58,158 nt of DNA from contig CAMHOE010000012.1 in the NCBI GenBank assembly GCA_946186665.1, positions 1 through 58,158 of the forward strand, written 5' to 3'. The notes below the pieces were generated by a model. That model saw only the letters and a list, made by a program, of their open reading frames with translations. It was not told the origin of the DNA and did no database searches. Made by a program: the position numbers and the translations under genes. The stretch comes from an uncultured Clostridia bacterium. GTDB lineage: Bacteria; Bacillota; Clostridia; Oscillospirales; Acutalibacteraceae. Below, one piece after another: positions 1-58,158 of this stretch (positions are counted from its first letter, which is position 1; every line of letters begins with the position of its first letter).

Positions 1-895
1 GATAATCTCTGAAGAAGGAGCTGAGAGAGATGTGCCATCTCTGCCAGAACTCACTTATCGTCTTGCAGATGAAAGGATAATTGAAGTTCTCGTTGAAGTG
101 GAAGCCGAACATACGTCCAAGTCCTATTGCCATATCCGAGTATCCGCTGAAATCGAAATACACATACAGTGAATAGCAGATGACTACAAACCATGTTCCT
201 AAAAATGAAAGGGATGAAATATCAGAATAATTATCGGCGTTGACATCACCGAAGAACTGCTGGACTATTGCATACAGATTGTTTGCGATTATGACTTTTT
301 TCGCCAGACCGACAATAAAACGCATAGCTCCCTCACTCAGGTCGCTTGCTGTAACATGGCGGCGGTTTATCTCCTGCTCTACAACGCTGTATCTGACGAT
401 AGGTCCTGCAATAAGCTGCGGAAAAAGCGACAGATAGAGAAGGAAATTCTTGAAGGACTTCTGGGGAGCAACAGTCTCCCAATAGCAGTCAATAATATAG
501 GATATAGCCTGGAAGGTGAAGAAGCTTATTCCTATAGGCAGGGATATCTGTGGTACAGGTATCGACGCATGGAACAGCCCGTTCAGGTTCTCCACAAGGA
601 AACCCGTATACTTGAACACAACAAGCAGCAGAATATCCACAACCACTGCTATAGTCACAAAAAGCTTTGCTTTCGGCTGGTCTTCTTTGTTCCGCCCTAT
701 AAGGTTGCTCATATACCAGTTGAAGGCTGCGCTGAAAAGCAGAAGTATAACGTACAGCGGCTCTCCCCAGGCATAGAACACAAGTGAAAAGACCACAAGG
801 ACAGTATTTTTTGTCCTGAGCTTTTTAAATGCAAAATAGCATATCAAGCACAACGGAAGAAAAAAATAAAGAAAAAACAAATCCGCAAATATCAT
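1..895 (-). CDS. MBOAT-family membrane O-acyltransferase (AlgI/DltB-like), cut by left window edge
   Basis: The gene starts at ATG 895 after AGGAGAAAGAAA and reads off the left edge, so the C-terminus is missing. About 298 residues are visible, with many hydrophobic segments. Motifs shared with the complete MBOAT protein at 38979-40376 include FYAWGEPL, SLFPQLIAGPIVRY, YFDFSGYSDMAIGLGRMFGF and EFWQRWHISLSSFFRDY. The catalytic histidine region (WHG in the other protein) lies beyond the edge. Family members transfer acyl groups, usually acetyl or D-alanyl, across the membrane to cell-surface polymers, often with a DHHW/AlgX-type partner. No partner is visible on this side. The adjacent polymer synthases suggest it modifies the glycopolymer they make. 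The family is clear from the motifs; the substrate is inferred. Confidence 0.9.
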   Translation of the reverse strand, partial: MIFADLFFLYFFLPLCLICYFAFKKLRTKNTVLVVFSLVFYAWGEPLYVILLLFSAAFNWYMSNLIGRNKEDQPKAKLFVTIAVVVDILLLVVFKYTGFLVENLNGLFHASIPVPQISLPIGISFFTFQAISYIIDCYWETVAPQKSFKNFLLYLSLFPQLIAGPIVRYSVVEQEINRRHVTASDLSEGAMRFIVGLAKKVIIANNLYAIVQQFFGDVNADNYSDISSLSFLGTWFVVICYSLYVYFDFSGYSDMAIGLGRMFGFHFNENFNYPFICKTISEFWQRWHISLSSFFRDY

Positions 896-942
896 TTTCT
901 TTCTCCTTTTTTTTGCCTCATTTTCGTTTTAAAGACTATTTT

Positions 943-971
943 ATTTTACTCCATAAATTATTTAATATCAA
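943..971 (-). promoter_or_regulatory. Candidate sigma-A promoter for the MBOAT gene
   Basis: On the minus strand TTGATA is followed by a 17-base spacer and TAAAAT, about 50 bases upstream of the ribosome site of the gene starting at 895. It lies in the 141-base AT-rich spacer before the next gene, which holds nothing else recognisable. Confidence 0.5.
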
Positions 972-1036
972 GGAATTTTCGGGATAAAATAGTTACATTT
1001 TTGTAAAATGGTATAATATACAAAATTTTGGAGAAA

Positions 1037-3751
1037 TCAGTTTTTTTGCCTGTCGTATTCAGCAAGCTTTTCATAGACACGCTTGCAGCAGTTCTTGTCA
1101 CTGAAAGCAAATGTGTCATTTATTCTCTGCAAATACTTATCCTTTGGTTTGCAGCCGTTCTTCATGTATTCTATAAGACAGTTCACAGTTGAGTCCAGAT
1201 CATAGACAACATCACCGAAGCCGTCACGTTCATAGTCAAAATAACCCTCTGTATAAGAATGCTCTCCGCTGAAAAATGCCTGCTTGTCAAACTGAGCATA
1301 TACTATAGGCTTGCGAAGATATGCAAAGTCAAATGCCACAGATGAATAATCCGTAAGCATAAGATCAGACTGGGCAAAGATCTCTCTGTAAGTCTTTGAC
1401 GGTTCAAAGAAATAGACAGACTCATTTTTATCAAAAAGATCAACATACGGTTCAATATTAGGATGCGGCTTATGGCATATGGTATAGCCGTATTCCTCTG
1501 CGGCTTTTATAAGCCTTTCATCATTCAGAAGTGAATTATAGAATTTATAATACCTGCTTTCCTTGAAGTCATCCTTGATGTTCCAGATACCTGTAACAGG
1601 ATCAGGATATGTCATAAGTGACTTACGCCATGTAGGCATTATGGTTATATACTTCTTTTCATCATGATAAAGCAGGTCGTTTCTCGGCATACCTGTCAGC
1701 CACACTCTTTCGGGAGTATAGAAATAATCATAGTTGAATACGGATTCATACTCCTGATTTGTGGAAACTATAAATCCGAACATATTCCTGTTATAAAGGT
1801 TCAGCCATGATGATATATCATCCTTGGTGACGCCATGCTGAAGGAACACAAAACGATTGGCGCAGGTTATGTCACGATAATAGATATTGGCGTTCATGAG
1901 CGGATTTACTACCGGATTATTTCCCTGTGAGGAAATGATATAGGAGCTTCTGAGGTGGTTCATCTTATGCTTGCGTGAACCTGTGGATATGGTCTTTCCC
2001 AGTTTCGATATCCTCTTTCCCTCATCGCTTTCTTTATCTATTACAAAATAGCATTTTACATTTTTATCCTTTACAGTCTGCATATACTTGAAGAAAGCTT
2101 CTCCGTTGTCGTCTCCCTTATTTATACGATCAGAAATGAGCCATATGCTCTTTCTGTAAAAGGGCTTCAACAGAAAATATGCAAGTCTTGCACGAATAGC
2201 ATTTCTAGAATAATCACTATTTATCCTGCGCAGGGAACGCATATATCTCAGCTCCGCCTTTATCCTGTCAAGGCCATATGCTTTTCTTACACAAAGCGCG
2301 GACTTTCTGCCGTCGTAGGTCAGGATATGACCGCCTTTATAGTAATAGCAATATGCCACTCCTGAAGCAAGGGGAGCAAACTTATCAAAACGGATATTCG
2401 TGCGCTTTATCACGTCGTCGTGATTTACGCTGAACAGCTCCACATATATTTCATCCTTGTTTGAGATATCTACATCTATATCAAAGGATATTCCGCTGTA
2501 ATAATTCTCACCCCATACTATAGTATCATAGGGGTGGTGAACATCCTTTGCATATACCCTTTCCTCACCGTTTAAAAGAGCAAAAACATTGAATTCATCT
2601 CTGTTACAGCCGATGTATTTTATTCGTCCGCGTATAGTAAGCGTTGTATCTGTCATGGTAATGAACTCTATCGCCAGAAGATTTGTAGACATGGTGCAGA
2701 GCTTTGTATTACCGAAAAACAGCTTTTTATTATTCGGAGATACTATAAAGCGGGGCGCATTATCGTATTTTATCATGAAGATCATGTACTTATGAACCAT
2801 CATCAGACCGCAGTTGTTTATGACACTATCATCAATATCCATTAAAATGGGTCTCAGATACTTCTTGTATTCCTCAACAGACATGATCACACCGAATATC
2901 TCCTCAGCTGACGGAACTGTAAAAGTCCATCTGAGAAAACGCATGATATTGTATTGCAGATATGTGGGAACAAATCCCAGAGAGCTTTTGAAATCATTTA
3001 ATGTTTTCTGTATGAAGTCATAGAAAAAGCTCTCCAACAGCTCTTTATTGTCACGGAAGTGTTCATATATATCGAAAACATATCCCTCGCCGGAATAGGG
3101 TGTCACGGATACTCCGCCCCGCCTTATAACACGCATTATCTGAGTCTGCTTTACAAGACTGAGAAGCAGCGCACTTTCAAATACCTCCGGTGTCTTCAGT
3201 GAGGTATCCGGCATGATGTCAAGGCTTGTGCTGATAAAGCAGTTTGAAAGGAAAATAAATGGAGTGTCACTTTTTTCGTTGAAGTCAACGAGAGTGTATT
3301 TTCCCTTGAATCCTCCGTTTATCTCAGAAACATTGGAATTGGATGCGCTCCTGCCGCAGAGTATTGTCAGAAGCTTTACCTCTTCATTCCCCGAAGAGTA
3401 TTCTGCACCCACCGCATTTACTACATTTTCGCTGTAGACAGCACCGCATTTTGCAAAGTGCAGCAGCTTTCCCTTTACATACTTCAAAGACTCTTTATAT
3501 GCTGTCTGTTCACAGTCATAGACCTTATCAGATACAACAACAGTGCCGATTTTTTCTTTGAGCCGCATGACATACTCCTCATCAAGCTCAGATTCTCCAC
3601 GCATTATTATAAGCTGTACCTGACTGTTTACCGGCTGCCCTTCGGCATTGGTGACGCTTTGAACAGCAAGACTGTCAGCTGTAAGCTTGTACTGATCATT
3701 GGAAACATAGATCACGACAGATAATAATTTTTTATCAGCACTCTTATCCAT
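1037..3751 (-). CDS. Large CDP-glycerol:poly(glycerophosphate) glycerophosphotransferase-like protein (TagF-like)
   Basis: The 904-residue protein ends in a glycerophosphotransferase domain (roughly residues 530-890) with HKPHPNIEPY, FFEPSKTYREIFAQSDLMLTD and DYSSVAFDFAYLRKPIVY, the nucleotide-binding signature of TagF/TarL enzymes. These polymerise glycerol-phosphate or ribitol-phosphate from CDP-alditols at the inner face of the membrane. The first ~120 residues (LLSVVIYVSNDQYKL...VQLIIMRGES) look like a degenerate GT2 fold, and a beta-rich linker occupies roughly 360-500. It starts one base after the stop of the acyltransferase gene, with AAAGGA inside that gene, so the two are probably translationally coupled. 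CDP-glycerol as donor is inferred from the family; other alditol phosphates are possible. Confidence 0.85.
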   Translation of the reverse strand: MDKSADKKLLSVVIYVSNDQYKLTADSLAVQSVTNAEGQPVNSQVQLIIMRGESELDEEYVMRLKEKIGTVVVSDKVYDCEQTAYKESLKYVKGKLLHFAKCGAVYSENVVNAVGAEYSSGNEEVKLLTILCGRSASNSNVSEINGGFKGKYTLVDFNEKSDTPFIFLSNCFISTSLDIMPDTSLKTPEVFESALLLSLVKQTQIMRVIRRGGVSVTPYSGEGYVFDIYEHFRDNKELLESFFYDFIQKTLNDFKSSLGFVPTYLQYNIMRFLRWTFTVPSAEEIFGVIMSVEEYKKYLRPILMDIDDSVINNCGLMMVHKYMIFMIKYDNAPRFIVSPNNKKLFFGNTKLCTMSTNLLAIEFITMTDTTLTIRGRIKYIGCNRDEFNVFALLNGEERVYAKDVHHPYDTIVWGENYYSGISFDIDVDISNKDEIYVELFSVNHDDVIKRTNIRFDKFAPLASGVAYCYYYKGGHILTYDGRKSALCVRKAYGLDRIKAELRYMRSLRRINSDYSRNAIRARLAYFLLKPFYRKSIWLISDRINKGDDNGEAFFKYMQTVKDKNVKCYFVIDKESDEGKRISKLGKTISTGSRKHKMNHLRSSYIISSQGNNPVVNPLMNANIYYRDITCANRFVFLQHGVTKDDISSWLNLYNRNMFGFIVSTNQEYESVFNYDYFYTPERVWLTGMPRNDLLYHDEKKYITIMPTWRKSLMTYPDPVTGIWNIKDDFKESRYYKFYNSLLNDERLIKAAEEYGYTICHKPHPNIEPYVDLFDKNESVYFFEPSKTYREIFAQSDLMLTDYSSVAFDFAYLRKPIVYAQFDKQAFFSGEHSYTEGYFDYERDGFGDVVYDLDSTVNCLIEYMKNGCKPKDKYLQRINDTFAFSDKNCCKRVYEKLAEYDRQKN

Positions 3752-3752
3752 T

Positions 3753-4934
3753 TTATACTGTCCTTTCCGATAGCCTGTGGGCTATTTTTTTATCGACAAG
3801 ATCAACAAGCTTGTTAAAGCCCGTATATTTTTTCAAAAGCTCTATAACTACTGATATTGCAAGAGAAACTATCAGTACCGCAAGTGTGATAAGTGCAAAG
3901 TGATGGAAGGAATATACAAAGTCTTTCAGCAAATGCTGTCTGATAAAGGTGTGCAGAAGGAAAATATTCATTGAATGCTTTCCCAAAAACATGAGAACCT
4001 GTCTCAGTACAGGTATATCCGTAAGGAACTCGTAACAATAGTAAACAACAAAAACCGGAATGAAATTGTCCGTAAGCTCATACGCCGATTTTGAAAATCC
4101 GTTCTTGTGCAGATATATCCTTGAATATACGAGAAATACAAGCAAGGCTGTGTATATAATAAACTTAATAAACTTAATAAGCTTGCTTAGATACTTATTC
4201 TTTGTAATGGTAAAGCTTTTTGCCTTTGCAAAAACATCGTACTGTGCGCAGACAACGCCAAGCACAACTGCAAAAAACCATCTGGAAATATTGAAGCTGA
4301 CTTCGCCGGTAAGCTGTACTCCGAAGGATACTATTCTCGGCACGAATATACAAAGCAGTATTGTAAGACCTGCTCCGTATTTTTTGGAGAGCTTTGCAAT
4401 AAATGGTACTACAGCGATTATAAATATCGCCAGTGACATATACCACCATGTGCCGTTGAGCGTAGGTGTATTGAATATATATGCAAGTCCGGTCATGTCG
4501 ATAAACATACTGTATATCCCGCTGAAAATATCGTCAGTGAAATATATAGTCATAGGCCGTGACACAGCGATCCACGAAACTATAAAGAATATCGCATATA
4601 TCACCCAGTACCCCATCATCAGCTTGAAAAGCCTGCGGTACAGATAATCCTTATACTGTACACCGTTCAGGGTATTATCACTGCTGTATTTCCTTACGGA
4701 AAAAGCAAGACCGTATCCGCTGAGAAACACATACATTCCAACGCATATTTTCAGGAAGTTTGATAATATGATTACCTTGCTTTGTGAAAACGGAAAGAAC
4801 GACACATCGTATCCTTCAAATCTTTCGAGAGACAGAAAGTTGTGATGCTGTATCATCGCAAGTATAGCCAGACCTTTTATAGCCAGCGTATCATTTTTGC
4901 TGAACTGTACTTTTTTCCTTACATTATCCTTCAT
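3753..4934 (-). CDS. Acyltransferase family 3 membrane protein (OafA/YrhL-like)
   Basis: The protein has 393 residues and about ten hydrophobic segments. It begins with the family's N-terminal pattern, IKGLAILAMIQHHNFLS, in which the HH pair corresponds to the catalytic histidine region of acyltransferase-3 proteins. Later segments include GMYVFLSGYGLAF, NGTWWYMSLAIFII and LGKHSMNIFLLHTFI, all typical. Such enzymes acetylate or otherwise acylate surface polysaccharides. The start at 4934 follows AGAGGATAGTTTT. The gene sits between two polymer synthase genes and is coupled to the downstream one, so a teichoic-acid-like polymer is the likely acceptor. The acyl donor and acceptor cannot be read from sequence. 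Confidence 0.88.
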   Translation of the reverse strand: MKDNVRKKVQFSKNDTLAIKGLAILAMIQHHNFLSLERFEGYDVSFFPFSQSKVIILSNFLKICVGMYVFLSGYGLAFSVRKYSSDNTLNGVQYKDYLYRRLFKLMMGYWVIYAIFFIVSWIAVSRPMTIYFTDDIFSGIYSMFIDMTGLAYIFNTPTLNGTWWYMSLAIFIIAVVPFIAKLSKKYGAGLTILLCIFVPRIVSFGVQLTGEVSFNISRWFFAVVLGVVCAQYDVFAKAKSFTITKNKYLSKLIKFIKFIIYTALLVFLVYSRIYLHKNGFSKSAYELTDNFIPVFVVYYCYEFLTDIPVLRQVLMFLGKHSMNIFLLHTFIRQHLLKDFVYSFHHFALITLAVLIVSLAISVVIELLKKYTGFNKLVDLVDKKIAHRLSERTV

Positions 4935-4956
4935 AAAACTATCCTCTTTGTTTATG

Positions 4957-4999
4957 GAATTCTCTAAAAAACATGAAAGGTATTTTTAGAGATTCCCCT
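4957..4999. repeat. Short inverted repeat resembling fused tips of element B
   Basis: CTCTAAAAA (4962-4970) and TTTTTAGAG (4983-4991) form a 9-bp perfect stem, and CCCCTAT follows. The tips resemble the terminal inverted repeats of element B (36527-36698 and 40394-40566) with the interior lost. It could also act as a weak terminator or attenuator between the fusion gene and the acyltransferase gene. Confidence 0.4.
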
Positions 5000-5067
5000 A
5001 TCTTCATTTCTTTTTTCTGACGTCTGCGGTCGAGGTCATTCATTACATCTCTGCTCTTATTACAACG

Positions 5068-7335
5068 TCATTCATCGATAAAGTCAAGTATCCTTTGGGC
5101 AAGCGCCTGACGTGAATACTTTTCAGATATTATATCGTAATTCTCTTTGAGTGTATCAGAGGATATCTCATCAAGTGCCAAAAGCTTTTCAGTAAGCTCC
5201 TCATGGGTCGTAATAAACGCTGAAGGTATTTTTTCCATTACTTCAAGCGAACCCTCATTTTTCTCGCAGAATACAGGCTTTCCGTTCATTACTCCCTCGA
5301 TATAAGGCATACCAAAGGAATGGTTAAGTGAAAAATCCACAACTGCATCATGCTTGCGTATCTCAGCAGGACCATCCTTAGCTACACCCTTGTAGCAAAT
5401 ATATTCCGTCAGACCCTCTTCTGCAAGCATAGATTTAAACTGGTTTTTATAGTTTCCTTCGCCGTAAACATCTATGACGATACCCTTTACGTTATTGTCA
5501 CGCAGGTAACAGCCGTATTTTATCAGATTGTCAATATCGAGCTTTCTGTCCTCTGAAAGTCTGAGAAGATATATACCTCTATAAACGTCCTTTTTCTCAG
5601 CTGATGTAATATCCTCACGTTCCACGCTTCTGGATGACTCAAGACAATTTCCGAGAACGATGTGTTTTTTATAGTTGTCAAATCCAAACTGCTCGATATA
5701 CTTTTTACGGTTATTCTCAGTAACGAATACCGCTTTTTCAATATCACATTTATTAAGCTCCGGAAGGATACCGGGGAATACCTCTTCAAATATTTCCACC
5801 GGACAATGGAAGAAATATATCTTATTCTTTATCATATCTGACTGTGCCGCATTAAGGAACAAATGCAGGGATTCTCTTGTTGAGATCACCGTGCGGCTCT
5901 TTGTTGTGTTCAATATCTTTGTAAGCTTAAGACCCGAATAGGGCTTGAGGTTAACAATGTCACGGTCATATGTCAGATATGAAAACAGCTTTTTCCTTCT
6001 GTAAAAATGTCTCTTGAAGGTATTTACAATATCAAAATGATTGGCAACATAGGTGTAGTTGAAGCTTAGTCCGCAGGGAGGATTCTGGGGCTTTCTGTTT
6101 CTTTTGAGCGACAAAAGCTCCACCATATAACCCTTCTCCATAAGTCCCTCTGCGAGGGAACGTGTTGCAAATACAGTACCGCCGATACCAAAGAAATTAT
6201 ATCCGATAAAGGTTATCTTGTTGCGCTGTATCCTTGCAAAATCCTCATACATTATGTCAATATGACCGCCACTGAGGATATAGTCAAGGTCGATATTTTC
6301 AGGCAGTCTGCTGCGGAAAAAACGGTTTACGGTGTATGTCTCATTTACGACGGTATTCACAAGCTCATCTGATGTCTTAATGTTGTACTCATTAAGCTCG
6401 TCTATAGTACAGTAAAGCTCTCTGCCCTGAAGATATACATCTATATCCGGCTGATAAAGCACAACCGGCTTTCCGAGAAGAGTAACGTCAAAGCCTACAG
6501 ATGAATAGTCGGTTATAAGAAGACTGCACTCCGCAAGCTGACCCATCACATCTGTGTTCTGGGCGTGAACTATATTTATCCTGTCGGACATTTCTCCCCT
6601 CAGCTGAGGCGGTATAAGCTTTTGCAGCTTTTCTTTATCAAAGAAAGCATGAACGCAAAAAGTAAGCTCGGCATCGTTTTCTTCCAGATAAGTCTTCATC
6701 GCAGGGGAAAGCAGAACATCTCTGAACTGTCTGAAAAGCTCATCTGTCTCAGGGTTATCGCCGAGATATTCACGCCAGGTCGGGAACCATAGTATACGCT
6801 TCCTGTCAGCTTTATATTCCCTGAAGCGTCTTACGGACTCGATGTATCTGGGATGGTACTCACCGTAATACATCTGATAGTCACGAAATCTGTTTTTACT
6901 GATGAAATCATCTTTTATCAGCTTATTGTAGTATACAAAGCGAAACAGGTTATTATTGAAAGATCTGCCGCTGTAGTCTATGACTTTCATAGCCAGAGTG
7001 CCATGCTGAAGATATATAAGCGGCTTATGGATATTAGGCGCGATTTTTTTGCCAAAAAGTCTTTCGGGGCGAATATCACGATAGCTGAGTGTTACAAAAT
7101 ACATATCGGCAGCAAAGAACATTTTCAGATGATGTTCGGTGTTTTTCCATACTATATATTTCTGCTGTGACTCAGGCAGATTTTTATAGAATTCCATATT
7201 CTTTTTGTTCTTTGAAAGAACATAATATTTTTCTATATCATCATCTTTATCTACTATATTTTTCCAGAACCAGTAAGAGTTATTGTTTGCGGTAGTTCCA
7301 AGGTTCTCTCCTATAAGCCAGATGAATTTTGACAT
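5068..7335 (-). CDS. Fusion: CDP-glycerol glycerophosphotransferase domain plus GT4-like glycosyltransferase domain
   Basis: The 755-residue protein has two halves. Residues ~60-370 carry a glycerophosphotransferase domain (YLQHGTLAMKVIDYSGR, WFPTWREYLG, LLITDYSSVGFDVTLLGKPVVLYQPD). Residues ~390-755 are a GT4-like domain: NKITFIGYNFFGIGGTVFATRSLAEGL resembles a GT-B acceptor fold, and RLSEDRKLDIDNLIKYG, DVYGEGNYK and FSLNHSFGMPYIEGVMNGKPVF resemble the donor-binding half. The EX7E-type motif appears loosened (FSLNHSFGMPYIEGV), so activity of this half is uncertain. An open frame extends to GTG 7344, but AAGGAG sits 8 bases before ATG 7335 and overlaps the GTG option, so 7335 is chosen. It may add both a phospho-alditol and a sugar to one polymer. 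Confidence 0.83.
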   Translation of the reverse strand: MSKFIWLIGENLGTTANNNSYWFWKNIVDKDDDIEKYYVLSKNKKNMEFYKNLPESQQKYIVWKNTEHHLKMFFAADMYFVTLSYRDIRPERLFGKKIAPNIHKPLIYLQHGTLAMKVIDYSGRSFNNNLFRFVYYNKLIKDDFISKNRFRDYQMYYGEYHPRYIESVRRFREYKADRKRILWFPTWREYLGDNPETDELFRQFRDVLLSPAMKTYLEENDAELTFCVHAFFDKEKLQKLIPPQLRGEMSDRINIVHAQNTDVMGQLAECSLLITDYSSVGFDVTLLGKPVVLYQPDIDVYLQGRELYCTIDELNEYNIKTSDELVNTVVNETYTVNRFFRSRLPENIDLDYILSGGHIDIMYEDFARIQRNKITFIGYNFFGIGGTVFATRSLAEGLMEKGYMVELLSLKRNRKPQNPPCGLSFNYTYVANHFDIVNTFKRHFYRRKKLFSYLTYDRDIVNLKPYSGLKLTKILNTTKSRTVISTRESLHLFLNAAQSDMIKNKIYFFHCPVEIFEEVFPGILPELNKCDIEKAVFVTENNRKKYIEQFGFDNYKKHIVLGNCLESSRSVEREDITSAEKKDVYRGIYLLRLSEDRKLDIDNLIKYGCYLRDNNVKGIVIDVYGEGNYKNQFKSMLAEEGLTEYICYKGVAKDGPAEIRKHDAVVDFSLNHSFGMPYIEGVMNGKPVFCEKNEGSLEVMEKIPSAFITTHEELTEKLLALDEISSDTLKENYDIISEKYSRQALAQRILDFIDE

Positions 7336-7487
7336 AAATACCACTCCTTCGCGCTCACGCGCTGTATGCTGATGTAATGTATCAATATAAATATTCTATT
7401 AAAAAGTTTATTTTGGCGGACAGCTTCTCTGATGGAGAAACCTTGCCTAAAAAACAAATATTTCCCTAAATCAGCGCTGATCAGCTG

Positions 7488-8492
7488 TCATTGATTTTTC
7501 TCAAAACCGGACACTTCGGGAACGATGGTCTCAAAGCATTCTGAAATTATTTTTTTCTTCTCCTCGAAATTTTCCGTTCTCGGAGTATCGTTTATACAGA
7601 TAAGCTTATATTTCTGCTGAGTTATTGCATCACACGCCTGTTGAAAATTGCCTTCTTCTATATGGAAAGCTTCACCGGTATTCTTCGGGCGAATAACATA
7701 TCTGCCCTTGCAGAACTGCCAGTACTTCATAAGCCATTGATTGACATTAGCTTCTGTACGGAATTTATCGCTGCACGTTTTATCAAGTACATCATAGTAT
7801 TTTTCCCAGACTTCCTCGAAGGTAGACTTGAGAAAATCCGACGGCAGGTGGTCGTAATAGAAGCCGGGGAACCATTCCCACATACTCAGCATTGCCGTTT
7901 TAACATTTGTCTTGAAGCCGTTTTTACGGCTGTACCATTTCTTGCGGTCACGTCTTTTTATTTCCGCTTTATTCTTGAATTCGGTATTGATGACCTCCAT
8001 ATTGGAGCCATTGAAATGTCCTGCGCTGTCATGTCCGAAGTATATACAATTAAGTCCGAATGTATCACAGGGAAGTCCGTCCCTGAAGAAATCCACAGGC
8101 TTTGTAGGTTTAGTAATAAACATATCGTCATTGAAATACACAAACTGTTCTGACAAGCCTTTTATTCTATGGAGATTAAGCTCTATTGTATGTGAGCTGA
8201 AGGTAGGAAGGTATTTTTCGGGTATATAGTCTGTATGCTTAACGATATTCAGCTTCGGGTTACCGGTATTCAGCCACTTAGGAAGATGTCCCCAGGTAAC
8301 GAAATGAATTTTATTGACCCAAGGCGCAAATTTTTCCACACAGCGGAACCAGTACTGAAGGTTATCCCAATCACGATATCTCACGGGGGTATCGCTGTCC
8401 GCCATTGAAGACGGCGAGTACTCAGCCTTTTCCCTTTGCCAGTCAGGGTCGTTGCCATCTACCCATATAAGCACAAAATCTATTATATCCAC
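7488..8492 (-). CDS. Stealth-family protein (exopolysaccharide sugar-phosphotransferase)
   Basis: All main Stealth conserved regions are visible in 334 residues: CR1 DFVLIWVDGNDPDW near the N-terminus, CR2 RYRDWDNLQYWFR...KIHFVTWGHLPKWLN, CR3 FVYFNDDMFITKP, and a C-terminal region with ICINDT. Stealth proteins are hexose-1-phosphate transferases that make phosphodiester-linked capsule or surface glycans; eukaryotic GlcNAc-1-phosphotransferase is a relative. The start codon is GTG 8492 with GGAG seven bases upstream; an overlapping ATG is out of frame. The promoter at 8556-8584 gives it its own transcript. Its place between CDP-glycerol-type enzymes supports a phosphodiester-rich surface polymer. 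Confidence 0.92.
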   Translation of the reverse strand: MDIIDFVLIWVDGNDPDWQREKAEYSPSSMADSDTPVRYRDWDNLQYWFRCVEKFAPWVNKIHFVTWGHLPKWLNTGNPKLNIVKHTDYIPEKYLPTFSSHTIELNLHRIKGLSEQFVYFNDDMFITKPTKPVDFFRDGLPCDTFGLNCIYFGHDSAGHFNGSNMEVINTEFKNKAEIKRRDRKKWYSRKNGFKTNVKTAMLSMWEWFPGFYYDHLPSDFLKSTFEEVWEKYYDVLDKTCSDKFRTEANVNQWLMKYWQFCKGRYVIRPKNTGEAFHIEEGNFQQACDAITQQKYKLICINDTPRTENFEEKKKIISECFETIVPEVSGFEKNQ

Positions 8493-8555
8493 ATTACCAC
8501 TCCGTTACTGACAGTCACAGACAAAACATCCCTATTTTTCAAAGCATCTCCCACC

Positions 8556-8584
8556 ATTCTACCATACACCCCCAAAAAAGTCAA
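8556..8584 (-). promoter_or_regulatory. Candidate promoter of the Stealth gene, -35 box at the edge of repeat A
   Basis: The minus strand has TTGACT, a 17-base spacer and TAGAAT. The -35 hexamer (8579-8584) overlaps the first bases of the repeat A terminus, whose shared sequence reads GCAGGCTCTGCGCTT toward the gene. The U32 gene has the same arrangement at 23767-23772. Confidence 0.55.
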
Positions 8585-9118
8585 AGCGCAGAGCCTGCGC
8601 TCCCACGTCAATCTAATTCAGACATCAAAATGATACAAAGTTTAATAAGATGTCATTTTGAGCGTTAAGCGAATAATCTTTGAGTGACTTATGCACACTT
8701 TACTATGCCTGTCAGGTTTAATTAATTAGAAAAAACGCACTTTAAGCCCTTTCGGCAAGCTCAAGAAAGAAGGTTGATTCTGAAAAGTAACAAAATAATT
8801 TCCAAATTAGATTGACGTGCCTGCGCTCCCGATTCGCGCCCTCGTTCGCTAAAGCTCACTCTGATATTCCGACCGAAGCTTTTCCTGTCCGCGATTGACG
8901 GCGCAGAATTGCAGGACACTATTCTCCATCCGCCGGCGCAGGCTAAGAGCCTGCTGTTTCGGCTGTTTTATCCGGACATATAGTTTCTTCTCCTGTTCAG
9001 CTTTATGCGCCTGTATAGTATGAAGCTGAAATTTTAATTAAACTTACTATCATTCGTTTTCACTTTAGTGAAAACGCACCGTAACTATTCACTATTCACT
9101 ATTCACTATTCACTTCTT
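8583..9118 (+). repeat. Composite interspersed repeat A-C, copy 1 (interrupted by element E)
   Basis: Ignoring the nested 8604-8819 element, about 320 bases match the 36447-36938 copy in opposite orientation. Part A (8583-8603 and 8820-9048) shares blocks such as CGTTCGCTAAAGCTCACTCT, CTTTTCCTGTCCGCGATTGA and CATCCGCCGGCGCAGGCTAA. Part C (9052-9118) is a CGTTTTCAC/GTGAAAACG hairpin followed by repeats of ACTATTC that run into the stop codon of the next gene. There is no conserved open frame. This spacer of about 600 bases contains no other gene. Confidence 0.85.
8604..8819. mobile_element. Element E: 216-bp non-coding inverted-repeat element with 10-bp target duplication
   Basis: The ends are a perfect 15-bp inverted repeat: CACGTCAATCTAATT at 8604-8618 and AATTAGATTGACGTG at 8805-8819. 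The flanking 10 bases, CCTGCGCTCC, are present once on each side (8594-8603 and 8820-8829). The other repeat A copies have this site once. The interior has no coding frame of note, so it would have to be moved by a transposase supplied elsewhere. A second left end begins at 58104. Confidence 0.85.
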
Positions 9119-10315
9119 CAGTTCTTTTATTGCAAGATAATTTCTTTTGCAGTTTTCTTTATCATACAGGTCAAAAAAGGCTTTGTGCCGGATAAGGTAT
9201 TCTTCCGGTTCTTTGAAAGCTTCTTCGGCGGCTCTTTCAAGCTCGTCAAGTGTATCTTCAAGCTTATAACTTACCTTGCCGAAGCCGTCATTCTCATAGC
9301 TGAAATAACCTTCGGGGTACTGTCCCTTTCGGAAATCTTCGTAATCGAACTGATAGTACATCAGCCTTTTTTTCATATATGCAAAATCCATAGCAATACT
9401 TGAAAAGTCTGTTATCAGATATGCTGACTCCTTAAGGAGAGTCTGGACATCGTACTCCGGCCATTTTGCCGTTATTATCCTGTCCGAACGAATATCAAAG
9501 TAAGGAAGAAAGCTCTGCATATCTCTGTGCGGATAAAAAACAAGGGTCAGATCGTTCTTTTCAAGTATTTCATATAATCGTCCGCTTTGCAGAAAACTGC
9601 TCCACGCTTTGAAATATTCTGTATTGCGGAAGTCCGACACATCCTCTATTTCTTTGGAAGCGGATGTTGGTGTGGCTATCCAGCTGCGCCATGTGGGCAT
9701 CAGCAGTACCTGCTTCGGCTTTACGGTAAACTCGTGAAGTTCATCGAACCTGCAAAGTCCAAGCTTTTGTATCGCACCCTCAGGATATCCGAATTTTTCT
9801 TTCAGGAATTCGTACTCCCTCTGTGTGGAAGTTACAAACATTTTCATTTTTGTGTTCTCATAATGCAGCCATGGCATATCATCCTTTATTATACCATGCT
9901 GAAGGAACACTCTTGTATTTTTTAGTATGCCCTTTACTTCAAGAAAATAGCATACCGCAGCATTTGGCTTGCCGCCCTTTTGTGAGCTTATGTTCACCCT
10001 TGCAGAAAGATACAGCACCCAGTGTCTGAGACTGCCGTATCGTACTGTTTTGCCAAGTGAACTGACCTTCCGGAAATCCGGCGACCTCTTGCTTATGGCA
10101 TAGACTATATCCTGCTCAGGATGATTTTTTGTGATGTAACGAAATAGGTGATATCCATTGTCCCGTGCCTCATTTTTATTATCGCATATGACCCACAGAT
10201 TCCTGCGGAACAACCTATAAACGAGCGATACGGGCAGTGCAATAACAAATAGAAATATATGACCTATATCCCCTATTTTTACTCTTTGCAGCTTTTGAAA
10301 AAATGATTCTTCCAT
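9110..10315 (-). CDS. CDP-glycerol glycerophosphotransferase family protein (TagB/TagF-like)
   Basis: The 401-residue protein is essentially one glycerophosphotransferase domain with an N-terminal hydrophobic segment (IGDIGHIFLFVIALPVSLVYRLF). Family motifs are FLQHGIIKDDMPWLHYEN, LLMPTWRSW, FYPHRDMQSFLPYF and YLITDFSSIAMDFAYMKKRLMYYQFD. The size fits a TagB-type primase or a short TagF. It lies downstream of the TagG-like permease and GT2 genes in the same direction, 65 bases from the permease stop, so it is probably in their operon. Its TGA stop is built from the ACTATTC tail of repeat C, so the final residues KELKK border the repeat. Whether it primes or polymerises cannot be told. Confidence 0.86.
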   Translation of the reverse strand: MEESFFQKLQRVKIGDIGHIFLFVIALPVSLVYRLFRRNLWVICDNKNEARDNGYHLFRYITKNHPEQDIVYAISKRSPDFRKVSSLGKTVRYGSLRHWVLYLSARVNISSQKGGKPNAAVCYFLEVKGILKNTRVFLQHGIIKDDMPWLHYENTKMKMFVTSTQREYEFLKEKFGYPEGAIQKLGLCRFDELHEFTVKPKQVLLMPTWRSWIATPTSASKEIEDVSDFRNTEYFKAWSSFLQSGRLYEILEKNDLTLVFYPHRDMQSFLPYFDIRSDRIITAKWPEYDVQTLLKESAYLITDFSSIAMDFAYMKKRLMYYQFDYEDFRKGQYPEGYFSYENDGFGKVSYKLEDTLDELERAAEEAFKEPEEYLIRHKAFFDLYDKENCKRNYLAIKELKK

Positions 10316-10321
10316 ATCATA

Positions 10322-10355
10322 CCCTGCCTGTAATTATTCCCTGCCTGTAATTATT
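10322..10355. repeat. 17-bp direct tandem duplication
   Basis: CCCTGCCTGTAATTATT occurs twice in direct succession (10322-10338 and 10339-10355) in the short spacer between the permease gene and the next synthase gene. It lies just upstream of the ATG at 10315 and includes part of its weak ribosome site region. Confidence 0.8.
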
Positions 10356-10380
10356 TTAAGGGGTTCTCTTACGTGAGCAT

Positions 10381-11250
10381 TTACAGAACATCAGGAAGTC
10401 TCTTTTTAAGGCGGTTGTAATTATATACGCCGAAAAGAATGAGTATAAAAAACTCTACAAAGAATATGAGGTTTTCATAGAATGTATTTCCATAGCCCTC
10501 AAAGAACCACTGATTATATATAAGCGACTTGCGGAAGCCGTTTGCAAAATATGTTATGGGATTAAAATAAAGGAATATTCTTATAAATCTGCTGTCAATG
10601 TGGTAAGAATCATAGCATATACCGGACAGCCAGAACATACCCGACATTATGGTACCTACAAGGTTTTCGAAATCCTTGCTGAACGCGCTCATCGGTGCAA
10701 GCGACCACAGAAGCACCAAGTAGAAAAGGAACATAAGACCCATATAAAGCAATATCTGAAGATTATATAAAGTGGGTGCATTTCCTGCGATCAGCAGATA
10801 TATATATACCAGACCAAAAAGCATAAACTGCACATACAGCTTTGAAAGTGTGGAATATGTCATAATGGCAGATACAGGGAATGAGATCTTGTTTACAAAC
10901 TGCTTGTCATTGCGTATACATTTTGAACCTCTCGAAACGGTATCGCTCATAAAAGTCCATGGCAAAAATCCTACCATAAGGAATACAAAGAAAGGTACGC
11001 CGTTTTTCTCTCCGCCGCTTCTCAGACCTATTGCAAATGCAAACCAGTACACAAAAAGCTGGAACAGCGGCTTCATAACAGCCCAGAAGGGACCAAGCAC
11101 GGCACCTGCATATGTTTTTTTCAAGTCTGTCCTTGCAAGCATTAATATCTGCTTTGTAAAGCCACTATGCTCTTTGGGAATCACTGCAAAAGCTTCTGCT
11201 ATCCTTTTGGGCAGACTTTGCTTCTTTGCGCTGTAAACAGTAATATTCAT
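10381..11250 (-). CDS. ABC-2 type polysaccharide/teichoic acid export permease (TagG-like)
   Basis: The 289-residue protein has six hydrophobic segments and the family signatures ARTDLKKTYAGAVLGPFWAVMKPLFQLFVYWFAF near residues 40-75 and a late FNPITYFANGFRKSLIYNQW. TagG/RfbA permeases work with a TagH-type ATPase to flip wall teichoic acid or O-antigen-like polymers to the outer face. No ATPase gene lies next to it or anywhere in this window. The start overlaps the GT2 stop by four bases (ATGA) and follows GGAGGTAGAGGA, so the pair is translationally coupled. The transported polymer is inferred from neighbours. Confidence 0.9.
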   Translation of the reverse strand: MNITVYSAKKQSLPKRIAEAFAVIPKEHSGFTKQILMLARTDLKKTYAGAVLGPFWAVMKPLFQLFVYWFAFAIGLRSGGEKNGVPFFVFLMVGFLPWTFMSDTVSRGSKCIRNDKQFVNKISFPVSAIMTYSTLSKLYVQFMLFGLVYIYLLIAGNAPTLYNLQILLYMGLMFLFYLVLLWSLAPMSAFSKDFENLVGTIMSGMFWLSGICYDSYHIDSRFIRIFLYFNPITYFANGFRKSLIYNQWFFEGYGNTFYENLIFFVEFFILILFGVYNYNRLKKRLPDVL

Positions 11251-12377
11251 TCCTCTACCTCCGTTGTTTTACTTACAGTATTGTTGATAACACATTCTCT
11301 TACATAATCTATCTCTGTCTGTGCCGAGCGGCCTGTTTCAGCTTCGGTCTTTTTCAGTCCCGAAAGCCAGAAGGGCATCTGCACAAGTCCTGATATGGTA
11401 CCCCAGCCGTATGCAAAATGCAGCAGGAAAAACACACACGGCAATAACAATTGCAGAGGATGCTTCTTCGGCGAAGATATGACCGAAGCAATGGACATCA
11501 TCACCGCTGCAAAAAGATAAACACCCATCAGCCACAAAAAGGGCTGCATTAGCCATAATCGGCCGTTAATGAACGAACTGACAAACATCACTAAAGTACA
11601 CATAAACACCAGCACAAAATAAAACGGCACAAGATGAAACAGTGATATACATTCAGGGCAAACACCAAGAGTCAGACCTATCCATTTGCCGTTGCCGTAT
11701 TTCTGAGCAAGCATTGAACTCAGTGTAGCTCTTATGTGCTGATATGAAACTATCCTGCTGCCCTGACAAATTTTGTAGCCCGCTTCGCGTATCCTGTAGT
11801 GAAGCTCGTTATCCTCTGTACGTCCGAGATCCTCATTGAAGCCCCCTACTTTTTCAAAGACCTCACGCCTGTAAGCGCCATGAAAAACAGATGAAACATA
11901 TTTCTTTTCCTCAGACTTTCTTCTGTAGCCCGCAATAGAGCTGCCGAACATGGAGCTTTCGGCAAGAAAAAGCATTTCCTTCACAGGTGTAGGGTCAACT
12001 ACTTTATTCGGTCTTGCGCCGCCGCAAACATACTCTCCGCTTTTGATAAGCTTTACATTTTCCTCTATAAAGTTTTCGGGTATCTCTGCGTGGGCATCCA
12101 GACGGATAATTATTTCACCCACTGCATTGCTGATTGCAGTGTTCCAGCCTGACGCCTGACTCCTTTTGGGATTGTCAAGTACCTGTATGTCAATATATTC
12201 ATCCTTATTACGTACTGCAAAATCAAGAAGTATGTTTTTGGTGCTGTCCTCGGAATCACTGTCCACAAACACGAGCTCCGTCTTTTCCGAAGGATAAGAC
12301 TGTGCTTTTACCTGTCCGAGCAAGCCTTCCAATGTTTTTTCTTCGTTATATGCAACTATACAAAGGGATACTGTCAT
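11247..12377 (-). CDS. Family 2 glycosyltransferase with C-terminal membrane segments (ExoA-like)
   Basis: The protein has 376 residues. The N-terminal GT-A fold has VSLCIVAYNEEKTLEGLL, VFVDSDSEDSTKNI and a DXD-like IIRLDAHAEIPENFI, followed by FHGAYRREVFEKVGGFNEDLGRTEDNELHYRI, which is the acceptor-side ED motif. The last third (residues ~245-335) has three to four membrane segments. This layout is typical of succinoglycan ExoA-like enzymes that add a sugar to a lipid-linked intermediate at the membrane. It is the first gene of an operon with the permease and the CDP-glycerol-type gene, behind a consensus promoter. The sugar donor is unknown. Confidence 0.88.
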   Translation of the reverse strand: MTVSLCIVAYNEEKTLEGLLGQVKAQSYPSEKTELVFVDSDSEDSTKNILLDFAVRNKDEYIDIQVLDNPKRSQASGWNTAISNAVGEIIIRLDAHAEIPENFIEENVKLIKSGEYVCGGARPNKVVDPTPVKEMLFLAESSMFGSSIAGYRRKSEEKKYVSSVFHGAYRREVFEKVGGFNEDLGRTEDNELHYRIREAGYKICQGSRIVSYQHIRATLSSMLAQKYGNGKWIGLTLGVCPECISLFHLVPFYFVLVFMCTLVMFVSSFINGRLWLMQPFLWLMGVYLFAAVMMSIASVISSPKKHPLQLLLPCVFFLLHFAYGWGTISGLVQMPFWLSGLKKTEAETGRSAQTEIDYVRECVINNTVSKTTEVEE

Positions 12378-12463
12378 AAGCTACATCCTATCACTACATA
12401 ATAATAAACCCGTTGCCTGCGCTATAATATTTGTCACACTCAAGGATATTTTTACTCTGTTAT

Positions 12464-12492
12464 ATTATAAGTATTTGCAAATCCTTTGTCAA
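12464..12492 (-). promoter_or_regulatory. Consensus sigma-A promoter of the GT2-permease-synthase operon
   Basis: The minus strand has a perfect TTGACA, a 17-base spacer and a perfect TATAAT, about 85 bases upstream of the GT2 start at 12377. The rest of the 12378-12668 spacer shows no gene; 12625-12655 has a TTTCAC/TTCCAC-rich stretch like others in the window. Confidence 0.7.
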
Positions 12493-12668
12493 TGAATGTT
12501 CGATATTTTCGGTAGGATTACAATACTCATTGGGTTTTCTGGAAAATTTAGATACAACAATAACAATTTTACAGACATATTCAAATCAGATCCGGGTCCT
12601 CAAAAAACTCCTGTAATTACACTTTCAACTTTTCACATTCCACATTATGTAAAGGCTTGTCAGCTGCC

Positions 12669-14006
12669 TTATATTATCCTGCCTGCCGCTTCAAGGAGCT
12701 GTTCCCTGTTATTTTCAAGTTCACCGTCTATAACAAGCTCTAAAAGCTTATTAAGTACGCTGCCTATCATTCTGCCGTCTGTTACTCCGAGAGAGATAAT
12801 GTCACGGCCGTTTACAGCAAGCCTTTTCAGGTCAAATGCGCTGTTGCTTTTCAGTTCAGAATTATATATCTCTTCAAGCTTGTCTATATACTCAAGCTTG
12901 TCTTTCAGAAGCGTCGGATTCTGCGCCTTTGCGTCAGCTCTTTTCAGCTCCATAAGCTTAGGGAAACACTTAACTCCGGTTTTCGACAGCAGCCGCCGTA
13001 CGTTCTTAGGTTCGGCAGGCGGTCTTGTATCGTGGAGACGAACAAGCTGTCCGACTTCATATATGGTATTGTTGTCGCATTTAAGTCTTTTCAGCACCCT
13101 GTCGGATATCCTTTCACTTATGTCCGGATGTCCCTTGAAGTGTCCTATGCCCTTATTATCAAGTGTAAAGGCGTAAGGCTTGCCAATATCATGAAAGAGC
13201 GCAGCTAACCTGAGATTTTTAGTTTTTTCTACATAAGTTATCACCTTTACAGTATGTGTCCAGACATCGTAAATATGATGCGGGTTTTTCTGTTCAAATC
13301 CGATCATAGGTCTTATTTCCGGTATAAAAACCGAAAGCACGTCCGGATACTCCATAAGTACAGGCTCTGCATTCTCTCCCGTAAGAAGCTTTATAAGCTC
13401 TGACATCAGTCTTTCGGCAGAAATGTTATTCAACAGATGCGCATTTCTGTGTATGCTGTCAGACGTGTTTTTTTCGATAGCAAATCCCAGCTGAGAAGCA
13501 AATCTGAGTGCGCGCATTATCCTCAGACCATCCTCTGAAAAGCGCTTGTCGGGATCCCCTACACAGCGGATCATCTTTCTGCGGATATCGCCTATGCCGT
13601 CAAAATGATCTATAATACCATCCTTATCATTATAGGCAAGTGCATTGACAGTAAAATCCCTTCTTGACAGATCATCCTTTATGTCTGTTACAAAGGAAAC
13701 ATTTTCAGGATGACGATTATCAAGATACTCCCCGTCTGTACGAAAAGTAGTGACCTCATAATTATTACCATCATATCTTACCGTAACTGTACCGTGCTTC
13801 ATACCGTTTTTTATGATGTTCGGCTTATCAAGCGCTTTAAGTGTTTCCTCAGGCAATGACGATGTACATACATCCCAGTCAGACGGTATTCTGCCCATTA
13901 TGCTGTCACGTATACATCCGCCTACAGCATATGCACTGTACCCGTTTTCACATAGAGTTCCTATTATTCTTTTAACGCTTTCCGGCATATCTATCTTTAT
14001 ATCCAT
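12669..14006 (-). CDS. cca: CCA tRNA nucleotidyltransferase / poly(A) polymerase-like protein with HD domain
   Basis: The N-terminus has the class II nucleotidyltransferase signature YAVGGCIRDSIMGRIPSDWDVCTS, where the D-W-D pair binds metal. Next come RRDFTVNALAYN and RFSEDGLRIMRALRFASQLGF, which bind ribose and ATP. Residues ~245-345 form an HD domain (LAALFHDIGKPYAF). The enzyme adds or repairs the 3' CCA of tRNA. The open frame extends to 14036, but AAAGGAG precedes the ATG at 14006 and the upstream codons overlap a terminator region, so 14006 is preferred (445 residues). It lies downstream of secG and is separated from it by a terminator. A poly(A) polymerase role cannot be excluded. Confidence 0.92.
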   Translation of the reverse strand: MDIKIDMPESVKRIIGTLCENGYSAYAVGGCIRDSIMGRIPSDWDVCTSSLPEETLKALDKPNIIKNGMKHGTVTVRYDGNNYEVTTFRTDGEYLDNRHPENVSFVTDIKDDLSRRDFTVNALAYNDKDGIIDHFDGIGDIRRKMIRCVGDPDKRFSEDGLRIMRALRFASQLGFAIEKNTSDSIHRNAHLLNNISAERLMSELIKLLTGENAEPVLMEYPDVLSVFIPEIRPMIGFEQKNPHHIYDVWTHTVKVITYVEKTKNLRLAALFHDIGKPYAFTLDNKGIGHFKGHPDISERISDRVLKRLKCDNNTIYEVGQLVRLHDTRPPAEPKNVRRLLSKTGVKCFPKLMELKRADAKAQNPTLLKDKLEYIDKLEEIYNSELKSNSAFDLKRLAVNGRDIISLGVTDGRMIGSVLNKLLELVIDGELENNREQLLEAAGRII

Positions 14007-14043
14007 GCTGCGCTCCTTTTCTGTCATGTCTGTCATAGCTGTA

Positions 14044-14083
14044 AAAAAGCACCCTCAATGAAAAACTCATTGAAGATGCCTTA
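14044..14083 (-). terminator. Rho-independent terminator after secG
   Basis: On the minus strand an imperfect stem, GCATCTTCAATGA with TCATTGAGGGTGC, closes a short loop and is followed by a run of T. It lies 48 bases past the secG stop. Confidence 0.75.
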
Positions 14084-14130
14084 TCACTCCGGATACCGCA
14101 TATACCTTTGCGATACCGTATTTCATTTTA

Positions 14131-14637
14131 TTATTCTGCCGGAGTTTCTTCGCTTACATCTGCTGAAGACTCCGCACCTTCATCAGTTGAAGAAGCTGCA
14201 CTTTCTTCTGCTGAAGTCTCTGAAGCCTCTGTGCCTGCTTCAGATGACGCTGCTGTACTTTCCTCTGTTGAAGTTTCTGTGCTTTCATCCTTCGAAGCTT
14301 CTGTGCTATCTTCTGTTGAAGCATCAGTATCTTCATTAGAAGCTTCAATAACAGCTGTATCATCTGAGCCGCTGTCCTTAGAAGCGCCAGTCCAGCCAAA
14401 ATATGTAAGCGCATTAAGAAGCACTACAACAATGAAGAAAATAATTGCGCAGAACTTTGTGACCTTAGCGAACATAGCGTCAGCAGTTTTTGCTTTGCCC
14501 TTTTTCATAAAAGAATCCGCACCGCCTGTTATAGTACCCAGACCGGCGTCATGACCCTCCTGGAATATGATAACGATAATCATAATTACCGAAAGCAGAA
14601 GTACGACCGCACCTATAACAATTTCCCATATTCCCAT
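14131..14637 (-). CDS. secG: Preprotein translocase subunit SecG with a long acidic Ser/Thr/Glu tail
   Basis: The first 85 residues are a normal SecG: MGIWEIVIGAVVLLLSVIMI as TM1, the loop FQEGHDAGLGTITGGADSF with the conserved GLG region, then TM2 around CAIIFFIVVVLLNALTYF. SecG sits with SecYE in the membrane and helps preprotein transfer. The remaining ~83 residues are almost only E, S, T, A and D. Family members usually end soon after TM2, so the tail is unusual. The start is ATG 14637 with AGGAGG eight bases upstream; the longer frame to 14676 lacks a ribosome site. A promoter lies at 14686-14714 and a terminator follows, so secG is probably a single-gene unit. Confidence 0.92.
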   Translation of the reverse strand: MGIWEIVIGAVVLLLSVIMIIVIIFQEGHDAGLGTITGGADSFMKKGKAKTADAMFAKVTKFCAIIFFIVVVLLNALTYFGWTGASKDSGSDDTAVIEASNEDTDASTEDSTEASKDESTETSTEESTAASSEAGTEASETSAEESAASSTDEGAESSADVSEETPAE

Positions 14638-14685
14638 ATTTAAGATCCTCCTAAAAAGTAACTTGTTGCTTAACAATACTTATCA

Positions 14686-14714
14686 ATAATAACACATAAT
14701 TACAATAAAATCAA
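14686..14714 (-). promoter_or_regulatory. Candidate secG promoter
   Basis: The minus strand reads TTGATT, a 17-base spacer and TATTAT in the 122-base spacer between the topoisomerase A-subunit stop and the secG start. Confidence 0.5.
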
Positions 14715-14759
14715 GGGGTATTTTGATTTACAGACAAATTTATACAAAATATTTTTTAC

Positions 14760-16997
14760 TCAGAATGATATCTGCTCACCTGTCTCATCTGTTCTTGGCA
14801 GCTGTCCCATTGAGGGGATCGTCTTTGCTCTGTAGTGCTCCGGAGTTTTTAACATTCCTTCCTCATAAACCGCTGCTGAGATGACACGATGACCCTTTTT
14901 CAGCTTCATGAGGGCAACACCCTGTGTATTCCTCGAGGTCTTTGTCATAAGGTCTGATGCTCTGAAAATAAGCATTCGTCCGGAAGATGACCTGAGCAGT
15001 ATATCCGTATCATCATCCTGTACATATACAATTGCCGCAAGCTTATCCTTATCGGAATATGCTCCGGTAAGCTTTTTTCTGTTGGTCTTTGTTGCATAGG
15101 CTTCAAGCGTAACTTTTGCAGCCTTTCCGTTTTCAAAGAAGAAGAACACATGACCCTTATAGTCCTTTGTGGGTATCATGTATACTGAGCTCTCGCCCTC
15201 GTCAAAACCAAGCTTTGAGGGGATATAATCACCCAGCACACTTGCCTTCGTGTCGGCAAAGACCGGTGCTTTTGTTTTATATGCCTGCTGTCTGTCCGAA
15301 AAGAAAATAAGATCGGTATTGTTTGTAGTCTCGAAATGCTCCAGTATCTCATCGCCTTCTTTGAGCTTCTGCTCTCCGCCCATACGCAGTGACAAGGGAG
15401 TGATCTTCTTGAAGTAACCCTCTTTTGTATAGAAAAGATTTACAGCATAGTCGGGAACCTCTTCGACCTCTTCATCGTCTACAATATCATCGGAATAAAT
15501 GATCATGCTTCTGCGGGGCTGAGCGTACTTCTTTATAATGTTTTCAAGCTCTTTGATAATGATACTCTTGATCTTTTTCTTGCTGCCAAGAATTGACTCC
15601 AGCTCTGCAATATCCTTTTCAAGCTGTGATATGTCATTTGTATGCCTGAGAATATACTCACGGTTCAGGTGTCTGAGCTTTATTTCAGCTACGTACTCCG
15701 CCTGTACCTCGTCTATATCAAAGCCTTCCATGAGGTTAGGTACTACCATGCTCTCCTCTTCGGTATGGCGTATTATCCTTATGGCTTTGTCGATATCAAG
15801 AAGTATCTTTTCGAGTCCCTGAAGAAGATGCAGTCTGTCCTGCTTCTTATGAAGATCATAGTACGTTCTTCGTCTTACACACTCAATTCTGAACGCTGAC
15901 CATTCATTCAGCAGCTCACGCACTCCCATTACTTTTGGTGTTCCTGCAATCAGCACATTGAAGTTGCAGGAGAAGCTGTCCTCTAACGAGGTCATCTTAT
16001 ACAGCTTGCGCATAAGCTTGTCCGGATCTGTGCTGCGTTTGAGATCTATAGTGATCTTCAGACCGTCAATTCCTGTTTCGTCACGGATATCAGCGATCTC
16101 CTTTATCTTACCCTGCTTTACAAGCTCAATGACCTTTTCGATTATTGCTTCGCTGGTGGTAGTCTGAGGTATGCTGAGAATATCTATGCAATTGGCAAAT
16201 TTATCATAGGTGTATCTTCCCCTGAGTCTGATGCTTCCTCTGCCTGTTTTATAGATATTTTCAATAACTTGTCTGTCATAGATTATCTGTGCGCCGCCTG
16301 TAAAATCCGGCGCGATAAGAGTAGACATGATATCAAATTCAGGGTCTTTCAAAAGACCTATAGTGGTACGGCAGACCTCCTCAAGGTTAAAGGAACAGAT
16401 AGAGCTTGCCATACCAACGGCTATACCTGTATTTGCATTGACGAGTACAGACGGGAATGCCGCAGGCAAAAGTGTCGGCTCCTTTAATGTATTGTCATAG
16501 TTATCCACAAAGTCTACAGTATCCTTATCAATGTCATTAAACAGTTCATTACATATCGGGTCAAGCTTTGCTTCCGTATATCTTGAAGCTGCCCATGCCA
16601 TATCACGGCTGTAGAACTTTCCGAAGTTGCCCTTAGAGTCAACAAACGGATGCAGCAGCGCTTCATAACCGCGGCTCAGGCGCACCATCGTATCATATAT
16701 AGCCGCATCACCGTGAGGATTGAGCTTCATTGTCTGTCCCACGATATTAGCCGACTTTGTTCTCACAGAGCCAAGCAGACCCATTTTATACATAGTATAT
16801 AGCAGCTTGCGGTGTGACGGTTTAAAGCCGTCAATTTCCGGTATTGCACGGGAGAGTATGATACTCATTGCGTATGGCATAAAGTTTTCCTGTAGTGTAG
16901 AAGCTATCCTTTCCTCCACAACTTCGCCGGCACCTGCAATATACCCCTGCATCTTCGGCTCTTTTATTCCCTCGTTACTTTTCTTCTTTCTTCCCAT
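14760..16997 (-). CDS. parC: DNA topoisomerase IV-like subunit A (ParC/GyrA family)
   Basis: The 745-residue type IIA topoisomerase breakage-reunion subunit has AIPEIDGFKPSHRKLLYTMYKMG, KSANIVGQTMKLNPHGDAAIYDTMVRLSR and AASRYTEAKL, in which the tyrosine of RYTEA forms the DNA linkage. Residues ~500-720 form a C-terminal beta-pinwheel. The gyrase-specific GyrA box (QRRGGKG) is not seen, favouring a decatenase over a supercoiling gyrase. It is the last gene of a run: ParE-like subunit, 123-aa membrane protein, then this one. A canonical gyrase would be expected elsewhere in the genome. This pair may be a divergent clostridial paralogue rather than the orthologue of Bacillus ParC. Confidence 0.88.
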   Translation of the reverse strand: MGRKKKSNEGIKEPKMQGYIAGAGEVVEERIASTLQENFMPYAMSIILSRAIPEIDGFKPSHRKLLYTMYKMGLLGSVRTKSANIVGQTMKLNPHGDAAIYDTMVRLSRGYEALLHPFVDSKGNFGKFYSRDMAWAASRYTEAKLDPICNELFNDIDKDTVDFVDNYDNTLKEPTLLPAAFPSVLVNANTGIAVGMASSICSFNLEEVCRTTIGLLKDPEFDIMSTLIAPDFTGGAQIIYDRQVIENIYKTGRGSIRLRGRYTYDKFANCIDILSIPQTTTSEAIIEKVIELVKQGKIKEIADIRDETGIDGLKITIDLKRSTDPDKLMRKLYKMTSLEDSFSCNFNVLIAGTPKVMGVRELLNEWSAFRIECVRRRTYYDLHKKQDRLHLLQGLEKILLDIDKAIRIIRHTEEESMVVPNLMEGFDIDEVQAEYVAEIKLRHLNREYILRHTNDISQLEKDIAELESILGSKKKIKSIIIKELENIIKKYAQPRRSMIIYSDDIVDDEEVEEVPDYAVNLFYTKEGYFKKITPLSLRMGGEQKLKEGDEILEHFETTNNTDLIFFSDRQQAYKTKAPVFADTKASVLGDYIPSKLGFDEGESSVYMIPTKDYKGHVFFFFENGKAAKVTLEAYATKTNRKKLTGAYSDKDKLAAIVYVQDDDTDILLRSSSGRMLIFRASDLMTKTSRNTQGVALMKLKKGHRVISAAVYEEGMLKTPEHYRAKTIPSMGQLPRTDETGEQISF

Positions 16998-17073
16998 AAT
17001 TGATCAAAACTCCACACTAAGCTATACAGGGATGACCTATATAGTAATTATTCCAATTGTCATTTAAACGCTG

Positions 17074-17445
17074 TCAGTCTTTTTCGGCTTTATCCTCACT
17101 CAGCGTACTGTCAGAATTGTCCGTTTCCTTATTGTCAGCAGCGTATTTTCCCTTTCTTTCACCCTTAAGCTTTTTATCATCATATGGTTTTTCAAAGGCA
17201 GAAAATACCGGCTGAAGGAAAAAATAAACAAACGCCTCGATCCATCCGAAGTAAATCGGAACTACTATATGGTAGTGCACAGAATAACGGAAAAGATCAA
17301 GTGCGCCGCATTCTATGTAGTATATAACATCTATAATGGGATAAATCACGATACCGCATACAGCAGCTGCAACAAATACCATCACTGATGTTGTTATGTG
17401 GGGACCCCTGAGGATCTTATCCCAATAGCTTTTTATTTTGCTCAT
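17074..17445 (-). CDS. Small membrane protein of unknown function between the two topoisomerase genes
   Basis: I do not recognise this family. The 123-residue protein has a basic N-terminus, a membrane segment at about residues 17-43 (ITTSVMVFVAAAVCGIVIYPIIDVIYYI), a second hydrophobic stretch at about 57-85 (HYHIVVPIYFGWIEAFVYFFLQPVF), and a charged tail rich in K, D and E. ATG 17445 follows GGAAGGGGATTTAA. It lies 20 bases after the ParE-like stop and 76 bases before the ParC-like start, so it is probably cotranscribed with them. There is no evidence of a link to topoisomerase activity beyond position. Confidence 0.75.
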   Translation of the reverse strand: MSKIKSYWDKILRGPHITTSVMVFVAAAVCGIVIYPIIDVIYYIECGALDLFRYSVHYHIVVPIYFGWIEAFVYFFLQPVFSAFEKPYDDKKLKGERKGKYAADNKETDNSDSTLSEDKAEKD

Positions 17446-17465
17446 TTAAATCCCCTTCCGGTCCC

Positions 17466-19490
17466 TTATGACACATCAAGATTATCAATGTATTTGTAGC
17501 CGTTTTCGATAATGTATTCCCGCCTTACAGACAGATTATCACCAAGCAGGATATCGAACATCTCTGATGTCTTTGCCGCTTCATCAGGCATTATCTTTAT
17601 AAGACGGCGTGTTGACGGATTCATCGTTGTAAGGCTCATCATTTCGGGTTCGTTCTCACCCAGTCCTTTTGAACGCTGTATGGTGAATTTCTTGTCACCT
17701 ATCTCTGTGATGAATTGTTCCTTTTCAGCTTCCGTATAGGCAAAATAGACCTTATCCTTTGTGTTTATCTCATAAAGCGGTGATTCTGCAATAAAGACCT
17801 TGCCTTCTTTTATCAGAGTGGGCGCAAGACGATATATCATAGTGAGAAGCAGCGTCCTTATATGGAAGCCGTCTACATCCGCATCTGTGCAGAATATTAC
17901 CTTGTTCCAGCGAAGAAGTTCCAGATCAAAGGATGACAAGTCCTTATTAGCTTTCGACTTTACTTCAACTCCGCATCCGAGAACTTTTAGCAGATCTGTT
18001 ATTATCTCGCTCTTGAATATTTTATCATAGTCAGCTTTAAGGCAGTTGAGTATTTTTCCTCGTATTGGTATTATCGCCTGAAAATCAGGGTTCCTTGCCT
18101 GCTTACAGGCACCAAGAGCTGAGTCTCCCTCCACAATGAAAAGCTCTCTTTCGCTCTTGTCCTTGCTGCGGCAGTCAACAAATTTTGCCACACGTCCTGT
18201 CATATCCATATTGCCTGCAAGGGTCTTTTTAATGTTGAGACGTGTCTTTTCAGCACTTTCACGGCTGCGCTTATTGATAAGCACCTGATTGGCTATTTTT
18301 TCCGCATCAAGCTTATTCTCTATAAAATACACTTCAAGCTGATGACGCAGATACTCCGTCATAGCGTCCTGTATGCCCTTGTTTGTAATGGCCTTTTTCG
18401 TCTGGTTCTCGTATGACGTCACACTGGAAAAAGATGATATGACAATTACAAGGCAGTCCCTGACATCGTCAAAGTTTATTTTGCTTTCATTTTTTGTATA
18501 CTTGCTGTTCTGTTTAAGATATGAGTCTATTGAATAAACAAAGGCGTTGCGCACAGCCTTTTCAGGTGCGCCGCCGTATTCAAGCCAGCTTGAATTATGG
18601 TAGTATTCAGATGTGCTGACTTTATTGGAGAACGCAAGGGCTATGTTTATCTTTGTCTTGTATTCAGGCTTATCGTCACGGTCGCTTACCATTCTTTCTG
18701 TCTGCCATGACTGTATCTGGGATAGAGCGTCCTCACCGACGATTTCCTTTACATGGTCAACGATACCGTTATCGTATTTGTATTCGCTTGTTTCAAGCTT
18801 GCCGTTTTTCTCGGTACGGAATACAAAGTTTATTCCTGCGTTTACTATCGCCTGACGCTTTATGGTATCTATGAAATATTCATCAGATATGTCAATGTCT
18901 GTAAAAACCTCAAGGTCAGGCTTCCAGCGTATCTTTGTGCCTGTTTTTCTGCCGGTATACTGTTCACGCTTCAGTCCGCCGATGTTCTCGCCCTTTTCAA
19001 AATGAAGTGTAAAGCGTGTTCCGTCACGGCGGATATCGACGTCCATGTATTCAGAAGAATACTGGGTCGAACAAAGACCCAGACCGTTCAGTCCCAGCGA
19101 AAACTCATAGCTTTCCGCTTCGCTGTTATTATATTTTCCTCCTGCATACAGCTCACAAAAAACAAGCTCCCAGTTGTAGCGTTCCTCGTTTTTGTTGTAA
19201 TCTACCGGAATGCCGCGCCCGAAATCCTCTATCTCCACGGAATGGTCGGCATATTTTGTTATGATTATTTCATGTCCGTAGCCCTCTCGTGCTTCGTCGA
19301 TAGAATTGGAAAGTATCTCAAAAACAGAGTGCTGACAGCCCTCTATACCGTCCGAGCCGAATATTACGGCAGGACGTTTCCTTACTCTGTCGGCACCCTT
19401 CAGGGAAGTTATGCTTTCGTTTCCGTATTCATTCTGAACCTGTTTTTTTGCCAATTTGTTTTTCCTCTTTTCATAATTATCGGAGATCAT
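17466..19490 (-). CDS. parE: DNA topoisomerase IV-like subunit B (ParE/GyrB family)
   Basis: The GHKL ATPase domain shows NSIDEAREGYGHEI, EIEDFGRGIPVDYN and a lid region LGLNGLGLCSTQYSSEYMDV. The TOPRIM region shows ELFIVEGDSALGACKQARNPDFQAIIPIRGKILN and TDADVDGFHIRTLLLTM, with the acidic metal residues kept. EGDSALGACKQARN differs from the usual EGDSAGGSAKQGRD, which marks this as a divergent paralogue. The frame extends to 19544, but that would overlap the upstream gene; ATG 19490, about ten bases after AGAGG, is preferred (674 residues). It works with the ParC-like protein two genes on. Confidence 0.87.
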   Translation of the reverse strand: MISDNYEKRKNKLAKKQVQNEYGNESITSLKGADRVRKRPAVIFGSDGIEGCQHSVFEILSNSIDEAREGYGHEIIITKYADHSVEIEDFGRGIPVDYNKNEERYNWELVFCELYAGGKYNNSEAESYEFSLGLNGLGLCSTQYSSEYMDVDIRRDGTRFTLHFEKGENIGGLKREQYTGRKTGTKIRWKPDLEVFTDIDISDEYFIDTIKRQAIVNAGINFVFRTEKNGKLETSEYKYDNGIVDHVKEIVGEDALSQIQSWQTERMVSDRDDKPEYKTKINIALAFSNKVSTSEYYHNSSWLEYGGAPEKAVRNAFVYSIDSYLKQNSKYTKNESKINFDDVRDCLVIVISSFSSVTSYENQTKKAITNKGIQDAMTEYLRHQLEVYFIENKLDAEKIANQVLINKRSRESAEKTRLNIKKTLAGNMDMTGRVAKFVDCRSKDKSERELFIVEGDSALGACKQARNPDFQAIIPIRGKILNCLKADYDKIFKSEIITDLLKVLGCGVEVKSKANKDLSSFDLELLRWNKVIFCTDADVDGFHIRTLLLTMIYRLAPTLIKEGKVFIAESPLYEINTKDKVYFAYTEAEKEQFITEIGDKKFTIQRSKGLGENEPEMMSLTTMNPSTRRLIKIMPDEAAKTSEMFDILLGDNLSVRREYIIENGYKYIDNLDVS

Positions 19491-19518
19491 ATATAGGGGA
19501 CCTCTTGCAATCAAAGCA

Positions 19519-20367
19519 TCAGAAGCTCCTGACAATACCCTCAAAATATCCGGTTATCCATTCCTCAAAGCTTTTTCCAGTGTATCTCGGCATATCAAGG
19601 TCGTGGGAGAAATCCGAGACCTCTCCGTACATATCGCCGCCGCATATCAGCACAGGACAAAAAGAATTATCCGTATCTGCTATTTGCAGAACACCGTTAT
19701 AAAGCTGACGGCGCTTTTCTTCATATAAAGAGCGGATACCGCTTTCACGATGTTTTTCTATCTCTGCACAAAGCTTGTCCCACTTTTCCTTTGTCAGCGC
19801 AGAATCAAGCATCACAGGAGAGTCGGCAGTATAGGAAAACGTGTAGTAATCCTCCTCTGCCTGCGCAAGCACATATGGCACACCCCTGTCGGAATGAGTG
19901 CAGAAATTGCGGAATTCCAGCTGTTCCAATGAATAAAGCCCGAAATCCGGTCCTGCACCGCCGTTGCCCACCTGAGTCAGAAACTCAAAATAGCCCTGAG
20001 GCAGCTTTATATTATGCCGCTGCTCAAAATCCCTTACCTGAGACACCGGCAGAACAGGCGCAAGCTCATATCTATGGATCTTTGAACCATAGAATTTCAG
20101 ACCCGCGTCAAGCTCTCTTGCACGGGATATCAACCCTATAAGCTCCAGCGCAAAGGGTGAAAGCTTTGGAAAAACAGAAGCTTCGCTCCTGCTGCCGTTA
20201 CGGATATCATCAGGCTCAGCATCAAAATCTATCGGTCTTATATACTCAAGTCCCGTTACGCTTATGCTGTCATCCTCACGCCGGATCATATCCAGACCCG
20301 TAACATTTATTTCTAAGTCTGTATTATCCGATATTTTTTTGATTTTGTCAAGCCCGAATATATCCAA
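19519..20367 (-). CDS. SMI1/KNR4 (SUKH)-domain protein
   Basis: The central part, roughly residues 105-225, has the SUKH pattern: VRDFEQRHNIKLPQGYFEFLTQVGNGGAGPDFGLYSLEQL. SUKH proteins are diverse and include many immunity proteins against contact-dependent toxins. No toxin gene is adjacent, so that role is only a possibility. The N-terminal ~90 residues are charged and not recognised. There is no ATG with a ribosome site: GAGGTG lies seven bases before TTG 20367, while a GTG at 20382 overlaps that site, so TTG is preferred. It ends 28 bases before the ParE-like start. Confidence 0.78.
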   Translation of the reverse strand: MDIFGLDKIKKISDNTDLEINVTGLDMIRREDDSISVTGLEYIRPIDFDAEPDDIRNGSRSEASVFPKLSPFALELIGLISRARELDAGLKFYGSKIHRYELAPVLPVSQVRDFEQRHNIKLPQGYFEFLTQVGNGGAGPDFGLYSLEQLEFRNFCTHSDRGVPYVLAQAEEDYYTFSYTADSPVMLDSALTKEKWDKLCAEIEKHRESGIRSLYEEKRRQLYNGVLQIADTDNSFCPVLICGGDMYGEVSDFSHDLDMPRYTGKSFEEWITGYFEGIVRSF

Positions 20368-20426
20368 AATATAACACCTCACTTTAAAATCAGATAGTGA
20401 ATGACCTACAATTATCAGGCATTAAC

Positions 20427-22379
20427 TCACTGAAGCTGCTTTATCTTATCACGCAGATATGCGGCGTGTTCAAATTCAAGAAGCTTTGCAGCTGCTTTCA
20501 TTTCCTTTGTAAGCTGCTCGATAAGCTTCTCGCGTTCAGCCTTTGAAAGCTTTTTCTTCGGCTTCTTGTCGTCATCCGCATGAGTTGATATCTCTATTAT
20601 ATCGCTGACCTTCTTTACTATAGTACGCGGCGTGATACCATGCTCCTCGTTATACTGCTGCTGTATACTTCTGCGGCGTTCCGTTTCGGTTATAGCTTTT
20701 TCCATAGAATCTGTCACCACATCCGCATACATGATGACCTTGCCCTCTGCATTTCGCGCGGCCCTGCCTATAGTCTGTATAAGTGAACGCTCGCTTCTCA
20801 GAAAGCCCTCCTTGTCCGCATCAAGTATCGCTACAAGCGAAACCTCCGGTATATCCAGTCCTTCTCTCAAAAGATTTATGCCCACAAGTACATCAAATTC
20901 TCCCAGACGAAGATCACGTATTATCTCCATTCTCTCCACCGTATCTATATCATGGTGCATATACCGTACCCTTATTCCTACAGTTGTAAAATACTCTGTA
21001 AGATCCTCTGCCATCTTTTTGGTAAGAGTAGTTACAAGTACCCTCTGTCCCTTTGCGGCACGAAGGTTTATCTCAGAGATAAGATCGTCCATCTGTCCTT
21101 CTATGGGACGAACGCTTATTTCCGGATCAAGCAGACCCGTTGGACGTATTACCTGTTCGGCTATCAGCTGACTCTTCTGTTTTTCAAGATCTCCGGGAGT
21201 AGCGCTGACAAATACCGCCTGATTTATCCTCTCGTAAAACTCGTCAAAATTCAGAGGTCGGTTATCATACGCAGATGGCAGACGGAAACCAAACTCCACA
21301 AGATTTTCTTTTCTGCCCCTGTCTCCGCTGTACATTCCCCTTACCTGTGGAAGTGTGACATGGGATTCATCCACAAACATTAAAAAGTCCTTCGGAAAAT
21401 AGTCAAGCAGTGTATAAGGCGATGAACCCGGCGCACGTCCGGAAAGCACACGTGAATAGTTTTCTATTCCTGTGCAGAAGCCTATTTCTCTCAGCATTTC
21501 TATGTCATATTTTGTGCGCTGGGAAATTCTTTCTGCTTCAAGCAGCTTTCCCCTGTCGTTAAAGAAGCGTACTCTTTCTTCAAGCTCCCTTTCTATCTCT
21601 GCTATAGCGCTTTCCATTTTATCACGGGGGACTATATAATGTGAGGCAGGATAGATAGCAGCGTGTCTGACAGTTCCTTTTATTTCACCTGTAAGAGAAT
21701 TCACTTCGGTAATACGGTCTATTTCGTCTCCGAAAAACTCCACACGTATAACCGTATCCGATGATGATGCAGGAAATATCTCCACTACATCTCCGCGTAC
21801 ACGGAATTTATTTCTTGTAAAGTCAATATCGTTTCGTTCATATTGCAGCTCTACAAGCTTTGAGAGAAGCTCATCTCTGGATTTTTCCATTCCCGGACGA
21901 AGTGATATCACCATTGTACGGTAATCTATCGGGTTTCCAAGAGAGTAGATGCAGGACACACTGGATACTATTATAACATCCCTGCGCTCGGAAAGTGCCA
22001 GCGTTGCAGAATGTCTCAGCTTGTCTATCTCGTCATTTATCGCACTGTCCTTTTCGATATAGGTATCCGTTGTGGGAACATACGCTTCCGGCTGATAGTA
22101 GTCGTAATACGACACAAAGTATTCAACTGAATTTTCGGGAAAGAACTCTCTGAACTCCGAACAAAGCTGTGCCGCAAGAGTCTTGTTATGAGCAAGCACG
22201 AGGGTCGGTCTGTTCAGCCTTTCAATAATGTTTGCCATAGTAAAGGTCTTTCCGGAGCCCGTAACACCAAGCAGCGTCTGTTCTTTATTTCCGCTTTCTA
22301 TACTTCTGACAAGAGCGTCTATCGCCTGCGGCTGATCTCCTGTCGCTTTATATTCTGAAACCAATCTGAACCTATCCAT
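20427..22379 (-). CDS. uvrB: Excinuclease ABC subunit B
   Basis: UvrB is the helicase-like damage-verification subunit of nucleotide excision repair, loaded by UvrA and then binding UvrC. Visible motifs are Walker [16 protein letters not shown], the beta-hairpin region [25 protein letters not shown], helicase motifs V and VI ([39 protein letters not shown]) and a C-terminal UVR motif ([27 protein letters not shown]). The length of 650 residues is normal. The frame runs to 22424, but AAGAAGG precedes the paired ATGs at 22382 and 22379, so one of these is the start. uvrA and uvrC are not in the window. Confidence 0.96.
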
Positions 22380-22491
22380 CATTGCCCTTCTTTCCGCATT
22401 CTTTAAAGAAATTCCCTTCCACATTTCACAAAGACATCAGAATTTATTGCTTAAAATAATTCCTGTATCCCTATTTTATCTTCGGTTTTAC

Positions 22492-23706
22492 TTACTGTCT
22501 CTTTTTTCTGAGCAGGGAGCCTTTAGGGATGACTGTATCTGTCTTTACTGTGAGCTTCTGCATAGCGTGTGGCGCCGATTCTATCTGCTCACCAATATCA
22601 TTGAACATAGTATTTACAGTTAGTTCAAAGGAAATTCCGTCCGGAGGAAGTATGTCAAGGGTGTCGCCTGCAAAGAAACGGTTGCGCTGAGTGAGATACG
22701 CTGTTCCGTCCTTATAGTCATCACAAACTGCTACTACCTCGTATTTACGGATATATCCGCCGTCCTTTGTATTCTGTCCCGGCTCTGTACCATAGAAAAA
22801 TCCTGTATTATATTCACGGTGGCTGACTTTTTCAAGCTCTTCCTTTATCCACGGTGAAAGGCTTTTGCTGTCACCGTTTTTATACAGTTCATCAAGCGCG
22901 TGACGATATGCGTTTACAGTAACTGCAACATAATAGGCAGACTTTGCCCTGCCCTCTATTTTCAGACTCTTTACACCTGCTTTCAGGATATCATCAAGAT
23001 GTTCTATCATACACAAGTCTCTTGAATTATAAAGATATGTACCGCCGTTTTCCTCCACGACCGGAAAATACTGTCCGTCTCTGTGCTCCTCATAGAGATG
23101 ATACTTCCAGCGGCAGGGCTGAGCGCAGTCGCCGCGATTAGCGTCTCTGCCCACAAGGTAACTTGAAATAAGGCATCTTCCTGAAAAAGACACACACATA
23201 GATCCGTGTACAAACACTTCAAGCTCCAGCTTCGGATCGGTTTTGGCTCTTATACCTGCTATATCATCAAGTGACAGTTCTCTGGCGAGCACCACTCTTG
23301 ATGCGCCCATTTCATAAAGCACTCTTGCGCTCTGATAATTTACCACGCCTGCCTGTGTCGATACATGACGTTCCACATCCGGAGCATATTTTTCTGCGAG
23401 TGCCATAACGCCAAGATCTGCTATTATAAATGCGTCAGCGCCGCAAGCCGCAATATTTGAAAGGTATTCCGGCATACGTTCGATTTCTTCATTTCTGGGC
23501 AGTGTATTACAGGTCACATACACTTTCACATTTTTCTGATGTGCTTTTTCTATTGAGCGCTTAAGGGTATCAAAGTCAAAATTTTCCGGTGCACTTCTCA
23601 TACCGAACTGTTTACCTGCAAGATATATTGCATCTGCTCCGAAGGTCAAAGCGCTGTTAAAGCACTCTTCATCTCCAGCCGGTGCCAAAAGCTCTGCGTT
23701 GATCAT
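22492..23706 (-). CDS. U32 peptidase-family protein (probable tRNA hydroxylation/RNA-modification type)
   Basis: The U32 signature is complete: LELEVFVHGSMCVSFSGRCLISSYLVGRDANRGDCAQPCRWKY, with the conserved cysteines. The N-terminus ELLAPAGDEECFNSALTFGADAIYLAG is typical. Members such as TrhP/YrrO-like proteins help form 5-hydroxyuridine in tRNA; older members are called collagenase-like. The frame reaches 23835, but upstream codons lie in repeat DNA. ATG 23706, eight bases after GGAAG, is the start (404 residues). Its promoter at 23744-23772 touches repeat A. It is followed by uvrB, 113 bases on. Confidence 0.9.
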   Translation of the reverse strand: MINAELLAPAGDEECFNSALTFGADAIYLAGKQFGMRSAPENFDFDTLKRSIEKAHQKNVKVYVTCNTLPRNEEIERMPEYLSNIAACGADAFIIADLGVMALAEKYAPDVERHVSTQAGVVNYQSARVLYEMGASRVVLARELSLDDIAGIRAKTDPKLELEVFVHGSMCVSFSGRCLISSYLVGRDANRGDCAQPCRWKYHLYEEHRDGQYFPVVEENGGTYLYNSRDLCMIEHLDDILKAGVKSLKIEGRAKSAYYVAVTVNAYRHALDELYKNGDSKSLSPWIKEELEKVSHREYNTGFFYGTEPGQNTKDGGYIRKYEVVAVCDDYKDGTAYLTQRNRFFAGDTLDILPPDGISFELTVNTMFNDIGEQIESAPHAMQKLTVKTDTVIPKGSLLRKKRQ

Positions 23707-23743
23707 ACATATCACTTCCATACAAAATAATATCATACTACCG

Positions 23744-23772
23744 ATTATATCACTTCCCCACCACATAATCAA
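23744..23772 (-). promoter_or_regulatory. Candidate promoter of the U32 gene, -35 box at the edge of repeat A
   Basis: The minus strand reads TTGATT, a 17-base spacer and a perfect TATAAT. The -35 hexamer occupies 23767-23772, and the repeat A terminus begins at 23771, mirroring the Stealth promoter at 8556-8584. Confidence 0.6.
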
Positions 23773-23898
23773 GCGCAGAGCCTGCGCTCCGATTCGCGCT
23801 GGCGTTCGTACCCCAAGAGCACTTCCTACGAGCACCCCAGCGAAAACGTACCACTTTTATTCATTCTTAAGTTTTAAGTTTTAAGTTTTCAGTATTCA
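23771..23898 (+). repeat. Composite repeat A-C, partial copy 3
   Basis: The first ~38 bases match the start of repeat A (AAGCGCAGAGCCTGCGCTCC then GATTCGCG). They pass into a C-type core (GTACCCCAAG, GCACTTCCTACGAGCACC, GCGAAAACG) and a tail with TAAGTTT repeated in place of ACTATTC. The middle of A is absent. The copy ends just before the terminator of the feo operon. Confidence 0.7.
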
Positions 23899-23910
23899 TT
23901 AAATAATATC

Positions 23911-23960
23911 AAAGTCACGCACCAATTCATTCAGAAATGATGCGTGACTTTAATTTTTTT
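23911..23960. terminator. Hairpin terminator at the end of the feo operon
   Basis: AAAGTCACGC (23911-23920) pairs perfectly with GCGTGACTTT (23942-23951). The best T-run (23954-23960) is on the plus strand, but no plus-strand gene lies upstream. On the minus strand the hairpin follows the feo operon and is succeeded by a weaker T-rich stretch. It is probably the feo terminator, possibly bidirectional. Confidence 0.6.
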
Positions 23961-23975
23961 GCGTGGCTTTATTTT

Positions 23976-24167
23976 TTACGTTTCTGTCTGTTCATGCTCA
24001 GGAGATTGTTTTGCTTTGCATATTCCGCATGAAGCGCAATTCCCTGAGCAAGAAGACTTTCCCTGCTTCTTGTCCCTAATCATTTTTGTAATAATCAGAA
24101 CGACCACCGCAGTTAAGATAAGGGTCAGTATTATAGTTGTAAGGTTTTCAGATAACCATGACAGCAT
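23976..24167 (-). CDS. FeoB-associated Cys-rich membrane protein
   Basis: The 63-residue protein has one membrane segment (LTTIILTLILTAVVVLIITKM) followed by a basic stretch and a cysteine cluster, SSCSGNCASCGIC. This is the FeoB-associated Cys-rich family found at the end of many Firmicute feo operons. It is thought to help iron(II) transport, perhaps taking the place of FeoC; its exact role is not settled. It lies 27 bases after the feoB stop in the same direction. Confidence 0.9.
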   Translation of the reverse strand: MLSWLSENLTTIILTLILTAVVVLIITKMIRDKKQGKSSCSGNCASCGICKAKQSPEHEQTET

Positions 24168-24194
24168 GATTTATCAACTCCTTGATCACTTACA

Positions 24195-26645
24195 TCAGGT
24201 TTTGACTTTAACTTCAAGCTTTGTTGCTTCTTTGTATTTTCTGATAAACAGCATATAGAAAATACCAACAACAAACAGTATCGCAAATATCAGACCTACA
24301 ATATTAAGGTTTCCTGTAAATGCAGAACCGAGCTGATATACTATCAGTGATATGATATATGCGAACACACACTGATATCCGATAGCAAAGAGCGTCCATT
24401 TACCGTTGTTCATTTCTCTGCGGATAGCTCCGATGGCTGCAAAGCAGGGAGCGCAAAGAAGGTTGAATATGAGGAAGGAATAAGCTGCAAGCTGAGTCAT
24501 TCCGCCGAAATCCAGAACACCAAATACGCCAACTACCTCTTCCTTTGCTACAAGTCCCATGATTGTAGCGATTGTTGCTTTGATATTGCCAAAGCCCAGA
24601 GGTGCAAATATCCAGCATATAGCATTTCCAATAATGCCCAGTACACTGTTTTCAAGCTCCATTTCGGTGCTGAATGTAAAGCTGCTGTCAGCATATCCGA
24701 AGTGTGAGCCTGCCCATATTACTATGGAAGCAAGCAGAATAATAGTTCCTGCCTTTTTGATGAATGACCATGATCTCTCCCACATAGAACGCAGAAGGTT
24801 TACTACTGTAGGCATATGATATGCGGGCAGCTCCATAACGAACGGAGCAGGATCACCAGCAAACATTTTTGTTTTCTTGAGCATAAGACCTGATATTATT
24901 ATTGCAGCGATACCTACAAAGTATGCGCTTGGTGCTACCCACCATGCACCGCCGAACAATGCGGAAGCTATAAGCGCTATTATCGGGAGCTTTGCGCCGC
25001 ACGGGATAAATGTCGTAGTCATAATGGTCATACGGCGGTCACGTTCGTTTTCAATAGTACGTGAAGCCATTATTCCGGGAACGCCGCAGCCTGTGCCGAT
25101 AAGCATAGGTATAAAGGATTTGCCGGACAGACCAAAACGTCTGAATATCCTGTCGAGCACGAAAGCGATTCTTGCCATATATCCGCAGGCTTCAAGGAAC
25201 GCCAGAAGGATGAACAGCACAAGCATCTGAGGTACAAATCCGAGTACAGCGCCCACACCGCCTATAATACCGTCTACAAGAAGACTTTCGAGCCATTCTG
25301 CACAGCCGGCATTTTCAAGTCCGTTCTGAGCAAGTGTCGCAAGACCCGGTACCCATACTCCGTAATCAGCAGGGTCTATGGGACAGTCTATCTCGTCATC
25401 CTCGTTCATCGGGAGAGCCGCGTTTATATCATAAACTTTAATGTCTGAGCCTTCCTCTTCTCCCTGATAAAATTCATCCACATATGTTCCGTAAGCTTCT
25501 TCAAATGCCCCATAGTCAGCATCGTCATAAGCTTCTTTAAGTTCATCAGCGCCGATGATATTGCCGTCCTTTGCGGCTTCATCAAGAACCTCTCCAAGCT
25601 CCTTGCTGCTGAACACTTCTTTCTCTGCCCATTCATCCAGTGCAGCTTCATATTCGCCGGTGCCGATACCGAATAAATGCCAGCCGTCGCCGTCCGCGCC
25701 GAACAATCCATCATTTGCCCAGTCAGTTACGAATGTGCCGACCGTTGACACAGAGATAAAGTACACAAGGAACATTACCGCTGCAAAAATCGGCAGTGCT
25801 GCCCAACGGTTAGTTACGACTTTATCTATCTTGTCCGAAGTGGAAAGCTTTTTAGCATCCTTCTTTTTATAGCAGCCCTTAAGAAGTGACGCGATATATA
25901 TGTATCGCTCATTGGTGATGATGCTTTCAGAGTCATCATCAAGCTCCTTCTCTGCTGCTTCTATATCCTTTTCGATATGCTTTTTAGTCTTTTCGGATAT
26001 ATCCAGCTTCTCCATGACCTTTTCGTCACGTTCAAAGACCTTTATAGCATACCAACGCTGCTGCTCTTCGGGCATCTCATGAACTACAGCCTCTTCTATG
26101 TGGGCAATTGCGTGTTCAACAGGTCCCGCAAATGTGTGCATAGGAACAGGCTTTCCTTTTTTTACAGCGTCTATCGCAGCATCGGCAGCGTCCATTATTC
26201 CGTCGCTTTTCAGCGCAGATATTTCAACCACCTTGCAGCCAAGTCTTTTTCCAAGTTCTTCGGTATTGATCTTGTCACCGTTCTTCTTGACAACATCCAT
26301 CATGTTTATTGCAACTACAATGGGTATGCCAAGCTCTACAAGCTGAGTTGTAAGATAAAGGTTTCGTTCAAGGTTTGTGCCGTCAACTATGTTGAGTATA
26401 GCGTCAGGACGCTCACCTATAAGATAGTTTCTTGCAACAACCTCTTCAAGCGTGTAAGGTGACAGCGAATAGATACCGGGAAGGTCTGTTATTGTAACGC
26501 CGTCATGCTTTTTAAGCTTACCTTCCTTTTTTTCTACTGTTACACCCGGCCAGTTTCCCACAAACTGATTAGAACCGGTCAGAGCGTTGAATAACGTAGT
26601 CTTACCGCAGTTCGGGTTTCCCGCCAGTGCAATGCGAAATTCCAT
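24195..26645 (-). CDS. feoB: Ferrous iron transporter FeoB with a long acidic extracytoplasmic insertion
   Basis: The N-terminal G domain has GNPNCGKTTLFNALTG (G1), DLPGIYSLSPY (G3) and NMMD (G4-like), followed by a helical GDI region. The membrane part has the Gate motifs FVPQMLVLFILLAFLEACGYMARIAFVLDR, FIPMLIGTGCGVPGIMASRTI and, near the end, IMGLVAKEEVVGVFG. Between TM1 (about residues 290-307) and LLVDGIIGGVGAVLGFVPQM there are ~145 residues, far more than usual, rich in D and E. It imports Fe2+ across the cytoplasmic membrane. GGAGG seven bases before ATG 26645 favours that start over ATG 26651 (816 residues). It is third in the feo operon. Confidence 0.97.
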   Translation of the reverse strand: MEFRIALAGNPNCGKTTLFNALTGSNQFVGNWPGVTVEKKEGKLKKHDGVTITDLPGIYSLSPYTLEEVVARNYLIGERPDAILNIVDGTNLERNLYLTTQLVELGIPIVVAINMMDVVKKNGDKINTEELGKRLGCKVVEISALKSDGIMDAADAAIDAVKKGKPVPMHTFAGPVEHAIAHIEEAVVHEMPEEQQRWYAIKVFERDEKVMEKLDISEKTKKHIEKDIEAAEKELDDDSESIITNERYIYIASLLKGCYKKKDAKKLSTSDKIDKVVTNRWAALPIFAAVMFLVYFISVSTVGTFVTDWANDGLFGADGDGWHLFGIGTGEYEAALDEWAEKEVFSSKELGEVLDEAAKDGNIIGADELKEAYDDADYGAFEEAYGTYVDEFYQGEEEGSDIKVYDINAALPMNEDDEIDCPIDPADYGVWVPGLATLAQNGLENAGCAEWLESLLVDGIIGGVGAVLGFVPQMLVLFILLAFLEACGYMARIAFVLDRIFRRFGLSGKSFIPMLIGTGCGVPGIMASRTIENERDRRMTIMTTTFIPCGAKLPIIALIASALFGGAWWVAPSAYFVGIAAIIISGLMLKKTKMFAGDPAPFVMELPAYHMPTVVNLLRSMWERSWSFIKKAGTIILLASIVIWAGSHFGYADSSFTFSTEMELENSVLGIIGNAICWIFAPLGFGNIKATIATIMGLVAKEEVVGVFGVLDFGGMTQLAAYSFLIFNLLCAPCFAAIGAIRREMNNGKWTLFAIGYQCVFAYIISLIVYQLGSAFTGNLNIVGLIFAILFVVGIFYMLFIRKYKEATKLEVKVKT

Positions 26646-26912
26646 TTTCATTCCTCCATCTGATTAAATATATTAAACCGCGACCCATATTATCACTGAA
26701 ATCAAGCCGCAGAAATATACAGTTCATCGTTGTTTTTCAACGGAGCTACAGACAACACTCCGAAAAAACTGATGCGATCAGCGGTCAGCGGGCAGCGAAC
26801 AAATCAAAATGTTTTGTCTGCCGTCTTACTATGACAGCTCACTTTTGCAAAAACACCATCATTCCACTTTCCACATTCCACTTTTCACATTTATTTTGAA
26901 CTATGTCAAGGC
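26646..26912. other. Spacer inside the feo operon between feoA and feoB
   Basis: This 267-base gap is long for an operon interior. It has no gene. Around 26860-26890 it contains repeated CCACTTT/TTCCAC/TTTCAC words like those at 12630 and 41360. I see no clear promoter or terminator, so feoB may be read through from feoA or have its own weak promoter. Confidence 0.5.
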
Positions 26913-27137
26913 TCATGCCATCTCGACCTCTATAAGATCAGCATCTGCTTTTCTTATGGAAAGCTCATAGCCCCTTACAGTTACCTCTATAGGATCCCCA
27001 AGAGGCGCTACCTTACGCACATATACTTCTGCACCCTTAGTGATACCCATATCCATTATTCTTCTTTTTACAGCGCCCACACCGCCAAGTTTTTTGACCT
27101 TAGCAGTCTGACCCACCTTAAGCTCTTTAAGCGTCAT
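26913..27137 (-). CDS. feoA: FeoA-family protein (second copy)
   Basis: The 74-residue SH3-like protein reads LKELKVGQTAKVKKLGGVGAVKRRIMDMGITKGAEVYVRKVAPLGDPIEVTVRGYELSIRKADA. The RIMDMGITKG and DPIEVTVRGYELSIRK stretches are diagnostic of FeoA. FeoA binds or regulates FeoB at the inner membrane face. The frame reaches 27200, but AAAGGAG seven bases before ATG 27137 fixes the start. It lies between the other feoA and feoB. Confidence 0.94.
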   Translation of the reverse strand: MTLKELKVGQTAKVKKLGGVGAVKRRIMDMGITKGAEVYVRKVAPLGDPIEVTVRGYELSIRKADADLIEVEMA

Positions 27138-27217
27138 AACCTTACTCCTTTGATCCTTTAGTCTATTGAGTCTGTTCAATGTCACAGAGATACATTTCAC
27201 TGATACCAGATATTCTG

Positions 27218-27430
27218 TTACACCATGATCCTGCGAGCCATTTCTTCATTCAGCGCAACTCTTGCTTCCTTGACCTTAACTATAACATTACCGCCCAGAG
27301 TACTTACAAGAGTCACGTTTCCGCCCACCACAAATCCAAGATTTTCAAGATGACGTCTGACATCCGGACTTCCGCCGACCTTTTTGATGATGTTTTCCTC
27401 ACCGGGTTCTGCAAATGTAAGTGGCATCAT
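27218..27430 (-). CDS. feoA: FeoA-family protein (first gene of the feo operon)
   Basis: The 70-residue protein reads LTFAEPGEENIIKKVGGSPDVRRHLENLGFVVGGNVTLVSTLGGNVIVKVKEARVALNEEMARRIMV. It keeps the FeoA pattern (RRHLENLGFVVGG, NVIVKVKEARVALN) but differs clearly from the second FeoA. AAAGGAGG precedes the paired ATGs at 27430 and 27427. Two unlike FeoA proteins encoded before one FeoB is common in Clostridia and suggests they act as distinct subunits. Confidence 0.93.
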   Translation of the reverse strand: MMPLTFAEPGEENIIKKVGGSPDVRRHLENLGFVVGGNVTLVSTLGGNVIVKVKEARVALNEEMARRIMV

Positions 27431-27501
27431 TATCCGACCTCCTTTATCAAATTAAAACACAAACATTGATCCAAAACACAGTTAAATTATTCTAACGTAT
27501 A

Positions 27502-27531
27502 TAGTTTAACACAACTAATCCAATAAATCAA
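27502..27531 (-). promoter_or_regulatory. Candidate feo promoter with overlapping short inverted repeat
   Basis: The minus strand reads TTGATT, a 17-base spacer and TAAACT. TAGTT (27502-27506) and AACTA (27513-27517) form a small inverted repeat over the -10 box. That would suit an iron-responsive repressor of the Fur or DtxR type, but the sequence is not a clear match to either consensus. Confidence 0.4.
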
Positions 27532-27540
27532 GTATTTTGA

Positions 27541-27596
27541 CAAAAAAAAACGAAAAAAAGATAAAGGGCACCGTTTTTCACGGACAGCCCTTTATC
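27541..27596 (-). terminator. Rho-independent terminator of the 1293-residue signalling gene
   Basis: GATAAAGGGC (27560-27569) pairs perfectly with GCCCTTTATC (27587-27596), with a further CCG/CGG inside. Read on the minus strand, the stem is followed by a long T-rich run. Confidence 0.88.
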
Positions 27597-27701
27597 AAAT
27601 GTGGAATTATGAAAGTCGAAAGTGGAATTAAGATATATTATCTCCAAAGCGAAAACATACCTATATCAAGCTCAATTTACACTCTGCCCAATGAACGCTG
27701 C

Positions 27702-30700
27702 TTACGAGTGAAGAAGCTTTGTAGGTTCTGCATCTGAAACAAAAGCAACATTCTGCTTTACATTGTGTTTTGCAAAGTACAGAGCTTTTAATGCGCCGGA
27801 ATACAAGTCATCATACGTCGTTCCGTTATTCGGGAAAATGCTGATACCCACATTTCCATATATAGAAACATCCCCGTTATCGCACTGATATTTGTTGTCG
27901 ATTATTTCACAGATATGCTGAGCCTTCTCGGTTATCTTTTCCTTTGTACTCATACCCTTTATGAATACAGTAAATCTGTTGCCGCTGCTCCTTCCGATAA
28001 TATCGGAATCGCGGAAAAGCTCTCTGATATTATGTGCGGCTTCCTTCAGCACTGCATTTGCAAATACTGTACCAAGATTGCTCTCAAGCGCTTCAAAGCC
28101 CCCTACCTCCACAACAAGAAAAGCATGACTTGATGAAGAACCTTCATCATACAGATAATTCTTGATCTTGTTTTCTGTTGCGTGTTTATTATACAGATTT
28201 GTGATAAAATCCGTCCTGTCCTTCCGAGCCTCGTCTTCGGTGCCGGCACGATCGTCAGATATATCTGTAAATACAGATATTATCTTTACGGGTATCTGAG
28301 CGGCGTTTTTAAGTGTTACAAAACGCACCCTGTTCCATATATACATATCGCTCTTCTGGCTGTATACACGTATGAACGCCTCCGACTCATTGGAGTCCGA
28401 ACGGGCAGAATTCATCTTTTCAAGAAGCTTTTTTACATCATCAGGATGTATAAGCTTACTTTCCTTTATATTGCGGACAAAATCATCTGTCTCCGGCAGA
28501 TAGCCGTACATACTTTCAAATGAACCTGATATTTTTATATTATCAAATCTCGGCGCCCATTCAAGTATGAATGATCTCGTCTGCTCAAGTATCTCATCAT
28601 AAAGCTTATCATTCAGAACAAGGTCGGTATTTTCATGGCTGAGTACGGGATATTCCACAGGTCTCTGCGCAGACTGCATTTGCATCTTGAAATCCGCAAG
28701 AGAGATAACATCCTCCTTGTGTATGCCAAAAGGACTATGGGTGCGCAGTCTTATAGTGTTTATAAACTCCTCGTCAATACCGCCCGGCAAGACCGCCCTT
28801 ACTCCTGAACGGTCAAAGGAGTCTATCAGACCCACAAGATAATCAATATTATATACACCGTCAAATACAGACTGAACAAATCTCTTCGCAAAAACCACTC
28901 TGCTGAAAAGCTTATCAATAAAGCAGTTGATATGTATATTGTTGACGCCTACGTTATACACACCCACCTTAAAGCCGTACTTTTTAAGTGATGATGCAAA
29001 GCCGGTTATCTCGTTCACGCTCATAGATTCAAGCATTGTCTGGGAAAGCATTACTGTAATATTCCTGCTCTGCAATGGGTAGTTTTTAAGAAGCTCGTCG
29101 ACAGCATTGAGCACAAGCTCTGTATATCTGCCCTCGAACATGGTAAACACGGATATCTCCGGCAAAGCTTTATTACTCTCCTGCTGTAAATCATACATAG
29201 ACGAGAACAGCCTGCTGAGATTATTGATACTCAGCGCGGTGATATTACTGTCAAATCCTATCTCATCAAAAATGGTATCTACACCCATCACAAGATCGCC
29301 GCTGACTTCGATAATGTCATAGGATGTTACCTGACCGCTTACAGAGTCCGAAACAGGAATAAAGTATTCCTCAAAATCTATCAGCTCAATACCGCTGCTG
29401 TCCTTGACGCTTACATCAGAGTCATACCTCTTTATTTCCCAGTTATCACGCATTCTCTTGTTGTAGTACAGATACATATTCTTGCCGTTGAGCTTTGCGA
29501 CCTCTACTGCACGTGATGCGTTATAATACAGCTCATTGAAATCCCTTCCGTCTGCCGGATAAAGCGCGACACCGATAGATGAAGATATCTCCGGCATATT
29601 CTCTCCTTCTGTGCTGTAGGTACTGCGTATGCACTTGAATATGTCCTCGATAAGAACATCCCTGTCCTCCTTGTCAGGGCAGTCATTTATAAATACAAGG
29701 AAGTTGTCATCGTCTATCCTGCCGATAACATTACCATAGGTTATTTCATTTTTTAGCTGCTTTGCGATATCACGAAGTATATCGTTTGCAAAAAGGTGAG
29801 GCACCTGCTTGTTGAACGCCCTGAAGTCATCTATATCTATGAGCAGAAGCGCATGATATCCTTTATTGCCGGTGTTTTCAAGATAATCACTTATCTCACG
29901 TCGCACACCGCTGTAGTTCCAGAGTCCCGTTACTACATCCCTGTCAGCACCGGGTTCGTCATCTATCACAGAGTCATGCAGCTTTATAATAACAAAGAAA
30001 ATGCGGACTATATCGCCGCCCTCCGTAACAGGAACAGCTGTGCAGCGCACACTAAATACATCATCTTCATCCAGCTCCATATAACATTCAAGGCAAACAT
30101 TTTCGTCTCCGCATTCAACAGAGTCCCTGACCGCAGGCAGGCGGAAGCTCCTTACAAACCTCTTGGCATACTCACCCTGACAGCACTCAGAAAGAATATT
30201 CACTGCCTCTTCATAGTTCTTCGGGATATATCCGCATATATCCTTCATGCTGCCTTTTCTCTCATGAAGTATATCGCGCTTGAGGTCAAATTCAAACACG
30301 AAATCAGAGTTTTTATACAGTATCTCATGGTTGTGCCTGTTTCCCTCTTCAAGCATCAGCTTCTGATTTTCTATTGTGCTGATAAGGTCCTTCCTATCCA
30401 TTTTGAGATAAACGCTTCTTTCCGCGTCCTCATCATCAATACTGCTCACAGTCTCATGACAAGCCTTATCACTTATGCTGGTGTCTTCATTATTTATATC
30501 TGCATATTCTATAGCAAGCTCCTTGAACTTTGGCAGCACCGCACTGAAGCAATCCATCATCTCATCAGAGAAGGTACCGCATGCGCCGTCCCTTATCATT
30601 TCTACAGCCTGTTCATGTGTAAAAGCCGCTTTATACGGGCGGTCGCTTGTCAGTGCGTCATAGCAGTCAGCAAGAGACACCACCTGCGCCCATATTGGTA

Positions 30701-31583
30701 TCTGGTCACCCACAAGCCCATCGGGATATCCTTGACCGTCCCATTTTTCATGGTGATACCGGCAGATATCATAACAGTATTTAAAGTACTCGTTTTTCTC
30801 CACAGCGTCAAGCTGATCCAGTATCTCACAGCCCTTTGTGGTATGCTGCTTCATTAATTTGAATTCATCATATGAAAGCCTGCGCGGGCTGAGAAGAATA
30901 GAGTCAGGTATCGCTATCTTTCCTATATCATGTATTGATGAAGCAGAGGTGATAAGCTCTATTTTCTCTTCTGTAAGATTATACTTGGGGTACTTCTCTG
31001 CAAGAACACGCAGAAGCGCCTCTGTGAATTTTCTTATCCTGTGGATATGTCTTCCGGACTCAACATCACGATATTCAATGACTGTACTGAGGGTATCAAG
31101 CATATCGTTGTTTATGGTATTGATCTTTTTCTGCTGTATCTGAAGCTCAATATTCTGTTCCAGTATTTTCTTTGTCTGGTCATTGACAAGCTCTTCAAGC
31201 TCTGATTTATGGGAAAACAGCTCCACAAGATTTGCAACACGCTTTTTGATTATATATGGATTGACAGGAGAATTTACAACATCACTGAAGGGCAGATGAA
31301 ATTTCTGCTGTTTTATTCCCGAGCTGTCACCTTCAAGAATTATTACAACCGGCACGTTTTCAAACACCTTCAGAACGGAAAGGGTCTTTGCAGCTTCTGC
31401 TGTAATATGTGAAGCTATGTTTTCACTGATAAGCACAATCGATAAGCTGTTCTTATTATCCATAAGCAGGCGGAATACCTCCTCGCTGCTTTCAGTTTGC
31501 AGCAGCTCATATTGTGAAGCAAAGCTGTCATAGATTATTGAGCGATTCATCTCTGATCTTTCCGCAACAAGCATCTTCCTCAT
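27702..31583 (-). CDS. Multidomain cyclic-di-GMP-type protein: receiver-like, HD-GYP, PAS, GGDEF-like, EAL-like, PAS, GGDEF-like
   Basis: The protein has 1293 residues. Residues 1-120 resemble a receiver domain, but the phosphate-accepting position reads SIVLISENI with no aspartate. A coiled-coil-like linker leads to an HD-GYP domain (HDIGKIAIPD near 215, HHEKWDGQGYPDG near 280), which keeps its metal and GYP residues. A PAS-like part (~400-500) precedes a GGDEF fold whose signature is GRIDDDNF (~620). Residues ~780-970 look like an EAL domain without E-A-L. A second PAS (~990-1100) and a second GGDEF-like domain (GRSSGNRF, ~1200) follow. Only the HD-GYP site looks catalytic, so it may hydrolyse cyclic-di-GMP while the other domains sense or bind. 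No membrane segment is seen. It is a single-gene unit with a terminator. Confidence 0.9.
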   Translation of the reverse strand: MRKMLVAERSEMNRSIIYDSFASQYELLQTESSEEVFRLLMDNKNSLSIVLISENIASHITAEAAKTLSVLKVFENVPVVIILEGDSSGIKQQKFHLPFSDVVNSPVNPYIIKKRVANLVELFSHKSELEELVNDQTKKILEQNIELQIQQKKINTINNDMLDTLSTVIEYRDVESGRHIHRIRKFTEALLRVLAEKYPKYNLTEEKIELITSASSIHDIGKIAIPDSILLSPRRLSYDEFKLMKQHTTKGCEILDQLDAVEKNEYFKYCYDICRYHHEKWDGQGYPDGLVGDQIPIWAQVVSLADCYDALTSDRPYKAAFTHEQAVEMIRDGACGTFSDEMMDCFSAVLPKFKELAIEYADINNEDTSISDKACHETVSSIDDEDAERSVYLKMDRKDLISTIENQKLMLEEGNRHNHEILYKNSDFVFEFDLKRDILHERKGSMKDICGYIPKNYEEAVNILSECCQGEYAKRFVRSFRLPAVRDSVECGDENVCLECYMELDEDDVFSVRCTAVPVTEGGDIVRIFFVIIKLHDSVIDDEPGADRDVVTGLWNYSGVRREISDYLENTGNKGYHALLLIDIDDFRAFNKQVPHLFANDILRDIAKQLKNEITYGNVIGRIDDDNFLVFINDCPDKEDRDVLIEDIFKCIRSTYSTEGENMPEISSSIGVALYPADGRDFNELYYNASRAVEVAKLNGKNMYLYYNKRMRDNWEIKRYDSDVSVKDSSGIELIDFEEYFIPVSDSVSGQVTSYDIIEVSGDLVMGVDTIFDEIGFDSNITALSINNLSRLFSSMYDLQQESNKALPEISVFTMFEGRYTELVLNAVDELLKNYPLQSRNITVMLSQTMLESMSVNEITGFASSLKKYGFKVGVYNVGVNNIHINCFIDKLFSRVVFAKRFVQSVFDGVYNIDYLVGLIDSFDRSGVRAVLPGGIDEEFINTIRLRTHSPFGIHKEDVISLADFKMQMQSAQRPVEYPVLSHENTDLVLNDKLYDEILEQTRSFILEWAPRFDNIKISGSFESMYGYLPETDDFVRNIKESKLIHPDDVKKLLEKMNSARSDSNESEAFIRVYSQKSDMYIWNRVRFVTLKNAAQIPVKIISVFTDISDDRAGTEDEARKDRTDFITNLYNKHATENKIKNYLYDEGSSSSHAFLVVEVGGFEALESNLGTVFANAVLKEAAHNIRELFRDSDIIGRSSGNRFTVFIKGMSTKEKITEKAQHICEIIDNKYQCDNGDVSIYGNVGISIFPNNGTTYDDLYSGALKALYFAKHNVKQNVAFVSDAEPTKLLHS

Positions 31584-31650
31584 ATCAATACACTCCTCAT
31601 CTGAGTACTACTTCTATCATAAAAATATCATAAAAAACTTTTCCGCATAT

Positions 31651-31679
31651 ATTATACACAATAATTTTTAATTTGTACA
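31651..31679 (-). promoter_or_regulatory. Candidate promoter of the HD-GYP gene
   Basis: The minus strand reads TGTACA, a 17-base spacer and TATAAT in an AT-rich 201-base spacer. The -10 is perfect and the -35 matches at four of six bases. The rest of the spacer has no gene. Confidence 0.45.
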
Positions 31680-31784
31680 GATATTTTTTACAAAAAACTC
31701 AACCTACTGTTAACAAAAATTTAACAAACAGTTTATACTAATTTACCAAACGTATCTTCATTCCGATTGCCACATCCCGTATCT

Positions 31785-32930
31785 TTAATGCTTTAAACGG
31801 GCATAATAATGCGCTATTACAAGATCCACCATTTTGCCATAGCTCTTTACTCCGCTTTTCTGGGAATTTGACTTCAGATATTTGTCGTTGATATTGGAAG
31901 CCGCCTCTGCCACAGGTGTTTCAAACTCTTTCCAATAATCAGAATAGTATTCAAGGTCATTGTATACTCCCTTGCTTATATGAGTAAAAAACTCCCTGTA
32001 AAGCTCTTTATCAGCTGAGTACAGCTTGTTTGAAGCGTACATCATAGCCATGATATTTCCGGAATAATTCATGATATCGTCATCGGACTCAATACACGAA
32101 AGATAGGAAATAAAGTTAGCGTCCTCCTCGTGCATTATCCCGCGAACATGGGCAAGCTCATGACACATAGTAAACGGCACTGAAAATGACGGCACATCCG
32201 TGTTTACATTAGCTTCAAATGTAAAAGGGAAATACACTCCGGTAATATTGAGATATGACATTCCCCGCGACAACATAACGCCCTTCGGAGAACTGTATCC
32301 GCCGGGTATATTATCATATTTTTCGCTCAGACTGTTTGAAGCCTCTGCGCTTTTTGAATACAAAGATGAAATATCAATTTCGCACACACCCTCAGAATTT
32401 TCCGGTATCCTGCTGCGATAGTATGATGCACTGTCCGCAAGATACACACAAACCTCATATAGCTCTTCCTTAGAGGTAGGGTGAACATCCAGTCCGATTT
32501 TCTGTGCCGCATCAGTACAATAGTAATTGATGCCGCAGTTTGTGACAAACAAAAAAAGTATCAGAGAAACAACAGCAAACAAGCGGAGCACTCCCTTGAA
32601 AAATGCTCTGAGTCTTTTCTTTTTTGCCCTTATCACGCATACAAAAACAAAAATTATGTACGCAAGAAGGGATGGCACCACAAGCACCACAATAACTTCG
32701 CCAAAAGAGAAGGGCAGTATTCCCGACAAATTGTTCCACAGGAGGGAAATAAAGCGATAAACACCCCCGCAATACAAGTCTGCAAAACCCGGAATTTTTT
32801 CAGCGCAGAGATACAGTATTCCACCAAGCGGAAGAAGCATTACAAGCCAGAACCACACCGAACGCAACGCAATTTGAAAAAAGTGTCTGATCCATTGTGT
32901 AAAGCTCTTCCCTGTCTTTTTTTCATTCAT
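31785..32930 (-). CDS. DUF3810 membrane protein with zinc-protease-like HELAH motif
   Basis: The 381-residue protein has three membrane segments in the first ~140 residues, then a large domain with FTMCHELAHVRGIMHEEDANFISYLSCIES. HELAH plus a downstream acidic residue matches a zincin (HExxH) metalloprotease site, and DUF3810 is the family I recall with this pattern. The predicted topology puts the HExxH domain outside the membrane. The start at 32930 follows AGGAATGATATT. It is divergent from mecA. Its substrate is unknown and proteolysis has to be treated as a family-based inference. Confidence 0.85.
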   Translation of the reverse strand: MNEKKTGKSFTQWIRHFFQIALRSVWFWLVMLLPLGGILYLCAEKIPGFADLYCGGVYRFISLLWNNLSGILPFSFGEVIVVLVVPSLLAYIIFVFVCVIRAKKKRLRAFFKGVLRLFAVVSLILFLFVTNCGINYYCTDAAQKIGLDVHPTSKEELYEVCVYLADSASYYRSRIPENSEGVCEIDISSLYSKSAEASNSLSEKYDNIPGGYSSPKGVMLSRGMSYLNITGVYFPFTFEANVNTDVPSFSVPFTMCHELAHVRGIMHEEDANFISYLSCIESDDDIMNYSGNIMAMMYASNKLYSADKELYREFFTHISKGVYNDLEYYSDYWKEFETPVAEAASNINDKYLKSNSQKSGVKSYGKMVDLVIAHYYARLKH

Positions 32931-33124
32931 AATATCATTCCTGATCTTTGTTTTTTAGGTTCCCCTATATTGTATCACAACAGGGAACCTCAGACAACAC
33001 CAAACTCAAGGATATCATTTCCGGAATAATACCCATAAAAAATCGGTTGCAAAAAAACCGCCGGACTAATATTATGAAATATAGAGATCATGCGGATCAA
33101 TACTTTGACATGGGAGGCAGTTAC

Positions 33125-33706
33125 GTGGTGGATATTGAACAGATAGATGAAAAAAGAATACTTATTTCTCTTGGGGAAAACGACCTTGAAAGGCTCTCTG
33201 TAAAATTTGAGGAGCTGAGTCTTGATGAAATACGTTCCCGTGAGGTAATTAACGAATTGCTGATGTATGCTTCAAAAACTACAGGAGTAAGCTTCAAAAA
33301 CAAAAGAATTGTCATTGAAGCTCTGAAATATCAGCACGGCTGCCTGCTGCTTCTTACAGTCAAAGAGAAATTTGACAGAAGCAAGCGCTACAGGATAAAG
33401 AATACTGAAGAGCCATATATTTTTAAATTTGATGATGCGGAAAGCTTTCTTTGCTGTATCAGGGAACTGTACAAGCTCAGCAGCGGACAAACTACCACAG
33501 CCGTACTTTACAGAAAAAGTTATTATCTTATTGTCACCTCTTCCCTGCCTCTAAGCAACAAGTTCAAACATATCATATCCGAGTTCAGCAGCGAAAAACA
33601 CAGAGGAAATGTATACAGCGCATCTTTATGCGAACACGGAAAAGTCCTTGCTTACAGCAGCGCAGTGGATATTATCGGGAGCCATATGACCGGCAGCTTG
33701 AAATAA
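33125..33706 (+). CDS. mecA: MecA-family adaptor for ClpC (NegA-like)
   Basis: From GTG 33125 the protein is 193 residues, reading VDIEQIDEKRILISLGENDLERL, like the MecA N-terminus (M-IERIN-N-I). The C-terminal half, YIFKFDDAESFLCCIREL then TTAVLYRKSYYLIVTSS, matches the MecA pattern in which the domain binds ClpC. MecA delivers substrates to ClpCP proteolysis and in Bacillus controls ComK. The open frame extends upstream to 32948, with an ATG at 33074, but neither has a ribosome site, whereas GGGAGG lies exactly seven bases before GTG 33125. It is upstream of, and in line with, the alarmone synthetase gene. Confidence 0.78.
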   Translation: MVDIEQIDEKRILISLGENDLERLSVKFEELSLDEIRSREVINELLMYASKTTGVSFKNKRIVIEALKYQHGCLLLLTVKEKFDRSKRYRIKNTEEPYIFKFDDAESFLCCIRELYKLSSGQTTTAVLYRKSYYLIVTSSLPLSNKFKHIISEFSSEKHRGNVYSASLCEHGKVLAYSSAVDIIGSHMTGSLK

Positions 33707-33804
33707 ACTAAGGAATTATTCACAACTATGTAACATTTAATTTACAACACCACAAAAACCATATGTTATAATCCAGAAGAATATAATAACAAACGAGGTA
33801 AACT

Positions 33805-34407
33805 ATGGATATTATAACAATTGGAAATGACAGTATTTACGGTGATAAAATGCCTGCTCTTGAAAACGCCTGTGCAGTATTATCACAGCATATCTCAGAT
33901 ATCAGAAACGAAATGAGTTCTCAGCTTGGGATGGATCCTGTGGAGCATTATCTCACGAGGATAAAGGGCGAAGAAAGCATGAGAGAAAAATGTGTCCGCA
34001 AGGGTCTGCCCGTTACACAGGAATCTGCACTCTGCGTTATAAAGGATGCTATTGGTGTCAGAATAGTTTGTGCATTTGTAGATGATGTTTTTACTATTCG
34101 TGACAGACTCAAGGCCTCGGGACGGTATGAAGTCATTGAAGAAAAGGACTACATAAACCACGCAAAGCCAAACGGCTACAGAAGCTACCATATGATACTT
34201 AAACTCCCTGAGGGCTTCTTTGCCGAGATACAGCTAAGAACTATCTCTATGGATACATGGGCAGCACTTGAGCATCACCTGAAATATAAAAAAGAGATCA
34301 GTGCCGACAGTGAGCTTATCGTCAACGAATTGAAGCGATGCGCTGATGAACTGGCGTCCACTGACCTGTCCATGCAGACCATAAGAGATATGATACTTGA
34401 ACAATAA
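33805..34407 (+). CDS. Small alarmone synthetase, (p)ppGpp synthetase domain only (RelQ/RelP type)
   Basis: The 200-residue protein holds only the RelA/SpoT synthetase domain: EHYLTRIKGEESMREKC, DAIGVRIVCAFVDD, EKDYINHAKPNGYRSYHMILKLP and FFAEIQLRTISMDTWAALEHHLKYK. There is no HD hydrolase or regulatory C-terminus, so it is a small alarmone synthetase that transfers pyrophosphate from ATP to GTP or GDP. ATG 33805 follows GAGGTAAACT. A TGTTATAAT extended -10 lies at about 33763-33771. It ends 13 bases before the response regulator gene, so all three downstream genes are probably one operon. Confidence 0.92.
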   Translation: MDIITIGNDSIYGDKMPALENACAVLSQHISDIRNEMSSQLGMDPVEHYLTRIKGEESMREKCVRKGLPVTQESALCVIKDAIGVRIVCAFVDDVFTIRDRLKASGRYEVIEEKDYINHAKPNGYRSYHMILKLPEGFFAEIQLRTISMDTWAALEHHLKYKKEISADSELIVNELKRCADELASTDLSMQTIRDMILEQ

Positions 34408-34420
34408 GGAAGTGTAGATA

Positions 34421-35083
34421 ATGAAGATATTATTAGCAGAGGATACCGTTGATCTGAACCGTGCGCTGACAGCTGTGTTACAGCATGAAAAATATGATGT
34501 GGATACCGTACTGGACGGTCAGCAGGCAGCCGATCATCTGGATGTGGATTCATACGACTGCATTATACTGGATATAATGATGCCCAAAAAAGACGGTATA
34601 ACCGTTCTTAAAGAACTGAGACAAAAAAACATCATCACACCCGTACTTATGCTTACAGCAAAAGCAGAGGTCGAGGATCGTGTTACCGGGCTGGACTCAG
34701 GAGCGGACGATTACCTGACAAAGCCCTTCGCTATAAAAGAGCTTTTGGCAAGGGTACGAGCACTTACAAGACGCAAGACAAACTATGGCACCGATGAGCT
34801 GAAATACAATGACCTGTCCCTGAAATCTGACTCCTTCGAGCTTGGCTGCGAAAATACGGTGCGTCTGTCCACAAAGGAATTTGAGCTTATGCAGACATTG
34901 ATGATAAATCAGGGAAGGCTTCTCGGAACCGATTATCTGCTTGAACACGTATGGGCAAATGACGATAATTCACGTCCCGAGACTGTGTGGCTGTATATCT
35001 CGTATTTAAAACGCAAGCTTAAAGCCATCGCATCCTCAGTGGAAATAACCGGCAGCAGCAGCGAAGGCTTCATGCTGAAATAA
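34421..35083 (+). CDS. OmpR-family response regulator
   Basis: The 220-residue regulator has a receiver domain with acidic pocket ED near residues 7-8, phosphoacceptor D51 in IILDIMMPKKDG, and the lysine in YLTKPF near 100. A winged-helix DNA-binding domain follows (ELMQTLMINQGRLLGTDYLLEHVW and ETVWLYISYLKRKL). It pairs with the histidine kinase that starts 35 bases downstream. ATG 34421 follows AAGGAAGTG. The location directly after an alarmone synthetase gene is the only hint at its regulon. Confidence 0.95.
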   Translation: MKILLAEDTVDLNRALTAVLQHEKYDVDTVLDGQQAADHLDVDSYDCIILDIMMPKKDGITVLKELRQKNIITPVLMLTAKAEVEDRVTGLDSGADDYLTKPFAIKELLARVRALTRRKTNYGTDELKYNDLSLKSDSFELGCENTVRLSTKEFELMQTLMINQGRLLGTDYLLEHVWANDDNSRPETVWLYISYLKRKLKAIASSVEITGSSSEGFMLK

Positions 35084-35117
35084 AACTGAGTTCCCAGAAT
35101 TATACGGAGGAAATGGA

Positions 35118-36407
35118 ATGAACAAGGAAGCTATAAAAAAGCTGCGCAGAAAATTCACATGGGCGGCGTTTTTTTCCTTTTTGGCTGTAATGCTTCTGAT
35201 GGGAGCAATGATATTCTTTGTGAACCATCAAAGCAATATGAACCAGATAAGAACTACACTAAACTATCTGACAGAAAACAACGGCGATATATCCAACAGG
35301 ACTCATGACGAAAAGGCTATACAGGAATTTGAAGATCAGAGCGATTTTGACAGGTTTATTTCCGACATGTTCGGAACGGGACTGGACAGCTCGCCGGAAT
35401 TCAAGTTCTCCACAAGATATTTTTCTGTATTTCTCTCGTACAGCGGAGATGTTGAAAATGTAATCACTACAAATATTGCGGCTGTAAGCGACGATCAGGC
35501 GACAAAATACGGCAACACAGCATACGAAAACGGCAGTAAATACGGTCAGATAGAACAGTATTATTACCAGCTTTCTGAGGCTGATGACGGTGCGCTAATC
35601 GTTTTTCTGGACTGTTCGTCACAAAACAGAGTAAGCTACCGTCTGATGAATATTATCCTCACACTGATAAGCATAGGCGCTCTTGTAATGTTCCTGCTTG
35701 TGCGTGTATTGTCAAAGCGTATGATAATGCCTGAAATAAAAAACGCAGAAAGACAGAAGCAGTTTATCACAAATGCAGGACATGAGTTAAAAACTCCACT
35801 TGCTGTAATAAAAGCAAATACAGAGCTGGACATCATGCTCAACGGTGAAAACGAATGGAACACCTCTACCCTGCGCCAGACTGAGCAAATGACAGCACTT
35901 ATACGTGACCTGATAATGATAGCACGAGCCGAAGAAGGTGAGCGTGAGGAAAATCTGACAAACACTGATATTTCCGCCGCTGTACGTGAAACAGCGGATA
36001 ATCTTACCCCCCTTGCTATACAATCTGAAAAAACTCTTAATTCAGACGTCACAGAGGGCATCATGATGAAAGCTGATGAGGGCAAGATAAAGCAGCTCTC
36101 CACACTTCTTATAGACAATGCCATAAAGTATTGTGATGATAATGGCGTGATAACTGTCGGGCTGACCACAAAAGGCAAAAACATCCGGCTGACTGTTTCA
36201 AACGATTATAAGGACGGCGCAAAAGTAGACTATTCCAAATTCTTTGAGCGCTTCTATCGTGCTGATGAATCACATAACAGCGAGAAGGGCGGTTACGGTA
36301 TCGGACTGTCTATTGCTGAAAGTATCGTAAAGCAGTATAAAGGAAATATCTCTGCATCATATTCAAACGGCGTTATATCCTTTTGCTGTGTGCTGCCAAA
36401 AAAATAA
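35118..36407 (+). CDS. Sensor histidine kinase, partner of the upstream response regulator
   Basis: The 429-residue kinase has TM1 at about residues 13-35, an extracytoplasmic sensor of ~135 residues, TM2 at about 172-195, the phosphoacceptor H-box NAGHELKTPLAVIK (His near 222), the N-box LLIDNAIKYCDDNG and the G2 box GGYGIGLSIAESIV. No HAMP domain is evident. ATG 35118 follows GGAGGAAATGGA. The sensor domain is not one I recognise. Downstream of the stop there is only repeat DNA. Confidence 0.95.
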   Translation: MNKEAIKKLRRKFTWAAFFSFLAVMLLMGAMIFFVNHQSNMNQIRTTLNYLTENNGDISNRTHDEKAIQEFEDQSDFDRFISDMFGTGLDSSPEFKFSTRYFSVFLSYSGDVENVITTNIAAVSDDQATKYGNTAYENGSKYGQIEQYYYQLSEADDGALIVFLDCSSQNRVSYRLMNIILTLISIGALVMFLLVRVLSKRMIMPEIKNAERQKQFITNAGHELKTPLAVIKANTELDIMLNGENEWNTSTLRQTEQMTALIRDLIMIARAEEGEREENLTNTDISAAVRETADNLTPLAIQSEKTLNSDVTEGIMMKADEGKIKQLSTLLIDNAIKYCDDNGVITVGLTTKGKNIRLTVSNDYKDGAKVDYSKFFERFYRADESHNSEKGGYGIGLSIAESIVKQYKGNISASYSNGVISFCCVLPKK

Positions 36408-36446
36408 AATTCTGCATATATCGAAAAGAGGACAGACCATCGTGCG

Positions 36447-36938
36447 GAAATAGTGAATAGTGAGGAGTTAGGAGTGCGTTTTCGTACCCCAAGGGCACTT
36501 CCTACGGGCGCACGGCGAAAACGAATTATAGGGAACCTCTAAAAACCTCCTTCACGGACATTTTGCTGTGAATTTTCCCGCATACTGCGTTGTCAAGCCT
36601 TTTAATACACAGAGTATTAATGCGGCTTTCCGCCTTGTCTGCGAAAAAATTCACGGACGCAAACTGTCTCGTGTCCCGGTTTTTAGAGAACCCCTATAGT
36701 AAGTGTAATAAAAAACTATAGCTTTATACTGTACAGGCGCATGAAGTTATGGAGGGAAAGGAACTGTATATCCGGATTAAACAGCCGAAACAGCAGGCTT
36801 TAGCCTGCGCCGGCGGATGGGAAATAATATCTGACAAGTCTGTGCCGTCAATCGCGGACAGGAAAAGTTTCGGTCATACTATCAGAGTGAGCTTTAGCGA
36901 ACGTCAACGCGAATCGGGTGCGCAGGCTCTGCGCTTAT
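36447..36938 (-). repeat. Composite interspersed repeat A-C, copy 2 (interrupted by element B)
   Basis: On the minus strand, part A runs 36938 to 36699 and part C runs 36526 to 36447, matching copy 1 at 8583-9118 in order. Element B (36527-36698) separates them. The C hairpin is CGTTTTCG (36477-36484) with CGAAAACG (36516-36523); its tail GAATAGTGAGGAGTTAGGAG lies 40-70 bases past the kinase stop. The A terminus runs into the EamA gene. The whole 36408-36903 spacer is repeat DNA and contains no gene; short frames in it are not conserved between copies. Confidence 0.85.
36527..36698. mobile_element. Element B copy 1: ~172-bp MITE-like element at a TA site
   Basis: The ends are imperfect inverted repeats: GGGAACCTCTAAAAACC near 36531 and GGTTTTTAGAGAACCCC up to 36694, each bounded by TATA. 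It interrupts composite repeat A-C between ACTTAC and ATTCG, where copy 1 reads ACTTACTATCATTCG. The gain of a TA fits a Tc1/mariner- or IS630-type target duplication. The interior has an imperfect palindrome (AATACACAGAGTATT) and no gene. Confidence 0.78.
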
Positions 36939-37788
36939 TATAGAAGAACATGAGCACTGCCATTGCGCATATGATAACGTAACCGATAATGCTGTAAATA
37001 TCAGGAAGCTCACCTAAAAAGATAAACCCTAAAAGAGTTGCAAATATTATCTGTGAATAGTCATATACCGATATCTCTCTTGCAGGTGCGTTACAGTATG
37101 CCGCTGTAATGCCGAACTGTCCGCCGGTGGCAGCAAGTCCTGCTCCGAGAAGCATAAGCACCTGCCACCATTCCATAGGCTGAAAGCTGAATATCAGAAA
37201 CGGCAGAGTAGCAATACACGAAAACGCTGAAAAAAAGAATACTATAAACGAACCGTTCTCTTTCCTGTTTCCGAGTATGCGCACCATTGTATAGGCTATT
37301 CCTGCGCCCATTCCGCCCATCAGCCCCACAAGGGACGGCAGAACATCAATATTTGCAAAGGATGGCTTGATTATGAACATCGCGCCGATAAATGCTATAA
37401 GCACCGCCGTACCCTGCATGAAGGTAAGTCTCTCTTTCAGGATTATCAGCGAAAAGATAATGACAAAAAACGGCGACATCTTATTCAGTATCGAAGCATC
37501 AGACAAGGGTATGTGGTCTATGGCATAGAAATTGCACACTATTCCCACAGTGCCGAATGCCGAACGCATTATAAGATATTTAAGATTGCCATTTTTCCAT
37601 TTGAACTCACTTTTGTTTTTCAGCAATATAGCCGAAGCAAATATCAGAGCAACAAGATTTCTGAAAAAGCTTTTCTGAAGGGATGGTATATCCCCCGACA
37701 AACGCACGAACAAATTCATAAACGCAAAACTGAAAGCAGATAGTATTATATAGATTATTGCTTTATACTTATTGTTGAGCTTTATCAA
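36904..37788 (-). CDS. EamA/DMT-family transporter with repeat-encoded C-terminus
   Basis: The 294-residue protein has ten membrane segments in two EamA halves (for example NLFVRLSGDIPSLQKSFFRN and MSPFFVIIFSLIILKERLTF, then YDYSQIIFATLLGFIFLGE). EamA proteins are drug/metabolite exporters; the substrate cannot be predicted. Its last residues, RRACAPDSR, and the stop are encoded by repeat A, so the native end has been replaced or extended. TTG 37788 follows AAGGCGG; no ATG has a better site. It begins 29 bases from the end of the DHHW gene, in the same direction, and may share its transcript. Confidence 0.9.
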   Translation of the reverse strand: MIKLNNKYKAIIYIILSAFSFAFMNLFVRLSGDIPSLQKSFFRNLVALIFASAILLKNKSEFKWKNGNLKYLIMRSAFGTVGIVCNFYAIDHIPLSDASILNKMSPFFVIIFSLIILKERLTFMQGTAVLIAFIGAMFIIKPSFANIDVLPSLVGLMGGMGAGIAYTMVRILGNRKENGSFIVFFFSAFSCIATLPFLIFSFQPMEWWQVLMLLGAGLAATGGQFGITAAYCNAPAREISVYDYSQIIFATLLGFIFLGELPDIYSIIGYVIICAMAVLMFFYNKRRACAPDSR

Positions 37789-37817
37789 CTGCCGTCACCG
37801 CCTTTAGTTACATGATT

Positions 37818-38957
37818 TTAAAACAGGTATGAAATGTTATTGTCCTGTGACAGATTATCAAGAGAATAAAGTATCAGGATAGCGTCAGCTTCCTCTTCCT
37901 CTGCAAGAAGCGATATATCTTTCTTGTAATAGCGCAAATCTGCCATAATGATTTCACTGTAGTTCTGAGAAAGAAACGGCACAATTGAATGTGCATATGA
38001 GTCCTTCACTACTATAAGCTTTTTATCAGAAGACGCACCGGTATTTGTTATTCGGACAAGGCTGTGATTGCCGTCCAGATACACCGGATATTTATCGTCG
38101 TTTTTAAGCTGTTCACGGAAGAAATAGCTGTCAGAGCTTTTTTTATCACTGCCGTCCTTTATCTCCACAGTAACAGAACCGGAGCTCTGATCCTTATTGC
38201 TCCAAAGCTCCACATGATCAGGCTGTATGAACCATAGACCGCTCTTTGAGTAGGAAGTGCCGTAAAACCCGTCAACGCTTTCCTTTGTAAAGCAGTCTTC
38301 ACTCAGAGGTGCATAGCCCATTTTTTCTCCCAAAAGAGCATAGCATTTATATGCTCCCTTTGCTGTCCAATGGTGATCTGTTCTGTAGTACAGGTCGCCG
38401 CCGGTATCTTTTTCAAATGCGTCCTTTACATCTATAAATACAATGCTGTCGGAAAGCTTACTGCTGAAATTGTCTATCATTTCTCCGTCACGATAATCCT
38501 CGTGAACTAATGGAAGCTTATCGGAATTGACATATCCTGAAGAGGGTATAAGCGTCATATATACAGGAATATCGCTGTCATCGGCAAATTCACTGATGTA
38601 CTCTGCGTTTTTGTCAAGCTGCTTTGTTTCCTTTGAGGGCTTCGGGAACAGAAAGCCGTCACTGCCGAGATATATACCCTCTGAACCGTTGCGTCCCGAA
38701 GCAAGCTCATAATCGGCATTCAGTCCTACAAAAAAATTTCTTGCAGGGGTATGGTCGGACAAATATGAATCCAGATCTTTCTGAAACGCTCCGCTTAAAA
38801 CAGTATCCCCGTTAAGCTCCGGAAAGTCCGCAAGCTCACGCTTCTCCTGCTCTGAAAATGTATCCTTTGGAAGCAATATCCATAAAACCATAAAAGTAAA
38901 GATAAAACCACAGAATACAAACGCTGGTAAATATTTGAACAAGTTTTTTAATTTCAT
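37818..38957 (-). CDS. DHHW-family protein (AlgX/AlgJ-like), likely partner of the MBOAT acyltransferase
   Basis: The 379-residue protein has an N-terminal membrane anchor (YLPAFVFCGFIFTFMVLWILL) and an outside domain. FSEQEKRELADFPEL and LSDHTPARNFFVGLNADYELASGRN near the start are the DHHW-family pattern. LYYRTDHHWTAKGAYKCYALLGEKMGY contains the catalytic-type DHHW motif, and VVKDSYAHSIVPFL resembles the block that carries the SGNH serine. Such proteins finish the O-acetylation of exopolysaccharides outside the membrane, using acyl groups passed by an MBOAT protein. It starts 22 bases after the MBOAT stop, with GGGAGGAAAT, so the two form an operon. Confidence 0.9.
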   Translation of the reverse strand: MKLKNLFKYLPAFVFCGFIFTFMVLWILLPKDTFSEQEKRELADFPELNGDTVLSGAFQKDLDSYLSDHTPARNFFVGLNADYELASGRNGSEGIYLGSDGFLFPKPSKETKQLDKNAEYISEFADDSDIPVYMTLIPSSGYVNSDKLPLVHEDYRDGEMIDNFSSKLSDSIVFIDVKDAFEKDTGGDLYYRTDHHWTAKGAYKCYALLGEKMGYAPLSEDCFTKESVDGFYGTSYSKSGLWFIQPDHVELWSNKDQSSGSVTVEIKDGSDKKSSDSYFFREQLKNDDKYPVYLDGNHSLVRITNTGASSDKKLIVVKDSYAHSIVPFLSQNYSEIIMADLRYYKKDISLLAEEEEADAILILYSLDNLSQDNNISYLF

Positions 38958-38978
38958 ATTTCCTCCCTGTGGCTTTTA

Positions 38979-40376
38979 TCAGAATTTATAATATAAAAAC
39001 GGGTTATAGGCACTGCTGACCAAGGACGCTGTACAAAGAAGCAGTGAAAGGATGCAGCCCACATTGTCGGCAATATACAACACCGGCTTTGAGCTTATCT
39101 TATGGTACAGACTGCTGAGCAGCGGCGTAGAAGCAATTGCTGATGCTATAAGCAGCGGTATATAGGATACCACAAGTGCGCTTACATTACTGCTCATCAT
39201 AAAGCCGTCACTGCCAAACATCCGTGAAATAAACGCCCACATCTCCCCCATATCCTCAAAGTAAAACAGTACCCAGCCGAATACTATAAGAATGAGCGAA
39301 TAGATATGCGCCAGTGCAGCAGGGGCTTTTTTCAGAAGCTTCAGAAGGAATGTCTTTTCTATCACAAGCAGCACGCCGAAGTACAGCCCCCACAGAATGA
39401 AATTCCAGCTTGCGCCGTGCCACAGTCCTGTAAGGAACCATACCACAGCAAGGTTGAATATCTGTCTGGGCAGACCCTTACGGTTTCCGCCCAAAGGTAT
39501 ATATACATATTCCCGGAACCATGTTCCAAGAGAGATATGCCATCTTCTCCAGAACTCAGTGATACTCTTTGAAATATATGGATAGTCGAAATTTTTGATA
39601 AAATCAAATCCGAACATTTTTCCCAGACCTATTGCCATATCGGAATATCCGCTGAAATCAAAGTATATCTGGAAGGAATATGCTATGATCCCCACCCATG
39701 CGCCTACAGCGCCGCCCGATGACTGAGCTTCAAGCATACTGTCCCACAGGTTTCCCATAGCATTTGCAGCCAGAACTTTTTTTGCAAGACCGATAAGGAA
39801 AAGCTTTACGCCTTCTGTAAACTGCTCAAGAGTCTCCGTGCGCTCCACAAGCTGCTTTGCAACATCCTGATAACGCACTATCGGACCTGCGATAAGCTGC
39901 GGAAACAGTGACACATATGTACCGAAGGTGAAGAAATTCTTCTGCACTTTGACTGTATTCCTGTAGACGTCTATAGTATATGACATAGTCTGGAATGTGT
40001 AGAATGATATGCCTATAGGCAGCGACACCTCAAGGACGGGAATATTCAGGAATGGCAGAACGAAATGCAGTGTTTCTCCGATAAAGCCCGCGTATTTGAA
40101 AAACCCCAGCAATCCCAGATCAAGCGCCACAGCGGTAATGAATACAGTTTTTGCAAGAATTTTTTTCTCACGGTAAAGCCCTATAAGTATAGCAGCGATA
40201 TAGTTTATAAAAATAGACACAAGCATAAGAAGGACGAGCATAGGCTCTCCCCAGGAATAGAACACAAGGTCTACAATAAAAAGCGTCAGATTTCTGAATC
40301 TTTTCGGTGTTATATAATAAAGCGCCAGAACTGCCGGCAAAAACATAAACAAGAAAATCAAGCTTGAAAAAACCAC
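38979..40376 (-). CDS. MBOAT-family membrane O-acyltransferase (AlgI/DltB-like)
   Basis: The 465-residue protein has ten or more membrane segments. Signatures are LVFYSWGEPMLVLLML, SLFPQLIAGPIVRYQDV, IYFDFSGYSDMAIGLGKMFGFDF, FWRRWHISLGTWFREYVYIPLGGNRKG and the catalytic histidine in WFLTGLWHGASWNFILWG. It moves an acyl group, usually acetyl, across the membrane to its DHHW partner encoded just downstream. GTG 40376 is seven bases after AAGGAT. Element B copy 2 ends only 17 bases upstream of the start, so the original promoter is either beyond or replaced by the element. Confidence 0.94.
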   Translation of the reverse strand: MVFSSLIFLFMFLPAVLALYYITPKRFRNLTLFIVDLVFYSWGEPMLVLLMLVSIFINYIAAILIGLYREKKILAKTVFITAVALDLGLLGFFKYAGFIGETLHFVLPFLNIPVLEVSLPIGISFYTFQTMSYTIDVYRNTVKVQKNFFTFGTYVSLFPQLIAGPIVRYQDVAKQLVERTETLEQFTEGVKLFLIGLAKKVLAANAMGNLWDSMLEAQSSGGAVGAWVGIIAYSFQIYFDFSGYSDMAIGLGKMFGFDFIKNFDYPYISKSITEFWRRWHISLGTWFREYVYIPLGGNRKGLPRQIFNLAVVWFLTGLWHGASWNFILWGLYFGVLLVIEKTFLLKLLKKAPAALAHIYSLILIVFGWVLFYFEDMGEMWAFISRMFGSDGFMMSSNVSALVVSYIPLLIASAIASTPLLSSLYHKISSKPVLYIADNVGCILSLLLCTASLVSSAYNPFLYYKF

Positions 40377-40393
40377 TTACTACATCCTTCTCT

Positions 40394-40566
40394 GATAGGG
40401 GGTTCTCTGAAAACCGGAACACGAGCGAGTTTGCGTACATGGATTTTTTCGCAGACGAGGCAGAAAGCCGAAGCAATACTGTATGTATTGCAAGGCTTGA
40501 TAACGAAGTATGCGGAAAAAGACATAGCAAAATCGCCGTGAGGGAGGTTTTTAGAGGTTCCCATAG
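40394..40566. mobile_element. Element B copy 2, directly upstream of the MBOAT gene
   Basis: Most bases match the reverse complement of 36527-36698: ends AGGGGGTTCTCTGAAAACC and GGTTTTTAGAGGTTCCC, the TTTTTTCGCAGACGAGGC block, and the CAATACTGTATGTATTG palindrome. TA flanks each end. It leaves only the ribosome site between it and the GTG at 40376. No gene is inside. Confidence 0.8.
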
Positions 40567-40599
40567 TTTTATGTAAGACATATGCCCTAAAAAGCAGTA

Positions 40600-40630
40600 A
40601 TTGAGCTGTCACAAAACAGGACAGCTCAAT
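40600..40630 (-). terminator. Terminator after the DUF4358 lipoprotein gene
   Basis: ATTGAGCTGTC and GACAGCTCAAT form an 11-bp perfect stem. On the minus strand TACTGC and five T follow. It lies eight bases past the lipoprotein stop. Confidence 0.65.
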
Positions 40631-40637
40631 ATGTTTG

Positions 40638-41285
40638 TTATCCTATATTTTCGCTGAAAATGCTTTTTATCTTGTCAGCGTCGGCAGATATTACAAGTGA
40701 GACTACAGTTCCGTTTGTTTCGACCTCAGCAGCTTCGATAATAGCCGCCTGCTCCGGAGTGTAATTCTTTATAACATTGTAGGTTGCCTGCCAGTTGTCC
40801 TGAAGAGCCTGCTGTATTGCCGGAACATCATCCTCTGTCTTTGCTTTTATGTAGATGATCTGATCCTGCGACACACCGTCAGTGCAAAACAGTCCGGCAA
40901 AGTCCTCCATCTGATCTTCCTCTATGCCAAAGGTGCGCTTTACCCTCTTTGCTGAAAAGTCGCTTGTTTCTGTGGGGAATGTTACCTCTGCTTTTACTTT
41001 TTCAAGTGACTGCTGTAAGGGTGTAAGCTCTATGTCGGATGACGCTTCTTCCGATGCTTCTGCCGATACTTCTTCAGACACCTCTTCGGACGCTTCTCCA
41101 GAAGCTGCCGGTTCTTCCTGTGAAGCTATGCTTTCGCTTGATGAGGATCCTGCCTGTGACGCAGAAGAGGATACCGAAGACTCTTCAGATGAGCCTTTTG
41201 AGGACTCTTTACCGCTGCCTGATGAGCAGGCACACAGCGATAATGCTATAGCCGCTGCTGTAAGTACAATAAACAACTTTTTCAT
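40638..41285 (-). CDS. DUF4358 lipoprotein
   Basis: The 215-residue protein starts with a lipoprotein signal (hydrophobic AAAIALSLCACSSG, lipobox cysteine near residue 20), then a ~70-residue Ser/Glu/Ala-rich linker, then a DUF4358 domain from about residue 95 (KRTFGIEEDQMEDFAGLF, VSQDQIIYIKAKTEDDVPAIQQALQDNWQATYNVIKNYTPEQAAIIEAAEV). DUF4358 proteins are common surface lipoproteins of Lachnospiraceae and Ruminococcus with no settled function. GAAAGGAAAAAGAGAAA precedes the ATG. The serine-rich linker resembles the tails of SecG and the neighbouring SGNH protein. Confidence 0.88.
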   Translation of the reverse strand: MKKLFIVLTAAAIALSLCACSSGSGKESSKGSSEESSVSSSASQAGSSSSESIASQEEPAASGEASEEVSEEVSAEASEEASSDIELTPLQQSLEKVKAEVTFPTETSDFSAKRVKRTFGIEEDQMEDFAGLFCTDGVSQDQIIYIKAKTEDDVPAIQQALQDNWQATYNVIKNYTPEQAAIIEAAEVETNGTVVSLVISADADKIKSIFSENIG

Positions 41286-41378
41286 TTTCTCTTTTTCCTT
41301 TCAATAAGATACCATATATTTTTTCGTCATTCTGATATGCCGTTATTATGGGTCATTTATCATTTTTCATTTCCACAT

Positions 41379-42872
41379 TTATAGAGGGCTTTCTTCTGAA
41401 GGATCCTGATGCACTTCCGGATCCGACGTCAGCTCTGAAGACTCTTCCGGCTCAGATGACTCCTCAGCTCCGGATGATTGCGCAGGCTCTGGGGACTGCT
41501 GTATCTCAGACGATTCCTCCGGCTCAGATGACTGCTCCGGCTTTGACGACTGTTCCGGTCTGGATGGCTGTTCAGGCTTGGATGACTGCTCCGGCTTGGA
41601 TGACTGTTCAGGCTTGGATGACTGCTCAGGTCCGGACGACTGTTCAGGCTTGGATGACTGCTCAGTTCTTGACGGCTGCTGTACCTGTGAAGGCTGCTCT
41701 GTCGGCTGCGGCTGATATTCCGGTGACGGCTGCGGCTCTTCCTCAGGCTGCTGTACCTCAGGTGTCGGCTGCTGTTCCTCCGGCGGCTGCTGTACTTCCG
41801 GAACCGGCTGTGCCTGTGAGGGCTGCTGGACTCTCGAGGGCTGCTGCACCCTTGAGGTCTGCTGAGGCTTTGAGGACTGCTCGTTATCTGAAGCTTCAAG
41901 TGCTTTTGATACCTCTTCGGCTGTCTTTGCTGCCTGTTCCTCCCATTTTTTCAGCTGTGCAGGATCTTTCTTTTTAAGGTTTTTGGACTGCTCTTCAACA
42001 TGATATTTCAGGTACTTGACCCATGCTTCACAGCCCTTATCAGAAAAATGCAGACCCATATCATCAATATCTCCGCAATACTCCCTGACAAGATTTCCGA
42101 AGCCGTCATCCACTGCCGCTGCAACATCAAGATATCCATAGCCCTTTTCCTTGCACTTTGCCTTAAGCTTCTTGTTATATTCTTCAACGGTCTCATTATT
42201 GAGGAGATCGTCTCTGTGCATCCCTTCTATCAGGGGTGTTACTGTCTGCATATAGATATCGGCTGCCGGACAAGCCTTTTCCACCATATCTGTAAAGGCA
42301 TCCATCTTCTCTATTGCTCCGTCAACACCGGTGTAACCTAAATCGTTCATTCCAAGCATTATGATTATCTTTTTTCTGTTAAGAAGCTTAAGACCTGTCT
42401 CCACCGTCATTTTCCTGCCGTTGTATACCGGATGTACATTATATTCATGGTTGAGATCCCACATGGAATTGGTGTAGCCGAGACTTGCTGCGCAAAGGAA
42501 CTCAGCATCTCCCAGACTGCCGTTATCAGCATAAAAAGACAGTCTCAGCGTAACGCTGTCGCCTACAAACACCGCATCGTCAAACCATGACTCGTCAACG
42601 GGCGTTCCTGTATTCAGAGCATCACCTACGAGCTTATTGCTTTTACGGCTGCTTTCCTGTGCGGACGCTTCCGAAGTCTTTGAAACGGTACTGTTTGACG
42701 GATTGCTGACAGTATATGATGAAATATCCCTGTGGACTACAGGCGAATTACTTGCGCCCGATACTTCTGTCACAACGGCTTCATCAGCAAATTTCAGATT
42801 GAATATAAACGCCAACAGTCCCACGACCAACGAAACAACTACTCCCGCAATAAAAATCCTTTTTCCTAACAT
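41379..42872 (-). CDS. Membrane-anchored SGNH/GDSL hydrolase with repetitive Pro/Gln/Ser/Glu tail
   Basis: The 497-residue protein has an N-terminal anchor (IFIAGVVVSLVVGLLAFIF). The SGNH domain, about residues 95-310, has VFVGDSVTLRLSFYAD (block I serine), KIIIMLGMNDLGYTG (block III asparagine) and DMGLHFSDKGCEAW (block V Asp/His). Such enzymes remove or transfer acyl groups on surface glycans. The last ~170 residues are low complexity with a PEQSSK unit repeated several times, coded by an 18-bp minisatellite. The tail may span the cell wall. GAGGAAC precedes ATG 42872. Nearby MBOAT and DHHW genes suggest glycan O-acetylation as the shared theme. Confidence 0.88.
   Translation of the reverse strand: MLGKRIFIAGVVVSLVVGLLAFIFNLKFADEAVVTEVSGASNSPVVHRDISSYTVSNPSNSTVSKTSEASAQESSRKSNKLVGDALNTGTPVDESWFDDAVFVGDSVTLRLSFYADNGSLGDAEFLCAASLGYTNSMWDLNHEYNVHPVYNGRKMTVETGLKLLNRKKIIIMLGMNDLGYTGVDGAIEKMDAFTDMVEKACPAADIYMQTVTPLIEGMHRDDLLNNETVEEYNKKLKAKCKEKGYGYLDVAAAVDDGFGNLVREYCGDIDDMGLHFSDKGCEAWVKYLKYHVEEQSKNLKKKDPAQLKKWEEQAAKTAEEVSKALEASDNEQSSKPQQTSRVQQPSRVQQPSQAQPVPEVQQPPEEQQPTPEVQQPEEEPQPSPEYQPQPTEQPSQVQQPSRTEQSSKPEQSSGPEQSSKPEQSSKPEQSSKPEQPSRPEQSSKPEQSSEPEESSEIQQSPEPAQSSGAEESSEPEESSELTSDPEVHQDPSEESPL
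41501..41670 (-). repeat. 18-bp minisatellite in the SGNH hydrolase tail
   Basis: Units close to GGCTTGGATGACTGTTCA (plus strand) recur in tandem with small changes, encoding PEQSSK on the minus strand. Copy number is likely to vary between strains. Long plus-strand open frames here are by-products of the repeat. Confidence 0.8.
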
Positions 42873-42975
42873 TCAAATCAGTTCCTCTTCATTGTAAGAA
42901 TATAAATCACTAAACTAAATTTTACAGCCGTATGGTACTTTTGTCAACAAAATATCTTCAAATAAAAAACAATAT

Positions 42976-43887
42976 TCATTTTGAGCGTCTTAAACTATTG
43001 TTTATAAACTCAATATACGGCTTTCGGAAATAAACGCTGTCTGTATTGTTTTTATACCAGTTGTATTCCTCCTGCAATCCCTGCATAAGAGGAACTGTAT
43101 CCGGCATCAGAGCTTTCTGTCTTGATACATCCAAAACATACTGGTAATCATGGAAGCAGAAATAATCCCTTTGCGGTATTGCTTTTTCAACGCTGACAAA
43201 ACGAACATCCTTACCCACAGCTTTATAACACATCTCTGCCCATTCTTTTACTGTAACGGTTTCTGCATTGCCTACATTGAAAATACGATACGACGGGTGA
43301 TTCTCAAGCAGGATCTCAATAAATCTGCACAGGTCGGAAACATTGAAGAATTGCAGCTTCATTTCCCCGTTCTGAGGGATACAGAACTCTCTGTCCTGCA
43401 TTGCGCAATCAAATACAAAGGCTTCACGGTACAGATTTTCATATATACCATAAAAATACGGCGGACGAAGAATATACGCCTGCGGCACTCGTTTTGTGAG
43501 ATACTGTTCCGCTTTAAGCTTGTTCAGACCATAGTCTCCCCAGATACTATTATGACCGCAGAGCTGTTCTTCACTGAATGGCTGTGGGTTTGTTTCGGGA
43601 TAGACCGCGCTGGAGCTGATAAAAATATAATCCCTGAATGTCACTCCCGAATCGAGCAGAGCTTGTATATGCTGTTCTGTGTAAGCTGTGATATCAAGAA
43701 TGACATCAAAATATTCGCCGTTCAGGGTATCACCGAGCTTTGTTCTGTCACAGCAGATAAGTCTGACATCACAAACCTGATTTCTGCTGCCGCGATTGAG
43801 AACGGTAACATCATTTCCTTTTTCGGCAAAATACTCTGCTGTATATTTGCTGACGAATGTTGTACCTCCTGTTATCAATACCTTCAT
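42976..43887 (-). CDS. NAD-dependent epimerase/dehydratase (extended SDR)
   Basis: The 303-residue protein starts with the Rossmann motif MKVLITGGTTFVSKYTAEYFA (GGTTFVS, a variant of GXXGXXG) and has ISSSAVYPETNPQPF and YGLNKLKAEQYL, the S/YxxxK catalytic region of extended SDRs. Family members interconvert nucleotide sugars or reduce related substrates. The GG-x-x-F-V glycine pattern is closer to atypical SDRs than to GalE. The frame begins at GTG 43896, but AAAGGAG eight bases before ATG 43887 fixes the start. No sugar-nucleotide pathway gene is adjacent. Confidence 0.85.
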   Translation of the reverse strand: MKVLITGGTTFVSKYTAEYFAEKGNDVTVLNRGSRNQVCDVRLICCDRTKLGDTLNGEYFDVILDITAYTEQHIQALLDSGVTFRDYIFISSSAVYPETNPQPFSEEQLCGHNSIWGDYGLNKLKAEQYLTKRVPQAYILRPPYFYGIYENLYREAFVFDCAMQDREFCIPQNGEMKLQFFNVSDLCRFIEILLENHPSYRIFNVGNAETVTVKEWAEMCYKAVGKDVRFVSVEKAIPQRDYFCFHDYQYVLDVSRQKALMPDTVPLMQGLQEEYNWYKNNTDSVYFRKPYIEFINNSLRRSK

Positions 43888-43981
43888 TGATCCCACTCCT
43901 TTATATTTTTATCGCATACGAACAGCGCCGTACCAACATTATAATAATACCACACATATTAATATTTTCATAGACATTAAT

Positions 43982-44070
43982 TCGTTTTCGCCATGCACCC
44001 GTAGGAAGTGCCCTTGGGGTGCGAAAATGCACTCCTAACTCCTCACTCCTGATTCCACAACTATTCACTA
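43982..44070 (+). repeat. Repeat C, copy 4 (no A part)
   Basis: CGTTTTCG (43983-43990), the core CCCGTAGGAAGTGCCCTTGG, GCGAAAATG and the tail CACTCCTAACTCC with CACTATTC match the C part at 36447-36526. The tail reaches the regulator's 3' end and supplies its TAG stop. Confidence 0.75.
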
Positions 44071-45798
44071 TTCTTTCATCGGCGGAACAAAGCTCTCAAA
44101 GGCTCTGATCATTTTCGGATGATGTATCACGAAATGTATTGCAGGATCGTTTGCTTTGGATACAACAACACATTTATCATCTATGATAGAAAAGCTGATG
44201 TTCCTGAAGGTCGGCTCGTTCTCGACCTTTACTATACAGTTATCAAAGCTGTTTGCAAAATCAAAGGTCTGCTGCAAGTGCTCGGTGTATTCCTCGTAAT
44301 TATAGGAAATGTTGTTGTCATAGAAAAGCTCGGACAATGCTAATGAGGGTGTGTTTTTATCGAACATCTCCTTTGACAGGCTGCCGATCTCAATGGAGAT
44401 ACTGTATTTTTCCAGAAGCTCTGTCATAGCGGCGCGGTATTCTCCGCAAAAGGACATGATCTCATCTATGCTTTCAGCGCTGATATCCGAGCGGTGAAGT
44501 ATTTTCAGCAGAAGCTCCTCGGAAGCAGTAAAGACCGGCAGGCTTGTAAATATCATACGTCGGCTGCCTGCTTTCCACAGGGTATGCAGATGTTCTGCAA
44601 ATTCCGCTTTGCGGTCACTCCTGTAAATATCCATAAGAGGTTTTGCGCTTTTCAGCATTGTATTGGCGGCGTTCCGGTAAGCCCTGACTTCATTTTTGTT
44701 TTTTGTTAACAAATACAAACCGTCATTATGATCCTGCGTTACCGCTGTACCGCACATTGCCGCCGTTCCCGATACCTTGAGCAGATGTGAAAACACCCTG
44801 CTTTGCGGCTCAACAAAATAGTACGGCGAGAGCTGACCTGTCATATACATAGGGATGTTCCCTTCCAGACCCAAAAGCATTTCTTCAAAGGTACGGTGAA
44901 CATCATGGATAAAATTGATATGCAGCCCCTTTTTCAGAAGTACTGCAAAGCCGAAAAGATAATGCTTTGCAAACTTTTCATCCTTTGCCATTTCAGAGAG
45001 GGGCATATCGGAATATATTATCAGATCGGCTTTTGATTTTGAAAGTGCCGCTGCGCGCATAAAATCCAGTTCGCATTTTTTGAATTCCTCGATGCCGTGA
45101 TAGTACTTTGTTGTGGGCAAATCAAAAGGTATATTCGCCACAGGTATTTCATCAAAGCGTATAGCCCTGATATAGTCATTCAGATCAAATTCATCAAGCT
45201 TGTCAAGGAACCTGTCGATAGGATTTCTGGGAGCTTCGGCAGCAGCGGAGCCAAACCACTTAACTATCATCTTATAAAGCTTTTTCGGGCTGTCTATGTC
45301 CTTTTCTTCACAGCCCAGAAGCCTTTGCAGAGTAGGCAGAATGTCCGGAACAGAATAAGTGCTGCTGATATAAGAAGCCGTCTGAGTGGCAAAGGATGCA
45401 ACGTCACCCGGCACGGATTTTCCCGAAAGATACCTTGAAAGCTGAGACGGGTCATAATTCAGATGTCTTGCAAGTTCTACATTAGTTATGTCAAGCGACC
45501 TCATCAGCGTATTGAGGTTTCTTGTAAAATCGTCATACGAAACGATCATACCGCCGCCGACACACCTGTTGAATTCCTCAAAAATATCCGTATAAGAAAG
45601 CGGCAGTCCTTTTTCCTTTGCAATAGCAACGATACCTTCGGCTATCTGACTGAGCTTAGGGTTGCCGAGCTTCGGAGTTTGTTTTCCGGAACGGTAATTG
45701 CTCAGCGTTCCTACACTTACACCGGAAACTGCGGACAAATCCTTGAAGGAAAATCCGACCGTTTCCGAATAATTATCAAGTTTTTCTCCAAATGTCAT
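44068..45798 (-). CDS. Transcription regulator with two XRE-type HTH domains and a large unknown sensor-like domain
   Basis: Two helix-turn-helix domains lie at the N-terminus: about residues 10-60 (FSFKDLSAVSGVSVGTLSNYRSGKQTPK) and about 85-130 (LDITNVELARHLNYDPSQLSRYLSGKSVPG). The remaining ~400 residues are not a domain I can name; they include FAVLLKKGLHINFIHDVHRTFEEMLLGLEGNIPMYMTGQLSPYYF, which I recall only from clostridial XRE regulators. Candidate starts are GTG 45807, ATG 45804 and ATG 45798; the GGTG motif favours 45798. It is divergent from a lipoprotein cassette, with a perfect inverted repeat between them, so it probably controls that cassette and itself. Its stop codon comes from repeat C. 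Confidence 0.85.
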   Translation of the reverse strand: MTFGEKLDNYSETVGFSFKDLSAVSGVSVGTLSNYRSGKQTPKLGNPKLSQIAEGIVAIAKEKGLPLSYTDIFEEFNRCVGGGMIVSYDDFTRNLNTLMRSLDITNVELARHLNYDPSQLSRYLSGKSVPGDVASFATQTASYISSTYSVPDILPTLQRLLGCEEKDIDSPKKLYKMIVKWFGSAAAEAPRNPIDRFLDKLDEFDLNDYIRAIRFDEIPVANIPFDLPTTKYYHGIEEFKKCELDFMRAAALSKSKADLIIYSDMPLSEMAKDEKFAKHYLFGFAVLLKKGLHINFIHDVHRTFEEMLLGLEGNIPMYMTGQLSPYYFVEPQSRVFSHLLKVSGTAAMCGTAVTQDHNDGLYLLTKNKNEVRAYRNAANTMLKSAKPLMDIYRSDRKAEFAEHLHTLWKAGSRRMIFTSLPVFTASEELLLKILHRSDISAESIDEIMSFCGEYRAAMTELLEKYSISIEIGSLSKEMFDKNTPSLALSELFYDNNISYNYEEYTEHLQQTFDFANSFDNCIVKVENEPTFRNISFSIIDDKCVVVSKANDPAIHFVIHHPKMIRAFESFVPPMKE

Positions 45799-45814
45799 TT
45801 TCATCACCGGAAAT

Positions 45815-45843
45815 ATTATAGCACCTTTTCATCATCCTGTCAC
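45815..45843 (-). promoter_or_regulatory. Candidate promoter of the double-HTH regulator
   Basis: The minus strand reads GTGACA, a 17-base spacer and a perfect TATAAT, about 17 bases from the regulator's start. The -35 lies next to the inverted repeat at 45846-45879. Confidence 0.55.
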
Positions 45844-45845
45844 CC

Positions 45846-45879
45846 GTTTCAAAAATCTGCAATGTTAATTTTTTGAAAC
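45846..45879. promoter_or_regulatory. Perfect inverted repeat, probable operator of the double-HTH regulator
   Basis: GTTTCAAAAA (45846-45855) and TTTTTGAAAC (45870-45879) are perfect 10-bp arms with 14 bases between their inner ends. It lies between the two divergent promoters, two bases from one -35 and four from the other. A protein with two HTH domains would suit two spaced half-sites. Confidence 0.65.
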
Positions 45880-45883
45880 CCTA

Positions 45884-45912
45884 TTAACAATTCAATGCTT
45901 CTTTGTTATAAT
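45884..45912 (+). promoter_or_regulatory. Promoter of the lipoprotein cassette
   Basis: The plus strand reads TTAACA, a 17-base spacer and a perfect TATAAT, 66 bases before ATG 45978. Confidence 0.65.
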
Positions 45913-45977
45913 ACTGACAAAAGAAACATAAGTTTCGGATAATATTTAGCATATATGATAAAACGGAGGTCATCAAA

Positions 45978-47438
45978 ATGAAAAAGACAAAAATAATAGC
46001 TTTAATACTTTCAGCGATGCTCGCAGTTTCGGCAATGACAGCCTGCTCCGGCAGCGGCGAAAATAACGGAGAAAAAACCGAAAAAACCGAAGCTTCCGAC
46101 ACTGTATCGGATAACGCTTCCGATGGTGATGATACACAGGATGCGGACAGCTCTCTGGTGGGCAAATACACCATGACAAGCTACATCAAAGACGGTGAAC
46201 CTGTAGACCTTACAGATAACAACGCAAAGGGCGTATATTCGACAATTGAAATAAAGGATGACTTTACAGGAGAATTTGACCTTTTCGGTATAAAATCTGA
46301 TGTTACGGTCGACGGCGAAAATATTACCCTCGCCGGAAGTCAGTCAACATACACGCTTTCCGGTGATTCGCTTACAGTCGTGAATGGTGCTACCGTTATG
46401 GTATTCAAGCGCGGCGAAGGTGCAGCTGTTGTCGCAGCAGACAGCCAGCCCACTGTAGACAGCACCGACAGTCAGCCTGCTGTTGAAAGCTCAGTTCCTG
46501 CTGAAACAAGCGCAGCTCCCACAGAGTCATCTGCTTCTTCGGATGCAGACAGTTCCGTAAGCGTTACAAAGGGCGAATGGCAAAACATCGAATGGGAAGA
46601 TTATACAGACCCCAACGGACTGTTTACTGCTGTAATACCAAAGGGCTGGAAAGTAACTTCAAGCGATGGACAAGCTGATGGAAAAGTTGCCGGACTTCTC
46701 GTCACCATACAAAGTCAGGATGAAAAGCAGGGTGCTCAGGTCTTTGACTACACAACTATATCAAGCAGTATTATGACCGAACCCACAGTTGAATCCCTCG
46801 TAAACGCTTTGTATTCCACATCTACAGAATTGGAAATACTTGATGTCTCAACGCCCGATTATATGCAGCAGATAAAGGACGCAAACCCTGATACTGTCCT
46901 TGACGCAAAAGTGGTTCATATGAACTATACGAAAAACGGTATAGAATATGAATGCAATTTCCTCGGCTTTGTTAATAAAAGCCTTATCAGCGGAACATAT
47001 TCTGCGACAACCATGTGGGCTGGCTTTGCACCAAGAGGGCAATATGAAAACTGGGTAGAGATAATCACAAAGATACAGTCAAGTATAAAATATACAGATA
47101 AGTACACAAGCCGTTACAGTTCATCAAGCGGAACATCAGGCGGTACAACGGGGGGAACAACAGGCGGTACCGTTACAGGCGGAGGTTCAAGCTATGATAT
47201 GACTGACGCTATGATGGATTCATGGAACGCGCGCAACAAGTCTGAGGACATAATGAGCCAGAAACAGTCGGATGCAACACTGGGCTATGAGCGTGTTTAC
47301 GACACTGAAACAGGCGATATCTACCGTGCAGACAGCGGTTTCATGGAGGAATACGACAAGCTGGACGGTCAGCGTTATGCAGCTGCAACGGACGATATGT
47401 ACACAGAGGGCTACAGCGGCTATATAAGCATGGACTGA
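45978..47438 (+). CDS. Lipoprotein of unknown function, first gene of the regulated cassette
   Basis: The 486-residue protein has a clear lipoprotein signal (lipobox SAMTAC) and a Ser/Glu/Thr/Asp-rich linker. A ~90-residue beta-rich domain follows (LVGKYTMTSYIKDGEPVDL...FTGEFDLFGIKSDVTVDGENITL), of a kind seen in other clostridial lipoproteins. After another Ser/Thr linker, residues ~195-375 form a second domain (TDPNGLFTAVIPKGWKVTSS), then a Gly/Thr-rich stretch and a C-terminal part with LGYERVYDTETGDIYRADSGF. I do not recognise a named family. ATG 45978 follows ACGGAGG. It is outside the membrane, while its two downstream partners have no signal peptide. Confidence 0.85.
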   Translation: MKKTKIIALILSAMLAVSAMTACSGSGENNGEKTEKTEASDTVSDNASDGDDTQDADSSLVGKYTMTSYIKDGEPVDLTDNNAKGVYSTIEIKDDFTGEFDLFGIKSDVTVDGENITLAGSQSTYTLSGDSLTVVNGATVMVFKRGEGAAVVAADSQPTVDSTDSQPAVESSVPAETSAAPTESSASSDADSSVSVTKGEWQNIEWEDYTDPNGLFTAVIPKGWKVTSSDGQADGKVAGLLVTIQSQDEKQGAQVFDYTTISSSIMTEPTVESLVNALYSTSTELEILDVSTPDYMQQIKDANPDTVLDAKVVHMNYTKNGIEYECNFLGFVNKSLISGTYSATTMWAGFAPRGQYENWVEIITKIQSSIKYTDKYTSRYSSSSGTSGGTTGGTTGGTVTGGGSSYDMTDAMMDSWNARNKSEDIMSQKQSDATLGYERVYDTETGDIYRADSGFMEEYDKLDGQRYAAATDDMYTEGYSGYISMD

Positions 47439-47506
47439 CGGCATAATAAAAGAAATAATGGCAGAGCGGCAAAAGGGTTTATCAAATAAGGAGGGTATAG
47501 AAGAAA

Positions 47507-47704
47507 ATGAAAAGGAAAACTACATCATCCGGTAAGCAGCCAGAACCTGCATATACCCTTGAGGAGATGAAGGAACTATACTTTGACTATGCCGGAGATC
47601 TGTATTTGATATGGCACGATCACGGCAGTGATTTTGTAAAAGCCTGCCATTATTACGGACTCACGGAAGAAAAAATGAAGCAGTGGAGGGGTGATATTGT
47701 ATGA
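47507..47704 (+). CDS. Small 65-residue protein of unknown function
   Basis: I do not recognise this protein. It has a basic N-terminus and a compact helical-looking part: YTLEEMKELYFDYAGDLYLIWHDHGSDFVKACHYYGLTEEKMKQWR. There is no signal peptide. AAGGAGG lies 12 bases before the ATG. Its stop overlaps the next start by four bases (ATGA), so it is translationally coupled to the 417-residue gene. Confidence 0.75.
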   Translation: MKRKTTSSGKQPEPAYTLEEMKELYFDYAGDLYLIWHDHGSDFVKACHYYGLTEEKMKQWRGDIV

Positions 47705-48954
47705 TCGGCGAAAAGAAAAAAACACCGGATACGGTGTTTTATGATAAGTCAGAAATGCCGGTGTGTGTAAGCTGGCTGCCGGAAGGGTTTACCCCCTATG
47801 TTACGGAAATAGAGCCGGACCATGATAATCAGGATATGCCGCTCATAATCTGGCTCTCAGCTTCTGACGGTCATGACAGAAAGCTGTTCAGCCGTGTTTT
47901 CCGGAAGTATAAGTTTGATAAAACAAAGCTCACTGCCGATAATCACTTCGCTGAATATGACGAATATCTTGACACAAATGCGGTGGCCATTCTGAAAACG
48001 AGGAACATCCGTCTTGTGCGCAGGTTCTGTCTCAATGATGAAGAGATGGATGAGCTGCGCAACAGACTGATAAATATACGTGACTTCTATAATAAGATAA
48101 GCTCAAACGACATCGAGTATATAATACAGGGCTTGTACGGCGCAAGCGGCGCAAAGCTCTATGAAGCCGACATAAATGGTCAAAAGCGTTATCTTCTTCT
48201 GACAGTGCGGATGTTTGCATCTGAATACGGTATCGTAAACAAAATATTGCAGAATACTATGAGCGGCTATCAGGACATGATAAATTCCATGCAGAACCTT
48301 AACCGCAGCTCCGGCGGCTATTTCGGCGGATATCAGCAGTATCAGCCTTATCAGCAGCCCGTCCGTCAGCCTGTAAGCTATGACACCGACCCGGACACTC
48401 CCTTTGGACGGCACCGCACGGACGGCTTCACCTCTTCATATATAATATGGGATATACATGATTTTTCAGGTATGGAGACACCTGAGGAACCAACTGAAGA
48501 TGAGGTAAGGGATTTCCTGAGCTTTGTAAAGTCAACGGACTATCACCCGAAGCTTGTTCAGGCTATTGAGCAGACTCAGCAAATGATGATAATGAACCAG
48601 ATGCAGGCAAATCAGATGATGATGAACGGTTTTCAGCAGCAAATGCGTATGCAGCAGCAGAGCTTTGACAGAAGCTTCAATGCCATGAAGTCCGTCTCTG
48701 ACATGAGCTTTGATATGACACAACAGCGAATAGCTGCCGATAATGCCCGGTTTGACAGAAGTGTACAAATGAACCACGAAGCGATCATGGGAGTGAACAC
48801 ATATCAGCGCACTGACGGAACGAATGTTGAATTTTCCGTTGGCGCAGATCGGGTATTTCAAAAAACAAATGACCCATCAACAGTTGTAGGTATTTCAGGT
48901 GAAGGTCCCGACATAGTACCATCGGGCTGGACAGAGCTTACAAAACTCAAATAA
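47701..48954 (+). CDS. 417-residue protein of unknown function with Met/Gln-rich helix
   Basis: I do not recognise the family. Residues 1-190 look globular and mixed (WLPEGFTPYVTEIEPDHDNQDMPLIIWLSASDG, NGQKRYLLLTVRMFASEYG). A Tyr/Gln/Gly-rich linker follows (GGYFGGYQQYQPYQQP), then a long helix rich in Met and Gln (EQTQQMMIMNQMQANQMMMNG). The C-terminus, TYQRTDGTNVEFSVGADRVFQKTND, has the same flavour as the end of the upstream lipoprotein. There is no signal or membrane segment. It is the last gene of the cassette and is followed by a strong terminator. Confidence 0.8.
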   Translation: MIGEKKKTPDTVFYDKSEMPVCVSWLPEGFTPYVTEIEPDHDNQDMPLIIWLSASDGHDRKLFSRVFRKYKFDKTKLTADNHFAEYDEYLDTNAVAILKTRNIRLVRRFCLNDEEMDELRNRLINIRDFYNKISSNDIEYIIQGLYGASGAKLYEADINGQKRYLLLTVRMFASEYGIVNKILQNTMSGYQDMINSMQNLNRSSGGYFGGYQQYQPYQQPVRQPVSYDTDPDTPFGRHRTDGFTSSYIIWDIHDFSGMETPEEPTEDEVRDFLSFVKSTDYHPKLVQAIEQTQQMMIMNQMQANQMMMNGFQQQMRMQQQSFDRSFNAMKSVSDMSFDMTQQRIAADNARFDRSVQMNHEAIMGVNTYQRTDGTNVEFSVGADRVFQKTNDPSTVVGISGEGPDIVPSGWTELTKLK

Positions 48955-48968
48955 ATATCTCAGAAATA

Positions 48969-49020
48969 AAGCACTCTGCAAGGAACGCTGTTGTTCTTTA
49001 CAGAGTGCTTATCTTTTTAT
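48969..49020 (+). terminator. Terminator of the lipoprotein cassette
   Basis: AAGCACTCTG (48969-48978) pairs perfectly with CAGAGTGCTT (49001-49010) and is followed by ATCTTTTTAT. It lies 15 bases after the 417-residue gene's stop. Confidence 0.85.
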
Positions 49021-49117
49021 AACGCAATATATCTGCGAAAATCAGTTTTGTGCTAATATAGTAGAGAATGAGCAATAATCTCAGATGTAATAATTTGTCA
49101 TTAACTTAAGTTTTTTT

Positions 49118-49340
49118 GTGCTGCCTTGCGGCAGCAGGAGACTTATTTATGACCGCTACAAGTGGAAGCCCTCTTCCAGGGCTTCCACTCTTCAAAAACA
49201 GTCCACAGGACTGTTTTTGAATTCACCCCATTCCGAGGGATTAAAAAGGGGGATTTCGCCGTACTCCAAGGACACTTCCTACGGGCGCCCACGTCCCCCG
49301 CAGCCTTTGAAAAGGCTAGCGAAACTTTATTTTTTCTACT
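49118..49340 (+). other. Row of five strong hairpins in a convergent spacer; possible structured RNA or mobile repeat
   Basis: Stems in order: GCTGCC/GGCAGC (49120-49135); a 12-bp perfect stem AGTGGAAGCCCT/AGGGCTTCCACT (49161-49189); a 14-bp perfect stem at 49191-49221 (TTCAAAAACAGTCC and its complement, loop ACA); a longer GGGGG/CCCCC-closed structure at 49248-49299 whose core (GTACTCCAAGGACACTTCCT, then ACGGGCGC) resembles repeat C; and AGCCTTT/AAAGGCT (49302-49317) followed by a T-rich end. The two short open frames here merely read through the stems. The spacer 48955-49373 has no other gene. Confidence 0.7.
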
Positions 49341-49373
49341 TCTTTATTCAATATTAGTATAAAAAATTGAAAG

Positions 49374-50186
49374 CTATAATAATTTCTCAAGCTCAGCGGC
49401 AAACTCATCAGGATGCTCACTTATGAACATATGGGTGCTTTCAGGAAAGGCGACCGCCCTGAACGGAACCTTCGCCTGCTGCCTGTACCAGTCGGCAAGT
49501 TCAGGAGAAAACAGCGAACCGGGCACTGCGTAAAAATAAGTGAGCGGTACGGATATTTTCCCGATGACATCACGGTTATCCTGTGCTTTCATCGAAGCAG
49601 ACAGGCTTTTCAAAACTGTTTCGTTACAATTCCTGAGACGTTTTTTCAGCAGTCTTCTCATCAAAAGATGCGGCACCCATTTAGCTTTCGGTACTGCACC
49701 GACAGCAAAAGACTTATACATTCGCAGAAAATCTTTACCTGCATTTCTCTCCATATCTTCTTTTGTGTATTTTCCCTTATATAAGCCCAGCTTCCATTCT
49801 GCATCATTGAGCTGTTTGGGAGTCATATCACAAAGGACGACTTGCCTGAGTGCAGAACAGCCGAAATCACGGATATATGTCATCGCTGTACCTGCTCCCA
49901 TCGACCAGCCTACCAATGTCACCTGTGAAAGGGATAAGCCCTCTATCAGCTCATTCAGGTCAGATGCAAGAGTTTCCATCGTGACAGGTTCTTTATCTGC
50001 ATCCTTGCTGCCGCCATGTCCCCTGTGGTCATATATGATACAGCGCGCTCTTTTCTGCAAGTGCTCCACCGGTCGTGAATACACTTTATGGCTGCTTGTC
50101 CAGCCGTGCATCAGAATGACAGGCTCACCCTTGCCGTTATCCTCATAGTACAGCTTCATGCCGTTTTTTAATATGAATTCGCTCAT
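49374..50186 (-). CDS. Alpha/beta-fold hydrolase
   Basis: The 270-residue protein begins SEFILKNGMKLYYEDNGKGEPVILMHGWTSS (oxyanion HG motif) and has IIYDHRGHGGS, the nucleophile elbow LVGWSMGAG, and a late ESTHMFISEHP carrying the catalytic histidine. It is in the general epoxide-hydrolase/haloperoxidase-like group; the substrate is unknown. There is no signal peptide, so it is cytoplasmic. The frame extends to GTG 50192, but ATG 50186 is the better start; the ribosome site is weak in either case. It is separated from other genes by spacers. Confidence 0.92.
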   Translation of the reverse strand: MSEFILKNGMKLYYEDNGKGEPVILMHGWTSSHKVYSRPVEHLQKRARCIIYDHRGHGGSKDADKEPVTMETLASDLNELIEGLSLSQVTLVGWSMGAGTAMTYIRDFGCSALRQVVLCDMTPKQLNDAEWKLGLYKGKYTKEDMERNAGKDFLRMYKSFAVGAVPKAKWVPHLLMRRLLKKRLRNCNETVLKSLSASMKAQDNRDVIGKISVPLTYFYAVPGSLFSPELADWYRQQAKVPFRAVAFPESTHMFISEHPDEFAAELEKLL

Positions 50187-50266
50187 ATACACACCACTTT
50201 CTTATCACAATAATAATACATTCATTTTTATACACAGGGTCAACAGATAGACTATACCATGTGTAT

Positions 50267-50794
50267 CTATGCTTTATCGTATTGCAAATGATCCTTTACA
50301 AGCTGTAAAACTTTCATTTCCCGTTTGATCATGATCTCGTTAAAAAAGTCCTCACTATGATAGTCACGATCAGTTTTTATCGCATCATCTATATCAACAA
50401 ATCTCAAACAAAACTCAGCTTCTTTTTCGTAATCATCCAGTTCCTGTTCAACTGATCGGTTTTCAGCCTGACAGAAGAAGTAGAAATTTTCCTGCTCAAA
50501 GATAGTATCAGATGAATAATTACTTTTTTGACGACGCATAACACTTCCGAATTCTCTGATGGTATCCGGAATGACAATTAATCCGACTTCCTCTCTGACT
50601 TCTCTGATAAGAGCTGATCTCATATCCTCATTTTCTTTTATACCGCCGCCGGGAAATTTATAGTATTTTTCTTTCTTACTATACACAAGAGCAATTTCGC
50701 GATTTTTAATAATTATGCCTCTTGCAGACGGTCGTTTATAGATATTGTATTCTTCCTCATAATCTTTTAAATCTATTCTGAAAAGTTCTTTCAT
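50267..50794 (-). CDS. Nudix hydrolase
   Basis: The 175-residue protein has a complete Nudix box, GIKENEDMRSALIREVREEVGLI (the G-x5-E-x7-REUxEExGU pattern), which binds Mg2+ and hydrolyses nucleoside diphosphates linked to another moiety. The preceding KYYKFPGGG is typical. The frame reaches 50836, but GGAGGG seven to eight bases before ATG 50794 fixes the start. Substrates range from oxidised dNTPs to ADP-ribose and cannot be chosen from sequence. It is divergent from the small gene at 50995. Confidence 0.93.
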   Translation of the reverse strand: MKELFRIDLKDYEEEYNIYKRPSARGIIIKNREIALVYSKKEKYYKFPGGGIKENEDMRSALIREVREEVGLIVIPDTIREFGSVMRRQKSNYSSDTIFEQENFYFFCQAENRSVEQELDDYEKEAEFCLRFVDIDDAIKTDRDYHSEDFFNEIMIKREMKVLQLVKDHLQYDKA

Positions 50795-50994
50795 TATGTT
50801 TCCCTCCACATAATAATAAAAAACGATTATATACAATTGTTATTATAGCACAATATATTAAATAAGACTATATATTAGTAAATATACATTTATTCAGATG
50901 AAGAATTGATACATATTATTCTTGACATTATATTGGAATATCAGATTGTGATATACTGACTGAAGGGCTTATAAAACATAAGGAGGAATGATCC

Positions 50995-51324
50995 ATGAAT
51001 AACCCTTTTTCATTTGAAGTATTCCAGATGATACTTGTAAAAGACGATACCTTTCCTGTTGATGAAACGTTATTCTTTTTTGATGATGAACCAGAAAAAG
51101 AACGCACACATTATCTTGGATGTTTACGAGAGTATGAAACACCTAATTGGATAGGTTATTGTGATATTAAGGATGGCTGCGAATTTTATACTGCTTCTGA
51201 ATTACTTAATGCGAAAGTATTTAACGGAAAATCCATTAAGGATAGATGGGAACATATTATAATAGAACAAATAGGAGGTATCTCATTAAAGGACTGGTTA
51301 GAGTTTTACAGTCATAAAATATGA
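50995..51324 (+). CDS. Hypothetical 109-residue cytoplasmic protein
   Basis: I do not recognise this protein. It is acidic and soluble, with FFFDDEPEKERTHYLGCLREYETPNWIGYCDIKDGCEFYTASELLNAKVFNGKSIKDRWEHI. The frame has a strong AAGGAGG site before ATG 50995, so it is probably real. An inverted repeat ATATCA/TGATAT (50938-50954) lies in the spacer upstream, about 40 bases before the start. The following 243-base spacer to 51567 has only a terminator hairpin near its end. Confidence 0.7.
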   Translation: MNNPFSFEVFQMILVKDDTFPVDETLFFFDDEPEKERTHYLGCLREYETPNWIGYCDIKDGCEFYTASELLNAKVFNGKSIKDRWEHIIIEQIGGISLKDWLEFYSHKI

Positions 51325-51521
51325 TGCATATGTTCTGATATTTTTTAATATGAGAGTCCTGAGTATCACATAAAAATTTTCAACTTAAAAACGAATAATA
51401 CAAAGTAAAAATCCCGACAATCTTTTTCTATCATGCGTAAGAACGTGTGTAAAAGCAGCCCCACAAGCGTATAACAGACCCCGTTCGGCTGTCGCAAAAA
51501 TATTCACCTTAATAAATCACA

Positions 51522-51553
51522 CCCCCGACAGAACCGATATACGCCTGTCGGGG
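51522..51553 (-). terminator. Terminator of the XRE-SH3b gene
   Basis: CCCCCGACAG (51522-51531) and CTGTCGGGGG (51544-51553) form a perfect 10-bp GC-rich stem, with TGTGATTTATT after it on the minus strand. It lies just past the stop at 51568. Confidence 0.75.
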
Positions 51554-51567
51554 GATTTCCCTATATC

Positions 51568-52215
51568 TTATATAATTATCAGTTCATCTTTATTTACAGC
51601 TGCCGTGACATTACCGTCTATGCCTATGACCGCCCTGCTGCCATTAAGCTCCATCACCGTAAAGCTTTTATCGTACACCCAAGAACTGAGGGGCGTGTTC
51701 GTGCCATATACAAGCGCACCGCTTTTTACTCTGACGGTGCTGCCGACTTTTATTCCGGACGTTCCGACTCTTTTAGTGAAATCGAGTGCTATCCATCCCT
51801 TTATCCCGTTATAAGTTGTGAGTCCCCATGAATAGCCGCCGCCTGAGGTCTGACGAGATATCCTGACTTCACAGCCATATGGGACAGCACCGAGTATCTT
51901 GTAGCTTGTACTTGCACCGCTGCGGATGTTCACACCGTTGATCGATGTTATCTTCACTTTGAAGTCGATGTTTGTCAAACTTATATTATTATCTTCATTA
52001 TCTTCGTGTTTAGTTTCTATAAGTTCATTTATATTTATATCCAGCACTTTAGAGATAGCATATAATTCAATATCTGTTACAGTTCTTGATTTATCCTCGA
52101 TCCTTGATACCGACCCCCTGCATACGTATACACCAAGCAATTCAAGTTGGTCAGATAAATTTTGCTGACTCATTTTTCGTTTTTTACGATATTTCTTCAA
52201 GTTATTGCCGATCAT
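51568..52215 (-). CDS. XRE-family HTH regulator fused to SH3b domains
   Basis: Residues ~1-62 are an HTH (LKKYRKKRKMSQQNLSDQLELLGVYVCRGSVSRIEDKSR). After a short acidic linker comes a bacterial SH3b domain, about residues 85-140 (INGVNIRSGASTSYKILGAVPYGCEV, GGYSWGLTTYNGIKGWIALDF), then a second SH3-like part. SH3b domains usually bind cell wall outside the cell, so joining one to a cytoplasmic DNA-binding domain without a membrane segment is odd. The start is one of ATG 52221 or 52215; neither has a good ribosome site. Its 5' end abuts, back to back, the headless protein that starts about 52205. Confidence 0.8.
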   Translation of the reverse strand: MIGNNLKKYRKKRKMSQQNLSDQLELLGVYVCRGSVSRIEDKSRTVTDIELYAISKVLDININELIETKHEDNEDNNISLTNIDFKVKITSINGVNIRSGASTSYKILGAVPYGCEVRISRQTSGGGYSWGLTTYNGIKGWIALDFTKRVGTSGIKVGSTVRVKSGALVYGTNTPLSSWVYDKSFTVMELNGSRAVIGIDGNVTAAVNKDELIII

Positions 52216-55200
52216 ATTCATTTCATTGCCATCTAACAATAATGAATATTCCAGTTGGAATGCGTGCAGAATTGGCACATATACATATACTTGGAGTAGT
52301 TATGTAAGTTCAACATATGGCTCAAGGGGTATAAACTATATTGAAATGCCTTATGATTACAACATTCCGGACAATTCTCCATCACATGCTGACATAGGAA
52401 CAGGCTTTTATGCGTATTTGATTAATGTGCAGGCATGGAAAATGGCTGCCGTTGTGAATGATAATGTTCAGCTTCAAAGTGAAAATGCGTTTAGAAATCA
52501 AATATGGTACTTTGAAAGGCAAAGCGACAAAAGCTATAAAATAATAAATGTCGCAACAGGAAAATGTTTAGATGTTAACAACGGTGAAAGCACTAACGGA
52601 ACAAATGTTTTAGTGTGGAACAGTAACGACAACAACAATCAGCGTTGGTATTTTACATCCAAAGATGGTAACTATGTCATACATCCTAAGTATAATACTT
52701 CTATAGCACTTGATGTTAGTGGAGGCTCTAAAGATGAGGGTGCGAATATTCAGATTTGGGAAGTAAATGGTACAGCTGCCCAAACTTTCTGCGTTTGGAA
52801 ATTTGATAATAAGCCCAACAAACCTACTGTAACATCATCAAGCAAAACATATGCAGTTGGAAGTAATGTTACTGTATCGTGGGGAGAAAATGCATTTGCA
52901 ACTTCTTATTGGGTGGATATATGGCATAACGGGAAGGGTATAGAATCTTTTGGGGTAAATGATACATCTTACACAATAAAAAATGTAACTGCTGGTGAAT
53001 ATACGGTATTTGTTGCTTCATGCAATCCAAATGGTGCAAGTGAAACAGGCGGATTTACATTTAATGTTCCAACATACACCATATCTTACAATATGAATGG
53101 TGGAAGCGGTTCAATAGGTAATCAAACTAAGAATTATAATCAGGATTTGACGCTAAGCAGTACAAAGCCTACAAGAACAGGTTATTCCTTTGTTTGCTGG
53201 AACACAAAATCAGACGGTACGGGAACGAATTATAATCCGGGTGGCAAGTACACTCCTAACAGCGGTGCTACTCTCTACGCTGTATGGAAAGCAAATACCT
53301 ATACTGTTTCCTACAATATGAACGGTGGTAGCGGTTCTATTGGCAATCAGACAAAAACCTACGGAGTGGATTTGACGCTGAGCAGTACAAAGCCTACAAG
53401 AACAGGTTATTCCTTTGTTTGCTGGAACACAAAATCAGACGGTACGGGAACGAATTATAATCCGGGTGGCAAGTACACTCCTAACAGCGGTGCTATTCTT
53501 TACGCTGTATGGAAGATTAATACTTGGACTGTTTCTTACAATATGAACGGCGGAAGCGGTTCAATCAGCAATCAGACAAAAACCTACGGAGTAGATTTGA
53601 CATTGAGCAGCACAAAGCCAACACGGACAGGCTATACCTTCGTTGGTTGGAATACGAGTGCAAGTGCTACAACAGCACAATATAAGTCAGGCGATAAATA
53701 CAAAGCTAACGCTGGTGCTACACTCTATGCTATCTGGAAAATCAATGCCCCAACAGATAAACCTGTGATATCGAACCTTAAGGATACCTATAGTGAAGGA
53801 AGTAATTTAACATTCACTTGGAGTAAGGTTGATCGTGCAACATCATACAAGGTCGCTATATGGAGAAATCCGGGAAATGAATCAACCAAGATTGTTGATA
53901 CCTCTATAACAACTAACAGCTATACGTTGACTAACATGATTCCTGCAAAATACGGCATTATTATTTATGCCCAGAATGAAAGCGGTTCTATCGGAAGTGA
54001 CTTATATAACTTCAATGTACCACAAGTGCCCTCAACAAAACCTGTTATTTCAGATCTGAAAGATACTTATAGCGAAGGAAGTAATTTAACGTTCACCTGG
54101 AGTAAGGTCGATCGTGCAACATCATACAAGGTCGCTATATGGAGAAATCCGGGAAATGAATCAACCAAGATTGTTGATACCTCTATAACAACTAACAGCT
54201 ATACGTTGACTAACATGATTCCTGCAAAATACGGCATTATTATTTATGCCCAGAATGAAAGCGGTTCTATCGGAAGTGACTTATATAACTTCAATGTACC
54301 ACAAGTGCCCTCAACAAAACCTGTTATTTCAGATCTGAAAGATACTTATAGCGAAGGAAGTAATTTAACGTTCACCTGGAGTAAAGTTGACAGAGCAACC
54401 TCGTATACGGTACATATATGGAGAAATCCGGGAGGAGAATCAACTAAAATCATAGAAACTTCTGTAACGAACAACAGCTATACACTGGAAAACATGATAC
54501 CGGCTAAATATGGTATCTATGTTGATGCTAAAAACGAAAGCGGATATATAAGAAGTGAATTGTACAATTTCTATGTACCCTTTACCATCAGATACGATCT
54601 GAACGGAGGAACAGGCACTGTATCACCAACATACAAAAAAATGGATATAGCGTGCAATCTCAGCAGTACCATACCTATTCGTCCGGGTTATGACTTTGTA
54701 GGTTGGAATACTGATAAGAATGCTACCACAGCACAGTTTCAGCCGGGTGCAAAATACACAGCCAATGGTAATGTTACGCTCTATGCTATCTGGAAACAGA
54801 AACTAACGAATACTTCTGTGATTTCTGAAAATTCCATACAGCTTGGTAATATAATAACTATCAACGCTAAAGCGGAAGGTGGAGCAGGAAATTACAAATA
54901 TGCTGTATACTACAAAAAAGCAACTTCAGATAAATGGATAACTGCACAATCTTTTAAATCTAATGCGACCGTGATAATAAAACCTGCTGTAGCAACAAAA
55001 TATAATGTATGCGTAAAAGTAAAGGATAGCGATGGAACAATCGATGTAAAAAGGTTTACGGTTGATGTTTATGCAGAGCTTAAGAACACTTCTGTTATCT
55101 CAGCAGAAAGTATTTCCTTGGGCGAAAGAATTATACTGAAAGCAAAAGCTACAGGCGGTACAGGAAATTATACGTACGCAGTATATTACAAGAAAGCAGC

Positions 55201-55351
55201 AGCTACAAAGTGGATAACAAAACAAAATTTCTCTTCAGAAAATAAAGTATACATAAATCCTATAGTAAAAACAACCTATGATGTATGTGTAAAGGTTAAG
55301 GATAGTTCCGGAAAAATAAGCAAAAAGTTTTTTAAAGTTGAAGTCAAATAA
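52205..55351 (+). CDS. Large repeat protein (ricin-type lectin, InlB-like and Fn3-like repeats), N-terminus apparently lost
   Basis: The frame encodes up to 1048 residues. In order: an unrecognised start; a ricin-type beta-trefoil (about 60-200, with KCLDVNNGESTNGTNVLVWN and QRWYF); one Fn3-like unit; three InlB-type repeats of 75 residues (294-518); three Fn3-like repeats of 93 residues (519-797); a fourth InlB-type repeat; and two Ig-like units with AVYYKKA. Such proteins are secreted adhesins or cell-wall proteins, but no signal peptide, anchor or ATG with a ribosome site is found: the frame begins at TTG 52205 inside the neighbouring regulator's 5' end, and the first ATG is 52346. I think the 5' end was lost by rearrangement, so this may be a pseudogene. 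Confidence 0.75.
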   Translation: MPIIFISLPSNNNEYSSWNACRIGTYTYTWSSYVSSTYGSRGINYIEMPYDYNIPDNSPSHADIGTGFYAYLINVQAWKMAAVVNDNVQLQSENAFRNQIWYFERQSDKSYKIINVATGKCLDVNNGESTNGTNVLVWNSNDNNNQRWYFTSKDGNYVIHPKYNTSIALDVSGGSKDEGANIQIWEVNGTAAQTFCVWKFDNKPNKPTVTSSSKTYAVGSNVTVSWGENAFATSYWVDIWHNGKGIESFGVNDTSYTIKNVTAGEYTVFVASCNPNGASETGGFTFNVPTYTISYNMNGGSGSIGNQTKNYNQDLTLSSTKPTRTGYSFVCWNTKSDGTGTNYNPGGKYTPNSGATLYAVWKANTYTVSYNMNGGSGSIGNQTKTYGVDLTLSSTKPTRTGYSFVCWNTKSDGTGTNYNPGGKYTPNSGAILYAVWKINTWTVSYNMNGGSGSISNQTKTYGVDLTLSSTKPTRTGYTFVGWNTSASATTAQYKSGDKYKANAGATLYAIWKINAPTDKPVISNLKDTYSEGSNLTFTWSKVDRATSYKVAIWRNPGNESTKIVDTSITTNSYTLTNMIPAKYGIIIYAQNESGSIGSDLYNFNVPQVPSTKPVISDLKDTYSEGSNLTFTWSKVDRATSYKVAIWRNPGNESTKIVDTSITTNSYTLTNMIPAKYGIIIYAQNESGSIGSDLYNFNVPQVPSTKPVISDLKDTYSEGSNLTFTWSKVDRATSYTVHIWRNPGGESTKIIETSVTNNSYTLENMIPAKYGIYVDAKNESGYIRSELYNFYVPFTIRYDLNGGTGTVSPTYKKMDIACNLSSTIPIRPGYDFVGWNTDKNATTAQFQPGAKYTANGNVTLYAIWKQKLTNTSVISENSIQLGNIITINAKAEGGAGNYKYAVYYKKATSDKWITAQSFKSNATVIIKPAVATKYNVCVKVKDSDGTIDVKRFTVDVYAELKNTSVISAESISLGERIILKAKATGGTGNYTYAVYYKKAAATKWITKQNFSSENKVYINPIVKTTYDVCVKVKDSSGKISKKFFKVEVK
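53084..53758 (+). repeat. Three tandem 225-bp units encoding InlB-type repeats
   Basis: Units start at 53084, 53309 and 53534 with TCTTACAATATGAA or near variants. The first two are nearly identical over long stretches, including the CTTTGTTTGCTGGAACACAA block. Confidence 0.88.
53759..54595 (+). repeat. Three tandem 279-bp units encoding Fn3-like repeats
   Basis: Units start with AAACCTG at 53759, 54038 and 54317. The first two are almost identical from the GTCGCTATATGGAGAAATCC block onward; the third diverges after its first third. Near-identity implies recent duplication or conversion. Confidence 0.88.
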
Positions 55352-55378
55352 ACACAATAAACACCTCTGTTATCTTAT

Positions 55379-55420
55379 GCTCAGTCTTGCAGAATAAAAC
55401 ACAAGACTGAGCAATTATTT
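55379..55420 (+). terminator. Terminator after the repeat protein
   Basis: GCTCAGTCTTG (55379-55389) pairs perfectly with CAAGACTGAGC (55402-55412) and is followed by AATTATTTATAAT, 27 bases past the stop at 55351. Confidence 0.75.
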
Positions 55421-55529
55421 ATAATTTAAATGTTTTGTAACTAAGCTTCCCGACCATTTCATCAGTGCCTTTTTTAAAGCCGCTTGTATCAGCTTTAAAC
55501 GCCATTGTATAGCTTCTTCCGTCCGACAA
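55419..55529 (-). pseudogene. Truncated start of a phage tail tape-measure-like gene
   Basis: A 36-residue minus-strand frame begins at TTG 55529, just after AGGTGATGAA, and reads SDGRSYTMAFKADTSGFKKGTDEMVGKL before diverging to SYKTFKL and a stop. The FKADTSGFKKGTDEM pattern is like the N-terminus of tail tape-measure proteins. With the other tail-gene pieces at 56341-57425 in the same direction, it looks like the remnant of the next gene in that operon. Confidence 0.5.
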
Positions 55530-55555
55530 TTCATCACCTGCTTTCTGTTTTTGGG

Positions 55556-55590
55556 TATAAAAAAACCGCACTCACACACGGAGTACGGTT
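55556..55590 (-). terminator. Minus-strand terminator between the phage fragments
   Basis: AACCG-ACTC (55564-55573) pairs with GAGT-CGGTT (55581-55590) with one internal mismatch, and seven T follow on the minus strand. Confidence 0.6.
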
Positions 55591-55625
55591 GAAAATAATT
55601 CTATTTAAGTATTTACATAAATGGG

Positions 55626-55654
55626 TTGACAAGTGCGCATTTTATGCGTATAAT
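55626..55654 (+). promoter_or_regulatory. Consensus hicAB promoter with inverted repeat in the spacer
   Basis: TTGACA, a 17-base spacer and TATAAT match the sigma-A consensus exactly. Inside the spacer CGCAT and ATGCG face each other across TTT (55636-55648), a likely HicB operator for autorepression. Confidence 0.8.
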
Positions 55655-55674
55655 AATATATAGAAAGGGGGACT

Positions 55675-55851
55675 ATGATGAAGCATAGGGATTTCATTAA
55701 AAAACTTGAAAACAACGGTTGGTATTTTCTGAGAGAGGGCGGAAATCATGACATCTACACAGATGGTAAACATATTGAACCTGTTCCTCGTCACAAAGAG
55801 CTTAAAGAACCCCTTGTCAAGAAAATCATCAAGAAGTACGGACTGAAGTAG
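55675..55851 (+). CDS. hicA: HicA-family mRNA interferase toxin
   Basis: The 58-residue protein starts at ATG 55675 (or 55678) after AAAGGGGG. It reads KHRDFIKKLENNGWYFLREGGNHDIYTDGKH, then EPLVKKIIKKYGLK. This is the HicA double-stranded-RNA-binding-like fold; the histidine in GGNHDIY is the usual catalytic position (GGSHHIY in others). HicA cleaves mRNA and is neutralised by HicB, encoded 56 bases downstream. It is too short for most length cut-offs but is convincing with its promoter and partner. Confidence 0.88.
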   Translation: MMKHRDFIKKLENNGWYFLREGGNHDIYTDGKHIEPVPRHKELKEPLVKKIIKKYGLK

Positions 55852-55906
55852 TTCGTACTTCTATCCCCCTTTCTTAATTACGATATTTCAGGAGGTATTC
55901 TCTAAA

Positions 55907-56299
55907 ATGAAAAATGTATATCCTGTTGTTCTTATTCCCGATAATGACGGCTATGTAGTCAACATTCCGGATTTTGATTTTATGACACAGGGCGAAAATG
56001 TTTCCGATGCCATAGATATGGCAAGAGATGCTATCTCTTTGATGGGTGTACAATATCAGGATGAAAACAAACAACTGCCAACACCTTCAAAAGTATCCGA
56101 TGTTGAACATGAGGCTAACGAAATCGTAACACTTGTTGATGTAGACTTTTCTGCATACCGCAAAATACTTGAAAATCGTTCCGTCCGCAAGAACTGTACC
56201 ATCCCTGCATGGCTCAACACCATTGCAGAGAAAAACAACATCAATTTCTCTTCTGTCCTGCAATCTGCACTCATAGAAAAGTTAGGCTTGCAGTCATGA
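55907..56299 (+). CDS. hicB: HicB-family antitoxin
   Basis: The 130-residue protein has an N-terminal HicB fold: YPVVLIPDNDGYVVNIPDFDFMTQGENVSDAIDMARDAISLMG, matching the F-DLPG-xTxGD-x-EA family pattern. A C-terminal part (RKNCTIPAWLNTIAEKNNINFSSVLQSALIEKLGL) is a ribbon-helix-helix DNA-binding domain. It should bind HicA and repress the hicAB promoter. AGGAGG lies 11 bases before ATG 55907. A strong terminator follows, so hicAB is a self-contained insertion between phage tail fragments. Confidence 0.92.
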   Translation: MKNVYPVVLIPDNDGYVVNIPDFDFMTQGENVSDAIDMARDAISLMGVQYQDENKQLPTPSKVSDVEHEANEIVTLVDVDFSAYRKILENRSVRKNCTIPAWLNTIAEKNNINFSSVLQSALIEKLGLQS

Positions 56300-56305
56300 A
56301 GCTTT

Positions 56306-56339
56306 CCCACCTGAACTTGCTTTCAGGTGGGCTTTTTTT
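56306..56339 (+). terminator. hicAB terminator
   Basis: CCCACCTGAA (56306-56315) pairs perfectly with TTCAGGTGGG (56322-56331), then C and seven T. Confidence 0.92.
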
Positions 56340-56340
56340 G

Positions 56341-56877
56341 TCAGTCATCATCATATTCCTGCACAAGCTCCGCTGTGTCTTTATATCCCTTGACCTCCAT
56401 GTAACACTCTATCCTGTCTGCAATTTCCTTTTTGGTGCTGCTCCAGTATTCCTTGTCAGACCGTCCTATCACGTCAACATACATTGCCCTTTCGTGTCCC
56501 TCGTGCATGGCTTTTTTCGGAGCTTCATCTGTGTTTTTTGGTTCCGGTAAGGCCGCGATTATGGCGCATATTATTTCTTCTTTAAGCTTCGGCAAGTCCT
56601 GAGGTCTTACGATCTCCCCAAGCTCCTGAACAGTCGGATGTACATTTTTGAAATCCCGTCTGTTTACAGCCTTGAAATTCTTCGGCAGGCTGCACATAGC
56701 AGCATTTGCAAGATACAGAACATCGTCAATGCTCCACTCCGTGTACTTCGTTTTCAGCAGCTCACTGAGCGGCTTGTACTCTTCAAGGCAGCGCATAGCA
56801 TTCAGGGAGTACCGCACCCGGTACTCCCTTCCTGCAATGTGCAGAATGTTGTAATTCCTGTCAATATCCCTCAACAT
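56341..56877 (-). CDS. Probable phage tail assembly chaperone
   Basis: The 178-residue protein reads REYRVRYSLNAMRCLEEYKPLSELLK near the start, then VLYLANAAMCSLPKNF, then a middle with VHPTVQELGEIVRPQDLPKLKEEIICAIIAALPEPK. This is the layout I associate with tail assembly chaperones, encoded between the major tail protein and the tape measure in siphophages. Its ATG overlaps the stop of the upstream gene (TAATG), as in phage operons. The expected tape-measure gene survives only as the 55419-55529 fragment. The assignment rests on weak sequence similarity plus position. Confidence 0.55.
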   Translation of the reverse strand: MLRDIDRNYNILHIAGREYRVRYSLNAMRCLEEYKPLSELLKTKYTEWSIDDVLYLANAAMCSLPKNFKAVNRRDFKNVHPTVQELGEIVRPQDLPKLKEEIICAIIAALPEPKNTDEAPKKAMHEGHERAMYVDVIGRSDKEYWSSTKKEIADRIECYMEVKGYKDTAELVQEYDDD

Positions 56878-57218
56878 TATTCAGAAGCCTCTACAGTAAG
56901 TGTGAAGTACTTTGTAAGGCTCACACCGTTAGCGTCCTTGACAACGATCTTGAATTCATATACAGTGTCTGAAACCACTGAAATAGCCTGTGTTGCCGTA
57001 GCTGTAGAGCTGTCCTCAGCCTTTGCTGTCCAGTTGTCAGAGCCGGAAGCCCTGTAGTAGAAGCTGTATGTATACGGACTTGTGCCGCCTGTTGCAGAAC
57101 CGCTGAATGTCACAGTATCACCTGAAGTAATGCTGCTGCCGCTGTCAACAGTCACGTTATCCACTTTAAGAACTGATGTGTTTGCAAAGCTGTCGCCGCC
57201 GATGAACTCAGGCGATTC
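56877..57218 (-). pseudogene. C-terminal fragment of a phage major tail-type protein with Ig-like domain
   Basis: The frame is open from a TAG near 57226 but has no start with a ribosome site. It reads PEFIGGDSFANTSVLKVDNVTVDSG, then a triple-tyrosine-like Ig domain (SATGGTSPYTYSFYYRASGSDNW...VYEFKIVVKDANGVSLTKYFTLTV). Phage tail tube proteins often end in such Ig-like domains. The fragment is joined, out of frame, to the end of the gp10-like gene at about 57219, implying that a deletion removed the genes or gene parts between. It overlaps the chaperone start. Confidence 0.6.
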
Positions 57219-57425
57219 CTATGGAACCTTTTTTGTAGTGTATATTGAACTACATGTAATAGACTCAACAAGAAGATCTGCAACTTCAGATTCTGATATC
57301 AACCTTCTTTGATTTTGTTGAATATCATTTCCAATATCATGAAGCGTCTCACGAATCACCTCATTCTGTTCATCATTAAACATGTCAAGCTGCTTGATTA
57401 AACCGTCAAGATCAGGCATATTCAT
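57219..57425 (-). pseudogene. Truncated HK97 gp10-like phage protein
   Basis: ATG 57425, eight bases after AGGAAG, starts NMPDLDGLIKQLDMFNDEQNEVIRETLHDIGNDIQQNQRRLISE. This resembles the start of the HK97 gp10 head-tail joining family. The frame ends after only 68 residues with SIYTTKKVP, about half the usual length, where the tail-protein fragment begins. It is one of four pieces of a decayed tail operon. Confidence 0.5.
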
Positions 57426-57470
57426 AGAAAAAACTTCCTCGCTCATCCGGATCACTCTCTTTCAAAACAA

Positions 57471-57517
57471 AAAGCACCCAAACCGTTTCTTCAAAAAGAA
57501 ACAATTCAAAGTGCTTT
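57471..57517 (-). terminator. Terminator of the YefM-YoeB operon
   Basis: AAAGCAC (57471-57477) pairs with GTGCTTT (57511-57517), with an inner GTTTCTT/AAGAAAC stem. On the minus strand TTTTTG follows. Confidence 0.65.
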
Positions 57518-57521
57518 GTAA

Positions 57522-57794
57522 TTATTCATAGTGCGTCCACATGGATATTATCTTAACGGTTTTTTCTTCTTCATATACCATGTAGACAAGTCTGTGCTGC
57601 CTGTTGAGTCTCCTTGAATAACACATACTCAGGCTGCCTGCCAGTTTTTCATAAGGCGGAGGATTTTGAAACGGGTCATTCCTTAAAAGTTCTATAAGGT
57701 TCTCGGCATTTCGCCTGAGCGCAGGATACTGCTTTATTTTATCTTTATCCTTATCAGCCGCTTTTGTTATCACAATTCTGTACTCACCATTCAA
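57522..57794 (-). CDS. yoeB: YoeB/Txe-family ribosome-dependent mRNA interferase toxin
   Basis: The core is YRIVITKAADKDKDKIKQYP, then LIELLRNDPFQNPPPYEKLAGSLSMCYSRRLNRQHRLVYMVYEEEKTVKIISMWTHYE, a complete YoeB/Txe protein: NPPPYEKL, YSRRLNRQHRLVY and the C-terminal W-H-Y are diagnostic. YoeB cuts mRNA in the ribosomal A site. The frame extends to 57830 inside the antitoxin gene; a TTG at 57794, which overlaps the antitoxin stop, gives a normal 90-residue length, but a GTG at 57803 is also possible. It is coupled to the antitoxin gene. Confidence 0.9.
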   Translation of the reverse strand: MNGEYRIVITKAADKDKDKIKQYPALRRNAENLIELLRNDPFQNPPPYEKLAGSLSMCYSRRLNRQHRLVYMVYEEEKTVKIISMWTHYE

Positions 57795-58023
57795 AGTCCT
57801 CACACTCCTCAATAGGAGTCTGTACTCCATCCGATATTTTTTCCTTCATCCCGGGAACAGATGTCAGATAAAGAGTTTCCATCAGGCTGTTATACTCTTC
57901 CTCGCTGATAAGAACTGCATTTCCGCTTTTTGTGCTGATATTGACAGGCTCATTGTATTTGACCGTCTGCTCTATCATTTCAAAAAGCTTTTTCCTGAAA
58001 TTAGTAGCATTTGTATTGATCAT
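57784..58023 (-). CDS. yefM: YefM/Phd-family antitoxin
   Basis: The 79-residue protein reads TNATNFRKKLFEMIEQTVKYNEPVNISTKSGNAVLISEEEYNSLMETLYLTSVPGM, the Phd/YefM DNA-binding fold, followed by an acidic tail (EECEDFEW) that wraps the toxin. It neutralises YoeB and represses the operon. GGAGGG precedes ATG 58023. The stop overlaps the toxin gene. Confidence 0.93.
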   Translation of the reverse strand: MINTNATNFRKKLFEMIEQTVKYNEPVNISTKSGNAVLISEEEYNSLMETLYLTSVPGMKEKISDGVQTPIEECEDFEW

Positions 58024-58050
58024 ACTTATCCCTCCATACGCACTTGTTTA

Positions 58051-58084
58051 TGTACATTATAGCGTACAGGTAAATATATGTCAA
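58051..58084 (-). promoter_or_regulatory. Consensus yefM-yoeB promoter with TGTACA operator
   Basis: On the minus strand TTGACA, a 17-base spacer and TATAAT are all perfect. TGTACA (58051-58056) and GTACA form a short inverted repeat over the -10 box. TGTACA is the known core of YefM operators in other bacteria. Confidence 0.75.
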
Positions 58085-58103
58085 CACTTATTTTTCTTGC
58101 CCT

Positions 58104-58158
58104 CACGTCAATCTAAATCTGCAATAAATCTGTAACCGAAATTACAGCAATAAAATTG
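58104..58158. mobile_element. Element E, second copy, cut by right window edge
   Basis: CACGTCAATCTAA at 58104-58116 matches the terminal inverted repeat of the 8604-8819 element. Only one end and about 55 bases are visible, so the copy cannot be confirmed as complete. A different origin of the matching 13 bases is possible. Confidence 0.5.

Follow-up and report, generated by a model that had tools for sequence, protein, structure and literature searches.

What decides where a mobile element that carries no gene comes to rest in a bacterial genome? The question is raised by a short inverted-repeat element in the window, by which we mean the whole 58,158-nucleotide stretch of DNA that was analysed. 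The initial annotation had described perfect 15-bp terminal inverted repeats (TIRs), a duplication of CCTGCGCTCC on both flanks, and nesting of the element in a larger repeat. The TIRs and the duplication are both in place, and CCTGCGCTCC occurs three times in the window against an expectation of 0.06. The parts of the locus are as follows.

8604..8819, + strand: miniature inverted-repeat element (MITE), 216 bp, too short for a transposase gene, recurring genome-wide
8604..8618, + strand: left TIR, CACGTCAATCTAATT, 15 bp
8805..8819, - strand: right TIR, perfect copy of the left TIR, 15 bp
8594..8603: target-site duplication (TSD), 10 bp, CCTGCGCTCC, copy proximal to the promoter
8820..8829: TSD, 10 bp, CCTGCGCTCC, copy distal to the promoter
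8820..9030, + strand: part of the dispersed host repeat that holds the MITE, with at least 53 matching places in its own genome

A dispersed MITE and its probable partner insertion sequence

A search of the window's own genome (Ruminococcus, 2.55 Mb in 101 contigs) with 8604-8819 returned 24 full-length copies, the window copy included, and two more cut by contig ends. Counting the window copy itself, 19 of the 24 show no mismatch to it and five show one. Exact TSDs of 10 bp flank 20 of the full copies and TSDs of 9 bp flank three, while a single copy (L018) has none. The element is below 500 bp, is bounded by TIRs, lacks a transposase gene and is dispersed in copies with TSDs; like other bacterial MITEs, it has many near-identical copies and partner IS ends in the same genome. 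The earlier description of a gene-less, dispersed, non-autonomous element is thus borne out by 24 full copies, and the genome search that it called for gave multiple copies with the same ends and duplications of 9-10 bp in 23 of 24. Because the copies are near-identical and the duplications exact, they point to recent mobility. The copy without a TSD has strong predicted promoters on both sides (19 and 20 bp), and is likely the product of recombination between two MITE copies or insertions, or of an assembly mis-join.

In the GTDB collection, the MITE is carried by the uncultured Ruminococcus MAGs RUG10944 (five places) and RUG10851 (two places). Its DNA strand folds with a z-score of -2.5, the TIR pair forming the outer stem. 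A 31-base stretch of the MITE has no exact match in viral contigs, and 8300-9300 has no match in Rfam. The interior (8653-8690) contains GTCATTTTGAGCGTTAAGCGAATAATCTT, presumably akin to a short repeat that is widespread among other bacteria; in genome G024, it reads GTCATTCTGAGCG...

A second end at 58104 had been taken to suggest a dispersed family. The family is indeed dispersed, but this end, CACGTCAATCTAAAT (one mismatch), leads into an insertion sequence (IS) of the ISAs1 family and not into another MITE.

58104..58158, + strand: right end of an autonomous ISAs1-family IS, truncated where the contig stops, with the same interior as the right end in genome G050 that is joined to a transposase gene
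58079..58084, - strand: -35 box TTGACA, 19 bp from the IS end at 58104, consensus match
58056..58061, - strand: -10 box TATAAT of the same IS-end promoter, consensus match
57784..58023, - strand: Phd/YefM-type antitoxin gene downstream of the IS-end promoter, Pfam PF02604, E 2e-12
57522..57830, - strand: YoeB-like partner gene of the antitoxin, Pfam PF06769, E 1e-10

A YoeB/YefM-type toxin-antitoxin pair (57522-58023) therefore lies directly downstream of the promoter where the IS landed. In G050, of the same genus, a right end of the same kind (L057) adjoins an open reading frame of 324 aa or more, so that the transposase family with matching ends, which the initial annotation had left to be found, is ISAs1. 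This frame (324 aa) scores 239 bits against the ISAs1 transposase model NF033564 (cut-off 70, E 6e-71), and matches PF01609/PF13808 (DDE_Tnp_1 and its associated domain) in Pfam; the NCBIfam IS1634 model is also matched, below its cut-off. In G037 and G041, the IS left ends are followed by a promoter-like stretch, a ribosome-binding site and a start codon, and by eye a similar stretch precedes the transposase frame in G033 (L100).

In the own genome, IS right ends stand at the ends of contigs C12, C45 and C36 and left ends at those of C67 and C58, their interiors unassembled. Identical 10-bp TSDs pair C58 with C45 and C67 with C36 across contig gaps, and the genome probably holds two IS copies with unassembled interiors. 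Only two decayed transposase fragments were found there, in C41, and the IS transposase was read from relatives. MITE and IS ends have 14 of 15 terminal bases in common, as well as TGNNAC at positions 28-33 by eye. TSDs of the ISAs1 family range from 8 to 10 bp, and the two own IS copies, with 10 bp as in type ISAs1, fall within that range; further family likeness is seen in ends that begin with CA. The window element is probably a MITE of an ISAs1-family IS, which, judging from the common ends, would mobilise it in trans. At another locus (L046), a CRISPR array (about 3400-5125) with the repeat GGATCACCCCCGCATGTGCGGGGAAAAG has a decayed IS right end (5331-5384) some 200 bases away.

A predicted promoter at a fixed distance

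Beside the window copy, a predicted promoter faces away from the MITE. Here and throughout, promoters are consensus matches.

8585..8593, - strand: 9-bp gap between TSD and -35 box
8579..8584, - strand: -35 box TTGACT, target promoter of the window MITE, consensus match
8556..8561, - strand: -10 box TAGAAT of that promoter, 17-bp spacing, consensus match
7488..8492, - strand: Stealth-family gene downstream of that predicted promoter, Pfam Stealth_CR2, E 5e-46

Read outwards from the MITE, most copies present on one side the TSD, 9 bp, and then TTGACA-N17-TATAAT. Promoters were scored as matches to TTGACA and TATAAT (of 12) at a spacing of 16-18, and at least 9/12 was counted as a hit. A -35/-10 pair of this quality stands 18-20 bp from one MITE end in 21 of the 26 copies, and one of at least 10/12 in 17 of 26. 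Sorted by offset, hits fall at 19 bp in 19 flanks, at 18 bp in four and at 20 bp in two, with a mean of 0.15 per offset elsewhere. MITE flanks read at shifted offsets yielded a mean of 0.3 of 26 at 9/12 or better and none at 10/12 or better; random window positions yielded 2.0% and 0.3%, and noncoding window positions 2.4%, giving a binomial P of about 6e-30 for 21 of 26.

The offset follows the length of the duplication. Among the 20 promoter-bearing full copies, a 10-bp TSD goes with 19 bp in 16/17 and a 9-bp TSD with 18 bp in 2/2 (a tie at L012 was set to 19 by hand), and the gap between TSD and -35 box is 9 bp in 18 of the 19 scored TSD-bearing copies. In a promoter-anchored alignment of 22 promoter-bearing copies, built on the best-scoring box within 17-20 bp (the unbiased figure being the offset count of 21/26), the TSD columns hold 0.03-0.29 bits, and the first two T of the -35 box and the first T of the -10 box reach 2.0 bits. 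The duplicated bases are without consensus, whereas the promoter boxes have one. In 15 of 21 cases it is the 5' end of the MITE that faces the promoter, in 6 of 21 the 3' end.

Five of the 26 copies remain below 9/12. The scores are 8 for L002 and 7 for both L001 and L020; at L007 and L017, an element of a second family separates the MITE from the presumed promoter; L017 has a promoter beyond that element at 18 bp. In the sister genomes G023 and G024, four of seven MITE copies fit, one at 16 bp; the other three are L089, which reaches 8/12, and L085 and L087.

The partner IS obeys the rule in a polar way. A promoter of at least 9/12 stands at 17-19 bp from 13 of 15 right-type ends (L028, assigned by eye, and 12 of the 14 that a script assigned; not L054 or L068), and at 18-20 bp from none of seven left-type ends, although L062 has one at 24 bp. 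Two further IS ends (L051, L076), with only three interior bases visible, both have a promoter at 19 bp. The TSD of L051 pairs it with the right end L068, so that in this one IS it would be the left end that faces a predicted promoter.

A second mobile family, with ends CACGGAAATCAA[TG]TTTC, comprises a 163-bp MITE and IS ends (L120-L130). Where its ends do not abut the MITE of the window type, the right ones have a promoter at 18 bp in four of five cases (L120, L123, L124 and L126; not L125) and the left ones in none of four (L121, L128, L129, L130). At L001, L007, L010 and L017, a second-family (CACGGAAATCAA) element adjoins the MITE, separated from it by one TSD of 9-10 bp. The order at L017 is MITE, TGCCGCCTG, second element, TGCCGCCTG, nine bases, and TTGATT-N16-TATAAT, with TGCCGCCTG again beyond the MITE, making three occurrences; such a stack is what two insertions measured from one promoter would give. 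An ISAs1 element with CACGGAAATCAA ends on plasmid pRUMAL01 of R. albus 7 (L162) is flanked by a TSD of 9 bp, with a promoter at 18 bp.

ISAs1 copies were also surveyed in other genomes, with ends defined by inverted repeats and TSD, blind to promoters; clostridial copies were called well-defined when at least 14 of 16 end positions match. Eight of ten such clostridial copies (L101, L104, L106, L107, L115, L161, L162 and L168; not L103 or L105) come with a promoter at 18-20 bp that scores 9/12 or more, including all four that bear a TSD (L104, L115, L162, L168). Each of the eight has its promoter on the 3' side of the transposase gene. The matches of L106, L107, L161 and L168 are on the minus strand, L101 combines TTGACA with a poor -10 box (9/12), and L106, L107 and L115 have near-identical transposases in different sites. 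Two less well-defined clostridial copies, L114 (TIR 12/16) and L167 (11/16), stand outside the ten, and neither has a promoter. Of 16 unique sites with a 10-bp TSD in Proteobacteria, on a Nostoc plasmid and in a Rheinheimera phage, none has a promoter of 9/12 or better at 18-20 bp (0/16), and two reach 8/12; seven of the 16 are type ISAs1 or its near kin ISAeme2. L164, L179, L191 and L201, which have no TSD, are outside the 16, and none has a promoter. Duplicate sites flagged by script (L185, L187, L192, L196, L202, L211) were counted once, and L186, L188, L189 and L193 are the sites of L181, L165, L183 and L163 in opposite orientation. Rows without TIR (L102, L166, L169, L197, L199) were dropped; L170-L175, L177, L182 and L184 are partial or without convincing ends, as are L112 and L113.

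On a tree of 25 transposases, in which the promoter-less L103 and L105 are among six unlabelled rows and L164 and L179 are labelled non-targeting though without TSD, the targeting rows fall in four lineages. Two changes of the targeting label are needed on this tree; a single change suffices in 45% of bootstrap trees, so that a single origin of targeting remains compatible with the data. The contrast between Clostridia and the others may come partly from a promoter consensus that differs between phyla. The consensus should hold in Aeromonas and Enterobacterales, both of which are among the negatives. In a genome-wide IS survey, ISAs1 is reported as over-represented between convergent genes (PMC9208149), which argues that promoter targeting is not family-wide.

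What serves as the ruler

The host repeat around the window MITE is about 210 bp long and is also found in the 23771 and 36720-36926 regions of the window; of the 168 first-look candidates behind the count of at least 53, 40 were scored. By eye, its first 15 bases or so vary among copies and are often still self-complementary (GCGCAGAGCCTGCGC, GCGGCAAGCTGCCGC, GCGCAAGGCTTGCGC), as a kept hairpin would look. Its two other copies in the window had been proposed as empty-site controls. That at 23781-23790 does hold CCTGCGCTCC once, but the 36938 copy reads CCTGCGCACC, with one mismatch, and both are paralogous, not orthologous. Window 8330-8603 is matched in 43 of the 64 genus genomes, the own genome included, and outside the own genome the matches listed end by base 181 of 274; among those matches, no other genus genome reaches the insertion point at 8603. 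For 16 of the 26 MITE copies, the larger repeat can be detected no more than 250 bp away; the nesting in it appears to be a by-product, the target being a predicted sigma70-type promoter rather than the repeat. The repeat itself was considered as a promoter-anchored element and dropped, since its distances to promoters vary.

Three rival readings are improbable. If the GC-rich terminal hairpin of the host repeat were the target, promoters would be near only through the placement of the repeat, as its presence beside those 16 copies might suggest. However, the predicted promoter is kept at 18-20 bp by 13 of the 16 copies with a detectable repeat and by eight of the ten without one (among these ten, L009, L018 and L026 have short GC-rich stretches, maybe remnants, and the flanks of L010 and L026 are shortened by contig ends). 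Additionally, the repeats lie 24, 25, 28, 29, 44 and 59 bp from promoters or have none (17 of 30 loci with a usable motif, three of the 17 holding the MITE itself; 13 of 30 excluded from the tally), and IS copies in other species obey the promoter rule. With its own promoter distance varying and the repeat-less copies keeping the rule, the host repeat is not the ruler, and we consider the hairpin a most improbable target. We give equally little credence to near-random insertion followed by selection that purged harmful copies and spared those upstream of promoters. Reading frames are rarely interrupted, as this would predict, a frame of at least 120 aa spanning the joined flanks in only three of 24 copies (L003, 344 aa; L012, 191 aa; L014, 130 aa). 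An intergenic bias could arise in this way, but not the one-base window described above (19 flanks at 19 bp), nor an offset that tracks TSD length, albeit on small numbers for 9 bp; precision to one base means that purifying selection cannot be the cause. The host might also keep the element for its own regulation, as part of a promoter or as an insulator, in which case it would be no parasite; in either orientation, it does stand directly upstream of many promoters (15/21 and 6/21). Yet the near-identical copies, exact TSDs, matching IS and the same use of both orientations fit a recent burst of transposition, and a regulatory role of this kind seems scarcely more probable than the two readings before it.

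The fixed distance, the TSDs without consensus, the polarity and the stacking together argue that the promoter is the ruler. Very probably, then, the clostridial ISAs1-type transposase inserts MITE and IS at promoters so that 9 bp separate the TSD from the -35 box downstream, with the MITE moved in trans. In the scheme that we propose from these sequence patterns, the ISAs1-family IS that shares the MITE ends would supply the transposase, which would cut the target such that a duplication of 9-10 bp, of whatever bases, stops 9 bp short of the -35 hexamer, on the upstream side of a sigma70/sigmaA-type promoter. The new element would land just outside the core promoter, leaving it intact. This would put the duplicated bases at about -45 to -54, the region of alpha-CTD/UP-element contacts. 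The transposase would be positioned by contact with promoter-bound RNA polymerase holoenzyme rather than by reading the boxes in naked DNA.

Direct reading of the promoter boxes by the transposase, without RNA polymerase, is possible though less probable. Both boxes are conserved at fixed spacing, and the sequence data fit this reading as they fit the other. A transposase of about 360-400 aa would, however, have to recognise a target of some 60 bp besides its own ends, and with targeting elements in four lineages of the tree, a host complex would be the simpler common ruler; the 0/16 for non-clostridial copies with a 10-bp TSD could suit either view. In line with what was proposed for TnGBS by analogy with Ty3 (PMC3942029), we favour bound polymerase over the DNA boxes. 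More broadly, we lean, with some reserve, towards the view that RNA polymerase bound at promoters is the ruler for clostridial ISAs1 transposases across several deep lineages, as a prokaryotic parallel to Ty3, which aims at the polymerase III machinery, that this arose apart from TnGBS/ISLre2, and that it is exploited by tandem-stacking MITEs.

Known promoter-targeting systems and the meaning of the finding

Fixed-distance promoter targeting has a precedent in the Mutator-type TnGBS/ISLre2/ISKra4 group (p-MULT 3 and 4), which, according to PMC3942029, inserts at a fixed distance upstream of the sigmaA -35 box, at 15-17 bp in TnGBS and related ISs. The same source states that p-MULT 3 elements turn their right end towards the promoter, that near-perfect inverted repeats go with both orientations, and that RNA polymerase was proposed as the ruler for TnGBS by analogy with Ty3. 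The likeness lies in the fixed distance upstream of a sigmaA -35 box, 18-19 bp here and, in that account, about 16 bp from the right end there. The relation between repeat symmetry and orientation is likewise the same, with a MITE of perfect ends in both orientations and a polar IS matching the published families (PMC3942029). In contrast, the transposase here is unrelated (ISAs1, DDE_Tnp_1) and is not of the Mutator type that defines p-MULT, and here a gene-less MITE obeys the rule too. Within the ISAs1 family, type ISAs1 of Aeromonas is 1212 bp long and the clostridial relatives with defined ends 1147-1409 bp; type ISAs1 and the other proteobacterial and cyanobacterial copies, without the promoter at 18-20 bp, have ends in CAGGG as against CACGTC here.

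According to a review (PMC10969869), prokaryotic MITEs are normally intergenic, often in AT-rich DNA; the part of the text covered gives no base-exact placement of a MITE relative to a promoter. In the open-licence literature, no report of promoter targeting by the ISAs1 family or by a MITE was found among the titles and abstract openings of the matches listed. What is new, as far as the available part of the earlier work extends, is fixed-distance targeting of sigmaA promoters in the ISAs1 family and by a MITE, already known for the Mutator-type TnGBS/ISLre2/ISKra4.

Base-precise promoter targeting is thereby extended to a second, unrelated transposase family, and is seen to scale to two dozen MITE copies per genome. 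It becomes testable how a small DDE transposase locates a transcription complex, and whether the RNA polymerase ruler was adopted twice. Such targeting would explain how these elements multiply in compact genomes without breaking genes, and for uncultured bacteria, the insertions may mark promoters within the genome itself.
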